Source: Burkholderia sp. WP9
GTDB taxonomy: Bacteria; Pseudomonadota; Gammaproteobacteria; Burkholderiales; Burkholderiaceae
Direction: 5' to 3'
Assembly: GCF_900104795.1 (NCBI RefSeq)
Contig: NZ_FNTG01000002.1
Location: forward strand, 2,666,001 to 2,730,000
Length of the DNA: 64,000 bases
Within the stretch, counting starts at the first letter, position 1; the number at the start of each line of letters is the position of its first letter. Of this stretch, positions 1 through 64,000 are shown piece by piece. The notes under the pieces were generated by a model. It did not search any database. It saw only the letters and a program-made list of their open reading frames with translations, and was not told where the DNA came from. The translations under genes were made by a program, and so were the position numbers.

Positions 1-60
1 TGAATCGCCGGGGCGTTCGCCCTGGCGGCGCGTCGACAAACAAGTACAAGGGATACGGAG

Positions 61-1620
61 ATGGAACGGTTTCGCCTGAAGGTGCGGCTTTGGCTCGCAC
101 TAGCGGTAATGTGCATGGGTATTCTGGCAATCGGCCTGTGGGGCGCGTTCAAGACACGCGACACGATGATCGCCGACCGCCAGGCCGAACTGAAGAGCGT
201 GGTCAGCGTCGCGTACAGCGTGCTGGACCGCTATAACGGCCTGGTCGCCTCGGGCGCCATGCCGCTCGCCGACGCGCAACGCTCGGCGATGGCCGATCTG
301 CGCGCGATGCGCTACGACGGCGCCGGTGGCTATCTCGTGATCGAAGACGCGCAGGCCCGTGTTCTCATGCACGGCGTGCGTGCCGACCTCGAAGGCAAGG
401 ACATGAGCGGTTTCACCGACCCGCAAGGGCGCCACGTATTCAAGGACGGCTCCGATCTCGCCCAGCGCGAAGGCGAAGGCTTCATCCACCTGCAGTTCCT
501 GAAGCCCGGCTCCAACCAGATGGCGCCGAAGGTCAACTACGTGCGCCTCTACAAACCATGGGCCTGGACGATCGTCACCGGCGTATTCACCGACGATATC
601 GACGCTGCGTTCTACACGACGCTGATCCAGTACGTGGGCGCCGCGCTGATGCTGTGTCTGGTGGTGTCGCTCGTGATCGGCGTGATCCTGCGCAGCATCT
701 TGCGGCAACTCGGCGGCGAACCGGCGTATGCGGCGCAGATCGCCGCGCGCATCGCCGACGGCGAGCTCGACCTGGTCGTCGAAACGAAGGCGGGCGACGA
801 AGCCAGCCTGCTCGCCGCCATGCGGCGCATGCAGCAGCGCCTCGCGCAAGCGATCGCGCAGATTCGCGGCGGCGCGACGCTGATCTCGACGGTGTCCAAC
901 GAAATTGCCGCCGGCAACGCGGATCTGTCGCGCCGGACCGAACAGCAGGCCACGGCGCTCGGCGAAACCGCGTCGAGCATGGAGCAGATCACCGCGACCG
1001 TGAAGCAGAACGCCGACAACGCGAAGCAAGCGAGCCAGCTCGCGCATAACGCATCGGAGACAGCAGCGCGCGGCGGCGAAGTGGTCGGTCAGGTGGTCGA
1101 GACGATGCGCGGCATTTCGCAGTCGTCGCATCGGATTGGCGACATCATCGGCGTGATCGAAGGCATTGCGTTTCAGACCAACATTCTCGCCTTGAACGCG
1201 GCCGTCGAGGCGGCGCGCGCCGGTGAGGAAGGGCGCGGCTTCGCGGTGGTGGCGGGCGAAGTGCGCAGCCTCGCGCAACGCAGCGCGGCGGCGGCCAAGG
1301 AGATCAAGGCGCTGATCGAAGAGTCGGCCGCGCAGATCGAAGGCGGCTCGCAGTACGTGAGCCGCGCTGGCGAAACCATGCAGGAAGTCGTGCAGGCGGT
1401 GCGTCGCGTGACGGACATCATGGGCGAGATCAGCGCGGCTTCGGTGGAGCAAAGCTCGGGCATCGAGCAGGTCAACATCGCGGTGGCGAGCATGGATCAG
1501 ACGACCCAGCAAAACGCGGCGCTAGTGGAGGAGGCGAGTGCGTCCGCGGATGTGCTCAAAGCGCAGACCGGCCAGCTTAGCGCGGCAATCGCCGTATTCA
1601 CGCTACCGGAAGGCCGCTGA
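61..1620 (+). CDS. methyl-accepting chemotaxis protein, single-Cache sensor
   Basis: Inner-membrane chemoreceptor that signals a periplasmic ligand to CheA/CheW. Residues 10-29 form TM1. Residues ~35-185 look like a single Cache (sCache_2) domain, with the typical Y-D-G-x-G-G-Y-L and '[16 protein letters not shown]' end. TM2 is at ~191-213, followed by HAMP (~214-267) and the cytoplasmic signalling domain. The hairpin tip is canonical ([20 protein letters not shown]). At 519 aa it matches this class. The C-terminus ends soon after the signalling bundle and lacks a CheR/CheB-docking pentapeptide (no NWETF-like end). A GGA/GGAG tract lies directly before the ATG. Ligand unknown; small carboxylates are common for this Cache type (inference). 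Confidence 0.93.
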
Positions 1621-1626
1621 CCGAAA

Positions 1627-1649
1627 GCCCGCCGTTGGGCGAGGCGGGC
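1627..1649 (-). terminator. hairpin between convergent MCP and SulP genes
   Basis: A 7-bp GC-only stem (GCCCGCC/GGCGGGC) with a 9-nt loop sits in the 35-bp gap between two convergent genes. On the minus strand it is followed by TTTC, so it more likely terminates the SulP transcript. Confidence 0.45.
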
Positions 1650-1655
1650 ACGTCG

Positions 1656-3143
1656 TCACGCCAATGCGATACCGGCGCGGCTCAGCAGACGCTGGTTGCG
1701 CTCGGACAGATTCTTCATGCGCAATTGTTTGCCGGCTTTTCGATAGCGCTCGACGAGGCCTTGCAGCGCCGCGAGCGCGGAATGGTCCGCCAGCAGCAGA
1801 TCGCGGCAGTCGACTGTGACGCGCTCGGGATCTTGCAGCGGGTCGAACAGCTCATGAAAACGGGCGGTCGACGCGAAAAACAGCGTGCCGCGCGGCGCGT
1901 AGATCTTGTCGCCGGCGCGATCTTCGACATGCGCATGAATTTCGCGGGCGTGCTGCCACGCGAAATTGAGCGCGGCGATCACGATGCCGCACAGCACGGC
2001 GATCGCCAGATCGGAAAACACGGTGATGATGGTGACCGCCACGATCACCAGCGCGTCGTTGCGCGGCACCTTGCCCAGCACCCGCAGCGAGCCCCATGCG
2101 AAAGTCTGCTGCGCCACCACGAACATCACGCCGACCAGCGCCGCCAGCGGAATGCGCTCGATCAACGGCGACAGGAACAGGATGTACATCAGGATCATCA
2201 CGCCGCTGACGATCCCCGACAGACGCGAACGGCCGCCCGAATTGAGATTGATCATCGTCTGGCCGATCATCGCGCAGCCGCCCATGCCGCCGAACAGACC
2301 CGAGGCGATATTCGCCGCGCCGAGCGCGAGGCATTCACGGTTCGGCTGGCCGCGCGTTTCGGTGATCTCGTCGGTCAGATTGAACGTGAGCAGCGTTTCC
2401 AGCAGACCGACGATCGCCATCAGCACCGCGTAGGGCAGCACCACATGCAGTGTCTCCAGATTCAGCGGGACCTCCGGCATGCGCAAAAGCGGCAGGCCGC
2501 CCGCAATATGCGCCATGTCGCCGAGCGTGCGCGTGGGCAGGTGCAGCAGCTGCGTGAAGAGGCCGACGCCGACGATCGCCACCAAAGCAGGCGGCGCCGC
2601 ACGCGTGAGCCGCGGCAGCAGATAGACGATCGCCATGGTCAACGCGACGAGTCCGCTCATCATCAGCAACGCGCTGCCGTGCAGCCATTGTTCGCCGTCT
2701 GGCGTGCTTTGCCTGAAATGCGCGAGCTGCGCGGTCGCGATGACGATCGCGAGCCCGTTCACGAAACCGAGCATGACCGGATGCGGCACCATGCGGATCA
2801 GTTTGCCGAGCCGCAGCGCGCCGAACAGCACCATCAGGATGCCGCTGAGGATCACGGTGGCGAGCAGATATTGCGCACCGTGCTGCACGACGAGCGCCAC
2901 GATGACTACCGCCATCGAACCGGCGGCACCGGAAATCATGCCGGGCCGTCCGCCGAACAGGGCCGTGATGGTGCAGATGAAGAACGCACCGTACAGGCCC
3001 ATCAAGGGATTGAGGTGGGCGACCAGCGCGAAGGCGATGCATTCCGGCACCAGCGCGAAAGACGAGGTCAGTCCTGCGAGGACATTGCTTTTGATATCGG
3101 GCAGCGCGGCAAGCCGGCCGTGAGTGGGACGAGCGGTGTTCAT
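1656..3143 (-). CDS. SulP family inorganic anion transporter with STAS domain
   Basis: Predicted inner-membrane SLC26/SulP permease (sulfate, bicarbonate or another anion). The N-terminal signature is typical: 'DIKSNVLAGLTSSFALVPECIAFALVAHLNP', followed by 'GLYGAFF' and 'GRPGMISGAAGSMAVV'. Hydrophobic segments run to about residue 400. A C-terminal STAS-like domain (~405-490) contains 'VTVDCRDLLLADHSALAALQGLVERY'. At 495 aa it is slightly shorter than plant/animal members but normal for bacteria. It is monocistronic, convergent with the chemoreceptor. The substrate cannot be read from sequence. Confidence 0.9.
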   Translation of the reverse strand: MNTARPTHGRLAALPDIKSNVLAGLTSSFALVPECIAFALVAHLNPLMGLYGAFFICTITALFGGRPGMISGAAGSMAVVIVALVVQHGAQYLLATVILSGILMVLFGALRLGKLIRMVPHPVMLGFVNGLAIVIATAQLAHFRQSTPDGEQWLHGSALLMMSGLVALTMAIVYLLPRLTRAAPPALVAIVGVGLFTQLLHLPTRTLGDMAHIAGGLPLLRMPEVPLNLETLHVVLPYAVLMAIVGLLETLLTFNLTDEITETRGQPNRECLALGAANIASGLFGGMGGCAMIGQTMINLNSGGRSRLSGIVSGVMILMYILFLSPLIERIPLAALVGVMFVVAQQTFAWGSLRVLGKVPRNDALVIVAVTIITVFSDLAIAVLCGIVIAALNFAWQHAREIHAHVEDRAGDKIYAPRGTLFFASTARFHELFDPLQDPERVTVDCRDLLLADHSALAALQGLVERYRKAGKQLRMKNLSERNQRLLSRAGIALA

Positions 3144-3350
3144 CTTCAGCGAGGAGGGAGTCCTGGCAAGCGGCGTGCGTGGACGCGAAACGCGCGAATT
3201 CGGACAGGTGAATGTCTCGGCCTGAAGCGCAGCAATGGCCGGGCAAGATGGCGAAAAGGCTGGATTTTACAGCAGGGCAGTCAAACTCACCGGTGAGGGG
3301 CGCCGTGAGGTGAGCGGCGGCGCGCAGGGGTGGTCGCGCGTCGAGCCCAA

Positions 3351-3389
3351 AGAAAAACGCCACGCAGCCGGCGAGATGGCTGCGTGGCG
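3351..3389 (-). terminator. Rho-independent terminator of the YSC84-like gene
   Basis: Perfect 12-bp stem CGCCACGCAGCC (3358-3369) / GGCTGCGTGGCG (3378-3389), 8-nt loop, followed on the minus strand by TTTTTCTTT. It lies just downstream of the minus-strand gene ending at 3404. Confidence 0.85.
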
Positions 3390-3403
3390 ATTGGGCCGCG
3401 CGC

Positions 3404-3994
3404 TTAAATCATCAGGCGCGAGACTTTGGTGCCTTCGAGCGATACGCCGGCCATCAGACCGCCGTTCGTCAGTACAAAGGCTTCGACCGGGCTGGTGGCG
3501 GTCGACGTGTCGACCGCGCCGTTCGCGCCAACCTTCAGCACGGCAACCGTTGCGTCCGCGCCGGCGGCCCAGCCCTGGCTGCCGAGGAACTTGTCGAGCG
3601 CCTCTTGCGTCATGAACAGGAACACGAGCGCCTTGGACTGCGCGCCGATCTGCAAACCGAACGAGCCCGCAGCGGTGCTGTAATAGCCGGCCGTGCGGCC
3701 TGCCACGCGCAGCGCGCCTTCGCCGTATTGGCCGCCAACCCAGAAGCCTGCCGAGATCACGGACGGGAACACCAGCACACCGCGCGCTTTCGCCACCAGT
3801 TCGCGCGAACCGGTGACGTTCGCGTACAGACGCGAAAGCGTCGAATCGATCCCCGCGTTGATGGTGTCGCGCTTGCCGGCGTTGGCGGCAGGCGATGCGC
3901 TCGAGGACGGCGACGTCGTCGTGCAGCCGGCGAGGCCAAGGCCCGCCGAGGCAAGAGCGGCGCTGGTCGTCATGATGAATTGTCGTCTGCGCAT
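3404..3994 (-). CDS. YSC84-related lipoprotein
   Basis: Exported 196-aa protein. The N-terminus (RRRQF followed by a hydrophobic stretch) combines a twin-Arg-like signal with a lipobox L-A-G-C at residues 21-24, so it is probably a lipoprotein. The remainder matches the YSC84/SYLF lipid-binding fold: 'ELVAKARGVLVFPSVISAGFWVGGQYGEGAL', 'GYYSTAAGSFGLQIGAQSKALVFLFMT' and 'GAVDTSTATSPVEAFVLTNGGLMAGVSLEGTKVSRL'. Family members bind membranes; the physiological role of bacterial copies is unclear. It has its own terminator and appears monocistronic. Confidence 0.85.
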   Translation of the reverse strand: MRRRQFIMTTSAALASAGLGLAGCTTTSPSSSASPAANAGKRDTINAGIDSTLSRLYANVTGSRELVAKARGVLVFPSVISAGFWVGGQYGEGALRVAGRTAGYYSTAAGSFGLQIGAQSKALVFLFMTQEALDKFLGSQGWAAGADATVAVLKVGANGAVDTSTATSPVEAFVLTNGGLMAGVSLEGTKVSRLMI

Positions 3995-4154
3995 GATTGT
4001 TTTCCTTATGCGTTATTTACGTTATGAAGGCTGCGTTCTCGTTTCCAGTCGAGTGATCGTATCGTGACGCAGGGCGTGCCATACGTCAGTTGCTAACCAG
4101 CATTTAGCGTGCCTGCCCCCGTGTTTTAGCAGGCGCGGCGTGCCGGACCCGCAC

Positions 4155-4197
4155 GCACGGGGAAACGGCACGCGATTCGCGCGCCGTTTCCCCGTGC
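4155..4197 (-). terminator. 15-bp perfect hairpin downstream of flavoenzyme gene
   Basis: Left arm GCACGGGGAAACGGC (4155-4169) and right arm GCCGTTTCCCCGTGC (4183-4197) are exactly complementary around a 13-nt loop. It lies 9 nt past the end of the minus-strand flavoenzyme gene. No T-run follows, so termination efficiency is uncertain. Confidence 0.6.
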
Positions 4198-4205
4198 TGC
4201 TATGA

Positions 4206-5594
4206 CTACGCCGATGGCCGGATGTTCTGATTGCAGCGGAACAGGTTGCGCGGATCGTAGCGGTTTTTTACAGTCACCAGCCGTTCGTAGTTCGCTCCGT
4301 ACGCCTCGGCGACGCGGCCGCCTTCTTCCTGCGTCATGAAATTGACGTAGACGCTGCCCAGCGCAAACGGCGCCGCCGCGTCGAAGAACGCGCGAGCCCA
4401 GGCGATGCAGCGCTCGTCGTCGCTCGCATCGTCCCAGCGGCCGTGCACGTTCATCGCGTACAGCGTGTCGCGGCTCGAATAGGCGGTGGCTTCGACAGGC
4501 ACGCGCTGGGTCTGCGCGCCGATCTGTCCGAAGAAAATCTCGCATTGCGGCGACGGCAGGTTGTCGATCGCGCCGAGCAGCGCGTCGATGAGCCCGTCCT
4601 GGATCTCGCCGAGGTTGTGCGATTTCCAGTAGTTGCGCGCGCCCGGCGTGAGCAGCGGGTCGAACGCCTGTTGCCACGCGACATACGGCATCGGGCCGAG
4701 ATGTTCGCCGAGCGGCGTTCCGAATGCGCGGACAGATTCCACCGCGGATGGCCCGTTTTCGACTGGGCCGTTGTAGCACATCGCGAACACGATCACCGGC
4801 TTGCCGTGTACTTCGGGCGGCAGAAACGGCAGCGGCGGCGCGAGTCGCAGCACGGCCCACACGCTCAGTTCCTCCGGCATGCCGGCATTCGCCGCGCGGT
4901 ACTTGAGCAGGGCGTCCCGCGCCTGGGCGAGCGGCAGGACGACAAGGCCGCCGTAGACCAGCGGTCCGACCGGATGCAACGCGAACTCGAACCGCGTGAC
5001 GACGCCGAAATTGCCGCCGCCGCCGCGAATGGCCCAGAACAGATCTTCATGCGAAGCGGCGCTCGCAGTGAGGAATTCGCCCTCCGCGGTCACGACGTCA
5101 GCCGAAACCAGATTGTCCACCGTCATGCCATATCTGCGGCTCAGCCAGCCGAAACCGCCGCCGAGCGTCAGGCCCGCGACGCCGGTGGTCGAGTTGATTC
5201 CGAGTGGAGTGGCGAGCCCGAACGCCTGCGCTTCATGGTCGAAATCGTGCAGCGTCGCGCCCGGTTCGACATACGCGCGCCGTGCCGCGGGATCGATGCG
5301 CACCGATTTCATCTGCGTCAGGTCGAGCACTACACCGTCGTCGCACAATGCGCTGCCGCCAATGTTGTGGCCGCCGCCGCGAATCGCGAGCGGCAGACCG
5401 TTGTCGCGCGCGAAGGCCACGCCCTGGCGAACGTCGGCTACGCCTGCGCAACGCAAGATGATTGCCGGATGCCGGTCGATCATCGCATTCCAGATGCTGC
5501 GCGCCTGATCGAAGTTCGGGTCGCCGGGCAGCAGCACCTGGCCCCGGATGGCGGTTTTCAATTCGTCGACGGCGCTGCTGGACACATTAACCAT
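4206..5594 (-). CDS. FAD-binding oxidoreductase, berberine-bridge (BBE) type
   Basis: Flavoprotein oxidase/dehydrogenase of the VAO/PCMH superfamily, 462 aa. FAD_binding_4 domain at ~35-180: 'GLPLAIRGGGHNIGG' carries the His normally used for covalent 8-alpha attachment of FAD, and 'GVAGLTLGGGFGWLSRRYGM' has no Cys at the second (6-S-cysteinyl) site, suggesting mono-covalent FAD (inference). The C-terminus has the BBE motif 'YERLVTVKNRYDPRNLFRCNQNI'. No signal peptide. The gene is isolated between a strong hairpin and a 1-kb gap, so context gives no substrate; many members oxidise sugars or alkaloid-like compounds. Confidence 0.88.
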   Translation of the reverse strand: MVNVSSSAVDELKTAIRGQVLLPGDPNFDQARSIWNAMIDRHPAIILRCAGVADVRQGVAFARDNGLPLAIRGGGHNIGGSALCDDGVVLDLTQMKSVRIDPAARRAYVEPGATLHDFDHEAQAFGLATPLGINSTTGVAGLTLGGGFGWLSRRYGMTVDNLVSADVVTAEGEFLTASAASHEDLFWAIRGGGGNFGVVTRFEFALHPVGPLVYGGLVVLPLAQARDALLKYRAANAGMPEELSVWAVLRLAPPLPFLPPEVHGKPVIVFAMCYNGPVENGPSAVESVRAFGTPLGEHLGPMPYVAWQQAFDPLLTPGARNYWKSHNLGEIQDGLIDALLGAIDNLPSPQCEIFFGQIGAQTQRVPVEATAYSSRDTLYAMNVHGRWDDASDDERCIAWARAFFDAAAPFALGSVYVNFMTQEEGGRVAEAYGANYERLVTVKNRYDPRNLFRCNQNIRPSA

Positions 5595-6593
5595 GGCTCA
5601 TCTCCTGAGATAGTGGAAGACGCTCGCAGAACACTATTCAGCTGCCGATAGCAAATCGGAAGTGTCCTGAAAGGTTGTTTTGCGTCCAGTAAACGAGCCT
5701 GCCCCCTGAAGTCAAACAAAGGTAAACCCGCGTTTCTTACCGATTGTCCGCGAGGGCTCGCGCGACAGGCATCCGCGGGAGCCGCCGGCGATGATGCCCG
5801 GTTCAATACCGTAGATGGTGGAAATGCTTCGGAAAAAGATGCTGCCAGGAAGTGTTGGTTATGCGGTGGCGTGGTGGTTGCGCAGCGACACTTTCTGGAT
5901 TGGCACTCATCGCGATGAGCTGGCATTTCGTTCTCTTGGCGGTTTGCGACCAGGGGCACGGTTTTTAATCTGATGTTTTTAGTGCCTCGCTGAATGACCA
6001 GGGAGCCGTGCCGCCGATTAAAAAACACGAGGTGTGTTGTCTGTCTGATTGCCCTCACACCCACCTCGACAGCCACTCTTTTATGTTCGGGGAAGTTCGG
6101 GGGCTCACATAGCATTTCTTCTCGGCGTTCTGAGGGCAACGATCGTGTCGGTTTAATTCGTCCTGTGAGTATGTCAACGCTGGTGATAATAATAGTTGGG
6201 AGTGCGTATCGGATGGCATGATTTCCCGGGCCTTAATAAATAGCGGTAATTGACGATCTTTGACAATCCGGACACGCAATTAATCGCAAATGCGCCGTGG
6301 ATGTCGCATTGCGTGGTCTAGCGCACGGTGACTGAACAGTGCTCCGCATAACTTCAACGTCCATCAGACCCAGCTGTGTCATTTGAAAAATCAGTGCGTG
6401 CACAGCCAATCGTTTTTCTCGAAACACGTTGAATCGGACCGGGGTTTTCCGCGAGAGAAATGCCGGACGTCATGCGGTTTCAGCGTGACGCGAGGTAATG
6501 GCGAGTGGGTTTTGAAGTTTCATTTTTAACAGTGAACAGAGATTCACTCGTTATCCAGGCCGGTCTTTCAAGAGATATAGTTAGGAGAATGAA
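5595..6593. other. ~1-kb intergenic region, AT-richer than surroundings
   Basis: Divergent spacer between the flavoenzyme (minus) and the Gly/His-rich secreted protein (plus). It is visibly richer in A/T than its neighbours from about 5,960 onward. A short inverted repeat, GTTTTTAATC (5961-5970) against GATTAAAAAAC (from 6016), and a 14-bp palindrome at 5906-5919 are present, but neither is long enough to assign a role. No convincing coding region. It presumably holds the promoters of both flanking genes. Confidence 0.6.
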
Positions 6594-8981
6594 ATGAAAA
6601 AGCAAAACGGGGACGTGCTGGCGTTGGGGACGCGCCGGGCTGTATTTGCAGTTGCCGTGAGTTTGTATGCGGCGATGGCGGGTGCGCAGACGAATCAGGC
6701 GGTGACTGCGGCACCGTCGGCCGGTCCGGGGAAGATCATGATTGCGCAAGCGTTGCCGATTGATTGTTCGTCGTTCGACACACTTGGCTGCAAGGAGGAA
6801 AGCGCTGACCTCGTAACCTCTGGCGGAATTGGAATCGCCGCGGCCGCGGAAGGGTTCGGATCGCTATCGGCTGCGGGCTTGCAAGGCGGCGGAAATGGGA
6901 GCTCGTCGGGAGGGGCTGCGGCTGCGGGCAATGGCAGCGGGAATGGTGGCAATGCGGCGAGCGGCGGGAATGGCGGGACTAACTCCGGCGCGGCGGGGCT
7001 TGGTGCTGGGAGTACGGGTAGCGGCAGCGGTGGGAAGGGCGGCGTGGGATCGGGAGGCGGGACTAATAGTGGTGGGACGGGTAGCGGGGGAGCCGGCAGT
7101 GGTGGGACGGGTAGCGGCGGAACTGGGAGTGGTGGAACTGGCGGTGGTGGGACCGGTAGCGGCGGAACTGGCAGTGGTGGGACGGGAAGCGGCGGAACTG
7201 GCAGTGGTGGGACGGGAAGCGGCGGAACTGGCGGTGGTGGGGCCGGTGGTGGCGGAACTGGCAGTGGTGGAACTGGCAGTGGTGGAACTGGTAGTGGCGG
7301 AACTAGCAGTGGTGGAACTGGTGGCGGCGGAGCCGGTAGCGGTGGAACGGGAAGCGGCGGAACCGGCACAGGCGGTGACGGCGGAAATGGTGGCGGCACC
7401 GGTGGCCATGGTGACGGTGGTCATGGCGATGGTGGTCACGGTGACGGTGGTCACGGTGACGGTGGTCATGGTGACGGCGGCCACGGCGATGGCGGCCATG
7501 GTGACGGTGGTCATGGCGATGGTGGTCACGGTGACGGTGGTCATGGTGATGGCGGCCACGGCGATGGCGGCCATGGAGATGGTGGTCATGGCGATGGTGG
7601 TCACGGTGACGGTGGTCATGGTGACGGCGGCCACGGCGATGGCGGCCATGGTGACGGTGGTCATGGCGATGGTGGTCATGGCGATGGTGGTCACGGTGAC
7701 GGTGGTCATGGTGATGGCGGCCACGGCGATGGCGGCCATGGAGATGGTGGTCATGGCGATGGCGGCCATGGTGACGGTGGTCATGGCGATGGCGGTCACG
7801 GCGACAGTGGCCACGGCGGAAGCGGCCATGGCGCAGGCGGTTCCGGCAACGGTGGTCACGGCGACGGCGGCCACGGCGACGGTGGCAAAGGCGGAAGCGG
7901 CCCTGGCGCAGGCGGCTCGGGCAACGGTGGCCACGGAGACGGCGGCCATGGTGACGGCGGCCACGGCGGAAGCGGCCCTGGCGCAGGCGGTTCTGGAAAC
8001 GGTGGTCACGGCGACGGCGGCCACGGCGACGGTGGCAAAGGCGGAAACGGCCCCGGCGCAGGCGGTTCCGGCAACGGTGGCCACGGGGACGGCGGCCACG
8101 GAGACGGTGGCAAAGGCGGAAGCGGCCCTGCCGCAGGCGGCTCGGGCAACGGTGGCCACGGAGACGGCGGCCATGGTGACGGCGGCCACGGCGGAAGCGG
8201 CCCTGGCGCAGGCGGCTCCGGCAACGGTGGTCACGGCGACGGCGGCCACGGTGACGGTGGCAAAGGCGGAAGCGGCCCTGGCGCAGGCGGCTCGGGCAAC
8301 GGTGGCCACGGAGACGGCGGCCATGGTGACGGCGGCCACGGCGGAAGCGGCCCTGGCGCAAGCGGTTCTGGAAACGGTGGTCACGGCGACGGCGGCCACG
8401 GCGACGGTGGCAAAGGCGGAAACGGCCCCGGCGCAGGCGGCTCCGGCAACGGTGGCCACGGAGACGGCGGCCACGGCGACAGTGGCCACGGCGGAAGCGG
8501 CCCTGGCGCAGGCGGTTCCGGAAACGGTGGTCACGGCGACGGCGGCCACGGCGACGGTGGCAAAGGCGGAAACGGCCCCGGCGCAGGCGGCTCCGGCGAC
8601 GGCGGCCACGGCGGAAGCGGTCCTGGCGCAGGCGGCTCCGGCAACGGTGGCCACGGAGACGGCGGCCACGGAGACAGTGGCAAGGGCGGAAATGGCCCCG
8701 GCGCGGGCGGCTCCGGCAACGGCGGCCATGGAGACAGCGGCAAAGGTGGAAGCGGCCCTGGCGCAGGCGGCTCCGGCAACGGCGGTCACGGAGACGGCGG
8801 CCACGGCGACGGTGGCAAAGGCGGAAACGGCCCGGGCTCCGGCAACGGAGGCCAAGGCCACGGCGGCGGCTTCGGCGGCGGCTTCGGCTCGGGCCACGGC
8901 GGCGGCTTCGGCTCAGGCCATGGCGGTGGCTACGGCGGAGGAGGAGGAGGCCACGGCGGCGGCAACGGCGGCAGCCACTAA
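6594..8981 (+). CDS. secreted Gly/His/Asp-rich tandem-repeat protein
   Basis: Function unknown. A signal peptide (residues ~1-32, A-x-A near 'AMAGAQ') precedes ~55 residues of ordinary sequence with two Cys (P-I-D-C…L-G-C-K). Low-complexity sequence fills the remainder of 795 aa: G-S/G-G-G-T pentapeptides, then 27 uninterrupted GGHGD units, then a 25-residue motif alternating GGHGD, GGKGG and S/N-G-P-G-A-G-G-S-G-N, ending in a G-F/G-Y/G-H-rich tail. It has no lysis, transport or enzymatic motif. His and Asp at fixed spacing could bind divalent metal or form an extracellular elastic or adhesive matrix (inference). AGGAG lies 6 nt before the ATG. The reading frame is supported by the signal peptide and by synonymous variation among repeats. 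No co-directional partner gene. Confidence 0.85.
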   Translation: MKKQNGDVLALGTRRAVFAVAVSLYAAMAGAQTNQAVTAAPSAGPGKIMIAQALPIDCSSFDTLGCKEESADLVTSGGIGIAAAAEGFGSLSAAGLQGGGNGSSSGGAAAAGNGSGNGGNAASGGNGGTNSGAAGLGAGSTGSGSGGKGGVGSGGGTNSGGTGSGGAGSGGTGSGGTGSGGTGGGGTGSGGTGSGGTGSGGTGSGGTGSGGTGGGGAGGGGTGSGGTGSGGTGSGGTSSGGTGGGGAGSGGTGSGGTGTGGDGGNGGGTGGHGDGGHGDGGHGDGGHGDGGHGDGGHGDGGHGDGGHGDGGHGDGGHGDGGHGDGGHGDGGHGDGGHGDGGHGDGGHGDGGHGDGGHGDGGHGDGGHGDGGHGDGGHGDGGHGDGGHGDGGHGDGGHGDGGHGDSGHGGSGHGAGGSGNGGHGDGGHGDGGKGGSGPGAGGSGNGGHGDGGHGDGGHGGSGPGAGGSGNGGHGDGGHGDGGKGGNGPGAGGSGNGGHGDGGHGDGGKGGSGPAAGGSGNGGHGDGGHGDGGHGGSGPGAGGSGNGGHGDGGHGDGGKGGSGPGAGGSGNGGHGDGGHGDGGHGGSGPGASGSGNGGHGDGGHGDGGKGGNGPGAGGSGNGGHGDGGHGDSGHGGSGPGAGGSGNGGHGDGGHGDGGKGGNGPGAGGSGDGGHGGSGPGAGGSGNGGHGDGGHGDSGKGGNGPGAGGSGNGGHGDSGKGGSGPGAGGSGNGGHGDGGHGDGGKGGNGPGSGNGGQGHGGGFGGGFGSGHGGGFGSGHGGGYGGGGGGHGGGNGGSH
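7065..7379 (+). repeat. GSGGT pentapeptide-coding repeats
   Basis: Roughly 20 imperfect 15-nt units encoding G-S-G-G-T or G-G-G-G-T/A within the secreted repeat protein. They form the first of its three repeat blocks. Confidence 0.85.
7401..7805 (+). repeat. 27 tandem 15-bp units encoding GGHGD
   Basis: 405 bp divide exactly into 27 units of 15 bp, each encoding Gly-Gly-His-Gly-Asp. Third-position variants recur at 75-bp intervals (the variant starting at 7461 returns at 7536 and 7611, then after 90 bp at 7701), showing growth by block duplication. Confidence 0.9.
7806..8830 (+). repeat. 75-bp repeats encoding a 25-residue G/H/D/K/P motif
   Basis: About a dozen units of ~75 bp encode two GGHGD blocks, a GGKGG or GGHGG block, and S/N-G-P-G-A-G-G-S-G-N. 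Several units are shortened by multiples of 15 bp, again preserving frame. Confidence 0.85.
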
Positions 8982-9000
8982 CGGCGCTGCATTCGCTAAT

Positions 9001-9032
9001 CGGATGGGGGCCGGGCGTCCGGCCTCCATCCG
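9001..9032 (+). terminator. GC-rich hairpin after the repeat-protein gene
   Basis: Fourteen-pair stem (one G-U) with a GCGT loop, 20 bp downstream of the stop codon. No T-run follows, so it may act as an RNA-stabilising or Rho-dependent end rather than a classical terminator. Confidence 0.5.
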
Positions 9033-9128
9033 GCACCACGCGGAGCGAGCGAACGAACAACCCCCGTCCGCTCGCTCCAACCCACACTTTCCACGAGCCA
9101 CCCGCTCAAGAAAACCGAACCCAAAACC

Positions 9129-9791
9129 TCATCGCACCACTTCGATCAGCCTCTCCTGCACCACCAGAAAAACCTTCTCCCCGGCCACTCGCCCATCTTC
9201 ACGCGTTCCGCCCGTAAAGCTCCCGAACGCAGGCAACACACCACACTCCACCCCGAACCGGAAACACGGAACCCGCACTGAATCGCTGCGAGTCGCAATC
9301 CTGTACACCGGATGCACATGCCCCGCGAGCGCATACGCACCTTCGACTTTCTGCGGGTGATGACACAACGCCCACGGCCCGATTCGCCAAGGCTCCTGAA
9401 CATACTCGACGCCGAGCGTCGCCGGCAGCGCACCGGCGTGCCGGTCGTGATTCCCCTCGACCAGCACCACCCTCAGCCCGGCATGCCGCGCGCGCCAGCC
9501 GTGCAATGCTTCGAGCGTTTCGCTGGCGTGCGCCTCGCGCGCATGCAGCAGATCGCCGAGAAACACGAGCGTGGCGGGCTCGAACTCGGCAATCAGAATA
9601 TCCAGGCGCATCAGATTATCGGCGGTCGAACCAATCGGCACAGGAATGCCGCGTGCGCGAAACACGGCGTCCTTGCCGAAATGCGCATCGGCGACGAAGA
9701 GACACCGCAGCGCCGGATCAAAAGCCGCGCGCAAGCTCGACAGCACGAGAGAATGCCCGGCGATTTCCACCGCCATTGAAGCCGGCTTCAT
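9129..9791 (-). CDS. pdeM: ligase-associated metallophosphoesterase PdeM
   Basis: Calcineurin-like metallophosphoesterase of 220 aa. Metal-binding motifs appear in the family order: D-x-H in '[10 protein letters not shown]', '[12 protein letters not shown]', '[10 protein letters not shown]' and 'LAGHVHP'. The length and the 'FRARGIPVP' segment fit the PdeM (ligase-associated DNA damage response endonuclease) family. The start overlaps the helicase stop by ATGA (9788-9791), so the two are translationally coupled. In the known four-gene set these travel with an ATP-dependent DNA ligase and an exonuclease; neither is adjacent here. Proposed role: DNA end processing in repair (family knowledge). 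Confidence 0.85.
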
Positions 9792-12430
9792 GTGCGGGCC
9801 GCCTTCTCGAGTTCGGCCAGCATCCGCTCCACGCGGTCCGCGAGCTTCTCCGTGCTGACCTTTTCCCGCAAGCGTCCGACAATCAACGGAAATGCAAACG
9901 GCGTTGGCTTTTTCGGCCGCGTGATGACCACGCGGCTCGCGTTCATGCGTTCGAGCGCGGTTCGAATGCGCCGGGCGTCGAGTTCCTGCAGGAGCACTTC
10001 GTCGTCGGCCTGGTTGAGCAGCAGATTGCCGCGATCGTGACTGCGAAAGATTTCATAGAAGAGCCCACTCGACGCCTGCAACTGCCGCGCGCTTTTCTGC
10101 TGCCCGGGGTGGCCCTGAAACACGAGTCCCGACACGCGCGCAATCTCGCGAAAGCGGCGCATGGAGAGTTCCGACGAATTGAGACTCGCAAGAATGTCGT
10201 GATCCAGATCATCAGGCGAGAGCAGACCGTTTTCGAGTTTCTCCGCCCAATCGAATGGTTGCGCGGACAACAGCTCGAAGCCGTAGTCATTCATCGAAAT
10301 GGAAAACGTACCCGGATTTTCACGAGCAATGCGCCATGCGAGCAATGCGCCCAATCCGATGTGCGCCGTTCGCCCCGCAAACGGATAGCAAAAGAAATGA
10401 TGTCCTTCGCGCGATTTCACCAACTCCACCACCAGTACACCCGGCTCGGGCAATGCCGACCACTTTTGCTGCAATTCGAGCAGCGGCCGCACGGCGCGCA
10501 TTTCTGGTTCGTCGTAGATGCCGCCGGCGGCGCGCGCGAGCATCGTGAGCGTGGCGTCGGCGAGTTCGGAGGAAAGCGGCATGCGACTGCCCGCCCATTG
10601 CGGCATGGCTCCGCGCGATGACGTGGCGCGCCGCACCCACGCGGTCATATCCTGTACGCGAATCAATTCGAGTGCGCGTCCGCCAAAGGTAAAAATATCG
10701 CCGGGCTTAAGCCGTGAAATAAACGATTCCTCGATCGCGCCGATCCGACCGCCCGAGAGATAGGCGACATTCAAGGTGCCATTCGCCACGATCGTGCCGA
10801 TGTTGTTGCGATGCCTTCGCACCAGATCCTCGCGCGGCACGCGGTACAGGCCATCGTGTTCGCGCACCACGCGATGGTAGTCGGGATAGGCGCGCAACGC
10901 CGTGCCACCGCCTTCCACGAAGCCGAGAGCCCAGTCGAACTCAGCTTGCGTCAATTGCCGGTAGGCGTAGGTGCTGCGAATTTCGCCGTACAGTTCGCAT
11001 GCGTCGAATCCACCGCCGATCGCTACGGTGACGAGGTGCTGCACGAGTACGTCGAACGGTTTCTCAGGCGTCTCGCGACCTTCTATCTGACGCTTCTCGA
11101 CCGCCTCGCGCGCGGCGGCGGCTTCGACCAGTTCGAGCGCATGCGTCGGCACGATCGTCACCCGGGAAGGACGGCCCGGCGCGTGACCCGACCGGCCCGC
11201 ACGCTGCATCAAGCGCGCGACACCCTTGGGCGAGCCAATCTGGAACACACGCTCCACCGGCAGAAAATCGACGCCCAGATCGAGGCTCGATGTACACACA
11301 ACCACTTTTAGCTGACCGCTCTTGAGGCCATGTTCGACCCATTCACGCACTTCCTGATCGAGCGAGCCGTGATGCAGCGCGATCAGGCCCGCCCACTCCG
11401 GCCGTGCTTCGAGCAGCGCCTGATACCACACCTCGCATTGCGAGCGTGTGTTGGTGAACACGAGCGAGGTCCGGGCTTCGCCGATCGCCTCGGCAACGGC
11501 GCCGACCTGGCGCATGCCCACGTGGCCGCCCCACGGAAAGCGCTCGATGGTCTCGGGAATGACCGTATCGACGATCAGCGCTTTAGGCAGCGCGCCGTGC
11601 ACACTGGCGCGGGGTGTCTTCACGGGCGCGAGCAAGACATCGGCGGCGAAGGGCAGATTGCCGAGCGTCGCCGACAAGCCCCATACCTGCAATTCAGGCC
11701 GCCAATGGGCGAGACGCGCAAGCGCAAGTTGCGTCTGCGTGCCGCGCTTGTTGCCGAGCAACTCATGCCATTCGTCGACGATTACCAGCCGCACGTGCGC
11801 CAGCACGTCGCGTGCATCGGGGCGCGTGAGGATGAGCGAAAGGCTTTCCGGCGTCGTGACCAGTGCGGACGGCATGCGCCGATTCTGTCGCGCGCGTTCG
11901 GCAGACGACGTATCGCCTGTGCGCAGCCCGACGCTCCACGGCACGGCCAGTTCCGCCGCCGAACTTTGCAAGGCGCGCGCGGTGTCCGCGGCGAGCGCGC
12001 GCATTGGCGTAATCCATAACACGGTGAGCGGTTCTGGCTGCGTGCGGGGCGCGCGGCTGCGAGTGCCTGGGGACGCGGCGAAGGCGGCCAGCGCGCCGAA
12101 CCAGACAGCCCAGGTTTTACCTGCACCGGTGGTGGCGTGCAGCAAACCGCTCGCACCGCGGCCGATTTCCCGCCAGACCTCGCGTTGAAACTCGAATGGC
12201 TGCCAGCGGCGCGCCTCGAACCAGGCGGTGAGTTTGTCGGCGAAGGGACGGCGCGCGGCGGTTTCGTCGATGGCAAAAGGTAACGGCTCGAACACCGGCT
12301 CGCGCGCGTCGAGCCGCGCCTGCTGTTCGCGGCTGCGCGGAATCCGGCGCGGCCGGGGAGCGCGGCGCCGCTCAGGTGGAGCGGAAGGGGGCGGGATCGC
12401 GCTTTTGTCGGAATCAGCCGGCTCGGTCAT
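9788..12430 (-). CDS. ligase-associated Lhr-type DEXH box helicase
   Basis: Superfamily-2 ATP-dependent helicase, 880 aa, the usual length of the ligase-associated Lhr group. Walker A 'HATTGAGKT' at ~98-106, '[11 protein letters not shown]' (DEWH box) at ~220, 'LSATLGNL' motif III, and '[14 protein letters not shown]' motif VI. The C-terminal half is the Lhr winged-helix/DEAD-associated region. A ~60-residue Arg/Pro-rich N-terminal extension precedes the core; a later start is possible. First gene of a two-gene operon with pdeM (4-nt overlap). Expected to unwind or translocate on damaged DNA. Confidence 0.9.
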
Positions 12431-12682
12431 CGGAAGCGCTCTTTAGCATTGAATCGCGTGTTGGCAAACGGCTCGAATGGGATTTAGTGTGTGGACCGCC
12501 GAACCGGGCTGGTGGTTCACAACAGAATCTTCTCAGTTACGCGCCGTTCCGCCCTTGTGCAAATGGCGAGGCTTTGGCTGATTGATGAAGACGCCTTTCG
12601 CCGATCATCCGCGCAGTGGTCGTGCTGGTGCGGCAGATGCGATCCGTTACAATGAGGCGCACTACCCATCTGGAGACTCGCT

Positions 12683-13084
12683 TTGAAATCTATCGTTGCA
12701 TTGGTCGCAGCAGCTCTTCTGTCTTCAACGGCGATGGCCGCCGCGCCCACCACCGAAAAATTGCCTTCCGGCGTCGTGGTTGAACATCTGACCCAAGGCA
12801 CCGGCGCCCAGCCTGCCGCCGAAGATGTCGTCAAGGTCAACTACCGCGGCACGCTGGCCAACGGTACCGAGTTCGATAGCTCGGCGAAACATGGCGGCCC
12901 AGCCACGTTCCCGCTGAACCGTGTAATTCCGTGCTGGACGCAGGGCGTGCAGAAAATGAAAGTGGGCGAAAAGGCCAAACTGACCTGCCCGGCAGCGACC
13001 GCATACGGCGATCGTGGCGTTGGCGTGATTCCGCCGAACAGCGACCTGACGTTCGAGGTCGAACTGGTCGGTATCGTCAAATAA
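12683..13084 (+). CDS. periplasmic FKBP-type peptidyl-prolyl isomerase
   Basis: PPIase of 133 aa with a cleavable signal peptide (A-M-A-A near residue 20). The FKBP core contains 'DVVKVNYRGTLANGTEFDSS', 'PLNRVIPCWTQGVQKMKVGEKAKLTCP' and 'YGDRGVGVIPPNSDLTFEVELVGI', covering the active-site aromatic and hydrophobic positions. It should assist proline isomerisation of exported proteins. Monocistronic, with its own terminator 25 bp downstream. Confidence 0.92.
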   Translation: MKSIVALVAAALLSSTAMAAAPTTEKLPSGVVVEHLTQGTGAQPAAEDVVKVNYRGTLANGTEFDSSAKHGGPATFPLNRVIPCWTQGVQKMKVGEKAKLTCPAATAYGDRGVGVIPPNSDLTFEVELVGIVK

Positions 13085-13107
13085 GCACACGACGTGAACC
13101 GAGACTG

Positions 13108-13141
13108 AGCCCCGCTCCGGATACCGCAGCGGGGCTTTTTC
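13108..13141 (+). terminator. Rho-independent terminator of the FKBP gene
   Basis: 9-bp stem AGCCCCGCT/AGCGGGGCT, 11-nt loop, followed by TTTTTC. Confidence 0.9.
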
Positions 13142-13196
13142 TTGCTCGGGGCACTGCGTTTGCCCACTGCGTATGCCCACTGCCAGGTGCCCTGTG

Positions 13197-13658
13197 ATGA
13201 AACGCGAAAACAATGCGGTGCCCGTGACCACGATCGGTTTCACCGGCAAAACCGCGCAGGAATTTTTCGATTTGCTGAAAAACGCAGAGGTGCGCACGGT
13301 GCTCGACATCCGCCTGAGCAATACGTCGCAATTGGCCGGCTTCGCAAAGAAACAGGACCTGCCTTTCTTTCTCGACAGACTGTGCGGCGCCGCTTACCGG
13401 GAAATGCCAGAGCTGGCTCCAGAGCCCGACTTGTTCAAGCGCTACAAGGCCAAAGAGCTGACGTGGGACGATTTCGCGGCCGCTTACGTGGAGTTGATTG
13501 CAAAGCGCCGGGTGGAAAACAATCTGGATGTCGATCTATTCCGCTCGGCTTGCCTGCTTTGCAGTGAACATTTACCCCACCACTGCCACCGGCGACTGGC
13601 GCTTGAGTACTTGAACTCGCGGTGGAATAGCTGCCTGAAAGTCACCCACTTGTCATAA
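13197..13658 (+). CDS. DUF488 domain-containing protein
   Basis: Cytosolic protein of ~153 aa from the DUF488 family. Recognisable blocks are 'TIGFTGKTAQEFFDLLKNAEVRTVLDIRLSN', 'KQDLPFFL', the central 'RYKAKELTWDDFAAAY' and the C-terminal 'ACLLCSEHLPHHCHRRLALEYL' with clustered Cys/His. The ATG at 13197 is preferred over the in-frame one at 13173 because AGGTG lies 7 nt upstream and homology begins right after it. Biochemical function of the family is not established. Confidence 0.85.
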   Translation: MKRENNAVPVTTIGFTGKTAQEFFDLLKNAEVRTVLDIRLSNTSQLAGFAKKQDLPFFLDRLCGAAYREMPELAPEPDLFKRYKAKELTWDDFAAAYVELIAKRRVENNLDVDLFRSACLLCSEHLPHHCHRRLALEYLNSRWNSCLKVTHLS

Positions 13659-13706
13659 CCGGCGAGCAGACGGCCGCACCTGTGCGCGGCAGGGGACGCC
13701 TGGATT

Positions 13707-14045
13707 TCACTCGGACGGCGCGAAAAGCATCGAGATATATACGATCGTGGACACGACGGTAATACCGACTCCGATGAAAACTTTGGTGCGATTGAATTCC
13801 AATCCGCCGTTAATGGCCACGCAGATCCCAACCACGGATGCCAATGTGCCGATCGTGGCCAGTAAGACGTGAATCTTGCTGCGTATCAGCTTGCGGCGCT
13901 CCGGACTTGCGCCTTCTTTCCAATTCTCGAGTTTCACAGGACTTGTCCTTTGAGTTAACGTGTAGTGGCCCGAAGCTTTGGACCCGAGCGTGATACGGCC
14001 CGGCGTGCCTTTCGCATTACGAATGTTCCCAATGGCACAGAGCAT
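13707..14045 (-). CDS. small hypothetical membrane protein
   Basis: About 112 aa from the ATG at 14045; an upstream GTG at 14123 would add 26 residues, including another hydrophobic stretch. Two hydrophobic helices are visible near the C-terminus ('VLLATIGTLASVVGICVAI' and 'VFIGVGITVVSTIVYISMLF'), after a charged segment 'ASPERRKLIRSK'. No family recognised and no convincing Shine-Dalgarno at either start. It lies between DUF488 and the DUF6765-like gene, on the opposite strand to both. Confidence 0.45.
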   Translation of the reverse strand: MLCAIGNIRNAKGTPGRITLGSKASGHYTLTQRTSPVKLENWKEGASPERRKLIRSKIHVLLATIGTLASVVGICVAINGGLEFNRTKVFIGVGITVVSTIVYISMLFAPSE

Positions 14046-14278
14046 AACCGAGCCGCCAGACCCTGCAAATAACAAATACGAGAAAATGCAGCGCCTGATT
14101 GTCACAAGTCTATTTAGTGGCACGGCGCTGTCCGGCCATGAGACAGGATTGCGCGAGTTTTTTTAAAGTTTCATTGAGCCCGGTCGTCTACTATCTACTC
14201 ATGCGCCGCCGCAATGCCCACCTCGCGCGAAGTCAGGAAGATCCCGTTGTCATTCGCCGCGCGTCAGGAGCGCCAGCC

Positions 14279-15352
14279 ATGAATATCGACTTCCACTACG
14301 GTGTGGTCTATATCGCCGCCCGCGTGGCCGGAATGCCGCCCGGCGACGCGCTCACCGTAGCGCATGCCTGCCAATACGTCGACGATGCGACCACAGCGGG
14401 CATACTGCGTTTCAAAGGCGGCGAGACATTTGAACGCTTTGCCACCGCGCACAAGTTATTCGACTATGCGACCACGGAGGACGACAAGAACCGCCTGGTG
14501 TGGACGCCCTTTCATTTTCTGCCCGCGGCTGAAGGCTCGACCCTCCACGAAAAGGCCGTGTGCCGGCCGGATAGCCCCGTGGCGCGCGAGGTGGTGCGGC
14601 GGGCGATTCTGCGGCGGGACACCGAGACCGGATTGCATCGGCTGGGCGTGACACTTCACACTTACGTCGATACATGGGCGCATCAAGGGTTCGCCGGTAT
14701 CGAAAGTCCGTGGAATCGCGTTCATCTGCTGGAGGCGCAAGACTGCACGCGCAAAGGCTGGCTCGCCCAGCTCAGACTCGCCAGCGAGCATCTGCTCGAG
14801 CACCTGGAGGAGGATATTCTGACTGTCGCGCTACCGGTCGGTCATGGCGCCGCGTTGCACTATCCTGACCAGCCGTGGGCGAAATGGCATTACATCGACG
14901 GTAGAAACGAGTTTGTCCAGCGGCACAACTTGCCGGAGTTCGTGCAGGCGGCCGAGATGGCGTGCCGCGCGGTGCGCGCCTATCTGACGGGTCGGCAAGA
15001 TTTCGAGAACGAGGCCGGGTTGCCGGACAATATCAGGGAAGTGCTCACGAATCTGCTCGATACCAATCGCCACGAGGACGACGACGAGCGCTTGCGGCAC
15101 ATTTGCCGGGTCGTGAAGGCCGGCGGTATTCCGGGTTTGAAAGAGTCGATCCCGGAATATGTGGCCAAAGGACCAGGCTCCTGGAAGTACCTGGCCACCG
15201 GTCTAATGTTCGACGACGACACCGGAGACAAACCCGTATGGTCGGATGCCTTCGAGAAAAGTGATTACCGGTTATTTCACGACGCGGTCAAGCAGCACCG
15301 CTTCGTGACTACCCAGGAAGTTCTGCCGACGCACGGACTGCGGATCGCCTGA
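14279..15352 (+). CDS. DUF6765 family protein
   Basis: 357-aa cytosolic protein starting 'MNIDFHYGVVYIAARVAG', a start characteristic of the DUF6765 family as I recall it. AGGAG is 8 nt upstream of the ATG; the frame is open 60 codons further upstream but that part is Arg-rich and unrelated. Many conserved His/Asp ('HACQYVDDAT', 'LGVTLHTYVDTWAHQGFAG', 'KWHYIDGRNEF') recall a His-rich hydrolase core similar to zinc phospholipase C-like folds (inference only). No signal peptide. No functional partner visible. Confidence 0.7.
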   Translation: MNIDFHYGVVYIAARVAGMPPGDALTVAHACQYVDDATTAGILRFKGGETFERFATAHKLFDYATTEDDKNRLVWTPFHFLPAAEGSTLHEKAVCRPDSPVAREVVRRAILRRDTETGLHRLGVTLHTYVDTWAHQGFAGIESPWNRVHLLEAQDCTRKGWLAQLRLASEHLLEHLEEDILTVALPVGHGAALHYPDQPWAKWHYIDGRNEFVQRHNLPEFVQAAEMACRAVRAYLTGRQDFENEAGLPDNIREVLTNLLDTNRHEDDDERLRHICRVVKAGGIPGLKESIPEYVAKGPGSWKYLATGLMFDDDTGDKPVWSDAFEKSDYRLFHDAVKQHRFVTTQEVLPTHGLRIA

Positions 15353-15377
15353 AAGAGAGCCGCGCGTCGGACCTGGG

Positions 15378-15614
15378 TTATTCCACTCTGGCTTGCTGAC
15401 GTTGCGCGGCCTGTTCTTCCGCATGTTTTTTGGCCACGTGCCGACCGACCAGGCAGCCGCCGACCGCGCCGGCCACCGCATGGTGGCCGGCATAGTGTCC
15501 CGCCACCCCGCCTACGAGTGCTCCCTTCATGCAGCCGGCCGCGTTTGCCGTGCCGACCGCTGCCGAAGTGAGTGCCACCGCCACGAGGGCGAATTTGATG
15601 TAACCCGCTTTCAT
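15378..15614 (-). CDS. small secreted glycine-zipper-like protein
   Basis: 78 aa. Signal peptide to ~residue 25 (A-N-A), then 'KGALVGGVAGHYAGHHAVAGAVGGCLVGRH', a glycine-zipper-like membrane-associating segment, and a charged Q/E/K tail. Homologous small proteins are common in Burkholderiaceae and of unknown role. It lies on the same strand as the following small secreted protein with a ~55-bp gap. Confidence 0.6.
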   Translation of the reverse strand: MKAGYIKFALVAVALTSAAVGTANAAGCMKGALVGGVAGHYAGHHAVAGAVGGCLVGRHVAKKHAEEQAAQRQQARVE

Positions 15615-15668
15615 CTGAAAAGTACCGTCCTATTGAGTGGTTCCAAGCTGGCGCCTTTCGGCGTCATT

Positions 15669-15959
15669 TCAATACCCGTCCCAGTGGCGTTCACGCCACT
15701 CGTGTTCGCGCCAATGCTCGCGCCGCCATTCGTGTTCCCGCCATTCACGACGCTCGCGCCACTCGCGTGCGCGCCAGTCGCCATAACCGCCATAAACAAC
15801 CGGAACCGGAGCCGGATCTCGCGCGACATAGACGGGCTGCGCGGCAACCACGCCGACTGGAATGCCGACCCCGACGGCCACATCCACATGTGCCGAGGCC
15901 GCCGACGATGCCGCCAGCACTGCCAGACCCAATACCGCGCCCATGATCTTCTTGTTCAT
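15669..15959 (-). CDS. small secreted protein with Trp/Arg/Glu repeats
   Basis: 96 aa. The signal peptide ends at 'ASAHVDVAV'. The mature N-terminus 'VGIPVGVVAAQPVYVARDPAPVPVVYGG' resembles PXPV-repeat envelope proteins of Burkholderia. The last ~35 residues are an imperfect 'W-R-E-(R/H)-x-W' repeat rich in Arg, Glu, His and Trp. Function unknown; possibly a cell-envelope or nucleic-acid/polyanion-interacting protein. Probably co-oriented with, but not clearly co-transcribed with, the glycine-zipper protein. Confidence 0.65.
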   Translation of the reverse strand: MNKKIMGAVLGLAVLAASSAASAHVDVAVGVGIPVGVVAAQPVYVARDPAPVPVVYGGYGDWRAREWRERREWREHEWRREHWREHEWRERHWDGY

Positions 15960-16468
15960 CTGCTTTCTCCTTGCGTATCGAAGTGCGATGCATCCGATTG
16001 CCTCAGGTCTTGCCCTTACGAATTACCGAGAGCTTTGTTGCTGAGTACGGTTTGGAGTGTAGAAGGGCGGTCCGGACACAGGTGAAACAGCGCTGCGAGA
16101 TTGGTAACGCGGGATTACCGACGGCAGGTGAGCAAACGGGCTTGAATGACAAAAAAAGTACTGCCGCTCTTTGAATCTTCAAATGCTTGCCTATAGTAGA
16201 AGCGGCCAGTGGCGCGATGCACGGCGGGAAATCAACCAGACAGGACGCTTTTGCCGGCCCGGCCGAGATGCAATCGCAGTAGAAGAGAAGGGGGGAGTGG
16301 CAGACGAAAAGACAGGAAAAGTGTGGCAATGGCGTAATGAACCGAAAAAGTTCGTACTCCACCGCATGCCCAATCGACTCAGGCTCGTGTATATATAGCC
16401 ACGCCGATCTGCCTTTCTCACGTCATTCGTGGCATAGTTCGATCGATTACCACATAAGGAGCAATCAA
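15960..16468. other. intergenic region upstream of the H-NS-like gene
   Basis: About 500 bp without a credible gene, between divergent transcripts. It contains AT-rich patches (TATAGT near 16190, TATATATAG near 16388) that could be promoter elements of the H-NS-like gene. Confidence 0.5.
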
Positions 16469-17356
16469 ATGCCCACGTTAGAGCAAATCCAGGCAAAGCT
16501 TAAAAAGCTTCAGGCACAAGCTGACGCCCTTATTGCCAGAAAAGCGCAAGTTGCGGTCGACCAGATTCGCGACCTGATGCTCAAGCATGGCCTGACTACT
16601 GAGGATATCGAAGCCCGTGCGAAGGCAAGACGTGCCGCCGGAGGTTTGAACGGTCATGCTGGTAGTGGCAAAGCGAAAGGCGCCAGCGCCGGTAAGGCAA
16701 TCGCCAAGTATCGGGATCATAAAACCGGTGCGACGTGGACGGGCCATGGCCGCGCGCCGGGCTGGATTGCCAGCGTGAAAGACCGCACTCAGTTCCTGAT
16801 CGAAGGCGCAAGCGAACTGAAGTCGGCGGCAAAGGCGGCTGTCACCCATGCGAAAGGCAGCAAAGGTCAGCCGAAAGGCGCGCAGCCGCCCAAGTACATC
16901 AATCCGAAAACGGGTGCTACCTGGAGCGGCCGTGGCCCGGCTCCGGCATGGCTCGCCACAGTCAAGGACCGTACGAAGTTCCTGATCGATAGCGCCTCGG
17001 CGGCAGCGGCTGATGTTGGCCACCAGGCTGCAAAGAAAGCGGGCAAGGTGAAGTCGGCGGCGGCTGGCGGCGTAGTGAGCAAGAAAGCCGCAGCCCGAAA
17101 GGTGGTGGCAAAGAAAGCGGCAACGGCCAAAAAGACGGTTGCGAAGAAAGCTACTTCGGCAGCCGGGAAAGTAGCGGCAAAGAAAGTAGCGGCCAAGAAA
17201 GGCGCGGCAAAGCCGGCCGCAAAGAAGAGCGCCGCCACCAAGGCCGCAAGGAAAGCACCGGTCCGCAAGGTCGCGGCTAAAAGCAAAGCCGTCGCGACGA
17301 GTGCGACGAGTGCCGCTGCGGCACCGCAAGCCTCACCCGCACCAGCCAGCGCATAA
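16469..17356 (+). CDS. H-NS-like nucleoid protein with two DNA-binding modules and H1-like tail
   Basis: 295 aa; AAGGAG is 7 nt before the ATG. An N-terminal coiled-coil oligomerisation region (residues 1-55, 'LEQIQAKLKKLQAQADALIARK') is followed by two copies of the H-NS DNA-binding module, 'KYRDHKTGATWTGHGRAPGW' (~77-110) and 'KYINPKTGATWSGRGPAPAW' (~147-178), each ending 'VKDRTxFLI'. From ~190 on the chain is Lys/Ala-rich (KKAA, AKKxAA, PAKK-type) like eukaryotic histone H1 and bacterial H1 mimics. It should bind AT-rich DNA and compact or silence it; the tail adds sequence-independent affinity (inference). Confidence 0.88.
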   Translation: MPTLEQIQAKLKKLQAQADALIARKAQVAVDQIRDLMLKHGLTTEDIEARAKARRAAGGLNGHAGSGKAKGASAGKAIAKYRDHKTGATWTGHGRAPGWIASVKDRTQFLIEGASELKSAAKAAVTHAKGSKGQPKGAQPPKYINPKTGATWSGRGPAPAWLATVKDRTKFLIDSASAAAADVGHQAAKKAGKVKSAAAGGVVSKKAAARKVVAKKAATAKKTVAKKATSAAGKVAAKKVAAKKGAAKPAAKKSAATKAARKAPVRKVAAKSKAVATSATSAAAAPQASPAPASA

Positions 17357-17378
17357 GCGCAACGGAGTTGTGAAGTAG

Positions 17379-17876
17379 ATGACCAGTACGCTCGAATCAC
17401 CCCAGCAGGAAGACCAGGTCGTCCTGCTGGACGGCGTTCCTCATCCGGCGGAAGATGCCGCCGAACCGTTCATTGTCGCCAGTGCCCGCCGGGTTATTCT
17501 CTCTTATCCGATTGCGGAATCCGACTTTGAGCGGTTCGGACCATTCGATGCCGACGACGATCCTTTCTGCACGGTGCTATTTCCTGACACGATATTTCAC
17601 CGTCTCGGCCCGCCCGGCGACGTCGATCTCGAGATTCATCCGCTCGCCCCGCAAGGTCTGATCGGTTACTCGGTTCACGAAGTCACCAATTCGTCGCTTG
17701 TCGCGGAACTTGTCGCCGAGCTTGCTGCGGTTGCATCGACGGGAGCCGCAAAGCGCCATTTCGTCATCACCTTCAATGAGTCCACGTTCGAATGCGTGGC
17801 GTCGGACTATACCGTGGTCGGTGTTTATGGCGCAGGCGAAATCGCCAGCCGGGAAGCGTTCTCGCTCGTCAGGTAG
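17379..17876 (+). CDS. hypothetical protein
   Basis: 165-aa acidic soluble protein with no signal peptide and no motif I recognise. Starts 22 nt after the H-NS-like gene and is likely co-transcribed. GGAG occurs 13 nt before the ATG, a long spacing. Central 'DDDPFCTVLFPDTIFHRLGPPGDVDLEIHP' and 'RHFVITFNESTFECVASDYTVVGVY' look like a compact beta-rich domain. The role may be linked to the H-NS partner (context inference). Confidence 0.7.
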   Translation: MTSTLESPQQEDQVVLLDGVPHPAEDAAEPFIVASARRVILSYPIAESDFERFGPFDADDDPFCTVLFPDTIFHRLGPPGDVDLEIHPLAPQGLIGYSVHEVTNSSLVAELVAELAAVASTGAAKRHFVITFNESTFECVASDYTVVGVYGAGEIASREAFSLVR

Positions 17877-17921
17877 TCAGGTCGAGTAGCAAGGCGCGGG
17901 CCTGCAACGGGCACGCGCAAT

Positions 17922-17983
17922 GCGTCCTGCGTGTGGCGTAAAGGCCGGGCCGAGGTCCGGGTTTCCGTCAAACCGCAGGACGC
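17922..17983 (+). other. inverted repeat upstream of cardiolipin synthase
   Basis: GCGTCCTGCG (17922-17931) and CGCAGGACGC (17974-17983) are exact reverse complements 42 nt apart, between the hypothetical gene and cls. They could form a long-loop hairpin or an operator pair; no T-run follows. Confidence 0.35.
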
Positions 17984-18022
17984 GCATGCAACGCGTCCCG
18001 CCGATTAGCATCGAGGCCACGC

Positions 18023-19285
18023 ATGCTGGCAATTCCCATTACCGCGTTAGTCACGCTTCTGATCATCTTGGTGATTGCCAATTTATCGAGTGGCGAGAAG
18101 AAGATCGAGCATAAGATCGAACGTCTCTATGCGAGCGACGATCCACAGTTTCTGCGTTCAATGGGTTTATTGCTCGGGCCGCCAGTGCTCTCGGGCAATC
18201 GCTTCGAGATGCTGCTCAACGGTGATCACATCTTTCCTTCGATGCTGGAAGCCATCCGTTCCGCACGTCGAACCATCACGTTTGAAACCTTCATTTACTG
18301 GTCCGGCGAGATCGGCGAGCAGATTGCGCAGGCGCTCGCGGATAAGGCGCGCGACGGCGTCGCGGTGCATGTATTGCTCGACTGGGTTGGGTCATCGAAA
18401 ATGGACAAGCGCTATCTGAATCTGCTTCGCGACGCCGGCGCGGAGGTGATTCAGTATCACAAGCCCCATTGGACCGGACTTGGCCGCATGAACGATCGCA
18501 CGCACCGCAAACTGCTGATCATTGACGGGCGTATCGGTTTCACGGGCGGTGTGGGTATTGCGTCGGAATGGACCGGCCATGCGCAAGATGAGAAGCATTG
18601 GCGCGATACGCATTTTCGCGTAGCAGGTCCGGTGGTCGGCCACATGCAAGCCGTTTTCATGGACAACTGGGTCAAGGCAACCGGCAACGTGCTCCACGGC
18701 CCCGCATATTTTCCCGACATCGAGCCAATGGGCGACGGCCTCGCGCATATGTTCAGCAGTTCGCCCTCGGGCGGCAGCGACGATATGCAATTGATGTATC
18801 TGATGGCGATCACGGCGGCCACGCACTCCATTCATCTGGCGAGCGCCTATTTCGTGCCCGACAAGCTGACCATCAACGCGATCGTCGAGGCGGCGAAACG
18901 CGGCGTGAAAGTGCAGATCATCATGCCCGGAAACCGGATCGATACGCACACGGTGCGTGAAGCGTCGCGTGCATGCTGGGGCGATCTGCTCAAAGCGGGT
19001 GTGGAAATGTTCGAGTATCAGCCGACCATGTTTCACTGCAAATTGCTGGTCGTGGACGAATTCCTGGTGTCGGTCGGTTCGACCAATTTCGATAACCGTT
19101 CATTCAGGCTCAACGACGAAGCGAATCTGAACATCTATGACCGCGACTTCGCGAAGCAGCAAACAGCCGTTTTCGCCGACGACATCAAGAAGTCGCAGCA
19201 GGTCACGCTCGAAGCATGGATGCATCGCCCGTTCACTGAAAAGCTGATCGAGAAGTTCGTGCCGTTGCTGGATACGCAGCTCTGA
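18023..19285 (+). CDS. cardiolipin synthase, phospholipase D family
   Basis: 420 aa with one N-terminal TM helix (residues 2-20) and two HKD catalytic motifs: 'HRKLLIIDGRIGFTGG' (~162) and 'HCKLLVVDEFLVSVGSTN' (~337). Each has H-x-K-x4-D. The enzyme transfers a phosphatidyl group to make cardiolipin at the inner membrane. A single TM and ~420 aa resemble ClsB/ClsC-type enzymes more than two-TM ClsA (inference). It converges with the sulfatase operon, with only 12 bp between stops. Confidence 0.92.
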   Translation: MLAIPITALVTLLIILVIANLSSGEKKIEHKIERLYASDDPQFLRSMGLLLGPPVLSGNRFEMLLNGDHIFPSMLEAIRSARRTITFETFIYWSGEIGEQIAQALADKARDGVAVHVLLDWVGSSKMDKRYLNLLRDAGAEVIQYHKPHWTGLGRMNDRTHRKLLIIDGRIGFTGGVGIASEWTGHAQDEKHWRDTHFRVAGPVVGHMQAVFMDNWVKATGNVLHGPAYFPDIEPMGDGLAHMFSSSPSGGSDDMQLMYLMAITAATHSIHLASAYFVPDKLTINAIVEAAKRGVKVQIIMPGNRIDTHTVREASRACWGDLLKAGVEMFEYQPTMFHCKLLVVDEFLVSVGSTNFDNRSFRLNDEANLNIYDRDFAKQQTAVFADDIKKSQQVTLEAWMHRPFTEKLIEKFVPLLDTQL

Positions 19286-19297
19286 CGAATCTTCTGG

Positions 19298-20275
19298 TCA
19301 ATGATCCGCGCCAGAGAGATAGGCTTCGGTGTTCGATAGGGAAGAGGGCGTGCCGATCTCCGGCTCGACAGCGGGAAGTGGTATGGGAAGCGGTGTGCGA
19401 AGCGGTGCGGCAAGAAGCGCTTTCGCGCGTTGATAGGCCTGAGCGAATCCACGCAATTCCTGCGTCACCGGGCGATCCTCCAGGCGGCGGCGCGAGAGCG
19501 CTTGCTCAATACTGCGGTCGATCAGCGCGAGCTGGCTGTCGATATAGTCGAGGCATAGCTGTCGGCAACGCGCGGAAATGCCTGCCACGGCCAACAGCGC
19601 CGGCACAATGGAGATCGTCAGAAAGCCGCCCGGCGGAATACGCGCCAACGCGGCAGGCGACTCGAACAGGTCTTTACGCAGCGATTCGAATACGGCACGA
19701 CCCCATACTTCATGTTCTCTTTCGAGATCATGGCGGCGGCGTGCCAGAGCTTCTCTCGCCTTTGCGTCTTTTATCTCGCCTTGGGCGATCATCAATGTCG
19801 CGTCCGCGCGCTCACCCTCCTGAATACAATCGGCGCCAATATACGAGGCGCTCTGATTGCGCCCGGCGAGCACCAGATGTTGGAGCCTGTCCGGCACGAG
19901 CGGATCGAGCGGCACCACTTCGCACATGAGCGGCTTGCCGTTCAGATGAATGGCGCAGCGTCCATCTTCTGCGAGCGCGGGGCAACGTGCCAGAGACGGG
20001 TAATCGTAGCCCTGCGTCATGATGCTGAACGTGTCGCCGGCGCGATGAAGCAGCGTACCCGCAATCGACTCGAAGGCGGCGCTATCGGCCTCGTCGAGTA
20101 CGGCTTCGTGCTGGCCGACACGTATGCGTTCGCCCATGTGCCTGCGCGGCACACGGCCAATGGCAATGCAACCGATGAACCGGTCGCGATGCCGGAACAA
20201 TTCGGGCAACGACATGGCAGGCGGACTGTTGCAACATTTGCCACACGCCGTGCACGCGAACGAGAAAGCGTTCAC
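19298..20275 (-). CDS. YkgJ-family cysteine-cluster protein
   Basis: 325 aa from a GTG at 20275 that overlaps the upstream stop as GTGA; a longer in-frame extension is possible but would overlap the previous gene by 94 bp. It begins 'NAFSFACTACGKCCNSPP' and later has 'CPALAEDGRCAIHLNGKPLMC', the C-x2-C-x2-CC plus distal Cys pattern of the CxxCxxCC zinc/iron-chelating family. A helical Arg/Glu-rich C-terminal half follows. The molecular role of the family is not settled. Last gene of a four-gene operon with sulfatase and FGE. Confidence 0.85.
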   Translation of the reverse strand: MNAFSFACTACGKCCNSPPAMSLPELFRHRDRFIGCIAIGRVPRRHMGERIRVGQHEAVLDEADSAAFESIAGTLLHRAGDTFSIMTQGYDYPSLARCPALAEDGRCAIHLNGKPLMCEVVPLDPLVPDRLQHLVLAGRNQSASYIGADCIQEGERADATLMIAQGEIKDAKAREALARRRHDLEREHEVWGRAVFESLRKDLFESPAALARIPPGGFLTISIVPALLAVAGISARCRQLCLDYIDSQLALIDRSIEQALSRRRLEDRPVTQELRGFAQAYQRAKALLAAPLRTPLPIPLPAVEPEIGTPSSLSNTEAYLSGADH

Positions 20276-21066
20276 CACGGCCGGCGCACCGAATCCTGAT
20301 AGCGCGTCAGAATGAAATGCGCGACGTCGTTCGAATGGTAAACAGCCACCAGTTGCGCGACCCAAGGCTGCGCGCGATCGGCTTCGCGTACTGTCAACAC
20401 ATTGGCGTAGGGCGAACGGGCATCTTCGAGACCGAGGCTGTCGCGCGCCGGATAAAGGCCCGCGCGAGCCGCGTCATCGCTATCGATTACGGCAAAGGCT
20501 ACGCTGTTCAATGTGCCGAACAGACGCGCGCGCGGCACCTGGCGGATCCGCAGATTCAGCCGGTTGCTCGTGATGTCGGCGAGTGTCGCGTGCAGACTGG
20601 CGTTGTCCCTGAACGTCAGCAGCGTGAAGTTCTGCAGCAGGATCAACGCGCGCGCGGTGCCTTCCCGGTCGTCGGGAATGGCAATCGTCGCACCTCGTTG
20701 CAATTGGCCGAGGTTCGTCAGTTTGCGCGAATACAGGGCGACGGGAAACGTCACGGTGGTGGCGACACTGGTCAGCGCATAGCCGTGCTGTTTGCGCTCT
20801 GCGTCGAAGCGCGGCTCGTCTTCGAAACTCGCCACATCGATCTGCTTCGCGGCGAGCGCGGCGTCGATGCGCTCGGGCTGGTCGAATACGACCACGTCGA
20901 GCGTGAGTCCGCGGCTGCCCGCGACACGGCGCACTTCGTCCATGATCTCAGCGTGCGCACCTCGGCTGACACCGACCTTGATGACTTGCGACGCGGCAGC
21001 CTGTACGTGCTGAACCAACGAAGCAGCCAACAGCAGCATGACCGTTGCAAATAGCCGCGGCCTCAT
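20272..21066 (-). CDS. NlpA/MetQ-like periplasmic substrate-binding protein
   Basis: 264 aa from the ATG at 21066, which forms an ATGA overlap with the FGE gene. The signal peptide 'LFATVMLLLAASLVQHVQAA' lacks a lipobox Cys, so unlike classical MetQ/NlpA it is probably soluble. The core fits the family: 'IKVGVSRGAHAEIMDEVRRVA', 'VVFDQPERIDAALAAKQIDVASFEDEP', 'VALYSRKLTNLGQLQRGATIAIPDD' and 'NSVAFAVIDSDDAARAGL'. Family ligands are methionine and other sulfur amino acids. No MetN ATPase or MetI permease gene is adjacent, so it is an orphan binding protein tied to a sulfatase operon. Confidence 0.85.
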   Translation of the reverse strand: MRPRLFATVMLLLAASLVQHVQAAASQVIKVGVSRGAHAEIMDEVRRVAGSRGLTLDVVVFDQPERIDAALAAKQIDVASFEDEPRFDAERKQHGYALTSVATTVTFPVALYSRKLTNLGQLQRGATIAIPDDREGTARALILLQNFTLLTFRDNASLHATLADITSNRLNLRIRQVPRARLFGTLNSVAFAVIDSDDAARAGLYPARDSLGLEDARSPYANVLTVREADRAQPWVAQLVAVYHSNDVAHFILTRYQDSVRRPW

Positions 21067-22145
21067 GACGCGTCCCTCAACACCGTGCGAAAACCGATAT
21101 GTGACGCCGGCAAGTCTGCCTCCTGCTGTTCGCGCGACGCCGCCCGATAGCGCACGCAATAGTCGCGCGAGCACAGGAACGAGCCGCCTTTGATGACCAT
21201 CGGCGTATCGTGTTTGCGGCTGAGCGGCGCGACCGCCGCGGTATCGCCGTTGGTATGGGATTGGTGCGGACCGCTATAAACGTCCTTGGTCCATTCCCAT
21301 GCATTGCCGATCATGTCGTAGAGCTTGAAATCGTTGGCGGCATAGCAGCCGACAGGCGCAAGACCGACATGACCGTCCTCGTTCGTATTGAGTACGGGAA
21401 ATACGCCTTGCCAGTAATTCGCGCTCGGTTTGCCGTGTTCGTCGCGTGGCGCCGTGTCGAGGTCCGCACCTTCGCGGCCCGCTTTGCCCGCGTATTCCCA
21501 CTCGGCTTCGGTCGGCAGATCGCGGCCGAGCCAGCGAGCGTAGGCCAGCGCGTCGGCTTGCGTGACCATCGTCACCGGCTGGTTCATGTGGCCTGCGAGC
21601 GTGCTGCCCGGTCCTGTCGGATGATTCCACGCGGCGCCTTTCACCCACGTCCACCAGGCGAGATCGCGTGCGTTCATTTCGTCGCGAGTGGGAATGTGAA
21701 AGACCACGGCGCCGCCTTGACGCTCGGAGTCGCTGACATAGCCCGTGGCTTTGACGAAGGCCGCGAACTGCGCATTCGTCACGTCGGTCTGGTCGATCCA
21801 GAACCCGGCGACACGCGTCCTGCCGTCGCCGGCGGGACGCTCGTCTTCGTAACCGAGCTTGCTGCCGAATACGAAGTCGCCGCCATGCAGATGCACCATG
21901 CCGGCTTTCGGATCGTCGCGCCACCGTGACGGCAGGCCGGCGTAGCGTGCGCATTGCTGCTCGGAGCCGAGCGCGGCCAACGGGCGCGCCGCGTTGAGGT
22001 TGTCGAACGCGCTTTGTTTGCCGCCGCTAAAAACCGCCGAAGCGGCCGTCGCGGCGGTGAAAGCGGCGGCGAACGCAGCCGTGGCGATCGCCGCGTAGGC
22101 GCCATAAAGCGCCGCGCGTCTTTTCTGCTTGAATCGAACGGTCAT
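21063..22145 (-). CDS. formylglycine-generating enzyme (FGE/SUMF1) family protein
   Basis: 360 aa; N-terminal hydrophobic segment (residues ~12-40) acts as export signal or membrane anchor. The FGE-sulfatase fold is clear: 'GMVHLHGGDFVFGS', 'FWIDQTDVTNAQFAAFVKATGY', 'LPTEAEWEYAGKAGREG', 'LYDMIGNAWEWTKDVY' and 'VIKGGSFLCSRDYCVRYRAASR'. The last holds the copper-binding catalytic Cys pair, C325 and C330, with the same spacing as human FGE. It would oxidise the sulfatase active-site Cys to formylglycine. Lies 7 nt downstream of the sulfatase gene, its presumed substrate. Confidence 0.93.
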   Translation of the reverse strand: MTVRFKQKRRAALYGAYAAIATAAFAAAFTAATAASAVFSGGKQSAFDNLNAARPLAALGSEQQCARYAGLPSRWRDDPKAGMVHLHGGDFVFGSKLGYEDERPAGDGRTRVAGFWIDQTDVTNAQFAAFVKATGYVSDSERQGGAVVFHIPTRDEMNARDLAWWTWVKGAAWNHPTGPGSTLAGHMNQPVTMVTQADALAYARWLGRDLPTEAEWEYAGKAGREGADLDTAPRDEHGKPSANYWQGVFPVLNTNEDGHVGLAPVGCYAANDFKLYDMIGNAWEWTKDVYSGPHQSHTNGDTAAVAPLSRKHDTPMVIKGGSFLCSRDYCVRYRAASREQQEADLPASHIGFRTVLRDAS

Positions 22146-22152
22146 TGCGCGC

Positions 22153-24099
22153 TCAGTAGTAACCGCGCGGACGCAAGGGCTCGACGCCGCCGACGCTGCT
22201 CATATAGTTGTTCCACTGCTGCACGAGACCGTCGATGACCGAAGGATTCTGCGTCGACACGTCCTGCGTTTCGCCACGGTCGGCGCTCATATCGAACAGT
22301 TGCCAGTGGCCGTCCACGGGGCCGAGGGGCGGTTCGGTCCACAACGCTTTCCAACGGCCGTCGGCGCTGCGCAGATAACCGCGGCCATACGCTTCGTCGC
22401 CGAACGAAGCGGTGTGCACCGCGCTCGTGGCCTGATCGTTCAGCAGCGGCAGCAGCGATTGCCCGGTCACCGGATACACGTAGCGATTGTTGTAGACCAC
22501 CTTGCCCTTGTTCTGGTCGACGCCGGTCAGCGTATTGATCAGCGGCGGCGCGGCCTGCGTGGGCGGCGACACTTGTGCTACGGCGAGGAAGGTCGCGGTG
22601 TTGTCAGTCACGTGCGTGAAGTCGCGCAGTGTCGGCTTCTGGGCGGTCTGACCCGGCAGATGCACGATCAACGGCGTGGATACGCCGCCTTCGCCCGAAT
22701 AACCCTTGGTCAGCCGGAACGGCGTGGCGCTCACTTCGGCCCAGCGCAAACCGTATTGCAGACGTTGCGCGTTCTGCTTGCCGTTGTCGGTGCCGAGTGC
22801 CGAATAGATCGGGTCGGCGGCGTTGGCGGTGTCGGTCGCGGTCGGGTCGGCGCCGGAGTCGATCGGCCAGCCCTCCGCGCCGTTATCCGACTGGAACATG
22901 ATGAACGTGTTGTCGTACTCGCCGATATCCTTCAGATGCTGGATCAGCAGGCCGATGTTGTGGTCGAGGTTTTCGACCATGCCTGCGTAAATTTCCATAT
23001 AACGCGCCTGGGCCTTCTTCTCGGCGGGCGAGAGGCTTGCCCACGTCTTATTCACCGTGCCCGGGCCGTAGTCGGTATAACCTTGCGCGGCGCTATGCAC
23101 GGCGCTCACGTATTTCGCGTTGACCGTGCCGTTGTTCGCGGTGGCCGCGGTGGCGACGAGCGTTTCCGATGCGCCGCCATACGGCACGAAGTCGTTCGGA
23201 ATGATGCCGAGTGCTTTTTGTCGGGCAATGCGTGCATTGCGGATCGCGTCGTAACCGGCGTCGTATTTGCCGGCGTAATTGTGCAGATAAGGTTCGGGCA
23301 CCTGCAGCGGCCAGTGCGGCGACGTGTAGGCCGCGTAGGCGAAGAACGGTTTGCCGTCGCCCTTGTTCGAGTCGATGTACGAGATCAGGCGCTGCGTGTA
23401 GAAGTCGGTCGAATAGAACACCGCGGGGCTGCCGCCCGTGCCGCCCGGTTGTCCCGGTTGGCCGGGCTGCACGTATTTGCCGTCTTCGGTGTAGTTCTGC
23501 GAGTTCGCCGGTTCATGCGCGAAGTGGTTGGTCGCGGCGCCGCCGAGCAGCGCGTAGCTGTGTTCGAAGCCCCATTGGTCCGGCGTCTGTCCGCCGCCCG
23601 TGGTGCTGCCGACAATGCCCGAACCGATATGCCATTTGCCGGCCATGTACGTGTGATAACCGCCGTCCTTCAGCAATTGCGCAACGGAGAGCGCGCGGTC
23701 GTTGAGATAGCCTTCGTAACCCGGCAGCCCTTTGCGCTCATCGGTCGGCACACCCATGGTGCCTTCGCCGACCAGATGGTGATCGGTGCCCGAGATCAGC
23801 ATGGAACGCGTGATCGCGCAGACGGCGCCCGTATGGTGATTCGTCAGGATGCGGCCCGATTGCACCAACGCGTCGAGGTTGGGCGTGTTGATTTCACCGC
23901 CGAACGCGTGGATGTCGGAATAGCCAAGGTCGTCGGCCATGATGTACAGAATGTTCGGTCGTTTCTGCGCGACAACGGGTGCGGGCGTCGGGCCGGGCAG
24001 ATTGTCGTCGCCGCAGGATGCGAGGACGACGAGGCTGGCCACGGCGGCGCCGATCATGCCGAGACGAAGAGAGGGGCGCTGCGATCGTTGTGTTGTCAT
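22153..24099 (-). CDS. arylsulfatase, lipoprotein-type
   Basis: 648 aa from the ATG at 24099; a longer in-frame extension to 24225 lacks signal features. Lipoprotein signal with L-A-S-C29. The sulfatase core begins 'RPNILYIMADDLGYSDIHAFGG' with metal-binding D56/D57, then 'NTPNLDALVQSGRILTNHHT'. The formylglycine motif reads C94-A-I-T-R98 followed by 'SMLISG'; position 3 is Ile where Pro or Ala is usual. 'YMAGKWHIGS' and 'GDGKPFFAYAAYTSPHWPLQVP' follow the family order. Hydrolyses sulfate esters, probably at the cell envelope. First gene of the operon with its maturase. Confidence 0.92.
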   Translation of the reverse strand: MTTQRSQRPSLRLGMIGAAVASLVVLASCGDDNLPGPTPAPVVAQKRPNILYIMADDLGYSDIHAFGGEINTPNLDALVQSGRILTNHHTGAVCAITRSMLISGTDHHLVGEGTMGVPTDERKGLPGYEGYLNDRALSVAQLLKDGGYHTYMAGKWHIGSGIVGSTTGGGQTPDQWGFEHSYALLGGAATNHFAHEPANSQNYTEDGKYVQPGQPGQPGGTGGSPAVFYSTDFYTQRLISYIDSNKGDGKPFFAYAAYTSPHWPLQVPEPYLHNYAGKYDAGYDAIRNARIARQKALGIIPNDFVPYGGASETLVATAATANNGTVNAKYVSAVHSAAQGYTDYGPGTVNKTWASLSPAEKKAQARYMEIYAGMVENLDHNIGLLIQHLKDIGEYDNTFIMFQSDNGAEGWPIDSGADPTATDTANAADPIYSALGTDNGKQNAQRLQYGLRWAEVSATPFRLTKGYSGEGGVSTPLIVHLPGQTAQKPTLRDFTHVTDNTATFLAVAQVSPPTQAAPPLINTLTGVDQNKGKVVYNNRYVYPVTGQSLLPLLNDQATSAVHTASFGDEAYGRGYLRSADGRWKALWTEPPLGPVDGHWQLFDMSADRGETQDVSTQNPSVIDGLVQQWNNYMSSVGGVEPLRPRGYY

Positions 24100-24258
24100 T
24101 GTTGTGCTGACCGGGTATGTCGGGTCGCCGATGGTAGCAATGACGTCGAAACGGGCAAAGTTGGATTTCTGCGTTGCTATGTTCGATTGTCGATATAGGC
24201 GTTGCAGCGTGATACCGGGTATCACGCGCGCGGTGCTATCGGTTGCCGCAGTGTGTGG

Positions 24259-24807
24259 TTAGTTGCCGGGATCGAGCACTGGCCGGTCCGGATCTGCAAG
24301 CGTTTTGTAGGGGAGCTGTGCAGCGTGCGGATCGTTCGTCGTGTCGTCGATCACGCGCTCGACGTCCGCGGTTTTCGCGAGTTCGGAGAGGAAGGCCTGC
24401 TTGTCGAAACCCGGCGCGACGCATCCTTGCACGTAGATGAAGCGGCGTTGCAGCGTCAGCCACAGCGTCGATCGTTCGCGCCAGTGCGTGGCGAAATTGA
24501 TGTTAGCGAGGCGCCGTTGCACGGCGTCGGCGATCTCCGCGTCGTACAGGTATGCATTCGACAAACGGCAGCGGCCTTCCACCCAGCAGCTGTTGCCACG
24601 CTCGATCCGGTAATGGCTGTCGTCGAGCCATTCCTGCGCGGTTTCGAGCGGACCCAACGGCACCGGACAGTCGCCGATCGCTTTGGAGATCTGAAAGAAC
24701 GGGTCGTGACCGCGATTGAGGCGGGCCGCTTCGGCGTACGCATGACTGGTGGCGAAGCAGATCAGCAGGCTCGCCAGCCGCAGTGGGATCGAGCGTTTCA
24801 TCCTCAT
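24259..24807 (-). CDS. periplasmic hypothetical protein with BON-like segment
   Basis: 182 aa; signal peptide to ~residue 25 (A-Y-A). The central region 'DAEIADAVQRRLANI…FIYVQGCVAP…FLSELAKTADVERVIDDT' follows the beta-alpha-beta pattern of a BON domain (found in OsmY-like envelope proteins), though Cys residues at ~47, ~74, ~80 and ~129 are unusual for it. It lies on the same strand 160 bp upstream of the sulfatase operon; co-transcription is uncertain. Confidence 0.6.
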   Translation of the reverse strand: MRMKRSIPLRLASLLICFATSHAYAEAARLNRGHDPFFQISKAIGDCPVPLGPLETAQEWLDDSHYRIERGNSCWVEGRCRLSNAYLYDAEIADAVQRRLANINFATHWRERSTLWLTLQRRFIYVQGCVAPGFDKQAFLSELAKTADVERVIDDTTNDPHAAQLPYKTLADPDRPVLDPGN

Positions 24808-24915
24808 CAGCTCCAGGTGTCGGGCGTTGAGTGGATCAGACGGAACGACGGCCGTGCTTCGAGTGCAGGCGGTGCTGATTGTGCGGTGTTTCGCCGGCCT
24901 GCGTCAGTCAGGGCT

Positions 24916-25563
24916 TTACCGGCTCGTGCGCCGGTTCTCGACCGCGAACTTGATCAACTCCGCCTGGCCTTCAATATCGAGTTTGCGTTTCAGGTTCAGC
25001 CGATGCGTTTCCACCGTACGCACGGAGAGATCGGTGCGTTGAGCGATCTGCTTACTCGACAAACCTTCCGCAAGCGCATCGAGAATATCGCGCTCGCGCG
25101 GCGTGAGCCGTTCGACGGGCGCCTGCATTGCCGAAGCCTGAATCAGGCGCGCGCCCAGTCCCGCACTAAAGAACTGCTTACCTTCGAGCACCGCGCCGAT
25201 TGCCTGAATGATTTCGGTGGCGGGCGAGTCCTTGAGTACATAGCCAGTTGCGCCCGCGCGCACCGCCTGGGTCACGTATTCGAGGTTGTCGTGCATCGAC
25301 AGCATGAGAACGCGAATCGCCGGGAAGCGCTCGTGAAACATGCCGGCCAGCGCGATGCCGTTCATCCCGTTCATGCCGACATCCATCAGCACGAGATGCG
25401 GCTCCGCGCTCGCGGCGAGCGCGAGCGCTTCCTGCGCATTGCCGGCTTCGCCGACGACTTCGAGATTGCGCACCGCTTCGAGCCGCGCGCGCAGACCGTC
25501 GCGCACGAGCGGATGGTCGTCGACGAGAATCAGACGGGCGATAGCGGGTGAGGTGTCGTTCAT
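24916..25563 (-). CDS. NarL/FixJ-family response regulator
   Basis: 215 aa. Receiver domain (1-120) has 'LVDDHPLVRDGL', the phospho-acceptor in 'VLMDVGMNGMNG' and the conserved Lys in 'YVLKDS'. The LuxR-type HTH at ~147-205 reads 'LTPRERDILDALAEGLSSKQIAQRTDLSVRTVETH'. Separated from the upstream kinase gene by 2 nt, so cognate. The divergent promoter of DUF3311-mctP lies just beyond the kinase and is the likely target; R. leguminosarum mctP is likewise controlled by a two-component system (MctSR). Confidence 0.93.
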   Translation of the reverse strand: MNDTSPAIARLILVDDHPLVRDGLRARLEAVRNLEVVGEAGNAQEALALAASAEPHLVLMDVGMNGMNGIALAGMFHERFPAIRVLMLSMHDNLEYVTQAVRAGATGYVLKDSPATEIIQAIGAVLEGKQFFSAGLGARLIQASAMQAPVERLTPRERDILDALAEGLSSKQIAQRTDLSVRTVETHRLNLKRKLDIEGQAELIKFAVENRRTSR

Positions 25564-25565
25564 GG

Positions 25566-26987
25566 TCAGGTTTCCTGCAAGGCCGGCAATGTCGGCTCGG
25601 TCGAGCCCAGCGGCACGCGCGCGGTGACGAGGGTGTGGCCGGCTTGTGAGCTGAGCGACAACGTGCCGCCGAGTGCTTCGAGCCGTTCGCGCATATTGCG
25701 CAAGCCCACGCCCGAGCGCCGGCCGACGAAGGCGTGCGCCACGTCGAAGCCGCGTCCGTTGTCGGCAATGGTGAGCGTAACGGCGTCGTTCGACACTTCC
25801 AAAGCTAACGCCGCGCTCGACGCCTGCGCGTGCCGCACGATATTCGTCAGCGCTTCCTGCGCGATCCGGAACAGGACGGTGTTGACCGTGTCCGGCAAAA
25901 CCGCGGCATGGGTATGCGCGATCTGCGTGAAGCCGATCTCGATACCGGACTGCTCGCTGAGTTCGCGCGTGAGTTGTTCGAGCGCGGCGGCCGCGCCGAG
26001 GTCGTCCAGCATCGACGGACGCAGCGCGTGAGAAATGCGCCGCACTTCGCGCAGCGTGTCGCCGAGGCGCGTGAGGCTGGTCGTGAGCGCGGCCTCGGCC
26101 GCGGGCACGCGCACGTCGCTGCGCTCGAAGCGCGCCAGCGCGGATTCGAGCAGCAGCTTGACGGAGACCATCATCTGGCTGATGCCGTCGTGCAGTTCAC
26201 GCGAGAGCCGCGCCCGTTCGTTTTCCTGCGACTCCACCACCTGCTGCGCAAGCCGCTTCAGCTTGGCGTCCGCGCTGCGATACTCGGTGACGTTGAGCAC
26301 GAGCGCGCACAGCGCGATCACGGCGAGCCCCGCCACGGCGATCGCGTCGATCCATTTCATCGTACGATCGATGTTGGCAGCCGCGCCTTCGTCGATATGC
26401 GCGAGCGTGCTATCCACGTCGTCGAGATAGATACCGGTGCCGATCATCCAGCCCCAGCGCTCCAGCGGCACCACGTAGCCGAGTTTCGACGCCACCTTGC
26501 CGGTCGACGGACGATGCCACAGGTAGCGCACGTAGCCGCCGCCGCGCGAAGCGGCGGCGAGCAGTTGCTGGATCGTCAGCGTACCTTGCGGGTCGCGCAG
26601 CGCCCACAGGTCACGCCCCACGAGGTCCGGCTCGCGCGGATGCATCAGCGAGCGGCCATGCATGTCGTACACGAAGAAGTAGCCGTCCTTGCCGAAGTCC
26701 ATTTTCTCCAGGATCTCCAGCGCGCGCGTGCGCAGCATCGCGTCGTCGCGCGCATTGTCCTGGCCGGCGTTGTAGAGCGGCGCGATCGCGGTGGTGGCGA
26801 GCTCGACGTAATGCTTGAGCTCGACTTCCTTGCTCGCCATGTACGCAGCCTGCGTGGTCGCGTGCTGCGTCTCGGCAAGCGCTGTGGCTTCCTGACGCAC
26901 ACCGAGTTCGATGCTGGCGATGGCGGCCAGAAAGGGCACGATCGCCAGCAGGACAATCTTTGCTTTGAGTTTCATCGTTGAAAACAC
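25566..26987 (-). CDS. sensor histidine kinase with extracytoplasmic Cache domain
   Basis: 473 aa. TM1 at ~8-25, sCache_2-like sensor at ~35-200 ('DGYFFVYDMHGRSLMHPREPDLVGRDLW', 'LGYVVPLERWGWMIGTGIYLDDVD'), TM2 at ~215-235, then HisKA_3 with the phospho-His in 'LSRELHDGISQMMVSVKLLLES' and a HATPase domain ending 'IADNGRGFDVAH…GVGLRNMRERLEALGGTLS'. It probably senses a small carboxylate such as pyruvate or lactate, the substrate class of the divergent transporter (inference). Confidence 0.93.
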   Translation of the reverse strand: MFSTMKLKAKIVLLAIVPFLAAIASIELGVRQEATALAETQHATTQAAYMASKEVELKHYVELATTAIAPLYNAGQDNARDDAMLRTRALEILEKMDFGKDGYFFVYDMHGRSLMHPREPDLVGRDLWALRDPQGTLTIQQLLAAASRGGGYVRYLWHRPSTGKVASKLGYVVPLERWGWMIGTGIYLDDVDSTLAHIDEGAAANIDRTMKWIDAIAVAGLAVIALCALVLNVTEYRSADAKLKRLAQQVVESQENERARLSRELHDGISQMMVSVKLLLESALARFERSDVRVPAAEAALTTSLTRLGDTLREVRRISHALRPSMLDDLGAAAALEQLTRELSEQSGIEIGFTQIAHTHAAVLPDTVNTVLFRIAQEALTNIVRHAQASSAALALEVSNDAVTLTIADNGRGFDVAHAFVGRRSGVGLRNMRERLEALGGTLSLSSQAGHTLVTARVPLGSTEPTLPALQET

Positions 26988-27234
26988 AGCCGACGGGCTA
27001 CGTATTATTACGTAGCCGGCTTACGTAGTTGCGCGCTTGTGAGGACGCTTACGAAGGCGAATACTACATCCCCGCGGCGTAATGCGCCTTGCGGGCGCTC
27101 ACGCCTGCCGCCGCGCGCATGGCGCGGCGCAAAGGGCACATCCGGTTTTGCCGTCTACTGTCAGGTAACCGGTTTCCGCGTGCCACACCACGAGCCGTGG
27201 CGCGCGGTTTCAATAATAGACTTAGGAGAAGTTT

Positions 27235-27432
27235 GTGGAGACCTCCCAACCTGCCGGCCGTTCATGGCTATGGCTGATCCTGCTGATCCCGTATATCGCG
27301 TTGTTGTGGCTGCCGTTCTATAACGACACGCGTCCGTCGTTCGCGGGCTTTCCGTTCTTCTACTGGTATCAGTTCTTGTGGGTGCCGTTGACCTCGCTAC
27401 TGATTTACATCGTGTACCGAGGTGTCAAATGA
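27235..27432 (+). CDS. DUF3311 small membrane protein
   Basis: 65 aa with GTG start and AGGAG 6 nt upstream. Two TM helices ('WLWLILLIPYIALLWLPFYN' and 'FFYWYQFLWVPLTSLLIYIVY') are the DUF3311 pattern. Its stop overlaps the mctP start (ATGA at 27429-27432), so it is translationally coupled. DUF3311 proteins typically accompany sodium:solute symporters and are thought to be accessory subunits. Confidence 0.9.
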   Translation: METSQPAGRSWLWLILLIPYIALLWLPFYNDTRPSFAGFPFFYWYQFLWVPLTSLLIYIVYRGVK

Positions 27433-28916
27433 GCGAAGTGAATCCTGTGAATCCGGTTGCGATGACCGTCTTTATCGCGTTCTTTGTTCTCGTCACCGTG
27501 ATCGGCTTCTTTGCCGCGCGCTGGAAACGGGGCGATCTGACCCAGTTGCACGAATGGGGCCTCGGTGGCCGCCAGTTCGGCACGGTCATTTCGTGGTTCC
27601 TCGTGGGTGGTGACTTCTATACCGCTTATACGGTGATCGCCGTGCCCGCGCTGGTCTATTCGGTGGGCGCGTATGGCTTCTTTGCGCTGCCTTACACGAT
27701 CATCGTCTATCCGTTCGTGTTCGCGGTAATGCCGAAACTGTGGAAGATCGCGCATGCGAAAAACCACATCACGGCAGCGGACTACGTGCAGGGCGAATAC
27801 GGCGGCAAGTGGTTCCCGGCAGCGGTCGCCTTGACCGGCATTGTCGCGACCATGCCGTATATCGCGTTGCAACTGGTGGGCATGCAGGTCGTGATCAAGG
27901 GGCTCGGCGTGACCGGCGAAATGCCGCTGATCGTCGCCTTCGTGATTCTCGCGCTCTACACTTACGCGAGCGGTCTGCGGGCGCCGGCAATGATCGCGTT
28001 CGTGAAGGACATCATGATCTACATCGTCGTGATCGCGGCGGTGTGGCTGATTCCGGCCAAGCTCGGCGGCTACGCGCATGTGTTCGACGCGGCCGATACG
28101 TATTTCAAGGCAAAGGGCGGCGCGACCGGCATCATTCTGAAGCCGACGCAATTCACCGCGTACGCGTCGCTGGCTTTGGGTTCGGCGCTGGCGGCCTTCA
28201 TGTATCCGCATACCATGACGGCGGTGCTGTCGTCCTCGTCCGCGAATACGGTGCGCAAGAATGCGATCTTCCTGCCGGCGTACACGCTGCTGCTCGGTCT
28301 GATCGCGTTGCTCGGCTATATGGCGATTGCAGCCGGCGTGCATGTGAAGTCCGCTTCGGACATGGTGCCGGCGCTCTTCAACACGCTGTTCCCGTCGTGG
28401 TTCGTCGGCTTTGCGGCGGCGGCGATCGCAATCAGCGCGCTGGTGCCCGCGGCCATCATGTCGATCGGCGCGGCTAATCTGTTCACGCGCAACTTGTGGC
28501 GTCCGCTGGTTTCGCCGAATATCTCGCCTGAAGGCGAGGCTTCCACGGCGAAGATCGTTTCGCTCGTCGTGAAGTTCGGTGCGCTGCTGTTCATCGTGTT
28601 CCTGCCGACGCAGTACGCGATCGACCTGCAACTGCTGGGCGGCGTGTGGATTCTGCAGATTTTCCCGGCTATCGTGTTCTCGCTGTACACGCGTCGTTTG
28701 AATACGACGGGCCTGTTCCTCGGCTGGCTGGTCGGCATTGTGATCGGCACGAGCCTCGCGATCATTCAAGGGCTCAAGCCGGTGTATGCACTGCATCTCG
28801 GGGACGCGGTCTATCCGGTCTATATCGGCCTGATCGCGCTGGTGGCCAATATCGTCGTGAGTTTTGTCGTATCGGTTCTGTCGCCGCGCAGAGCGGTGGC
28901 TGCAGCCGAAGCCTGA
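27429..28916 (+). CDS. mctP: monocarboxylate uptake permease MctP (sodium:solute symporter)
   Basis: 495 aa, about 13 hydrophobic helices. SSS-family signatures: 'EWGLGGRQFGTVISWFLVGGDFYTAYTVIAVPAL', 'TGIVATMPYIALQLVGMQVVIKG' and 'YASGLRAPAMIAFVKDIMIYIVV'. In Rhizobium leguminosarum MctP carries lactate, pyruvate, propionate and alanine. The gene is coupled to DUF3311 by a 4-nt overlap and is divergent from a two-component system, which probably induces it when substrate is present. A strong terminator follows. Confidence 0.92.
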   Translation: MSEVNPVNPVAMTVFIAFFVLVTVIGFFAARWKRGDLTQLHEWGLGGRQFGTVISWFLVGGDFYTAYTVIAVPALVYSVGAYGFFALPYTIIVYPFVFAVMPKLWKIAHAKNHITAADYVQGEYGGKWFPAAVALTGIVATMPYIALQLVGMQVVIKGLGVTGEMPLIVAFVILALYTYASGLRAPAMIAFVKDIMIYIVVIAAVWLIPAKLGGYAHVFDAADTYFKAKGGATGIILKPTQFTAYASLALGSALAAFMYPHTMTAVLSSSSANTVRKNAIFLPAYTLLLGLIALLGYMAIAAGVHVKSASDMVPALFNTLFPSWFVGFAAAAIAISALVPAAIMSIGAANLFTRNLWRPLVSPNISPEGEASTAKIVSLVVKFGALLFIVFLPTQYAIDLQLLGGVWILQIFPAIVFSLYTRRLNTTGLFLGWLVGIVIGTSLAIIQGLKPVYALHLGDAVYPVYIGLIALVANIVVSFVVSVLSPRRAVAAAEA

Positions 28917-28938
28917 CCGACTCACGGTCTGGTCAATG

Positions 28939-28972
28939 AACGCCGCGGACTTTACTGTTCGCGGCGTTTTTT
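28939..28972 (+). terminator. Rho-independent terminator of the mctP operon
   Basis: AACGCCGCG stem pairs with CGCGGCGTT around an 11-nt loop and runs directly into TTTTTT, 22 nt after the mctP stop. Confidence 0.92.
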
Positions 28973-29068
28973 ATTGCGGGTTCGATCTGGACACGCGAGC
29001 TGACCAGGTATGTCGCGAGCAGGCCCAGCGCTGCGCCCGGTTCGTATTGAACGGGCGCGCGTGGGCCG

Positions 29069-30019
29069 CTAAACCAGTATTTCCACCGAATGCGTCGCGC
29101 GCAGCGTGTCCGGCGTTCGCGACCACGATTCGTCGCGGATCGTATCGATCAGGCAGTCGATAAAACACATCGCCGCAGCGTCCGAAGGTTGACCGGCGCG
29201 CGTGATGATCCCGACCATAGACTCGTCGAGCTGCTCCCGCACGGGGATCGCGCATAAGCCTTCGCGGGCCGCGCACAATTCGATGAGCGGCCACGGAAAG
29301 ATGCTGACCATGTCCATGCGCTTGATCAGCGGCAAGGCGACGGTCAACGAGTGAAGGAAGTGAATACTGCGCGGCGCGGGCAAGCCGTGCTGCAGGAACA
29401 TCCGGTACGGCGCCTGCCCTTCGGTTTCGGGGTCGAGCGCGACGAGCCAGTCGAGATCGAGCAGATCGGTCAGTGAGCGGCTGTTCGCGCGCGGATGATC
29501 CTGCCGCGCGACGATGGCGAGGCTCGAAGAAAACAGCGGCCGGTAGTTGAACTCGCAGTTAGTCATCCCTGGTGTTTGCCTGCCGACGAAGATGTCGAGG
29601 CTGCCGTCGCGCAAACGCGGGTTGGCGATGGCGATCAAGCCTTCGAAGACGTTCAGCTGGATGTCCGGCATTCTTTCGCGAAAACGCGCGACCGCCTCCG
29701 GCAAAAACGTCATCGCAACCCATGCCGTTACGGCAATCGAGAGTCGCCCGTTTGGATCGCCGCGCATTGAATCCACGGCCTGATGCGCGCGCGCCATCTG
29801 CGCGACGATAAGCCGCGCATGGGCGAGCAGCGTCTGCCCGCATTCGGTCAGTGTGACGCCCGACGAAGTGCGGGCTACGAGCTGCATTCGTACGGCTTCT
29901 TCCAGATACTGAAGGCTTTGAGTGACTGCAGCGGGTGACGAATTGAGCAGTCGCGCGGCCCCGCGGACGCTGCCCGCGTCCGCAATGGCGACAAGCGCAC
30001 GTAGCTGGTGAATTTTCAT
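29069..30019 (-). CDS. LysR-type transcriptional regulator
   Basis: 316 aa from the ATG at 30019 ('MKIHQLRALVAIADAGSVRGAARLLNSSPAAVTQSLQYLEE'), a typical LTTR winged HTH in residues 1-60; 11 further upstream codons are in frame but atypical. Effector-binding domain at ~90-300. Neighbours are a GGDEF/EAL gene starting 310 bp away in the opposite direction and mctP, convergent; neither is an obvious target, so the inducer is unknown. Confidence 0.9.
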   Translation of the reverse strand: MKIHQLRALVAIADAGSVRGAARLLNSSPAAVTQSLQYLEEAVRMQLVARTSSGVTLTECGQTLLAHARLIVAQMARAHQAVDSMRGDPNGRLSIAVTAWVAMTFLPEAVARFRERMPDIQLNVFEGLIAIANPRLRDGSLDIFVGRQTPGMTNCEFNYRPLFSSSLAIVARQDHPRANSRSLTDLLDLDWLVALDPETEGQAPYRMFLQHGLPAPRSIHFLHSLTVALPLIKRMDMVSIFPWPLIELCAAREGLCAIPVREQLDESMVGIITRAGQPSDAAAMCFIDCLIDTIRDESWSRTPDTLRATHSVEILV

Positions 30020-30329
30020 TTTTGATTGTGTGGTTCGTGCGGCGTGCAGCAAAGTGTTCAGCTTTGCTTTACGCGTTCACTCGGACGACCCGTTTTCGGG
30101 CGGGCGATGCCGGGATATCGTGGCGGCACTGTTATGAATGCCACCCCGAGGTGTTCACGCCGCGCAGCTTGTTCAAGTCTCCCTGCTCCGGCCCTGTCTG
30201 TCAATTCGTTATGCGCGTTGGCAATGCGTCACTCGTGCACAACGGCCCGAAGGGTCGATGCTGGCGCGATTGGTCCACCCCTTTCCGGCCGTTCTCCCCG
30301 GACGAAGTGTAAAGTGCAGGAGTGCAAAG
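30020..30329. other. divergent intergenic region
   Basis: 310 bp between a LysR gene and the GGDEF/EAL gene. I see no additional gene; it must contain both promoters. No clear LysR box was identified by eye. Confidence 0.4.
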
Positions 30330-31775
30330 ATGACTCACCCGGCGACCAACAGCCGCATGCAAGCGCTTGCAGGCGATTCAATCTCCTGTTTGCCTCGAGA
30401 AGAAGCCGCACGCCCAATGCGCTGCGGCGCGAGTACTGTTCAGCCGGAGCCTGTTCATCACGCCGGCTATGCGTTGGTACTGGACTCGCTCACCCGTTTG
30501 CACAATCGCGTCTACGTTGCTGAGTGCCTTCAGCATTTACTAAAATCGCCGCGCGCGGCACGCATTGCCGTGCTGTTCGTCAATCTCGATGGCTTCAGCA
30601 AGATCAACGATCATGGCGGTTACGATGTCGGCGACTACGTGTTGCGTGACATCGCGGGCCGGCTCAAGGGAGTGATCGGTGAACGTGGTCTGTTGGGGCG
30701 TATCGGTGGCGACGGGTTTCTCATCGTCGTCGACGACCGCGGCAACCCGCTGACGATCTGCGCCTACGCGCGCCGGATCTTCGAGCTGTTCACCGCACCG
30801 ATCGAGGTGGGCGACAGTGAATATTACGTGGGCGTGTCGATCGGCATTTCCCGCTCCTGCGGTGAAGCACGCGACGCAGCCGCACTGATTCGCGACGCCG
30901 GTCTCGCGATGAGCCACGCGAAGCAGCACGGCCGGAACCGTGCGCAATACTTCACGGCTGACATGCAATGCGAGCTGCAACGCCGCTTCAGGATCGAAGC
31001 GTTGTTACGCGGCGCACGGGCGGCCGGTGAACTCAAGCTCGTTTATCAACCGATCGTCGACAGTGCCTCGGGCGAGACGGTCGGCGCGGAAGCTTTGCTG
31101 CGCTGGACCCATAGCGAGTTGGGCGAGGTCGCTCCCGCCGAGTTCATTCCGGTTGCCGAAGAAGCCGGTCTGATGGAGAGCATCGGAGACTGGGTGCTGG
31201 AACAGGCTTGCGCGCAGGCCGGGCAATGGCGCTGGAGCCTTGCGCCGCAACTCGCTGTCTCCGTCAACATTTCGCCGCTCCAGGTCAACGAACGCTTCGT
31301 GCGGCACGTTGCCGCGTGTCTCGAGCGCAATGGGCTCGATCCATCGGCGCTGCAACTGGAGATAACGGAAGGCATGTTGTTGCCGAATGACCCGGTGGTG
31401 TCGGCGGCCACGGCGGCGCTAGCGAATCTCGGCGTCAAGCTCGCCATCGACGACTTCGGTACGGGCTATGCGTCGCTCTCCTATCTGAAGCGCTTTGCGT
31501 TGCACAATCTGAAGATCGATCGCTCGTTCGTCGCGGGCCTGCCGCACGATCGCGATTCGGTCGCGATCGTGCTTGCGCTCGTGACGATGGCGCACGCATG
31601 CGGCATGACGACAACAGCCGAGGGCGTGGAAACACACGAGCAGGCGACGGCTCTGTTTGAGATGGGTTGCGACATGCTGCAGGGTTACTTCTTCAGTCGT
31701 CCTGTAAGCGCGGCGCAATTCGGCGGCGCGTTGTCCGCCGCCGATCTCGGCAATAAATGGTGCGCCGTGCGGTAG
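30330..31775 (+). CDS. GGDEF/EAL protein, likely c-di-GMP phosphodiesterase
   Basis: 481 aa from the ATG at 30330 (AGGAG 7 nt upstream; the frame stays open 64 codons further but is not protein-like). GGDEF-type domain at ~45-205 with active-site motif degenerated to G-G-D-G-F ('RIGGDGFLIVV'), so cyclase activity is unlikely. The EAL domain at ~220-465 is intact: 'AEALLRW', 'NISPLQ', 'LEITEG', 'IDDFGTGYASLSYLKRF', 'LKIDRSF' and 'TTTAEGVET'. No membrane segment or sensor domain. Predicted to hydrolyse c-di-GMP. Confidence 0.9.
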   Translation: MTHPATNSRMQALAGDSISCLPREEAARPMRCGASTVQPEPVHHAGYALVLDSLTRLHNRVYVAECLQHLLKSPRAARIAVLFVNLDGFSKINDHGGYDVGDYVLRDIAGRLKGVIGERGLLGRIGGDGFLIVVDDRGNPLTICAYARRIFELFTAPIEVGDSEYYVGVSIGISRSCGEARDAAALIRDAGLAMSHAKQHGRNRAQYFTADMQCELQRRFRIEALLRGARAAGELKLVYQPIVDSASGETVGAEALLRWTHSELGEVAPAEFIPVAEEAGLMESIGDWVLEQACAQAGQWRWSLAPQLAVSVNISPLQVNERFVRHVAACLERNGLDPSALQLEITEGMLLPNDPVVSAATAALANLGVKLAIDDFGTGYASLSYLKRFALHNLKIDRSFVAGLPHDRDSVAIVLALVTMAHACGMTTTAEGVETHEQATALFEMGCDMLQGYFFSRPVSAAQFGGALSAADLGNKWCAVR

Positions 31776-31830
31776 TAATCGATAACGAACAATGGAGCTG
31801 CCGGTATGTTGCCGCCGGCGAGGCTTGCCG

Positions 31831-33063
31831 TTAGAAGCGCTCCACGCTGAACGGCCGCGGGTCCACGACGGTGGCTTCGCCGGTCATCATTTCGGCGACG
31901 AGGCGTCCTGTGATCGGACCTAGCGTGAGCCCATGATGTGCGTGACCGAACGCGAACCATAAACCGTCGTGCTTTTTCGCGGGCCCGATGATCGGCATCA
32001 TGTCCGGCGTGCAGGGGCGCCGGCCCATCCACGGTTCGGCATCCAGACGTTTGCCCAACGGAAAAAGCGCGCGGGCGGCCGGCTCGACGGCGGCGAGCTG
32101 CGTCGGCGTTTTCGGCGCGTCGAGGTGGGCGATTTCCGCGCCCGTCGTTAAGCGGATGCCGCGTGCCATGGGCGCCAGCACGTAGCCGTTTTCCGCGTCG
32201 AGCACCGGCTGATGCAGGCGGGCCGTTCCCTGCGGCGCGTAGTGCATGTGATATCCGCGTTTGACCGCAAGCGGCAAGCGATAACCGAGGCGCGCGCTCG
32301 CGCGATCCGACCACGGCCCCAACGCCACGACAGCGGACGCTGCCGAGATCGTGCCTTCCTCCGTATCGACTTGCCAGCCTTCGCGAAGCGTATCCGCATC
32401 GCCGATAAAAAACCGTCCGCCCAGCGCTTCGAAATACTTCGCGTACGCGGTGACGAGTGCGTTCGGGTCGCTCACGGAATCGGATTGCGGATAGCGCACG
32501 CCACCCACGAGCGTCTTGTCGAGATCGGGCTCGATCTGCTGCAGGCGGGCGGCGTCGAGCGTTTCGAACTGGACCTCGTATTCCCTGTGCCAACGTTCGG
32601 CGACAAGCGCTTCCTTCTCGAGAACCGCTTCGGTGCGAAAAACCTTCATCCAGCCGATCGGGCGCAGTAGCGCGCTTGCGCCAGCGTCGTCGGCTAGCGC
32701 ACGGTGCTCGCTCACGCAATGCTCGATCAGCGTCGCATACGACTTCGCGATGGCGGCGTGCCTCGACGGATGAGAGTTGCGCCAGTATCGCCACAGGAAG
32801 GGCGTGGTCTTGAGGATGGCGTCGGCATGGTAGCGAACGTCCGGTGACTGATTGCGCGCGTAGCGAAGCAACGTGCCGAGCCCACGAGGAAACGCATAGG
32901 GATAGACGCCTTCGCGCTGAATCAGGCCTGCATTGCCGAACGACGTCTCATTGCCTGGCAACTTGCGATCCACCAGCGCGACCTGGCGGCCGCGTTTCTG
33001 CAGATGCACGGCAATGCACACGCCGACAATGCCCGCCCCGAGCACAACCGTATCGAATTTCAT
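31831..33063 (-). CDS. D-amino-acid dehydrogenase-like FAD oxidoreductase (DadA family)
   Basis: 410 aa, DAO superfamily. Rossmann motif 'VVLGAGIVGVCIAVHLQKRG' at residues 5-24, followed by 'DRKLPGNETSFGNAGLIQREGVYPYAFPR', a DadA-type N-terminus. C-terminal 'WMGRRPCTPDMMPIIGPAKKHDGLWFAFGHAHHGLTLGPITGRLVAEMM' is the FAD/substrate closing block of the family. It oxidatively deaminates D-amino acids, passing electrons to the respiratory chain. Isolated gene, convergent with the GGDEF/EAL gene; substrate not predictable (D-alanine or another D-amino acid). Confidence 0.87.
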   Translation of the reverse strand: MKFDTVVLGAGIVGVCIAVHLQKRGRQVALVDRKLPGNETSFGNAGLIQREGVYPYAFPRGLGTLLRYARNQSPDVRYHADAILKTTPFLWRYWRNSHPSRHAAIAKSYATLIEHCVSEHRALADDAGASALLRPIGWMKVFRTEAVLEKEALVAERWHREYEVQFETLDAARLQQIEPDLDKTLVGGVRYPQSDSVSDPNALVTAYAKYFEALGGRFFIGDADTLREGWQVDTEEGTISAASAVVALGPWSDRASARLGYRLPLAVKRGYHMHYAPQGTARLHQPVLDAENGYVLAPMARGIRLTTGAEIAHLDAPKTPTQLAAVEPAARALFPLGKRLDAEPWMGRRPCTPDMMPIIGPAKKHDGLWFAFGHAHHGLTLGPITGRLVAEMMTGEATVVDPRPFSVERF

Positions 33064-33421
33064 TCTATTGACGTGCCTCGCCTGAAGTCACTTTGTTCGA
33101 AGATTTCCGCGATCCGATCGTCCGACATTCGGGTCGCGCGGCGCCGAGCGCAGGCGCAATGAAGCGAACGTTTATCTTACATGGAGTCGTCCGGATCTCA
33201 GGCCGAACCCGGCATCACGCAGCGCATGCGCAAGAACTTTGCGGCGACCGGGGGAGTCGCGCTTCAGCGCGCTGCGCAAGCGGCTGGAGCAGGAGGCTGG
33301 AAGGCCCGTCGGCAGGGCGTTCGGCACGATCCAGTGCCTCTTGCGCACGGCCGACGGATCGCACGGCAGCCGCCCCGGTCCCGTCAGCGTGTAAACTGCT
33401 GACTTTTTTGACTTCGGTGGT
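33064..33421. other. intergenic region upstream of the DUF3348 cluster
   Basis: 358 bp between divergent genes. No credible coding region or repeat seen. The last ~40 bp (around 33390-33415, GTAAACTGCTGACTTTTTTGAC) are AT-richer and likely promoter-proximal for the DUF3348 gene. Confidence 0.4.
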
Positions 33422-34225
33422 ATGTTGCAAGCCCCCCCGCGCACCGCGCTCAGCGGCCCGGCGCTCATTCGCTTACTGGCTCGCCTCGCGGATGCCGACA
33501 TTCCCGAATCCAGGCAATCGCTCTCGGACCGGCTTAGCCAATGGCTCGGCTGGACCGACGCCATTGCGCTGTCCTCGGCGCTGAACGGCAATCCGCCGGC
33601 TGTCGCGGCCGGCGGTCGAGTTTTCGGCAGCGCCGAAGAGGCGGACTATGTGCGCGCGCGCAGTTCGCTGGCGAAGGCGATCACGGGCGACAGCGTATTC
33701 GCTGCCGCGCGGCGCCATGGACACGGACACGCGCACGGGCACGGGCAGGGACACGGAGCTGCTCACGCGCCGTCGCGGATTGCGCCCACGGAGCCGGCGG
33801 CCGACTACGCGGTTTTTCGTCAGCGCTATCTCGCCCTCCAGCAGTCGATGGAAACGGGCATCGGCAATCTGCGCGGCCGTCTGCGAGCCATGCTGGCGGC
33901 CAGAACGCCCGCCATGGCGCGGCTCGCGGTGGTGGATGCGGTCATGGAGCGCGCCCTGAGCGAACGTGAGCGCAATCTGCTGGCTGCCGTGCCCGGGCTG
34001 CTCGCGGGGCACTTCGAGCGCTTGCGCGCGGCCGAGCAGGCGGTGCTTACCGCCGCCGAGGCCGAGGCTGCGGCCTCGGGTGACTCCGCAGGCGACGCAA
34101 CGCCGGTCACGCCCGGCGCATGGCTGAACCTGTTCCGCAAGGATATGCAAAGCGTGTTGCTTGCCGAACTGGATATTCGTTTACAACCGGTCGAAGGGTT
34201 GCTCGCCGCCCTTCGCGCCAGCTAA
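33422..34225 (+). CDS. DUF3348 domain-containing protein
   Basis: 267-aa soluble protein, first gene of a four-gene cluster. Features: N-terminal helical segment ending 'LSDRLSQWLGWTDAIALSSALNG', a His/Gly run between residues ~97 and 113 (H-G-H-G-H-A-H-G type), 'YAVFRQRYLALQQSMETGIGNLRGRLRAML', and an alpha-helical C-terminus with 'PGAWLNLFRKDMQSVLLAELDIRLQPVEGLLAAL'. DUF3348 has no experimental function that I know of; it regularly precedes DUF802. The helical C-terminus could be an adaptor for the motor protein encoded next (inference). Confidence 0.85.
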   Translation: MLQAPPRTALSGPALIRLLARLADADIPESRQSLSDRLSQWLGWTDAIALSSALNGNPPAVAAGGRVFGSAEEADYVRARSSLAKAITGDSVFAAARRHGHGHAHGHGQGHGAAHAPSRIAPTEPAADYAVFRQRYLALQQSMETGIGNLRGRLRAMLAARTPAMARLAVVDAVMERALSERERNLLAAVPGLLAGHFERLRAAEQAVLTAAEAEAAASGDSAGDATPVTPGAWLNLFRKDMQSVLLAELDIRLQPVEGLLAALRAS

Positions 34226-34235
34226 CTGGGACACT

Positions 34236-36854
34236 ATGTCCAGATATCGTATTGATCTCGTTGTGTTTCTGGCTGGTCTGGCCGCTGTGTGCTGGATCGC
34301 CGCCGGCTACGCCGTTTCGAACCCGTTGGCGTTGGCCGTCACTCTACTGATCGGCGCTTGCTACGTGGCGGGCGCGCTCGAATTGCACCGCTACCGCGAG
34401 GCCACTGGCACGCTGACGCGCGCCGTCGCGGGGCTGTCCGCGCCGCCGCCAAGCCTCGGCGCATGGCTCGAGCCCTTGCATCCCAGCCTGCGCAACGCGG
34501 TGCGGCTGCGTGTCGAGGGCGAGCGCGTGGCCTTGCCAGGTCCGGCGCTGACGCCTTATCTGGTCGGCTTGCTAGTGTTGCTCGGCATGCTGGGTACGCT
34601 GCTCGGCATGGTGGCCACTTTGCGCGGCACCGGCATGGCGCTGGAGAGCGCAACCGACCTGCAGGCGATCCGCGCCTCGCTGGCCGCGCCGGTCAAGGGT
34701 TTGGGCTTTGCGTTCGGCACCTCGATTGCGGGCGTGGCGAGTTCCGCCATGCTGGGGCTGCTGTCCGCGCTGTGCCGGCGCGAGCGCCTGCAGGCCGCGC
34801 AGATGCTCGACGTGAAGATCGCGACGACCTTGCGCATCTACTCGCAGACCCATCAGCGTGAAGAAGCCTTCCGGCTCCTGCAACGTCAGGCCGAGGCGAT
34901 GCCCACGCTGGTCGACCGCTTGCAGACGATGATGGGGGCCATCGAGCAGCAGAGCCTCGCCTTGAATGAGCGGCAGATCGCCAGCCAGGAGGCTTTCCAT
35001 GGCCGGACCGAGGCCACTTATACGCGCCTCGCCAGTTCGGTCGAGCAGTCGTTGAAGGCGAGCGTCGCGGACAGCACGCGTGCCGCCGGCGCGGCGCTGC
35101 AGCCGGTCATGGAGGCCACGATGGCCGGTCTCGCGCGCGAAACGGCCGCGTTGCACGAGACCGTCACGCACGCCGTGCAGCGGCAACTGGACGGACTGTC
35201 GAGCGGCTTCGAGGCGAGCACCGCGACCGTCGCGGACATCTGGAACAAGGCCCTTGAAGGGCATCAGCGTTCGAGTGAGGAACTGGCGCAGCACCTGCGC
35301 GACACGCTGGATCGCTTCACCGGCACGTTCGAACAGCGCTCGGCCGGTTTGCTGGACGGCGTCGCCGCACGCCTGGAAAGCGCGGTGGGTGGCGTGTCGC
35401 AGGCCTGGAACGAGGCGCTGTCGCGCCAGGAAAGCGTCGGCGAGAAGCTCGCCGCGAACAACCAGCAAGCCCTGGCGGCGGCTGCCGCGACGTTCGAGCA
35501 GCACGCGGCGTCCCTGTTGCGCGGCGTGGGGCAGTCGCACGCGGAGTTGCAGACCGAGTTGGGCTCGAAGGACGAACAGCGGCTCGCCGCCTGGACCGAG
35601 GCGCTCGGTGCGATGGCGGCGACGCTGAGCAAGGAGTGGGAGCAGTCGGGCGCGCGCACCGCGAGCCGTCAGCAGGAAATCTGCGAGACGCTGGCGCAAA
35701 CCGCGCGCGACATATCGGTCCAGACGCAGGCTCACGCGAGCAACACGATTGCCGAAATCGACCGGCTGGTCCAGGCCGCGGCGGAAGCGCCGAAGGCCGC
35801 GGCGAACCTGCAAGCGGAGTTGGCCGCGCGGGATCAGCAACGGTTGGCAGCGTGGACCGACACGCTTGGCGCGATGGCGGCGACGTTGAGCAAGGAGTGG
35901 GAGCAGTCGGGCGCGCGCACCGCGAGCCGTCAGCAGGAAATCTGCGAGACGCTGGCGCAAACCGCACGCGACATTTCGGTCCAGACGCAGGCGCACGCGA
36001 GCAATACGATTGCCGAAATCGACCGGCTGGTCCAGGCCGCGGCGGAAGCGCCGAAGGCCGCGGCGAATCTGCAAGCGGAGTTGGCCGCGCGGGATCAGCA
36101 GAGGCTGGCCGCCTGGACCGAGGCGCTCGGAGCGATGGCGACGACGTTGAGCCACGAATGGGAACAGGCGGGCGCGCGCACCGCGAGCCGTCAGCAGGAA
36201 ATCTGCGAGACGTTGGCGCAAACCGCGCGCGATATTTCGGCCCAGACCCAGGCACACGCGAGCAGTACGATCGCCGAGATCGGCCAACTCGTGCAAGCGG
36301 CTTCGGAAGCACCCAAAGCCGCTGCCGAAGTCGTCGCCGAACTGCGCCAGAAACTCTCCGACAGCATGGTGCGCGACACCGCGATGCTGCAGGAGCGCAG
36401 CCGCTTGCTCGAAACGCTGGAAACGCTGCTCGACGCGGTCAATCACGCATCCACCGAGCAGCGCACGGCCGTCGACGCGCTCGTCGCCACTTCGGCGGAT
36501 TTGCTGGAGCGCGTGGGGACACGCTTCACCGACAGGATCGAACTCGAAACCGGCAAGCTGGGCTCGGTGGCCGCGCAAGTCACCGGCAGCGCTGTCGAAG
36601 TAGCGAGCCTCGGCGAAGCGTTCTGCGCCGCCGTGCAAGTGTTCGGCGAGTCGAACGACAAGCTGGTCGCGCACCTGCAGCGTATCGAAACCGCACTCGA
36701 CAAATCGCTCGCGCGCAGCGACGAACAGCTTGCGTATTACGTGGCGCAGGCGCGGGAAGTCATCGACCTGAGCGTGATGTCGCAGAAGCAGATCGTCGAA
36801 GACCTGCAGCAGCTCGCCGGGCGGCGCGCGGCAGCCGGAGCTGAAGCGGCATGA
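34236..36854 (+). CDS. DUF802 protein: MotA/TolQ/ZorA-like channel with long coiled-coil tail
   Basis: 872 aa from the ATG at 34236, 10 nt after DUF3348. Two close N-terminal TM helices (residues ~7-48) are followed by a loop and two more (~110-130, ~148-170). 'LLVLLGMLGTLLGMVATLRG' and 'PVKGLGFAFGTSIAGVASSAMLGLLSALCRRER' match the conserved TM3/TM4 layout of MotA/TolQ/ExbB proton channels. The remaining ~680 residues are Ala/Gln/Glu-rich coiled coil including three 87-residue repeats. This is the architecture of ZorA (MotA-like plus long cytoplasmic tail). The stop overlaps the OmpA-like gene by ATGA. DUF802 assignment is from recall; motor homology is inference. Confidence 0.85.
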   Translation: MSRYRIDLVVFLAGLAAVCWIAAGYAVSNPLALAVTLLIGACYVAGALELHRYREATGTLTRAVAGLSAPPPSLGAWLEPLHPSLRNAVRLRVEGERVALPGPALTPYLVGLLVLLGMLGTLLGMVATLRGTGMALESATDLQAIRASLAAPVKGLGFAFGTSIAGVASSAMLGLLSALCRRERLQAAQMLDVKIATTLRIYSQTHQREEAFRLLQRQAEAMPTLVDRLQTMMGAIEQQSLALNERQIASQEAFHGRTEATYTRLASSVEQSLKASVADSTRAAGAALQPVMEATMAGLARETAALHETVTHAVQRQLDGLSSGFEASTATVADIWNKALEGHQRSSEELAQHLRDTLDRFTGTFEQRSAGLLDGVAARLESAVGGVSQAWNEALSRQESVGEKLAANNQQALAAAAATFEQHAASLLRGVGQSHAELQTELGSKDEQRLAAWTEALGAMAATLSKEWEQSGARTASRQQEICETLAQTARDISVQTQAHASNTIAEIDRLVQAAAEAPKAAANLQAELAARDQQRLAAWTDTLGAMAATLSKEWEQSGARTASRQQEICETLAQTARDISVQTQAHASNTIAEIDRLVQAAAEAPKAAANLQAELAARDQQRLAAWTEALGAMATTLSHEWEQAGARTASRQQEICETLAQTARDISAQTQAHASSTIAEIGQLVQAASEAPKAAAEVVAELRQKLSDSMVRDTAMLQERSRLLETLETLLDAVNHASTEQRTAVDALVATSADLLERVGTRFTDRIELETGKLGSVAAQVTGSAVEVASLGEAFCAAVQVFGESNDKLVAHLQRIETALDKSLARSDEQLAYYVAQAREVIDLSVMSQKQIVEDLQQLAGRRAAAGAEAA
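35571..36340 (+). repeat. three tandem 261-bp (87-residue) repeats in the DUF802 gene
   Basis: The unit beginning 'DEQRLAAWTEALGAMAATLS' recurs at 35571, 35832 and 36093, exactly 261 bp apart. Copies 1 and 2 are near-identical in nucleotide sequence; copy 3 diverges after 'IGQLVQAASEAPKAAAE'. They lengthen the coiled coil without breaking frame. Confidence 0.9.
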
Positions 36855-37498
36855 GCGAGGACATCGACGGCGGCGTGGAGCAGGTCGCGCCGATCTGGCC
36901 GGTTTTTGGCGACCTGATGTCGGTGCTGCTCGGCGCCTTCGTACTCATCCTGGTGGGCGTCATTGGCGTGCAACTGGAGCTGTCGAACAAGCTGGAGCAG
37001 GAGGTCAAGCAACGTCAGCTCGAAACGCAGCGCCGCAAGACGCTGGAGCAGGCGCTCGCGGGCCCGCTCGCGGCCGGGCGCGTGACACTCGTGAATGGCC
37101 GCATCGGCATTAGCGGCAATGTGCTGTTCGCGCTGAACTCCGATCAATTGCAGCCGCAAGGGCGGGATCTGCTCAAGAGTCTGGCCGGGCCGCTCTCGGC
37201 GTATCTCGGCGCCAATGACGAGATCCTGATGGTGAGCGGCTTTACCGACGACCAGCGTTTGCGCGAAGGCAATCGTCGTTTCGCCGATAACTGGGAATTG
37301 TCGGCGCAACGGGCGTTGACGGTGACGCGCGCGTTGATCGACGACGGCGTGCCTGCCTCGTCGCTCTTTGCGGCCGCGTTCGGCTCCGGCCAACCCGTGA
37401 GTTCGAATACCGACGAGCAGGGACGCGCCAAAAACCGGCGCGTGGAAATCGCGCCGGTCCCGCGCCCGTCGTCTTCCACGGTGAAGCCTCGTGAGTAA
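36851..37498 (+). CDS. MotB/ZorB-like OmpA-family protein
   Basis: 215 aa. Short cytoplasmic N-terminus, then a single TM helix (residues ~20-42) preceded by 'WPVFGDLMSVLLGAFVLIL'. Asp21 occupies the position of the proton-carrying Asp of MotB/ZorB plug helices. A coiled linker (~45-65) leads to an OmpA_C peptidoglycan-binding domain (~75-205): 'VLFALNSDQLQPQGRDLL', 'VSGFTDDQRL', 'NWELSAQRALTVTRALIDDGV' and 'DEQGRAKNRRVEI', including the D/R pair that binds diaminopimelate. It is the presumed stator/anchor partner of the DUF802 protein; the genes overlap by 4 nt. Confidence 0.9.
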   Translation: MSEDIDGGVEQVAPIWPVFGDLMSVLLGAFVLILVGVIGVQLELSNKLEQEVKQRQLETQRRKTLEQALAGPLAAGRVTLVNGRIGISGNVLFALNSDQLQPQGRDLLKSLAGPLSAYLGANDEILMVSGFTDDQRLREGNRRFADNWELSAQRALTVTRALIDDGVPASSLFAAAFGSGQPVSSNTDEQGRAKNRRVEIAPVPRPSSSTVKPRE

Positions 37499-38159
37499 GC
37501 CCGACAGCGATCCGGCAAACGGAGCCCGGGCGACGCTCGACGCGTGGCGCGCGCGCGGCGCCGATCGTCTGGATCCGGTCCGCTTTCATTTCATCGAGGC
37601 GCTGGCCCGGCGCGCGGCCGGCCACAGCGGCGAGGCGCGACGGATTCTGGATGACCGGTTAGCCGGTCTGCTGGAAGCGTATGGTGGGCAGATCGAACGT
37701 TCAGAAAGTTCGACGGACGATGCCGACGCCTTAAGGCGCGCGGACCGCACGGCGTCGTTGCCAGACGAGCCCGCGCAGGCAACGCTGAAGAGCCTCGTCG
37801 ACTCCATCGCGAGTCAACATGCGCTCGCGACGAACGGCTGGCCGCGATTCACCTCGTATCCGGAACTAGCGGAACTCGATTACTTCAGGGAAGTCTGGTC
37901 CAAAGTCCGTACCGAGAAGCAGATGCGACAGTCGCTCGAGCAGGTGCCTGGCAACGCCGGTCCGCTGAACTCGAGCAGCCTCGTTCATCGTGCGCTCTCG
38001 CTCATGCGCGAGGTATCGCCCGGTTATCTCAAGCAGTTCCTCTCCTATGTCGACGCCTTGTCGTGGATGGAGCAGATCAACGGCGCCACGGCGCCGGTGG
38101 GTAAAGAGGCCCCGCGCGCCGGCAACCCCGGCAAGAGCGCTCGCGGCAAAGCACGCTAA
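37491..38159 (+). CDS. DUF2894 domain-containing protein
   Basis: 222 aa, soluble, overlapping the OmpA-like gene by 8 nt and ending the cluster. N-terminal 'ARATLDAWRARGADRLDPVRFHFIEALARRAAGHSGEARRILDDRLAGLLEAY' is the DUF2894 signature. C-terminal part has 'LDYFREVWSKVRTEKQMRQSLEQVPGNAGPLNS' and a basic tail. Probably the cytoplasmic effector or regulator of the motor pair (context inference). No enzymatic motif seen. Confidence 0.85.
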   Translation: MSKPDSDPANGARATLDAWRARGADRLDPVRFHFIEALARRAAGHSGEARRILDDRLAGLLEAYGGQIERSESSTDDADALRRADRTASLPDEPAQATLKSLVDSIASQHALATNGWPRFTSYPELAELDYFREVWSKVRTEKQMRQSLEQVPGNAGPLNSSSLVHRALSLMREVSPGYLKQFLSYVDALSWMEQINGATAPVGKEAPRAGNPGKSARGKAR

Positions 38160-38166
38160 CGGTAGC

Positions 38167-38194
38167 GGCGACGGCATACTGCCGGCGCCTTTTT
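38167..38194 (+). terminator. terminator of the DUF3348-DUF2894 operon
   Basis: GGCGACGGCA (38167-38176) pairs with TGCCGGCGCC (38180-38189), one internal mismatch, 3-nt loop, followed by TTTTT. Confidence 0.8.
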
Positions 38195-38212
38195 CACCCT
38201 GACTGGCGCTGC

Positions 38213-38506
38213 TCAGTCGAAATCGAACACGTCGAAAATCGAGCGCTTTTTCTTTTGCGTCCGATAGTCCGTTCGACGATCGTCGTACCCACGGTGGCTG
38301 TCGTACGAGTGTTCCCGATCCCGGTGGCCCTCGCGGCTCGCGCGTGTCGCGGGCGCCGTGTCGAGGCTCGCGGCGTCCTGCGCGATCAGCTTGTCGAGTT
38401 CACCGCGATCGAGCCACACGCCGCGGCAGTCCGGGCAGTAGTCGATTTCGATCGAGCGGCGCTCGGTCATCAGCAGGTCGGTGGTCTTGCATACAGGGCA
38501 TTTCAT
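38213..38506 (-). CDS. zf-TFIIB domain protein
   Basis: 97 aa from the ATG at 38506 (GAGGAG 7 nt upstream). 'MKCPVCKTTDLLMTERRSIEIDYCPDCRGVWLDRGELDKLI' is a TFIIB-type zinc ribbon with four Cys (C-x2-C…C-x2-C). The rest is a charged His/Arg/Asp-rich tail ending 'FDVFDFD'. Such small proteins are widespread and of unknown function. Confidence 0.85.
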   Translation of the reverse strand: MKCPVCKTTDLLMTERRSIEIDYCPDCRGVWLDRGELDKLIAQDAASLDTAPATRASREGHRDREHSYDSHRGYDDRRTDYRTQKKKRSIFDVFDFD

Positions 38507-38590
38507 GGTGTCGCTCCTCAAGAGTAGAAAGGCATCGAACGCTCGATCGTGCGAGCCGTCCGATCCGTCAACAACTTCCCGCGCTATCGG

Positions 38591-39343
38591 TCATTCCCCG
38601 GTGCTGGGCACGCGCGTCGACTTCGCGCGGCGTACCAGCATGTTCATCGCCTCGACGAACGCGGAGAACGCCATCGCCACGTAGATGTATGTTTTCGGCA
38701 CGTGTGAGCCAAAACCTTCAGCAATGAGCGTCATGCCGATCACGAGCAGGAAACTCAGCGCGAGCGTGACGATGGTCGGATTACGATCGATGAAGCGTGA
38801 CAGCGGACGCGCTGCGAACAGCATGACCAGCACCGCGCTGATCACCGCGATGAACATGATCGGCATATGGTCCGTCATGCCGACCGCCGTGATGATGCTG
38901 TCGACCGAAAACACGATATCGAGCAACAGGATCTGGCCGATCGCGCCTGCCACGGTCAACTGCACGGTGCTGCTCGCGTTGCCGCGTTCTTCTTCCGCAT
39001 GCACCACGTGATGGTGAATCTCACGCGTCGCCTTCCAGACGAGGAACAGACCACCACCGAGCAGGATCAGATCGCGCCACGAAAACGCATGGCCGAACAG
39101 CGTGACGGCGGGCGCGGTCAACTGGGCAATCCAGGCAACCGTACCGAGCAGGCCCAGTCGCAGCACGAGCGCGAGCATGATGCCCAGACGCTGCGTGCGG
39201 GCGCGTTGCGCTTCCGGCAGCTTGTTGCTGAGGATCGAGATGAAAATCAGGTTGTCGATGCCGAGCACGATCTCCATCACGACCAGTGTGAGGAGCGCTG
39301 CCCATGCAGCAGGGTCGGAAGCGAGTGTGAGCAGAAAGTCCAT
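38591..39343 (-). CDS. TerC family integral membrane protein
   Basis: 250 aa with seven or so TM helices. '[23 protein letters not shown]' and '[26 protein letters not shown]' carry the two conserved acidic metal-binding motifs of TerC/YkoY proteins, which export metal ions such as manganese. I see no yybP-ykoY-like leader in the 120-bp upstream gap. Divergent from nhaR and followed downstream by the zinc-ribbon gene on the same strand (84-bp gap). Confidence 0.9.
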
Positions 39344-39414
39344 GGTGTCCGTAAGCGAATGAATGCAGGTAACGTCGGAATAGCGTCATGATCGCCGCCA
39401 CCGCATTTCGAATA

Positions 39415-39433
39415 AATCAGTGATAATCTGATT
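39415..39433. promoter_or_regulatory. candidate LysR operator between terC and nhaR
   Basis: AATCAG-N7-CTGATT is a perfect interrupted palindrome in the 120-bp divergent gap, about 30 nt before the nhaR ATG; the spacing resembles LTTR boxes. A candidate autoregulatory site. Confidence 0.45.
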
Positions 39434-39463
39434 GTTATATCGATTTTTTCGAAGTGTTACGCC

Positions 39464-40345
39464 ATGCTCAATTACCGTCATCTGTACTATTTCTGGATCG
39501 TCGTGAAGGAAGGCGGCTTCGCGCGCGCGGCCGAGCGGCTCGATATGGCGGTTCAGACCATTAGCGCGCAGGTGCGCGAGCTGGAAAAATCGATCGGCCG
39601 CCAGCTGTTGAAACCGGCCGGGCGCGGCGTCACGATGACGGAGGCCGGCGAGACGGCATTCAATCGCGCGGAGCAGATTTTTCAGATCGGCGAGGCGTTG
39701 CTCGACGAGATGCGCGAGGCGGGTGGGGAAGGCGTGGCGCGGCTCGCGGTGGGTCTTTCCGACGGCATTTCAAAGCTCGCGGCGCACGCGCTGCTGGCGC
39801 CGGTGCTCGGCACGCCGTCGCTCAGGCTCTTGTGCCACGAGGGTGAGCATGCAGAGCTGATGTCGGAGCTTGCGCTGCACAGGCTCGATCTGGTGCTCGC
39901 GTGCCAGCCGGCGCCGCACAATGCCGACCTGCGCGTGTTGAGCCAGCGCCTTGCGGGTTCGCCGGTCGATTGGTACGGCCCGGCGGAGATGGTCCGCAAG
40001 TCCGCGCGCGCGGGCTTTCCGCAGTGCCTCGCGGAGGTGCCTCTGCTTCTGCCCACCCGGCACGCCGCGTTGCGCGCACGCCTTGACCGGTGGTTCGAGG
40101 CGCAAGGCATCCGGCCGCGCATCGTCGGCGAGTTCGAGGACAGCGCGTTGATGGCGGTGTTTGCCGCGCGCGGCCTCGGCGTATTCCCGCTCGCGGAACT
40201 GGGCGCGGAAGACCTGTCGCTGCTGCGAGGCCTGCGCTGGCTCGGCCGCGCGGACGGCGTGATCGAAGAGATCCACGCCATCCGGTCGCGTCGCGGCCAA
40301 CATCACGGCCTGGCGTCTCAGGTGGTGGCCGGCGCGCGGTTATAA
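39464..40345 (+). CDS. nhaR: NhaR-like LysR-family regulator
   Basis: 293 aa. N-terminus 'MLNYRHLYYFWIVVKEGGFARAAERLDMAVQTISAQVRELE' matches the NhaR subgroup (N-Y-x-H-L-Y-Y-F-W). In E. coli NhaR activates the Na+/H+ antiporter nhaA and pga genes; no antiporter is adjacent here, but divergent terC is a plausible target. The 3' end overlaps the convergent TerB-like gene by 28 bp. Confidence 0.85.
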   Translation: MLNYRHLYYFWIVVKEGGFARAAERLDMAVQTISAQVRELEKSIGRQLLKPAGRGVTMTEAGETAFNRAEQIFQIGEALLDEMREAGGEGVARLAVGLSDGISKLAAHALLAPVLGTPSLRLLCHEGEHAELMSELALHRLDLVLACQPAPHNADLRVLSQRLAGSPVDWYGPAEMVRKSARAGFPQCLAEVPLLLPTRHAALRARLDRWFEAQGIRPRIVGEFEDSALMAVFAARGLGVFPLAELGAEDLSLLRGLRWLGRADGVIEEIHAIRSRRGQHHGLASQVVAGARL

Positions 40346-40779
40346 CTACGCAGCACGTGCGAGGGGAGGCCCTGACGTCGCGCGGCAGGCGTCAGATTGG
40401 GGCCCCACGCATTCAATACGGCGGCAAGCACGGCGATTTCACCGTCCGCCAGAAAGTCGTCGGCGACCGCCACGGCCACGCATAGGCGAATCACCTTGCG
40501 ACGCAGCGCGGGATCGTCGATCTCGTCGATCAAGGTCGTCAGCATGGCCGGATCGAGATGACCCACCGGCGGCGCAAACGAAGGCTGTGCGACCGAGTGA
40601 TCCTCGCATAGCGTCTGCACGATCTGCTCGAATTGTGCCGGTGCGAGACCGAGTTCGCCGGCAATATCCAGTCTGTCCAGCACACGCTCTTCCGAGCTGC
40701 TAACGTGGCCGTCGGCGGTGAGAGCGAGCGCGACGATGCGTGCTGCGGCTTGCGGGCTGTTACGGGGATAGGTGCGCAT
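40318..40779 (-). CDS. TerB-like tellurite-resistance family protein
   Basis: 153 aa from the ATG at 40779 (AAAGGA 8 nt upstream). All-helical TerB/DjlA-N pattern: 'AARIVALALTADGHVSSSEERVLDRLDIAGELGL' with the first acidic motif, and 'VIRLCVAVAVADDFLADGEIAVLAAVLNAWG' with the second ('A-D-x-x…D-G-E'). The two motifs coordinate divalent metal in TerB. Proximity to terC suggests a shared metal/envelope-stress role. Confidence 0.8.
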   Translation of the reverse strand: MRTYPRNSPQAAARIVALALTADGHVSSSEERVLDRLDIAGELGLAPAQFEQIVQTLCEDHSVAQPSFAPPVGHLDPAMLTTLIDEIDDPALRRKVIRLCVAVAVADDFLADGEIAVLAAVLNAWGPNLTPAARRQGLPSHVLRSYNRAPATT

Positions 40780-40989
40780 GATAGGGTCCTTTCGCGGATA
40801 TGTCCGTAGTGAAGATGAACCCAGTCTGCGGCATGCGGTGGATCGAATAAACCTGCCAATTACGAACAAATGGTTCGGAAAAAACGAAGCTTGCCGGTTA
40901 GCCAATCGTGCCGGATGCGCTCGACAGGTCACCGATGAGAAGTTGAAGTTCCTGCCTTCTCACCGGGGAACCATGCGGCCGTTATCGAT

Positions 40990-41184
40990 TTAAAGCGGAT
41001 GTAGCTTGCCGTTGAGGTCCATCGACCACTTCGAGCCATCGCCGAATGTGAGGACGCCGTTCATCGCGTCGATATGCGTCGGTTTGCCGACAGGCTCTTT
41101 CGTGGTTCCTCCGACAATACGAGCCATGTCGGAAGAGGTCATTTCTTCGTTGCGATGCAACTCGTCGATCTTCAGTTCTTTCAT
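40990..41184 (-). CDS. small peptide with double-glycine-type leader
   Basis: 64 aa from the ATG at 41184 (AAGGAG 7 nt upstream). N-terminus 'MKELKIDELHRNEEMTSSDM' continues A-R-I-V-G-G, resembling GG-leaders of bacteriocin/RiPP precursors (L-x-x-x-E…M-x-x-I-x-G-G). Cleavage would release a ~38-residue chain, 'TTKEPVGKPTHIDAMNGVLT' and on, without Cys. No C39 peptidase transporter or modification enzyme is within the window. The leader reading is inference; the gene itself is well supported by its RBS. Confidence 0.6.
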   Translation of the reverse strand: MKELKIDELHRNEEMTSSDMARIVGGTTKEPVGKPTHIDAMNGVLTFGDGSKWSMDLNGKLHPL

Positions 41185-41567
41185 GACGTGCTCCTTGAGA
41201 AAGATTATTTGGTTGAGCACGTTGATGAGTGCTCGGCTAGTCATAACGCACAGGACGTGCCAGTTTCGCTTTTGCACCGCCAAGCCGCTGATAACAAAGG
41301 AGATGCCGGCGATTAACCGCATACGGCGAAGGTGCCGGGTGGTGCGGCTAATCCAACAGCTAAAGGTTTGGGTGTCGGCTAAACGACAACAGGCTTTACG
41401 CGGAGGAGGATCCACGTCGAACAGGGCGCGAATGATCGAATCCACGCTTCGAAGCAGATTGCTCAGCGCTGCGCTTACTGCCTCTACGCCGATCTCTGTT
41501 TTTGCCGGAGCGGCGTCAATCGAAGGGCGAGCCCGCTTTCCGCAGGTTCGCCCATCCAGAATTGCCG
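41185..41567. other. intergenic region between the GG-peptide and DUF4148 genes
   Basis: About 380 bp, AT-richer near 41200-41240 (promoter side of the GG-peptide gene). I see no convincing gene or structured element. Confidence 0.4.
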
Positions 41568-41888
41568 TTAATGCATCGGCATGGTCTGCATTGCCGGCTG
41601 GTTGTCATTGAGCGCATTCTTTTGGGCTGCGTGCATGGCGGCGACTTTTCTTTCCGCTTCCTGAATGTCGGCGGGATAGTCGTTGTCGTCGCCTCGGGAC
41701 GGGTCATATCCAGCGGCTTCCAGTTCCTCGAGTTCATGGCGCACTTCGGCGCGCGTGACTTGATGCGTGCCGGGCATGGCAGGCGTTTGCGCATAAACAC
41801 CGGTCGAACTCACCAGAAAGGCCGCGCTCATGACGAATGCGCCAGACAGGGCCCGCCCGGCGCGCCGGTTCAGCGAGATCAGTTTCAT
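41568..41888 (-). CDS. DUF4148 domain-containing secreted protein
   Basis: 106 aa from the ATG at 41888. Signal peptide to ~34 (V-Y-A-Q). The mature part holds 'VTRAEVRHELEELEAAGYDPSRGDDNDYPADIQEAERKVAA', the DUF4148 motif of small Burkholderiaceae periplasmic proteins. Met/His-rich C-terminus 'MQTMPMH'. Function unknown. A paralogue lies at 62839. Confidence 0.85.
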   Translation of the reverse strand: MKLISLNRRAGRALSGAFVMSAAFLVSSTGVYAQTPAMPGTHQVTRAEVRHELEELEAAGYDPSRGDDNDYPADIQEAERKVAAMHAAQKNALNDNQPAMQTMPMH

Positions 41889-42074
41889 GTCAATACTCCT
41901 CAATGTGCGAGCGCAATGTTCGAACTCGACGTGAGCCGGCATCAGCACGCTCTGAACCGGTAAACCGTCGGAATGGATTTCTTATTCCGGGTGACATGTT
42001 TAAAAGGAGAGCGGGAATAACCAAGTGAAATGCGGCGTCTTACAGTCGTGAAGACACGAATTGGGGGTGCTCAA

Positions 42075-42266
42075 ATGGACATCATCGACATGGCCCGTCA
42101 GTCAGGAATGGCGGTTATTCTCGACGGCCGGATAGGCCGGGAGGAATACCACAGCGTTTGCGGCTCACTGTCGGCACTGCAGAAATTTGCCGACGCTATT
42201 CGCTATACGGCGGTGAACCGTAGAACGGACGACAACCGGCAGGAACGGTCTGCGCGTGGGGCCTGA
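42075..42266 (+). CDS. small conserved-looking hypothetical protein
   Basis: 63 aa from the ATG at 42075 (GGGGG about 7 nt upstream). 'MDIIDMARQSGMAVILDGRI' followed by 'GREEYHSVCGSLSALQKFAD' is well-formed helical sequence with a hydrophobic core; the tail is charged. No family assigned. Directly precedes the haem-anchor-like gene and may be co-transcribed. Confidence 0.55.
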   Translation: MDIIDMARQSGMAVILDGRIGREEYHSVCGSLSALQKFADAIRYTAVNRRTDDNRQERSARGA

Positions 42267-42399
42267 CATGATTCGAACACGTAACCCCGCTGGGACGACA
42301 CCGTGCCCGGCTGACTTTCCGCGAGCCACCCGACGCGAGACGATATGGCTGCTGCGGCGGCCGCCGGGTTTGTCCGCGCTCAATGCCAGGGAGTCGACC

Positions 42400-43149
42400 G
42401 TGCATACGTTACTGCGCCGTTTTCAGCTCGTGTCCGGCGTGGTTTTGCTGATCTACCTCTTTCTGCATCTGGTCAATCACGCGCTGGGGATCTGGTCGCT
42501 GGATCTTGCCGGGCGCGGTCTCGTGCTGGCGCTGCGGTTGTGGCGCAGCGTGCCTGGCATCGTGCTTCTGTATGGCGCGGCGTTGCTACATTTTTCGCTG
42601 GCGCTGCGAACCATCTATGGGCGCCGCTACTGGACGCTTCCGCTCACTGAATGGGTTCGACTCTGGGCGGGACTGAGTCTGCCTCTGCTGCTCATCCGGC
42701 ATGCCGTGTCGACCCGTCTTGCGTCATCGCTCTATGGTTTTGAACCGAACTATGAACGCATTCTGATATCGCTCATCACCAGCGGCACGCAAGGCTTGCA
42801 GCTCGCATTGCTCGCGCCGGGCTGGTTGCACGGTTGTCTCGGACTGTGGCTGCGCATGCGTCATCATGCTATGGCGCGCCGCGCGAAGCCCGTTCTGGTT
42901 GCGCTGCTCGTTCTGTTGCCGCTGTTGTCCGCCGCGGGTTTTATACGAATGAAGCAGGCGGTCATGGCGATCAGTGCCGGGCCGTTGCAGCCCGATTCGA
43001 AACTGATCGCACATCAGGGCGCGCTCGATGCATGGCGCCACTACATTCTGCTGCTGTATCTGTCGCTGCTGATAGGCGCGTTCGTCGCCGGTCAGCTACG
43101 CAACTGGCAGGAGCGTCGGCGACTTGCAAAGACAGCGATTAACGTCTGA
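42400..43149 (+). CDS. SdhC/CyaC-like membrane haem-anchor protein, no cyclase domain
   Basis: ~249 aa from a GTG at 42400 (AGGGAG 6 nt upstream); earlier in-frame starts (ATG 42268, GTG 42256) add a non-homologous Arg-rich stretch. Five or six TM helices with well-placed His: 'FLHLVNHALGI', 'LLHFSLALRTIYGRR', 'LIRHAVSTRLA', 'WLHGCLGLWLRMRHH'. This resembles the succinate-dehydrogenase-like b-haem anchor at the N-terminus of rhizobial class III adenylate cyclases such as CyaC. There the cyclase domain follows; here the chain ends at 43149 with only 93 bp before the next gene. It may be a stand-alone redox membrane protein or a truncated cyclase. Confidence 0.65.
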   Translation: MHTLLRRFQLVSGVVLLIYLFLHLVNHALGIWSLDLAGRGLVLALRLWRSVPGIVLLYGAALLHFSLALRTIYGRRYWTLPLTEWVRLWAGLSLPLLLIRHAVSTRLASSLYGFEPNYERILISLITSGTQGLQLALLAPGWLHGCLGLWLRMRHHAMARRAKPVLVALLVLLPLLSAAGFIRMKQAVMAISAGPLQPDSKLIAHQGALDAWRHYILLLYLSLLIGAFVAGQLRNWQERRRLAKTAINV

Positions 43150-43242
43150 TTGCCGGGCATCGTGAAAGGCCGCTGCCGCTACGACCATGCCGACGGTCGC
43201 AGGTGCGCGCGCGTTGGCGGCAGCGAGTTCTGCTGCGATCCG

Positions 43243-44739
43243 TCACAGGGGCAGGCCCGCGGTGCTCGCCCTGACGGCAGCCGTAGGCAACTCGAAGCAG
43301 AAAGTCGTGCCCGCTCCCGCGGTGTCGACCAGACGTATCTGGCTATGGTGCAGTTGCAGCATGCGCTGGACGATCAGCAACCCGAGCCCGCCGCCACGAT
43401 GCGCGCCGCCGGCGCTGAATGGCCGTTCGAACAACCCTTCGCGCTGCTCGGCTGGAATGCCGGGCCCCGTGTCGCTGACCGTGACCGACACCTTGCCGTC
43501 CTTGTGCGCGAGATCGATTTCAATCGATCCTTGGGCGGGTGTGTGGCGAATTGCGTTATCGAGCAGGTTGGTCAGCACGCGTTCGATCATGCCGAGGTCA
43601 GCGCAAACATTCGGCAGACGCGGCGGAATAACCGCTCGCAACTGAATGTGCCTCGCCTCGGCCGGCAACTCGAACTTCTGAAAGACGTCCTGTACCAGAT
43701 CCGTTAGCGAGAATGGCTCGAGCGCAGGTTGCACGTTGCCGTGTTCGAGCCTGGCCAGTTCGAACAGTGCCTGGGCGAGCCGTCCCACCTTGACGCTTTG
43801 CGCGAGCGCGATCGCCAGATAGCGTTTGCGCTCCGTTTCGCCGAGCGTGTCGGACTTCAACGACAGTGTCTCGAGGTAGCCGTGCAGGGAAGTCAACGGT
43901 GTGCGCAGGTCGTGCGAAATATTGGCGATCAACTCGCGGCGCTGCTGGTCCTGCCGCGTCAGCGCGCGCCATTGTTCGCCGATGCGGTTCGCCATCTGCG
44001 CAAAGGTGGTTTCGAGCACCGCGATTTCGTCGCGCGGTCCGCCCGCAGAGGAGCGCGGCACGTTCGGCTGGGTGTCGGGCTCGCCCTCCGCGTCGAAGCG
44101 GCGCATGGCGTCGGTGAGCCGGCGCAGCGGCCGCGTGATGAGGCCGAATGCCGTCAAACCGGCGAGCAGTCCCAACAAGGCGACCAGCGCCATCGACCAC
44201 AGCGTAGTCCGCAACACGGAGCTGGCCGCCACGCGCGCGGCCAGTGCGTCGTGTTCTTCGCCGAGCAGGACCACGTAGATATACCCGGACGGCGCCTGGC
44301 CGCTCAGTTGCAGCGGCGCGGCGCTGAAGACTTTCCTGCCGTCGGTGCTGCGCGGGTCGTCGCCGAGAATCGGCAGCGCCTCGCCCGCGATGAATTGCCG
44401 GATCGGCGTCAGGTTCACCTGTTCACGCTTGACGTGTCCGACAGGCGCGTCGTCGCCTTTAATGCGCCCTTGATTGTCGAGCAGATACACCTCGACACTC
44501 GGATTCACCATCATCAGTTGCCCGAACAGTTGCCGGACCGCGTCGGGCCGCAAGCCGTTCGCGTCCATCAGCGTGGTGCGGCGCGCGATATGGTCGGCGA
44601 GATTGCGCGACAGGCTCTGTATGACCTCCTTTTCGTGCAGATCGCTTGAACGGATTTGCAGGAAGGCCGACGCGCCGCAGCATGCCAGCAACAGCACGGA
44701 GAAAACGAGCGAGAGCCGCTGGGTCAGCGTCAGATTCAC
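43243..44739 (-). CDS. sensor histidine kinase (EnvZ/CpxA type)
   Basis: 498 aa from a GTG at 44739 giving a GTGA overlap with the response-regulator stop. TM1 at ~9-27, periplasmic sensor (~30-165) of no recognised fold, TM2 at ~170-190, HAMP (~190-255), HisKA with phospho-His in 'IANISHDLRTPLTSLHGYLETLS', HATPase with 'LTNLLDNAIRHT', 'VSDTGPGIP' and 'GGGLGLLIVQRM'. Cognate to the OmpR-type regulator. Divergent dipZ-msrA suggests it senses oxidative or thiol stress in the periplasm (inference). Confidence 0.92.
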   Translation of the reverse strand: MNLTLTQRLSLVFSVLLLACCGASAFLQIRSSDLHEKEVIQSLSRNLADHIARRTTLMDANGLRPDAVRQLFGQLMMVNPSVEVYLLDNQGRIKGDDAPVGHVKREQVNLTPIRQFIAGEALPILGDDPRSTDGRKVFSAAPLQLSGQAPSGYIYVVLLGEEHDALAARVAASSVLRTTLWSMALVALLGLLAGLTAFGLITRPLRRLTDAMRRFDAEGEPDTQPNVPRSSAGGPRDEIAVLETTFAQMANRIGEQWRALTRQDQQRRELIANISHDLRTPLTSLHGYLETLSLKSDTLGETERKRYLAIALAQSVKVGRLAQALFELARLEHGNVQPALEPFSLTDLVQDVFQKFELPAEARHIQLRAVIPPRLPNVCADLGMIERVLTNLLDNAIRHTPAQGSIEIDLAHKDGKVSVTVSDTGPGIPAEQREGLFERPFSAGGAHRGGGLGLLIVQRMLQLHHSQIRLVDTAGAGTTFCFELPTAAVRASTAGLPL

Positions 44740-45482
44740 GATGCGTCCTTCTGCGCGCCGGCGGGCGCGGGTGTGTCGCCTGGCACGGCGAGCTTGTAGC
44801 CGCGACCCCAGACGGTCAGGATGCGCTCGGGTTGGGCCGGATCCGCCTCGATCTTCGCGCGCAGCCGGTTGATATGGGTATTGACAGTGTGCTCGTAGCC
44901 TTCGTGCTGATAACCCCACACTGCATTGAGCAGGTCCATGCGCGAAAACACTTTGCCGGGATGCTGCGCGAAGTAATACAGCAGGTCGAATTCGCGCGGC
45001 GTGAGTTCGATCGGCTTGCCGTCGACGGCCGCTTCGCGCGTTAGCGGATCGATTGCGAGCCCGGCAATCCGCAGGCTGCCGCCTTCGATCCGCGCATCTT
45101 TCGCCAGGGCGTCGACGCGGCGCAGCAAGGCCTTGACGCGTGCGACCAGTTCGAGCACCGAGAACGGTTTGGCGAGATAGTCGTCAGCGCCCAGTTCGAG
45201 GCCGAGAATCCTGTGCACTTCGCTCGAACGTGCGCTCGTGATGATGATCGGCGTGTAGCGCGTCATTGCGCGGGCGCGCCGGCAGATTTCGAGGCCGTCG
45301 ACGCCGGGCAGCATCAGATCGAGAATCAGCGCGTCCCAGCCGCCTTGTTCGAGCAGGCGCAGCCCTTCGTTGCCGTCGGCGCTGTGCACCACTTCATAGC
45401 GCTCGTCACGCAAATGAAGACTCAGCACGTTGGCGATGTCGACGTCGTCTTCGACGATCAGGATGCGCTTCGGATTGTCCAT
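44736..45482 (-). CDS. OmpR/PhoB-family response regulator
   Basis: 248 aa from the ATG at 45482. Receiver domain with 'ILIVEDDVDIA', phospho-acceptor in 'LILDLMLPGVDG' and 'YLAKPF'. C-terminal winged helix: 'IELTPREFDLLYYFAQHPGKVFSRMDLLNAVWGY…TVNTHINRLRAKIEADPAQPERILTVWGRGYKL'. First gene of a two-gene operon with the kinase; the 265-bp divergent gap with dipZ is the probable binding region. Confidence 0.93.
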   Translation of the reverse strand: MDNPKRILIVEDDVDIANVLSLHLRDERYEVVHSADGNEGLRLLEQGGWDALILDLMLPGVDGLEICRRARAMTRYTPIIITSARSSEVHRILGLELGADDYLAKPFSVLELVARVKALLRRVDALAKDARIEGGSLRIAGLAIDPLTREAAVDGKPIELTPREFDLLYYFAQHPGKVFSRMDLLNAVWGYQHEGYEHTVNTHINRLRAKIEADPAQPERILTVWGRGYKLAVPGDTPAPAGAQKDAS

Positions 45483-45747
45483 GGTGGGTTTCAGCGGCGG
45501 TTCAGGGCGCGGTTGAGCAGCAGGGCCGGGCACGGCCGCCGGGAAAGGCAGCCATTGCGCCATTGTGCAAAATTTCCGGCCTGCGAGTTATCACATTTAA
45601 TTTAACTTTTCGTGAGGACTTCGACATCGGTGGCGCTCTAGCATGTGGGCACTTTCCGCAATACCAGGCCCTGAATGAACTGTACGCCGGCTGACGCCCG
45701 AGCCCGCGTGCCCACTGTAACCGTCTACACGAACGTTCGGAACTGAC

Positions 45748-47616
45748 ATGCTACTCATCGTTCTCGCCTATCTTGGCGGCGCCCTCACCATTTTCAGCCC
45801 ATGCATTCTGCCTGTGCTGCCGTTTGTTTTCGCGCGCGCCGATCAGCCGTTCGTGCGCAGCGGCTTGCCCTTGCTCGCCGGCATGGCGCTCACGTTCGCG
45901 CTCGTCGCGACGCTTGCGGCGGTGGGCGGTGGCTGGGTCACGCAGGCCAACCAGTATGGCCGCTGGCTGGCTATCGCGCTGCTGGCGATCTTCGGGCTGA
46001 CGTTGCTGTTCCCGCGCTTCGCCGATCATTTGATGCGGCCGCTCGTCAGCGCCGGCAATCGTCTGTCCGATTTCGCGCAGGCGGATGGCCACCAGGTCCG
46101 CGCGGGGTCGTCGTTTCTGCTCGGCATTGCCACCGGTCTGCTCTGGGCGCCGTGCGCCGGGCCGATTCTCGGCCTCGTGCTGACCGGCGCGGCACTGCGC
46201 GGCGCGAGCGTGGGTACTACGTTGCTGCTGGCGGCTTATGCTGCCGGCGCGGCGACGTCGCTGGCGGTGGCGCTCCTGATCGGCGGCAAGGTGTTCACGG
46301 CGATGAAACGGTCATTGGGCGCGGGCGAATGGGTCCGCCGCGGAATTGGTGCAGCGATGTTGTTCGGCGTAGCTGCGATCGCGCTCGGATTCGACACCGG
46401 CGTACTCGCTCGTGTTTCGACGGTCGCCACCGGCGGTCTCGAACAGAAGCTCGTCGACACGCTTTCACCGAACGCGGCGCCGGGCAAGTCGCCGGTCGGC
46501 GAGAATCCGGCGCACGTCTCCGCCGGCGGCGCGATGAGGAGCGCCAACCCGGCGACGCAAGGCGGCGCGGTGGTCGAACCGGTCTCCGCCGCGATGTCGG
46601 GCGGCGCGATAATGCGCACCGCCGCCGCTGCGGCGCCACTGCCGGTCGAGGGTGTGCTGCCTCCGCTGAACGGCGCGGTCCAATGGCTCAATTCGCCGCC
46701 GCTTACACTGCAGGACTTGCGCGGCAAGGTCGTGCTGATCGATTTCTGGACATACTCCTGTATCAACTGCCTGCGTTCGCTGCCGTATGTCAAAGCGTGG
46801 GCGCAGAAGTACAAGGATCAGGGGCTCGTCGTGATCGGTGTGCATGCGCCGGAATTCGCCTTCGAGCGTAATATCGACAACGTGAAGAAGGCCACGCATG
46901 ACCTGGGGGTCGACTACCCCGTTGCGATCGACAACAACTATGCGATCTGGCGTGCGCTGAATAATCAGTACTGGCCCGCGCACTATTTCGTCGACGCGAA
47001 AGGGCAGATTCGCTATCACCACTTCGGCGAAGGCGATTACGCGGAATCGGAAAAGGTGATCCAGCAACTGCTGGCCGAAGCGGGCCACGCGAATGCGTCG
47101 AATATCGCAATCGGTATTGCGAGCACCGGCGCACAAGGCGTGCAAGCCGCTGCCGACAACGCCGATATGCAATCGCCGGAAACCTATGTCGGTTATCAGC
47201 GCGCGGAGAACTTCGCGTCGCCGGGCGGGGAGGTCGAGGACAAGGCGCACACGTATGCGGCGCCGTCGCAACCAGCCGTGAATGACTGGGGGCTCGCCGG
47301 TTCATGGAACGTGGGTGCGGAGCAAGCCACGCTCGTCGCCGCGTCGGGACGCATCGTATATCGCTTTCATGCGCGCGACCTGCATCTGGTGCTCGGGCCG
47401 GGTAAGGACGGCAAGCCAGTGCGGTTTCGTGTGAGTGTCGACGGTGCCGCGCCTCGCGCCTCGCACGGCACCGATGTCGCCGCTGACGGCAGCGGCGTCG
47501 TGACCGGGCAGCGTCTCTATCAACTGGTGCGGCAAACCGGCCAGGTCGAGGACCACACGTTCTCGATCGAGTTTCTCGATCCGGGTGTGCAGGCATTTGC
47601 CTTCACATTCGGTTAA
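45748..47616 (+). CDS. dipZ: DipZ-type thiol:disulfide transporter (CcdA-thioredoxin fusion)
   Basis: 622 aa. CcdA/DsbD-beta-like membrane domain (residues ~1-220, six or more TM helices, with redox Cys in 'FSPCILPVLP' and 'WAPCAGPIL'). An Ala/Gly-rich spacer follows, then a TlpA-like thioredoxin domain with C338-I-N-C341 ('IDFWTYSCINCLRSLPYVKAW'), and a C-terminal beta domain (~500-622) as in mycobacterial DipZ. It carries electrons from cytosolic thioredoxin to the periplasm. The downstream exported MsrA needs a reducing partner, so DipZ is its likely electron donor. Confidence 0.92.
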   Translation: MLLIVLAYLGGALTIFSPCILPVLPFVFARADQPFVRSGLPLLAGMALTFALVATLAAVGGGWVTQANQYGRWLAIALLAIFGLTLLFPRFADHLMRPLVSAGNRLSDFAQADGHQVRAGSSFLLGIATGLLWAPCAGPILGLVLTGAALRGASVGTTLLLAAYAAGAATSLAVALLIGGKVFTAMKRSLGAGEWVRRGIGAAMLFGVAAIALGFDTGVLARVSTVATGGLEQKLVDTLSPNAAPGKSPVGENPAHVSAGGAMRSANPATQGGAVVEPVSAAMSGGAIMRTAAAAAPLPVEGVLPPLNGAVQWLNSPPLTLQDLRGKVVLIDFWTYSCINCLRSLPYVKAWAQKYKDQGLVVIGVHAPEFAFERNIDNVKKATHDLGVDYPVAIDNNYAIWRALNNQYWPAHYFVDAKGQIRYHHFGEGDYAESEKVIQQLLAEAGHANASNIAIGIASTGAQGVQAAADNADMQSPETYVGYQRAENFASPGGEVEDKAHTYAAPSQPAVNDWGLAGSWNVGAEQATLVAASGRIVYRFHARDLHLVLGPGKDGKPVRFRVSVDGAAPRASHGTDVAADGSGVVTGQRLYQLVRQTGQVEDHTFSIEFLDPGVQAFAFTFG

Positions 47617-47669
47617 GCCGACGCGAGCGGCCTGACTCAACTTCAAGCTGATCCAAAGGAATGACCATC

Positions 47670-48410
47670 ATGCGTACGATATCCAACCGCACCGCGTCGC
47701 CGCGGAAACGTTTCTCAGTCACTCGACTCGCAGGTCTCGTCGTGGTTGCTTTGAGCGTTGCGGCCGCGCAGCACGTCGCGCATTCGGCTGAAGCCGCCAC
47801 GAAGATCCCGGCTCCCGTACAGGACGAGAAGGGCGTTGCAACGCATAGTGAAACGGCGGTGCTGGCGGGAGGCTGTTTCTGGGGCGTGCAAGGCGTGTTC
47901 GAACATGTGCGTGGCGTGAAACAGGTCGCGTCCGGTTATAGCGGAGGCGCGGCTTCCACCGCGCAATACGAAACCGTCAGCGACGGCGATACGGGACACG
48001 CGGAGTCGGTGCAGATCACCTACGACCCAACGCAGATCACGTATGGGCGATTGCTGCAGATATTCTTCTCGGTTGCGCACAATCCCACTGAGTTGAACTA
48101 TCAGGGCCCTGACCACGGCACGCAATATCGCTCGGCGATTTTCCCCGTGAATGCCACGCAGCGCAATATTGCGCAGTCGTATATCGCACAACTGAACAAT
48201 GCTCATGTTTTTGCTGCGCCAGTCGTGACTCGCGTGGAGGATTTCAAAGGCTTCTATACGGCGGAAAGCTATCACCAGAACTTCCTCGCGCTGCATCCGA
48301 ATCACCCATACATTGCCATCAACGATCTGCCGAAAGTGGCCGGCCTGAAGCGCATGTTCCCGGATCTGTATCGCAACGATCCCGTGTTGTTAGCTACGGC
48401 GGCGCAATAG
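47670..48410 (+). CDS. msrA: exported peptide methionine sulfoxide reductase MsrA
   Basis: 246 aa from the ATG at 47670; AAAGGA 9 nt upstream favours it over the ATG at 47661. N-terminal signal (residues ~1-40, A-H-S-A). The MsrA domain has nucleophile Cys69 in 'LAGGCFWGVQGVFEHVRGV', 'GYSGGAASTAQYETVSDGDTGHAESVQI' and 'QYRSAIF'. Reduces methionine-S-sulfoxide in periplasmic proteins. Lies 53 nt after dipZ, making a two-gene repair operon facing a two-component system. Confidence 0.93.
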   Translation: MRTISNRTASPRKRFSVTRLAGLVVVALSVAAAQHVAHSAEAATKIPAPVQDEKGVATHSETAVLAGGCFWGVQGVFEHVRGVKQVASGYSGGAASTAQYETVSDGDTGHAESVQITYDPTQITYGRLLQIFFSVAHNPTELNYQGPDHGTQYRSAIFPVNATQRNIAQSYIAQLNNAHVFAAPVVTRVEDFKGFYTAESYHQNFLALHPNHPYIAINDLPKVAGLKRMFPDLYRNDPVLLATAAQ

Positions 48411-49620
48411 CATGCGTGCCGTTGCACGGAGCGCCTGACGAATACTCGTCTGGTTCTTGTGTCTTGAGGCTCGCGGCGGACGCGAGCCTTTTTGTATTAC
48501 CAATATAAAAATTGCACAGGTGGAGCGCTGAGGCCGAACGGTGTCTTTAATCAACTGACGAATCAAAGATTTACGTTTTACGCATTGCCGCGAGGCGGAG
48601 TTTTTCCATTCGCCCTCGTTTCGAAAATCTCTGCCCGGATCGTCTCGTAGTTCCTTGCTCTTATCACTTATCGCCCTCGAACCACGGCACGTTACGCGGA
48701 TGAAACGTTTATAATTCGTCTGCCAAAAAGTTCTGTAACTAATACCGGGCATGCGGTCGAACACCGTTTTTCCTGTAACAGTTACGGTAGTGGTTGCCGC
48801 GCGTCGACGGACTGATTTTTGTACGCGAAGCGTGCTGGTGGAACGCTGCGCGCACTTCGATTTCGACAGCACGCTGTCGCTCGCCGACATTGAGGCGAAG
48901 GTGGCAGACCCGCACGGATCAATTGTTTTTTGGTTCCGAACCCGACTCGCAAGACGAGGACACACCTCGATCGCTGCCGAGACAACGGGTTCACGTCAAT
49001 AATGGACAGTCAACGGTATACGAAAAGAAACTGGGTTGATTATTCGTCATCCTAAGTGTCTAGGTTGTGCGTGTTGGTACGAGTTTTTGTTTGTCAACCA
49101 TGAGGTGCGCCGGCCTGTCAGCGCGAGCCTCGGCAGATGTTCCAGTTGCTTCGGCGGCCTGCATGACCCCCTTGTGGCGTTTTCCCGGTCGGGTGACCGG
49201 CGTAGCGCTTTGCGTCGCTCAGGAAAACGCTAGATTTTTTCACGCAAGCGGTGCGTGCGGTTTGATTTTGGTGCGTGTCGCGTTCGATCCACTGTGTCGA
49301 AAATCCATGCGTAGTAGCGGGTAGCGGCTTGTCGAGGGATTACTTCTCGACAGCATAGTAAGCATAACGTAATAAATAGAAGTTGGGCCGACTTTGGTTG
49401 CAATGTTGATCGCGCCGCTATTTGGCGCTGGTCAGCCTGCGCACGGCGAGTAGGTCCGCCACGAATAGCAGTACATCAAAGCTTTAGCTTCATCAGCAAT
49501 GAACGCGGTCGGCGCGTTCTCAGGTTCACCTCTCTCTGTACTCAATAACGCCAAAGCGGGACGACTGATCGATCTTGCTGAATCCTCGGGGAAAACCTGC
49601 TTTTAGCGAACTTACGGACA
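48411..49620. other. 1.2-kb gene-poor, AT-richer region
   Basis: Apart from the msrA terminator I find no credible gene: open frames on both strands are Arg/Ser/Thr-rich with no recognisable domain. A/T-rich stretches occur near 48500-48730 and 49330-49390, compatible with promoters or an H-NS-bound spacer. It could be a decayed locus. Confidence 0.5.
48467..48494 (+). terminator. Rho-independent terminator of dipZ-msrA
   Basis: AGGCTCGCG (48467-48475) / CGCGAGCCT (48481-48489), 5-nt loop, followed by TTTTT; 57 nt after the msrA stop. Confidence 0.93.
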
Positions 49621-51873
49621 ATGACGAGATACTTGAAACTATTGGGCGTTGCATCGGCAACAGTGTTGGCATCGTTTGCGGCGGAAAGCGCGCAGGCGCA
49701 GGCAAGCACCATCACGGTCTCGGGACAGCAATACAAGTTGTGCGCCCAGGAGAATGGCAACTGCTCTTTCCTCGGAACGGCCTCGGTGGTGTTTGGTGCG
49801 GTTCCGCCCAACGCGCCGTCGGTGATGTTGACCGCGCCGCATACGTTCAGCAATGGCGTTGGCTGCTATGTCGGCGCAGTGTCGCAGACCGACCCGGCCT
49901 ACGGCTACGGCAAGTCATGCTGGATTAAGGCGGCCGCTGCAACACCGACGCCGACTCCCACGCCTACCCCGACGCCGACGCCGACGCCGACCCCGACCCC
50001 GACGCCGACGCCGACCCCGACGCCGGCGGCCACCCCGACCCCGACTCCGACGCCCACCCCGACGCCCACCCCGACGCCGACGCCCACCCCGAGCAGTGCG
50101 ACCATGTCGTGCAGCACGCCGACGCAAACGTCCGGCGGTACCGCGAACGGCGTGATCAGCGCCGATACGCCGACCACCGACGGCCTGCGCGTGTTCCAGA
50201 ACAACGCCTCGTTCAAGCTGGCAATTACGACGAACGCCCCGAGCGCGGACACCGTCGTCTGGTCCGTCGCGGATTCGACCGGCGCGATCAAGACGCAAGG
50301 AAGTTTTGCAGTCAAGGCAGGCGTGCAAACCAGTACGATTCCGTGTACGTCGACGTGGTCCGGCTATGCGGCGCTCACCGCGACCTTGCGTTCGAACGGT
50401 GGCACGTTGCCGCGAAGCGGTACCCGTCCGGTCGGCATCGCCACGTTCGGTGTGTTGCCGAATCTGAGCTCGGCACTGGGCACCGTGACGTACGCGCATC
50501 AGGATCAGCACCGCTTCGGCATGCAGGGCTTTAACGGCAACATCGCCGCGCTGCACGCGCTGGGCATTTCGTGGACGATCGACGACCGTCAGGTATCGGC
50601 GATGGAACCCAACGGTCCCAACACGTACACGCCGAACGTGAATGACCTCGATCCGTTCTACAAGGCCAATCCGGATCAGATGCGTATCGTGCGTCTCGAT
50701 GGTCTGCCGGCGTGGGACTCGAAGACCGGCCAGTTCAACGACAGCTACTATGCGCCGTCGAACATGGCTGAGTTTCAGACCTACATGGGCAAGGTTGGCA
50801 CCGACACCAGCCTGATCCGCGCTGCCAATTACCCAAATCAGCAGAAGAACTACTATCAGGTAACGTGGGAGCCGAGCCTCGGCTGGGCCGATAGTGACGC
50901 GAATTTCGTTGCCATGTACAAGGCCGCCTACCAGGGCATTCACTCGACCGATCCGAATGCGGTCGTGATGGGCACCGGCAATCCGTTCGCCTCGAATTGC
51001 GACACTTGCACAACCGGTTATCTGCAGAAGTTCGGCGCACTCGGCCTGTGGAATTACATCGATGCAGTCGCAACGCATGGCTACTGGAATGCGGGTACGT
51101 ATCCGTCGCATCCGCCTGAATTGCAGGACTCGGATCCGGATCCGGCGAACCAGGCCAACGCGCTCGACAACCAGATGACGCAACTGCGCTCGGTCATGCA
51201 GGCAGGCAAGCCGAACATGAAGCTCTTCTTCACCGAAGCCGGCGTGAGCTACGATCCGGGCCTCAACTACGGTCCCAACGTTCCTTCGCAGAACCAGTTG
51301 TTCGCGCATGCGGCAGTCGGCGTGCGGGCACACATCATCGTGCTGGGTGGCGGCGCGCAGGTCACGACGCTTTTCTACGGTCCTGACTACCCGGGCGAAG
51401 TGGGCTACGGCTCGTTCTTCGATCTGAATGACGCACAAGGCGCGTTCGGTGCGACGAACCTGTCGCCGAAGCCTGAAGCGATGGCCTTCGCGACGATGAC
51501 GCGGGTTCTCGACGGCACGAACACGCTGGGCCGGATCAAGGGCGCACCTTCAGGTGTCTTTGCCTATGCGTTCCAGCAACTGGGGAACGGCAAGGTCGTG
51601 ACGGCGGCGTGGACGCACAGCAACGCACAATGGCCGGCGAGCAACGGCGCGTATAGCCAGACCTATTCGACCAGCTATTCGCTCCAGGTCGACAATGCCG
51701 GCACGTCGGGCAACGTGACGAAGATCGATGGTTACGGCAATGTCAGCACGGTCGCCTACACCAACGGTCAGGTCGCGCTGACGCTCACCGAGGTGCCGCA
51801 GTACATCGTGTCGAACAACGCGACGGTCGCCAAGGCCAACTCGACCGTTCCGCTCGGGTACACGGGCCAGTAA
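49621..51873 (+). CDS. secreted glycoside-hydrolase-like protein with Thr-Pro linker
   Basis: 750 aa. Signal peptide to ~27 (A-Q-A-Q). A small Cys-containing N-terminal module (30-105; '[16 protein letters not shown]', '[10 protein letters not shown]', 'GKSCWIK') is followed by a (Thr-Pro)n linker (~107-158). A beta-sandwich-like part (~160-280) and a TIM-barrel region (~290-640) come next. Candidate clan-A catalytic residues are E417 in 'VTWEPSLGW' and E539 in '[10 protein letters not shown]', ~120 residues apart as expected for acid/base and nucleophile. '[12 protein letters not shown]' also fits such barrels. C-terminal beta domain. Probable extracellular polysaccharide hydrolase; substrate and exact GH family not assigned. 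Confidence 0.75.
49938..50096 (+). repeat. (Thr-Pro)n linker-coding repeat
   Basis: About 26 six-base units of the ACG-CCG/ACC-CCG type encode alternating Thr-Pro, interrupted once by Ala-Ala. Typical flexible linker between a binding module and a catalytic domain. Confidence 0.9.
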
Positions 51874-51933
51874 ATGACCCGATAAGCAGTCGGACAAGCA
51901 GTCCGACTAGCAGTCCAATAAGCGCGGAAAACG

Positions 51934-51970
51934 ATCGACGCGCCGCCGATGTAAATGGCGGCGCGTCGAT
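51934..51970 (+). terminator. 14-bp perfect hairpin after the GH-like gene
   Basis: ATCGACGCGCCGCC (51934-51947) and GGCGGCGCGTCGAT (51957-51970) are exact complements with a 9-nt loop, 60 nt past the stop. No T-run; probable transcript end. Confidence 0.6.
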
Positions 51971-52069
51971 TGCGCTTTGGAATACGAAAACCAGCACCCT
52001 GTGCAGCGCTGACGCATTCGCGGAAGCCGATCACACTCGCGGTACTCCAGCCCACTGCGCGAGCGGCGC

Positions 52070-52861
52070 TTACTGCTCCGCGTTCAGAACCTCGACACCC
52101 TTATCCGTAAAGAAGGCAAGCCCGGCCCCGAGCATTGCGTACTGGCCTTTGATCACCGGCATATCGTGCGGAGCCGCGTCGCGTAACGCCGCAAGATACT
52201 TGGGCGTGAATATACGATGCCAGTTGGCGGATAGCTGATTCGCCGAACCGATCATCTCGTGGTGCGCTGCGCCCCAATTCACCCGCAACGGAAAGTGAAC
52301 GAAACGCGCGGCCTGCTTCGGATCGCCCTTCAGCGCGGCGAAATAGAAACCTTGAGCGCGCGCTTCGAATGCATGGTCCGATTCGTCGGTGATCATGCTG
52401 TACAGGCGACCCGCATTCGTGTCCGCGGATGACATACTTTCGAGGGCGAGCTTGACCGGCAAAGTCTTTCCGCCGCCAGTCCAGGTGCCGGCAAGGCCGA
52501 CGCTATTGGGAAAATCAAGCGGCTGGCCGCCGTTCGAACCATTGCCCACAAAATGCAGCGTGAACGCGCCGTTCGCTTCCTGTAACGTCAGCGTGCCGCC
52601 GGATTGCTGACCGGTCAGCGCAATGTCCTTCAGGTAGCGGTAGTAGAAGTAATGTCCTTCGCCGAAATCTTTTCCATGCAGAGCGAGCGTCATGCCCACC
52701 TTCGCTTCGCCGACGGTGCCGGAATACGCAACCCGGGTCATGTCTTCAGTCTGCGCGCAGGCGGAGTGATTGACGCTGGTCGAAATCGTCAGTAGGGCGG
52801 CAAGCATCGCAATCGTGCGTTGCCGGCTCAGGCCATGAAGGCGCAATCGAAGTGTGTTCAT
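52070..52861 (-). CDS. periplasmic protein, chalcone-isomerase-like C-terminus
   Basis: ~263 aa from the ATG at 52861, which starts a signal-peptide-like N-terminus ('TIAMLAALLTISTSVNHSACAQ'); only a weak GGGA lies upstream and longer in-frame starts exist. The N-terminal beta-rich half 'YSGTVGEAKVGMTLALHGKDFGEGHYFYYRYLKDIAL…GGTLTLQEANGAFTLHF' looks like a small beta-barrel module. The C-terminal half 'WHRIFTPKYLAALRDAAPHDMPVIKGQYAMLGAGLAFFTDKGVEVLN' is not a family I can name with certainty; the chalcone-isomerase suggestion is weak. Treat as hypothetical exported protein. Confidence 0.55.
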   Translation of the reverse strand: MNTLRLRLHGLSRQRTIAMLAALLTISTSVNHSACAQTEDMTRVAYSGTVGEAKVGMTLALHGKDFGEGHYFYYRYLKDIALTGQQSGGTLTLQEANGAFTLHFVGNGSNGGQPLDFPNSVGLAGTWTGGGKTLPVKLALESMSSADTNAGRLYSMITDESDHAFEARAQGFYFAALKGDPKQAARFVHFPLRVNWGAAHHEMIGSANQLSANWHRIFTPKYLAALRDAAPHDMPVIKGQYAMLGAGLAFFTDKGVEVLNAEQ

Positions 52862-52988
52862 GCAACGTCCCGTGAGCAGAAGTCGCGAGGCTAGCATGAA
52901 CATGAAATGGCCTCGCTGATGGATCGCTTCAGTGTGAAGCACCGAATCTCCCGGTCGGCCAATACCGGCCGGAAGCCGGCACGCAGTA

Positions 52989-53246
52989 TCAAAGCGGCTG
53001 CGCGACGTTCGCCATTGGCTCGCGGATGAACGCAAGCAGAGACTCGCCCGCCCATGTGCCGGCCATTAGTGCCGGCTCCGTTTGCAGCGCATGCCGAAAC
53101 CTCGCCTGGGTGCGCGGATCATCGCCCGCGTAGCTCCTGAAGAGTTCGAGCCAGCGACGCGCCAGTTCGCGTGCTTGCGATGACCGTGGCCCGACGCCCG
53201 CGTCGATCGCATCGCGCACCTCGGCCATGAGTTGCGGCCATTCCAT
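52989..53246 (-). pseudogene. TipAS-like C-terminal fragment of a MerR-type regulator
   Basis: 85 aa, 'MEWPQLMAEVRDAIDAGVGP' then 'ARELARRWLELFRSYAGDDPRTQARFRHAL'. This matches the C-terminal third of TipAS antibiotic-recognition domains, which normally sit behind a MerR DNA-binding domain in ~250-aa proteins. Upstream on this strand only 91 bp remain before the divergent HAD gene, so the MerR part is missing. Either a remnant or a stand-alone short ligand-binding protein. Confidence 0.5.
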
Positions 53247-53337
53247 TGCGCGCTTGCCGTTTCAGGCGCGGATTCTTGCGACCTGCCAAACCGGGGCATG
53301 GCATATTGGTGGCCGTGGTCACCAACAGGAGCTCACC

Positions 53338-54012
53338 ATGCGAATCCAGACGTCTTTCCTCTTCGATCTCGACGGAACGCTGGTCGACAGCGTCTATCAG
53401 CATGTTCTGGCGTGGAAAGAAGCGCTCGACAGCGAAGGGATTCCTTTGTCGGTATGGCGGATTCACCGCAAGATCGGCATGAGCGGCGGCCTCTTCACCC
53501 ATCAGCTTCTGCGGGAAACCCACGGCGAAATCAGTGCAGAACGGGTAGAGAGCCTGCGTCGTGCGCACGCCGCCGCCTATCAGCGACTGCGGGCGCAGGT
53601 GTGCCCGCTGCCGGGCGCGCGGGCGTTGCTCGACGCGCTCACGCAAGCCGGAACGCCGTGGGCCGTGGCGACCAGTGGCCGCATGGAGACGGCGGCGCTC
53701 AATCTGGAGGCGCTGGGTGTCGATCCCGCGAAGGCGGTGGTCGTTACGCGCGACGACGTCAAATATGCAAAACCGGATCCGGATCTGTTCATCGCCGCGG
53801 CTGAGCGGCTCGGCGTGCCGGTCGAAAACACGGTGGTGGTCGGGGACAGCATCTGGGACATGCTCGCGGCGCGGCGCTGCCGCGCTCTGGGCGTGGGCCT
53901 GTTGTCGGGCGGATACGGCACGGAGGAACTCGAACGCGCCGGTGCGCTGCGGGTGTACGACGACCCCGCCGATCTGCTGGAGCATCTGGACGAGGTCGCG
54001 TCGCGGCCGTAG
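53338..54012 (+). CDS. HAD-IA family phosphatase
   Basis: 224 aa from the ATG at 53338 (AGGAG 7 nt upstream). HAD motifs: I 'LFDLDGTLVDS', II 'WAVATSGRM', III 'KYAKPDPDLF', IV 'VVGDSIWDMLAARR'. Cap domain between residues ~20 and 85. Phosphoglycolate/beta-phosphoglucomutase-like subfamily; substrate unknown. Overlaps no neighbour and is preceded by the divergent TipAS fragment. Confidence 0.9.
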   Translation: MRIQTSFLFDLDGTLVDSVYQHVLAWKEALDSEGIPLSVWRIHRKIGMSGGLFTHQLLRETHGEISAERVESLRRAHAAAYQRLRAQVCPLPGARALLDALTQAGTPWAVATSGRMETAALNLEALGVDPAKAVVVTRDDVKYAKPDPDLFIAAAERLGVPVENTVVVGDSIWDMLAARRCRALGVGLLSGGYGTEELERAGALRVYDDPADLLEHLDEVASRP

Positions 54013-54343
54013 CGGCCGGCTCCATCGCGCGGATTTTTCCGGTCACGCGTCGCCGCTGCCGTTGGTACTATATAGTTCAGGGGAATACGAAGTTTGCGGA
54101 CCAGCATGAGAGAATCCGCCCTATGAGCGGGTAAGAGGCACGCCGGCGTGTTCCATATGCGAACACACGGAAAACCTGTAGCGGCAAAGTGCGGGGCGGG
54201 CGTGCAGGCAGTGGTCGAAGCGTCGGCCGCTCTCCAATCTGGGGGCGCCACGCCGCGACACGGCTTACGGACTCGCCTTGTCTTCCGGCGGCTGGCCTGC
54301 CGCGGCCATTCTCCGGAGGCGGCGCGACGAACCACGTGAAAAT
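54013..54343. other. intergenic region upstream of the response regulator
   Basis: 331 bp. An AT hexamer TATATA near 54067-54073 in a GC-rich setting may be a -10 element. No gene seen. Confidence 0.4.
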
Positions 54344-55306
54344 ATGAACAACTTTATCCGACCACCTGTTCTGTACCCGTCAACGGTTGTTTTCGTGGAT
54401 GACAACGACGGCTACCTGGACGCCCTGCGGCGTTTCTTTCCCGATATCACCACGAATCTGTTTTTTACGCGGCCTCAAACCGCGCTCGCCTTCATCCGTC
54501 AGCATGCTCGCGAAAATTCGCTGGAGTTTGCGCCGGCGTCGGCCTGTGTGAGCGAGACGGGCTTCGAGCGCTACGTGGAAAGCTCGGCGGAGCGGGACAT
54601 TCTGGCGCGCGGCGCACGCTTTTCGGAAGTGGCGGCGGTGGTCGTGGATTTCGACATGCCGGGCATGAGCGGCGTCGAATTTCTCTCGGCCATCTCCAAT
54701 CTGCGCTGCGCGAAAGTGCTGTTGACCGGTGTGGCGGACGAAACCGTCGCGGTCAAGGCCTTTAACGCCGGAATCGTCGATTTATACCTGAGAAAGACGG
54801 ATATCGATTCCGCAAACCGGCTGGCCAACTTCCTGAAAGATGCAAAAAACAGGCATTGTTCAGAAGGCGGCTGGCTGGCGTTGGGCGATAGCGGCATGAC
54901 GTACTGCGATCCGCGTACGCGCAAAGTCATCGACGAACTGGTGGCCGCGCATAACATCGTCGAATACTATTGGCGCCCGGAACAGGATGCCATTCTGATG
55001 TTCGACCGCGCCGGAAACCCGAGCGTTTTCGTTGCATGGGCCGAGAACGACTGGATCTCACAGGGCGAAATCGTGGCGGACGAGGACGGCCCGGCCGACC
55101 TGCTGAAACAGATGGCGGTGCGCGAGGTGATGCCGGTATTCTGGCCGAATCTGGCCTACCGTTCCGGCATGAACTTCAGGACGCTGACGCCGCAGCCCGT
55201 TCCGGGCTGGGGCGACGTGTTCTACTGCTGGTCCCCGATCGATTCAGCCGACGTTGGCATGAACCTCGTAACTTTCGCGCAATGGCGGAATGAGCGGAAT
55301 CGCTAA
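54344..55306 (+). CDS. response regulator with expanded receiver and unknown output domain
   Basis: 320 aa from the ATG at 54344. Receiver pieces: 'VVFVDDNDGYLDALRRFF' (D19/D20), phospho-acceptor D102 in 'VVVDFDMPGMSGVEFL', 'VLLTGVADE' and 'YLRKTD'. About 40 extra residues are inserted between beta2 and beta3 relative to CheY (the D20-D102 distance is ~82 rather than ~45). The C-terminal ~145 residues ('VIDELVAAHNIVEYYWRPEQDAILMFD', 'FVAWAENDWISQGEIV', 'GWGDVFYCWSPID') match no output domain I know and contain no HTH. Precedes the 7TM kinase gene by ~23 nt, so the two are likely an operon. Confidence 0.8.
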   Translation: MNNFIRPPVLYPSTVVFVDDNDGYLDALRRFFPDITTNLFFTRPQTALAFIRQHARENSLEFAPASACVSETGFERYVESSAERDILARGARFSEVAAVVVDFDMPGMSGVEFLSAISNLRCAKVLLTGVADETVAVKAFNAGIVDLYLRKTDIDSANRLANFLKDAKNRHCSEGGWLALGDSGMTYCDPRTRKVIDELVAAHNIVEYYWRPEQDAILMFDRAGNPSVFVAWAENDWISQGEIVADEDGPADLLKQMAVREVMPVFWPNLAYRSGMNFRTLTPQPVPGWGDVFYCWSPIDSADVGMNLVTFAQWRNERNR

Positions 55307-55329
55307 ATCCGGCCGACACGTTGAGCCAC

Positions 55330-56766
55330 ATGTACGCAATTCCGACAGCCTTCGTGTCCGCGATGTTCGTGGTGTTCGGCCTGTACGTACTGATTACGCA
55401 GGGGGCGACGCGGCTATTCACGCCGTTTATCCTGATGTGCGCGGCGACGTTCGCCTGGCAAGGCACCTGGACACTGCTGTTCCAGACCGACAACCCGCAG
55501 ACCGCGGAAATGCTGGTCCGGTGCGGCTATCTCTTCATTCTCTTTCTACCCACCACGTTCTATCACTTCGTCACGGAGGTGGTGGCGCAGCGCCGTGAGC
55601 GGCCAATACTGCTCGCGTCGTACGGCCTGTGCTTCGTCCTTGCGATACTGCTTCCCGGCAACGAAGTGGTGGCCGGCTATCAGCGCTTCTTCTTCGGCTT
55701 CTATCCGGTCGCCGGGCCGCTGCATCCGTTGCATGTCGTGCAGACCGTGTTGCTGGCCGTGCGCAGTGGGCAGCTTCTGCTCGCCGCGCGCCGCAAGGCC
55801 GAGGGGCACGCGCGCAGACGCCTCGACTTGTGCCTGGCGAGCCTTTGCCTGTACTCGTTTGCAGCGGTGGATTACGCGGTCAACTACGGCTACGGGTTTT
55901 ATCCACCGGGCGTCCTGTTCATCGGCCTCAGCCTCGCGCTGCTGGCGATCACCATCGTCCGCTATCACCTGATTCACCCCTATGCCGTTGCGGCGACCAT
56001 CGCGCACGAGATATCGACGCCGCTCGCGACCATCGGCATGCACGCCGACGAGATCGCCAGCGTGTGGTCTCACGTGTTCAACGGCTACCGGATGGCGGTC
56101 ACGCACGGGATTTACGATGACCATGACCCATCCGGACAAACCGAGCGCATCGGCCAGCTGGCGACGGCAATCCGGCGCGAAGTCTCGGGAACCAGCGCGA
56201 TGGTTGAGATGGCGCTCGCGTCCTACACGCTCGATCGCCTGGACCGCAGCGGTTTCAGCCGGCATTCGGTGCGGCAATGTGTGATGTCGGCGCTGGAACG
56301 GTATCCGTTTCACAGCGGCGAGCGGGCACGCGTCACGGTGACGCCCATCGATCCCGCCATGGCGTTCTCGGGTTCGGATACGGTGGTGGTCTTCGTGCTG
56401 TTCAACCTGCTGAAAAACGCGTTGCATGCGATCCGCCTGGGCGGCGATGGTCAGATCACGATCAGCGCCGCTCAGGATCAGGACTTTTGCGTGCTGCAAT
56501 TCCGTGACACCGGGCCGGGCATTTCACCCGATGTTCTGCCCTATATCTTCGACGCTTTTTTCACGACCAAACGTCACGGCAGCGGCGCGGGGATGGGGCT
56601 CGCGTTCTGCCGTCGCGCAACGGAGCTTCTGGGCGGGAGTATCGAGTGCAGTTCGATAAGCGCCACGCATACCACCTTCACGGTGCGGTTGCCGGCGCCG
56701 AATACGCCCGCGGACCGTGCGCTGCGCAAGGCGCCGAGCCGCTCGCCGCGCGAACCTCAGCGCTGA
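55330..56766 (+). CDS. 7TM-type sensor histidine kinase
   Basis: 478 aa from the ATG at 55330 (a TTG at 55321 is an alternative). Seven or so TM helices span residues 1-215, including 'RCGYLFILFLPTTFYHFVTEV', like 7TM/LuxN/CqsS-type kinase sensors. The phospho-His lies in 'AATIAHEISTPLATIGMHADEIA'; N-box 'LFNLLKNALHAIRLG', G-boxes 'FRDTGPGISPDVLPYIFDAFFTTK' and 'GAGMGLAFCRRA'. The dimerisation region has an unusually long insert before the ATPase. Its 3' end overlaps hocS by 10 bp on the opposite strand. Signal unknown; a membrane-borne small-molecule signal is plausible. Confidence 0.87.
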   Translation: MYAIPTAFVSAMFVVFGLYVLITQGATRLFTPFILMCAATFAWQGTWTLLFQTDNPQTAEMLVRCGYLFILFLPTTFYHFVTEVVAQRRERPILLASYGLCFVLAILLPGNEVVAGYQRFFFGFYPVAGPLHPLHVVQTVLLAVRSGQLLLAARRKAEGHARRRLDLCLASLCLYSFAAVDYAVNYGYGFYPPGVLFIGLSLALLAITIVRYHLIHPYAVAATIAHEISTPLATIGMHADEIASVWSHVFNGYRMAVTHGIYDDHDPSGQTERIGQLATAIRREVSGTSAMVEMALASYTLDRLDRSGFSRHSVRQCVMSALERYPFHSGERARVTVTPIDPAMAFSGSDTVVVFVLFNLLKNALHAIRLGGDGQITISAAQDQDFCVLQFRDTGPGISPDVLPYIFDAFFTTKRHGSGAGMGLAFCRRATELLGGSIECSSISATHTTFTVRLPAPNTPADRALRKAPSRSPREPQR

Positions 56767-57722
56767 CCGGCAGAAGACGCCGGTGCCGCGTGCGCGCGTA
56801 GAAAACGGCACACCTCCGCGTGCAAGCTCTGCACGCCTGGGCTGGATTCAATAGCGCGCCAGCATCCGTGGACGAGTCCGGCGCCGATCCACAGCTGCGC
56901 TTCTCCACCGGCTGCATGGATACGCTCCGCAAACACGCGCGCGTCATCTCTCAACGGATCGTGTTCGACGCCGATCGCGAGCGTCGGCGGCAGGCTGTCG
57001 AAGCGTGTCGCGTCGAGCGGGATGGTCCACGCGGGGTACGGCGGGTGTGCGCCCCAATAAAAATCGCGGAATGCGTGAACATCCGCCAGCTTGAGCATGG
57101 GCGCATGCGCTTCGGTTTCACGCGCGGGCGGCTGAGGGTCGGTGCCGAGCATCGGATAGACCAGCGCAAGGCCACGCAGGCCCACAATGCCGTCATCGCG
57201 CAGGCGCATCGCCACACTGGCCGCGAGCGTGGCGCCGGCGCTGTCGCCGGCCAGTTGCAGCGTGGCGCCGGACTGTAAATCGAACGGTAAGCGTCCTGCC
57301 AAAGCGGCGAGCGTGGCCTCCAGGCAATCGTCGTGCGCGGCTGGGGCGCGGTGTTCGGGCGCGAGCCGGTAGTCGACCGCGATCACGTCAAGACCGGTGT
57401 CCGCGGCGATGCGCGCCGTCATGACCTGATGGCTGTCGAGCGAGCCGAGTACGAAGCCTCCGCCGTGAAAGTACAGCACGGTGCCAGGCGGCGTTTCGCG
57501 CCGGCTTGCGCGGTTGCGGTACAGCCGCAGCGCGATCGAATGGCCCGCGCGGGATTGGAACGCGGCGTCCTGGGTCGCGACGTTATCGGGCAGCGCGGGC
57601 GTGAACGCCGCCGCGTACCGGTCGTAGATCTGGCGCTGCTCGGACGGCGTCAGCGAAGTCGAATGCCCTGAATAAATCGCAGCGGTTCTTTCGATAAACG
57701 CGGCAATCTCTGGCTCAAGCAT
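56757..57722 (-). CDS. hocS: alpha/beta hydrolase, HocS-like short-chain acylcarnitine hydrolase
   Basis: 321 aa from the ATG at 57722. HSL-family esterase: oxyanion-hole 'YFHGGGFVLGSLDSHQ', nucleophile Ser in 'LAGDSAGATLA', acid in 'GVEHDPLRDDARV' and His in 'GLVHGCW'. In Pseudomonas aeruginosa the equivalent last gene of the carnitine operon, hocS, hydrolyses short-chain O-acylcarnitines to free carnitine; gene order here is the same. Overlaps the thioesterase gene by 8 nt. The symbol rests on context plus family, not on residue-level comparison. Confidence 0.82.
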   Translation of the reverse strand: MLEPEIAAFIERTAAIYSGHSTSLTPSEQRQIYDRYAAAFTPALPDNVATQDAAFQSRAGHSIALRLYRNRASRRETPPGTVLYFHGGGFVLGSLDSHQVMTARIAADTGLDVIAVDYRLAPEHRAPAAHDDCLEATLAALAGRLPFDLQSGATLQLAGDSAGATLAASVAMRLRDDGIVGLRGLALVYPMLGTDPQPPARETEAHAPMLKLADVHAFRDFYWGAHPPYPAWTIPLDATRFDSLPPTLAIGVEHDPLRDDARVFAERIHAAGGEAQLWIGAGLVHGCWRAIESSPGVQSLHAEVCRFLRAHAAPASSAGQR

Positions 57723-58224
57723 GTTCAATCCCGCTGGGTTTCGTGGCGGCGGGCAAGCCGATCACGCGGCCGGCAAACCTGGCCGGTGGCATCGCGGCAT
57801 GCGTGTCGGCCAAGGCGCGAACGTGCGCGGCGACATTCGGATCGAACGCGGCGGCGCGCGGCCCGCCGGTATCGACATGCAGCAACATCTGCTCGCCCGC
57901 GGCCACCGGGTCGACCCCGTCGCCGGCAAACATCTCCAGGTAGAGATGCAGGCGCTTGGCATCGTGGCCGAGCACCCGCATGTCGACGCGCACCTGCGCG
58001 CCTTCCTTGATCTCATGCAGATAGTTGATGTGCGCTTCGAGCGTGTAGATCGAGCGCCGGCGCTCTTTGCGCACTGCGTCCGGCAAACCGATCAGGTCGA
58101 TCAGCGCGTCGGTCGCGAAGCTGAAAATCAGCATATAGAACGCGTCGCGCAAATGGCCGTTGTAATCGACCCATTCGGCCCGCACCGTATCGCGATAGCA
58201 GGGCAGGGCAGCAGGTTGCGGCAT
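57715..58224 (-). CDS. cdhB: hot-dog thioesterase of carnitine catabolism (CdhB-like)
   Basis: 169 aa, 4HBT-type hot-dog fold: 'YRDTVRAEWVDYNGHLRDAFYMLIFSFATDALIDLIG' and 'YTLEAHINYLHEIKEGAQVRVDMRVLGHDAKRLHLYLEM'. The D-Y-N-G-H segment is the catalytic turn. In the carnitine pathway the dehydrocarnitine cleavage product betainyl-CoA is hydrolysed by this thioesterase to glycine betaine and CoA. Fourth gene of the caiX operon; 88 nt downstream of cdhA. Confidence 0.85.
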   Translation of the reverse strand: MPQPAALPCYRDTVRAEWVDYNGHLRDAFYMLIFSFATDALIDLIGLPDAVRKERRRSIYTLEAHINYLHEIKEGAQVRVDMRVLGHDAKRLHLYLEMFAGDGVDPVAAGEQMLLHVDTGGPRAAAFDPNVAAHVRALADTHAAMPPARFAGRVIGLPAATKPSGIEHA

Positions 58225-58312
58225 CGGCAGTCCTCTTTGTGTTTTGTATCAAAGGCGTCGGTTGTGGGCGAACGTAGTGCTGCTCACGGCTCACGCCTCG
58301 CATTTCGAGGCA

Positions 58313-59278
58313 TCAATCGGCCGGCAGCAAGCCATGCCGTGCCTTCGCCTCCGCAATCGCCGTCAGCACACTTGTAATGCAATCGTCGCGGTAACGTTCC
58401 AGCTGCTTGATCGACCGCGGGCCGACCTGTTCAGCCGTGCCGTCCACGACCCGGTCGATCAGTTCATCCGTCAGCTTCGGCGCGACCAGTTTAGTCCACG
58501 GTAACTCCAGCGCCGGTCCGAACTGCTGCATGAAGTGGCGCATGCCCGCATCGCCGCCCGCCAGCGTGTAGGTGAGGAACGTGCCCATGAACGACCAGCG
58601 GATGCCCGCGCCGAAACGGATCGCGTCGTCGATTTCGCCGGTGGTCGCAACGCCTTCGTTGACCAGATGCAAGGCCTCGCGCCACAGCGCTTCGAGCAGG
58701 CGGTCAGCGATGAAACCGGGCACTTCCTTGCGGACCCGCAGCGGCCGCATCGAAAGAGCACGATACACCTGTTGCGCGGCGTCGAGGGTTTCCGGAGCGG
58801 TGCGTTCGCCGCCCACCACTTCGACGAGCGGCAACAGATACACCGGATTGAACGGATGGCCGACAATGCAACGCTGCGGGCTCACCGCACGCGCATAAAA
58901 GTCGCTCGGCAGAAGACCCGACGTCGACGAAGCGATGATCGCATCCGGCTTTGCCGCACGGCTGATCTGTTCATGCAGCGCGAGCTTCAATGCCTCGCGC
59001 TCCGGCGCGCTTTCCTGAATGAAGTCCGCCTGCCCGACGCAGGCTTCGATCGTGTCGACGAAGCGCAGTCGCTCCGGCGACGCGCCCGCTGCCAATCCCA
59101 CGCGCTGCAGCGCCGGCCAGGCGTTCGCGATGTTCTCGCGCAATTGCTTCTCAGCGCCCGGCGCCGGGTCCCACGCGAGAACATCGAGCCCGTGCGCGAG
59201 CGCGCGCGCCACCCAGCCGCTGCCGATCACGCCCACGCCGATTGCCGCGAATGTTTTGATATCGACGATCACTGCCAT
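58313..59278 (-). CDS. cdhA: L-carnitine dehydrogenase
   Basis: 321 aa from the ATG at 59278. 3-hydroxyacyl-CoA-dehydrogenase-like NAD-binding domain with '[29 protein letters not shown]' and '[12 protein letters not shown]'. The catalytic His/Glu region is '[24 protein letters not shown]'. C-terminal helical domain '[46 protein letters not shown]' is characteristic of carnitine dehydrogenases. Oxidises carnitine to 3-dehydrocarnitine with NAD+. In some species it is fused to the thioesterase; here the two are separate. Confidence 0.92.
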
Positions 59279-59354
59279 TGCTGACGTTTCCTTTGCCTGT
59301 GTGTTATCTGATTGCGATACGCGCCGCCGTGCCGGCAACGCGCGTGGCGCACGA

Positions 59355-60284
59355 TCACGCGTACTGTCCCGCCGCGCGCCGCTCCAATTGGCGTTCGCCA
59401 CGCGCGGGCAGGCCCAGCTTGCGGCGCCCTTCGGCGGGCGACAGCGCGCGCGCGCCGAGCCGTTCGATGATTTCCACCGCACGTTGCACCAGCGTGCCAT
59501 TCGTTGCGGGCACACCTTTGTCGAGCCAGATGTTGTCTTCGAGGCCGACGCGCACGTGGCCGCCGAGCAGCATGGCCTGCGCGACCATCGGCATCTGCAT
59601 GCGGCCAATGCCGAAGCCGGCCCATTGCGCGCCGGGCGGCAGGTTATCGGCCATGGCTTTCATGGTCGTGGTGTCGGCGGGCGCGCCCCAGGGAATGCCG
59701 AGGCAAATCTGAAACAGCGGCGGCGCGTCGAGCAAGCCTTCCTTGAGTAATTGCTTTGCGAACCACAAATGGCCCGTATCGAAGATCTCCAGTTCCGGCT
59801 TCACGCCGAGTTCCTGGATGCGCTGCGCGCCGGCTCGCAATTGCGCGGGTGTGGATACATAGATGTAGTCGCCGTCGCCGAAATTGAGCGTGCCGCAATC
59901 GAGCGTGCAGATTTCCGGCAGCAACTCCTCGACATGCGCGAGGCGCGTCATGCCGCCGACCAGATCGGTGCCCGCGCCGAAGCGCATCGGGTCTTCGCCT
60001 GGGCCGATCTCCAGATCGCCGCCCATGCCGGCCGTCAAGTTGATGATCACGTCCGTGCCCGAAGAGCGAATGCGGTCGACCACCTCGCGATACAGCTGCG
60101 GATCGCGGCTGCCGCGTCCGGTCTTCGGATCGCGCACGTGGCAGTGTGCGACGGTGGCGCCGGCCTTGGCGGCTTCAATGGCGGCCTCGGCAATCTGTTT
60201 CGGCGTGACGGGAATGGCCGGATGCTTGCCGACGGTATCGCCTGCGCCGGTGACCGCGCAGGTCACGATGACTTCATGATTCAT
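59355..60284 (-). CDS. cdhC: 3-dehydrocarnitine cleavage enzyme (BKACE family)
   Basis: 309 aa from the ATG at 60284. Beta-keto-acid cleavage enzyme fold: N-terminal '[57 protein letters not shown]' with metal-binding H-x-H, 'INLTAGMGG', '[21 protein letters not shown]', '[16 protein letters not shown]' and '[15 protein letters not shown]'. Condenses 3-dehydrocarnitine with acetyl-CoA to give betainyl-CoA and acetoacetate. Lies between caiX (41-bp gap) and cdhA (76-bp gap). Confidence 0.92.
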
Positions 60285-60325
60285 GCGTGCTAGTTCCTGT
60301 GGATTGAAATGCGCGACTGTCGGGA

Positions 60326-61282
60326 TCAAAGCCCCAGATAAGCCTTGACCGCGGGCAAGCCGTCCTTGCCGTCGTAGGTTTTGACGCCGGCAAGCCATGC
60401 GTCGAGTACTTGCGGGTTTTTCTTCAGATAGGCTTTGGCAGCGTCGGCCGGTTTTTCCTTGTTCATGACCGATTGCATGACCACGTTTTCGAGCTGCGTC
60501 GAAAAGCGCAGATTGCTCACGAGCTTGCCCGCGTTCGGGCAACGCGTCAGAAAGTCGGGGGACGTCAGTGTATAAACACGTGCTTCTCCGTCGTTGGGAC
60601 CGAACACGCCGTCGCTGCCGGTGAGGTATTTCATGTCGATCTGGATGTTCATCGGATGAGGTTCCCAGCCGAGAAAGACCACCCACTTTTTCTCGCGGAT
60701 CGCACGATCGACCGAAACGAGCATGCCCGCTTCGCTCGATTCGATCAGCTTGAAGCCGCCGAGGCCGAACTGATTGTTGGCGATCATTTTCTGGATCGCC
60801 GCATTCGCGCTGCTGCCGGGCTCGATGCCGTAGATCTTGCCGTCGAGCTGCTCACGGTGTTTGGCAATGTCGGCGAAGGTTTTCAGGCCCGCGTCGTATT
60901 CGTAGCTCGGCACGGCGAACGTGGCTTTGGCGCCCGTCAGATTGGGCGGCTGCAGCACCTGGATCGATTTCGAATCGACGAACGGCGCGATCGCCTTTTC
61001 CTGCACCGGCCACCAGTAGCCGAGCGACACGTCGAGCTGTTTGCTCTTCAGGCCTGCAAACGAGATGGGCACCGAGGCGACGGTCGTCACCGGCTGATAG
61101 CCGAGCCCTTCGAACACGGTCGAAGCAAGCGCGGTGGTCGAAGTGATGTCGGTCCAGCCGATGTCGGCAAAATGCACCGCGCGGCAGGCGGCCGGATCCT
61201 GCGCGAAGGCCGGCAGCGCGGTAACGGCCGCGGCCGCGAGGCATACAAAATGGGCAAGCACGGCTTTGATGCGTAACTTCAT
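60326..61282 (-). CDS. caiX: CaiX-like carnitine substrate-binding protein
   Basis: 318 aa from the ATG at 61282. Signal peptide to ~28 (A-F-A-Q). OpuAC-type quaternary-amine-binding fold: '[32 protein letters not shown]', '[19 protein letters not shown]', '[26 protein letters not shown]'; Trp-rich segments form the aromatic cage for trimethylammonium groups. First gene of the operon, 370 bp from divergent cdhR. No ABC permease/ATPase genes are adjacent, as in Pseudomonas, where CaiX uses the choline transporter CbcVW. Confidence 0.9.
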
Positions 61283-61652
61283 GATGTTCCCTCTTCTGAC
61301 ACGTTCAACAGCGTGTTTCGAACCGGGCCGCGCCTGAGCAGATGAAACCTGGCGAAGCGGCCCCCGGACATGCGATACGGCCTGTGTGATGCCTGAACTG
61401 CACGATGACGTAACGTTAATGCCCCATATTCCGCGCAAAGCGACCGCCAGCGACCGGTTCTTGCTTCCACGCGACTATGAGGGAAAACCAGCGGCGCTTC
61501 GTCTTGCAGTGCAACAGCGGGTGGTACAGCGGGTGCAACAGCGCCGCGGCGGGATTTTTGACGCGCCTTGCCCACTTGCGTGCTGCTTGCTAGGCTCGCC
61601 GCAAGCCCGCGTCCGCCCGCGTTTTCGTCTCTCCTGATCGAGTGTTTGCACG
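61283..61652. promoter_or_regulatory. caiX-cdhR divergent regulatory region
   Basis: 370 bp between divergent operons. A direct repeat GTGCAACAGCG (61509-61519) recurs at 61533-61543 with a related TACAGCGGGTG between; it may be part of a CdhR operator. An AT-rich patch lies near 61405-61430. Candidate only. Confidence 0.4.
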
Positions 61653-62606
61653 ATGCCCGAAGATATGTCGTTCCTCTTGTTGCCGGGCTTTTCGGCGATC
61701 GGCTTCATGTCGGCGGTGGAGCCGTTGCGGGTGGCCAATCGCTTTCAGGGCGATCTGTACCGCTGGCGCATTCTGAGTGTCGATGGCGCGCCGGTGGCCG
61801 CCAGCAACGGCATTTCGATCAACGCCGATGCCGCCATCGGCGACGTGGCCGCGGCGCAAACGCTCTTCGTCGTCGCGGGCTTCGAGCCTCTTGCCTGCTA
61901 TACGCGTGCGCTGGGGGATTGTCTGAAGCGACTGGACCGCGCGGGGGCGACGCTCGGTGGTATCGACACCGGCAGTTTCGTGCTCGCCGAAGCCGGCCTG
62001 CTGGGCAGTGCGGACAACGTGACCGTGCACTGGGAAGCGCTGTCGGCGTTCCGCGAGCGTTATCCGTCGCTGGACGCCAGTCAGGAGCTGTTCGAAATCG
62101 GCGCGCGGCGCATTACGTGCGCGGGCGGCACCGCATCGATCGACATGATGCTCGACCTGATCGGCCGCGAGCATGGCGCCGCGCTGGCCTCGGCGGTGTC
62201 GGAGCAATTCGTGGTGAGCCGGATCCGCCAGCGCTCGGATCATCAGCGCATGGAGATCGCCGCGCGTTACGGCGTGCACAACCGCAAGCTGATTCAGGTG
62301 ATCGGCGTGATGGAACAGCATATGGAGGAGCCGCTCGCGCCGGATCGGCTCGCGCAGGAGATCGGCGTGACGCGGCGTCAACTCGAGCGGCTCTTTTGCG
62401 CCTCGCTGAAAGACACGCCGACCCATTTCTATCTGCAGTTGCGCCTCGCGCGTGCGCGCGAGCTGCTGCAACAGACCGACATGTCGATTACTTCGATTTG
62501 CGTGGCATGCGGATTCGAGTCGCCCTCGCATTTTTCGCGCACGTACCGCGCGCGCTTCGGCGCGAGCCCGAGAAGCGACCGGCAGCCTTCCATGGGGCCG
62601 GCGTAA
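61653..62606 (+). CDS. cdhR: CdhR-like AraC/GATase-1 transcriptional regulator of carnitine catabolism
   Basis: 317 aa, GlxA-type. N-terminal DJ-1/PfpI-like domain (~5-175): 'FLLLPGFSAIGFMSAVEPLRVANRF', 'GIDTGSFVLAEAGLL' and 'VTVHWEALSAFRERYP'. The C-terminal AraC double HTH (~210-310) has 'LAQEIGVTRRQLERLFCASLKDTPTHFYLQLRLARARELLQQTDMSITSICVACGFESPSHFSRTYRARFG'. In P. aeruginosa CdhR activates the caiX operon in response to carnitine; the divergent arrangement here is identical. Confidence 0.9.
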   Translation: MPEDMSFLLLPGFSAIGFMSAVEPLRVANRFQGDLYRWRILSVDGAPVAASNGISINADAAIGDVAAAQTLFVVAGFEPLACYTRALGDCLKRLDRAGATLGGIDTGSFVLAEAGLLGSADNVTVHWEALSAFRERYPSLDASQELFEIGARRITCAGGTASIDMMLDLIGREHGAALASAVSEQFVVSRIRQRSDHQRMEIAARYGVHNRKLIQVIGVMEQHMEEPLAPDRLAQEIGVTRRQLERLFCASLKDTPTHFYLQLRLARARELLQQTDMSITSICVACGFESPSHFSRTYRARFGASPRSDRQPSMGPA

Positions 62607-62838
62607 AGGCGCTGAAGCGCCAACGCGAGTCGAGAGGGGACGGGCGGTACAAAGGCCGGCGAATTGCCGCCGTCGGAGAGGCAATTCGCCGGCCCGCGAC
62701 GCAATTATCCCGATTATCGCAACAGTGAATTAGGTGATTGGGGGTTTACCCTAAATAGACTGACTCCTAGACTGTGTTCATCCGCTGCAGACAAACCGAT
62801 TCGCAGCGTGGCAAAAACAATCTCTGGAGGTAGTTATC

Positions 62839-63168
62839 ATGAAATCCCTGATCGAAGCCGCTGTCATCGCCGCACTCATCACCGCACCGCTCGCCGCTTT
62901 TGCTCAATCGAATCAGCCGGTTACGCGCGCGCAAGTGCGCGCTGAGCTGGTTCAGCTGGAAAAGGCCGGCTACAACCCGGCCACCGCGAGCGACCCCCAA
63001 TACCCGGCTGATATTCAAGCTGCCGAGGCTCGTGTAGCCGCGCAAAACGGCGCCGTCCAAACCAGCGGTTATGGTTCGGCCACGAATGGTTCGTCGCAGG
63101 CCGGCAGCCGTTCGGAAACGACCCGCAGCTCGTATTCGGCTCCTGTCGTCAACTACAGCCACAACTGA
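62839..63168 (+). CDS. DUF4148 domain-containing secreted protein
   Basis: 109 aa. GGAGG 10 nt before the ATG. Signal peptide to ~23 (A-F-A-Q). Mature 'VTRAQVRAELVQLEKAGYNPATASDPQYPADIQAAEARVAAQ' is the DUF4148 motif, followed by a Ser/Gly/Tyr-rich tail. Paralogue of the protein encoded at 41568-41888. Function unknown. Confidence 0.88.
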   Translation: MKSLIEAAVIAALITAPLAAFAQSNQPVTRAQVRAELVQLEKAGYNPATASDPQYPADIQAAEARVAAQNGAVQTSGYGSATNGSSQAGSRSETTRSSYSAPVVNYSHN

Positions 63169-63488
63169 TTTCGACGTGAGTGCGTAATAGCTCGCTCCAT
63201 CCGCGTGTGCGGCAGCCGACAAGGATCGGCTTCCCGCCCACGGCGATCACGACGGCTTTCGTACTGACTGCAGTGTGGTTCCGGCTACGCCGGAAAGTAT
63301 CTGATCGATGACTCGCTGATTCCCTGGAGAGTGCTCCAGGGAATCAGCGAGTCTTTCTGTTTCTCCGCGGACTGTTCTCGCCAAATCCTCCCCCTGAAAG
63401 TCCGCGATGCAGCGCGCGAACTTCCATGTTTTTCGGAATTGGCGAATCGCTTTCGCCATGTCGAAAACGCCTGCCGAATTGCCGGACT
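63169..63488. other. intergenic region with a perfect 20-bp hairpin
   Basis: 320 bp between convergent genes. The only obvious element is the long inverted repeat at 63310-63353; I see no gene. Confidence 0.5.
63310..63353 (+). terminator. perfect 20-bp inverted repeat, probable terminator
   Basis: GACTCGCTGATTCCCTGGAG (63310-63329) and its exact reverse complement (63334-63353) enclose a 4-nt loop AGTG. On the plus strand TTTCTGTTTC follows. It lies 141 nt after the DUF4148 stop and 135 nt before the end of the minus-strand LysR gene, so it may serve either or both. Confidence 0.7.
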
Positions 63489-64000
63489 TCAGCCACTGTG
63501 TGTGCGCATCACGTCTACAACGGACACGCGGATCGCATCGATCAAAGCTCGCGCGGCCGGGGACGGGCTGCCGGTCGAGCGCATGGTCAAGCCGATGTCG
63601 CGTCGCGTGTTGTGTAACTTGACGTCGAGAATCGCCAGTTGTCCGGACTGAATTTCCAGTTGCAATTGGTGGGCCGACAGCGCGGCAATCATGTCCGTGT
63701 CGAATAGCAGACCGCGAATCACTGCCAGGTCCGCAGTTTCCACGGTCGGCACAGGCGGTTTGACCTTCATTCGCCTGAACTGTTTTTCGAAGAGCGCAAG
63801 AGCCGGTGCGTTGCTGCGCGGGAGGATCCACTGTGCGTCGCGCAGGTCCATGATGCTGAGATCGCGCGCATGAGCGAGCGGATGATCGCGGCGTACGAGC
63901 AGCGCCATGTCGGACGACATCAATCGCTCGTTCTTCAGGCCACTCGCGGCGTCGTTCTCCCGTAGCGCGCCGAGGATAAAGTCGACGTCACCCGCGCGCA
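63489..64000 (-). CDS. LysR-family regulator, partial (runs off the window)
   Basis: Only the C-terminal part of the effector-binding domain is present; the reading frame stays open to the last base. Legible sequence includes 'GDVDFILGALRENDAASGL', 'MALLVRRDHPLAHARDLSIMDLRDAQWILP', 'LLFDTDMIAALSAHQLQLEIQSGQLAIL' and 'ARALIDAIR', all typical of LTTR substrate-binding domains (GbpR/CysB-like layout). The DNA-binding domain and start lie beyond position 64000. Confidence 0.85.
   Translation of the reverse strand, partial: RAGDVDFILGALRENDAASGLKNERLMSSDMALLVRRDHPLAHARDLSIMDLRDAQWILPRSNAPALALFEKQFRRMKVKPPVPTVETADLAVIRGLLFDTDMIAALSAHQLQLEIQSGQLAILDVKLHNTRRDIGLTMRSTGSPSPAARALIDAIRVSVVDVMRTHSG

Follow-up and report, generated by a model that had tools for sequence, protein, structure and literature searches.

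Gene Content and Identity of the Cluster

The window, i.e., the whole 64,000-nucleotide stretch of DNA that was analyzed, belongs to a genome of 9.02 Mb in 7 contigs. Among named species, Paraburkholderia xenovorans and P. aromaticivorans are the closest to it, so that the host is itself most probably a Paraburkholderia. Four genes follow one another on its forward strand: zorG3 (DUF3348; 33422..34225; 267 aa), zorA3 (DUF802; 34236..36854; 872 aa), zorB3 (OmpA; 36851..37498; 215 aa), and zorF3 (DUF2894; 37491..38159; 222 aa, with a GTG start). The genes zorA and zorB overlap by 4 bp and zorB and zorF by 8 bp; the ATG at 34236 was taken as the ZorA start, and ZorA residue numbers count from there. 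The coordinates and domain assignments proposed in an initial annotation hold, with Pfam matches to DUF3348 (3.7e-94), DUF802 (4e-31, in two stretches), OmpA (6e-17), and DUF2894 (8.8e-67). All four genes match Zorya type III families in PADLOC with E ≤ 2.1e-83 (ZorG3, 2.9e-111; ZorA3, E of 0; ZorB3, 3.6e-118; ZorF3, 2.1e-83), and among the NCBIfam matches listed, only one, for ZorB, exceeds the cut-off of its model, which is named “hypothetical protein.” Gene names used here follow PADLOC-DB, in which DUF3348 is ZorG and DUF2894 is ZorF; the names are swapped in the excerpted texts of PMC8565338 and PMC11890865 (DUF3348 as ZorF and DUF2894 as ZorG).

Its profile matches identify the cluster as an operon of Zorya type III and thus as a further member of an already named system: the four families, the gene set, and the flanking arrangement are those of Zorya type III (ZorGABF in PADLOC; PMC8565338, in excerpt), and nothing excludes membership. 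The initial annotation was right to propose a motor of the ZorAB type accompanied by two soluble proteins; by hydropathy, ZorG and ZorF have no transmembrane (TM) segments. It was mistaken in calling the motor module “uncharacterised,” as Zorya type III was named with 6,401 loci by Payne et al. (2021), whose excerpted text also reports that the system of Stenotrophomonas nitritireducens is protective in E. coli, where it reduced phage plaques (PMC8565338).

All four genes were recovered by tblastn at 39 of 40 genome loci, the one exception being a locus (L083) at which ZorG was missed, and they occur in order on one strand at 78 of 80 loci from a database; each of the two exceptions begins at a contig end. 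Three pairwise comparisons gave dN/dS values of 0.02–0.11 for ZorB, 0.11–0.15 for the ZorA membrane part and early tail, 0.23–0.32 for ZorG, and 0.16–0.36 for ZorF, with 0.14 for the neighboring TerC; the zor genes are under purifying selection in these three comparisons.

Motor Core and Comparison With Known Systems

ZorA3 consists of a membrane part (approximately residues 6–180) followed by a long tail (~640 residues) that is predicted to be helical. The TM3 (G-M-L-G-T-L-L-G-M) and TM4 (A-F-G-T-S) motifs are at least 97% conserved among 118 aligned ZorA3 proteins, and T121, T162, and S163 are candidate channel residues. The ZorA3 TM3/TM4 region was aligned by hhalign with TM3/TM4 of ZorA1 at E 1.3e-4, with a probability of only 53.5 and a low Neff, and PADLOC matched ZorA3 to the ZorA1 (1.6e-8) and ZorA2 (7.4e-8) profiles as well. 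The kinship to MotA/TolQ previously suggested for the DUF802 membrane region therefore stands by way of the ZorA1 and ZorA2 profiles and not by way of the generic Pfam family MotA_ExbB (PF01618), which matched ZorA3 below its curated cut-off (E 0.6; 10.3 vs 22.9 bits).

In ZorB3, Asp21 directly precedes the single TM helix (residues 22–40), as had been noted, and an OmpA domain spans residues 92–196. Residues P14, W16, and D21 are invariant in comparison with five ZorB1 proteins from type I loci of the host genus and, like the OmpA-domain residues N147, L150, S151, and R154, are at least 97% conserved over 121 rows. An Asp by the TM helix and a peptidoglycan-binding domain are common to all Zorya types, and both are present in ZorB3 by sequence; the motor aspartates are D24 in type I and D21 in type II according to the excerpted text of PMC11890865. 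Judging from these conserved positions, the motor core (ZorB Asp21, the OmpA domain, and the ZorA TM3/TM4 motifs) is retained.

The cluster shares with Zorya type I (ZorABCD) the ZorAB motor, the Asp before the TM helix, the peptidoglycan-binding B subunit, and the long ZorA tail, but PADLOC detected neither ZorC nor ZorD among the four genes or ten neighbors in the window. Moreover, the ZorC domain is patchy in the host genus and located at low-GC loci, and the 14 ZorA1 tails examined have no 87-residue periodicity, unlike ZorA3. The one EH_Signature match of this genome is on another contig (C1). Zorya type II (ZorABE) has the ZorAB motor and the key Asp21 (PMC11890865, in excerpt) in common with the cluster, which differs in having all-helical partners instead of the HNH nickase ZorE, with no ZorE among the same four genes and ten neighbors. 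The flagellar MotAB stator is similar in its channel motifs (via the ZorA profiles) and peptidoglycan-binding B subunit, and MotB chains match ZorB; on the other hand, the cluster has the ~640-residue tail and DUF partners, and a Pfam scan of the ten neighbors found no flagellar families. The sub-threshold MotA_ExbB match and the OmpA domain might also point to a TolQR/ExbBD-like pair that has no relation to Zorya and energizes some process at the outer membrane. This reading, already disfavored, is scarcely credible, since each of the four genes specifically matches a type III family in PADLOC and the partnership with DUF3348 and DUF2894 is constant.

Partner Proteins

The AlphaFold models of ZorG (pLDDT 76.5, pTM 0.71) and ZorF (pLDDT 71.2 and a poor pTM of 0.40) are all-helical, and neither model had a Foldseek match in the PDB at E 0.001 (best E of 0.53 and 1.3, respectively). 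Because both models are all-helical with no PDB match, the role of the two proteins can only be inferred. An enzyme fold in either protein was considered and rejected, as no Foldseek match fell below E 0.5, with the reservation that for ZorF the quality of the model is insufficient to rule it out. In the libraries searched, and subject to the same weak model, the flanking proteins likewise gave no nuclease or helicase match, in line with the earlier reading of the sequence. The C-terminal tail of ZorF is basic, with a net charge of at least +4 over the last 25 aa in 113 of 119 relatives. ZorG of this genome carries a His/Gly-rich linker (HGHGHAHGHGQGHG) and has 8 His vs a family median of 3.

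Stepped Length of the ZorA Rod

The ZorA tail harbors a tandem repeat (35577..36282, forward strand), in which TRF counts 2.7 copies of a unit of 261 bp (87 residues) and which was missing from the initial annotation, as was the box upstream of zorG (33387–33409). The first and second units are 94% identical in DNA, and ZorA of this genome differs from that of P. xenovorans LB400 by a single block of exactly two units (174 residues). Among 117 distinct ZorA3 lengths, 83 are within one residue of 699 + 87n, and 87 was the best modulus between 20 and 129, with a 20.6-fold enrichment. The length classes of 698–700 + 87n with n of 0, 1, 2, and 3 contain 28, 24, 18, and 12 proteins, respectively (82 of 117), and 35 proteins are unclassed. 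Rod length thus tends to change in fixed 87-residue steps. Sub-steps of 29 residues were not supported (5 of the 34 remaining lengths fit vs 3.5 expected). A pure artifact of draft assembly was rejected, as the four classes also accommodate 16 of the 23 genus loci located on long contigs (≥1.8 Mb), although repeats may have collapsed in some draft assemblies.

In a quick tree of the non-repeat parts of ZorA, the length classes require 30 changes vs a shuffled mean of 43.5, so the class labels are still clustered, and the starred branches alone force 6 to 16 changes per length class. The strongest hydrophobic period of the ZorA3 tail is 3.66, which is hendecad-like, and 87 residues equal 24 turns of 3.625 residues. 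The four classes would correspond to rods of approximately 70, 83, 96, and 109 nm, an estimate that assumes a fully helical tail.

The tail bears on an alternative in which ZorAB is a plain ion leak upon infection that kills by depolarization, while ZorF and ZorG only gate it. Abortive infection by a proton channel, with ZorF and ZorG as regulators, was earlier proposed for Zorya (PMC8565338, in excerpt), and the lack of a visible enzyme fold in the two proteins is consistent with this proposal. However, types I and II need a structured ZorA tail in addition to ion flow, and peptidoglycan binding is important in them as well (PMC11890865, in excerpt), and the long tail of type III is retained and varies mostly by whole 87-residue units, which makes a plain leak quite improbable.

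Upstream Box and Transcription Signals

A promoter-like box (GCGTGTAAACTGCTGACTTTTTT; 33387..33409, forward strand) consists of TGTAAACT (33390–33397) and a T-tract (33404–33409) and has the form TGTAAACT-N6-TTTTT, located ~32 bp before zorG. An exact GTGTAAACT is found at most 60 bp from zorG at 107 of 115 loci (114 distinct sequences). Within a set of 76 loci picked solely for mutually unrelated DNA at −200 to −60 (<42% identical), 69 have the exact GTGTAAACT, 74 have TGTAMAMT, and 73 have TGTAMAMT followed by TTTT after 4–8 bases. Neither GTGTAAACT in the control stretch at −200 to −60 nor the reversed 9-mer was found at any of these loci (0/76 each). The 98% identity of the box is conditioned on the presence of the motif, and the unconditioned counts of 107/115 and 69/76 are those relied on.

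A search of 31 genomes for CGTGTAAACT-N6-TTTTT returned 16 matches, at most one per genome and all 16 just upstream of DUF3348, and the reversed control gave no match in the 31 genomes. The 16 genomes are among 19 sampled from the host genus; of the three genus members with no exact match, one (G081) is without the system and two (G053 and G025) carry Zorya III. In the genome studied here, the 22-mer of the box is unique at up to 3 mismatches, and no regulon sharing the box was found there.

The box contains TAAACT, which resembles a −10 element, and no conserved −35 element was found upstream of zorG. We infer that the box is a promoter of the −10-like kind, which is preferred over an attenuator hairpin around the box because the left arm of such a hairpin varies while its right arm is mostly fixed. 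The T-tract falls within the likely initially transcribed region, and UTP-sensitive slippage on this tract and autoregulation by ZorG are offered as ideas. A terminator-like hairpin (38172–38184) with a T-run follows zorF (38172..38194, forward strand). Of the single terminator claimed in the initial annotation, the hairpin-like sequence is there, but such matches are near the level of shuffled sequence (5 found vs 3.9 in shuffles).

Distribution

The Zorya III cassette is near-core in the host genus. DUF2894 was detected in 133 of 144 genomes (127 of 137 high-quality genomes) and DUF3348 also in 133, with the same 11 genomes lacking both; a few genomes have a second DUF match that is weak or fragmentary. 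In the same 144 genomes, the ZorC domain of Zorya I was found in 13 and HSDR_N of type I restriction in 68. The 11 genomes without the system have weak ZorB matches, mostly to the OmpA domain (best E 2.9e-13, 40%). A wider sampling gave matches in 171 of 249 genomes and 11 of 25 genera of the family, and in 8 of 369 genomes and 6 of 272 genera of the class, including the genome studied here. Matches occurred in 27 of 72,556 records of a plasmid collection (the 25 listed being replicons of 0.6–3.5 Mb) and in none of 50,697 phage records, and none of 35 pattern matches in viral contigs was confirmed. A match to PF11445 (DUF2894) was reported in the control genome of Corynebacterium glutamicum.

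Prevalence far above that of the ZorC and HSDR_N controls and the lack of phage or confirmed viral relatives are in favor of another reading, in which the main job of the operon is that of a resident motor of the cell envelope, concerned with wall or envelope stress, and its anti-phage action is a side effect that shows upon overexpression. Against it, the protection of E. coli by a homologue (PMC8565338, in excerpt) can be set, as can the scattered absences on the rpoB tree, where 9 of the 11 genomes without the system found a place and require 5 changes; because of this scatter, Zorya III is taken to be dispensable.

Genomic Neighborhood and Inheritance

By Pfam, the ten neighbors in the window include a sodium:solute symporter, two LysR regulators, a GGDEF-EAL protein, an FAD oxidoreductase, a zinc-ribbon protein, TerC, a TerB-domain protein, and a histidine kinase, with one having no Pfam match; PADLOC at E ≤ 0.001 matched the histidine kinase only, and weakly (PDC-M43B, 2.1e-7). 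The TerC-family (38591–39343) and TerB-domain (40318–40932) genes lie just downstream of the cluster. At other host-genus loci, a TerC gene adjoins Zorya III in only 4 of 24 cases (tblastn), and the flank block of the window (zinc-ribbon protein, TerC, and LysR on one side and FAD oxidoreductase on the other) is present on both sides at 4 of 24 and on one side only at 1 further locus.

The flanks were scanned more widely using 148 of 160 called ORFs from 40 loci (the two nearest on each side; 12 left out, longest first), of which 21 PADLOC families found a match at 1e-10. Twelve of these families matched three members each and are helicase-like models, probably on the same three ORFs. The other nine matched one member each and include MzaA (2.6e-57), mad3, mad8, HNH, ThsC2, and two ZorG3 models whose match is probably the divergent ZorG of L083. 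A ZorC control (133 of 150 chosen ORFs from 14 loci, up to the 11 nearest; 17 left out, longest first) matched 275 families, with ZorA1 and ZorB1 at all 14 loci. The two sets are imperfectly matched, as the ORF rules and radii differ, PADLOC output counts families and not hits per protein, and the control retains ZorA, ZorB, and other partners (20 of 25 listed families are Zor). The GC content is 0.623–0.691 at 24 Zorya III loci of the genus vs 0.555–0.606 at the 14 ZorC loci. The suggested enrichment in defense islands was hence not borne out, with few PADLOC matches in neighbors and flanks vs many at the ZorC controls, and a defense-island gene was rejected since the neighborhood is not defense-rich and the GC content is not atypical.

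The GC content and the scarcity of defense neighbors are again in favor of a mainly envelope-related motor, while the MzaA match, because of which some copies are seen to adjoin defense-like genes, is not. Strictly vertical core inheritance was also rejected. In quick trees of 40 genomes, 13 of 37 Zor splits are common to rpoB, a number that none of 1000 label permutations reached. Of the 17 starred Zor splits, however, 6 conflict with starred splits of rpoB, and long outgroup branches are involved in two of these conflicts. The flanks of Zorya III loci differ by clade. Since close species agree with rpoB and deeper splits often do not, the cassette persists and seems also to have moved between genera, which tells against the envelope motor as well.

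Proposed Function

We consider it likely, taking the explanation as a whole, that the Zorya III operon encodes an ion-driven motor with rod-docked adaptors. Homology with the structures of types I and II suggests that ZorA and ZorB would form, in a ratio of five to two, a peptidoglycan-tethered ion channel. When the wall is disturbed, as at phage entry, ZorB would grip peptidoglycan, ions would flow past Asp21, and the long helical rod would be turned or re-set in the cytoplasm by the ring of ZorA. Less well supported is the part of ZorG and ZorF, which have no visible enzyme fold: both may dock on the rod as adaptors, the basic tail of ZorF may contact nucleic acid, and infection may be halted with no need for the nucleases that types I and II employ. 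The operon would be retained as one resident copy under its own promoter. This copy may also protect its own host.

Several observations count against this explanation, namely the near-universal presence outside island-like surroundings, which is unusual for a defense system, the modest hhalign probability between ZorA3 and ZorA1 (53.5), and the poor ZorF model (pTM 0.40). Bcep176 infection of B. cenocepacia K56-2 altered the transcription of the leading genes in its predicted Zorya III operon, but no predicted defense system altered fitness in knock-downs during the infection; the authors offer four possible reasons for the null result, and guides were too few for 3 of 34 genes (PMC12584637, in excerpt). 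The absence of a CRISPRi fitness effect would favor the motor acting mainly in the envelope, which we nonetheless regard as unlikely on balance.

A bolder version of the favored motor, which we hold to be less likely than not, casts Zorya III in this genus as a resident, near-core envelope guard with a genome-unique promoter box instead of an accessory gene of islands, and its rod length as an evolving, stepped trait. As 87 residues make 24 whole turns, recombination between repeats would add or lose copies with the register of the bundle unbroken, and rod length would determine the cytoplasmic reach of the motor.

The near-core presence, 87-residue rod steps, and upstream box of Zorya III were not found in the open-licence literature, where type III has just brief coverage among the three Zorya types in the part searched, and neither its structure nor its mechanism was found in the literature, most subscription papers being outside the scope. 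A near-core copy in tractable soil bacteria makes the native role testable, the stepped rod lengths are a natural series for asking what purpose a Zorya rod serves, and the timing of motor production can be approached through the conserved promoter-like box. The genome studied here also has a type I Zorya locus (C1:731101-751100, L148) with ZorA1, ZorB1, and ZorC at 59% GC, and an HSDR_N match is located ~26 kb from its ZorC.
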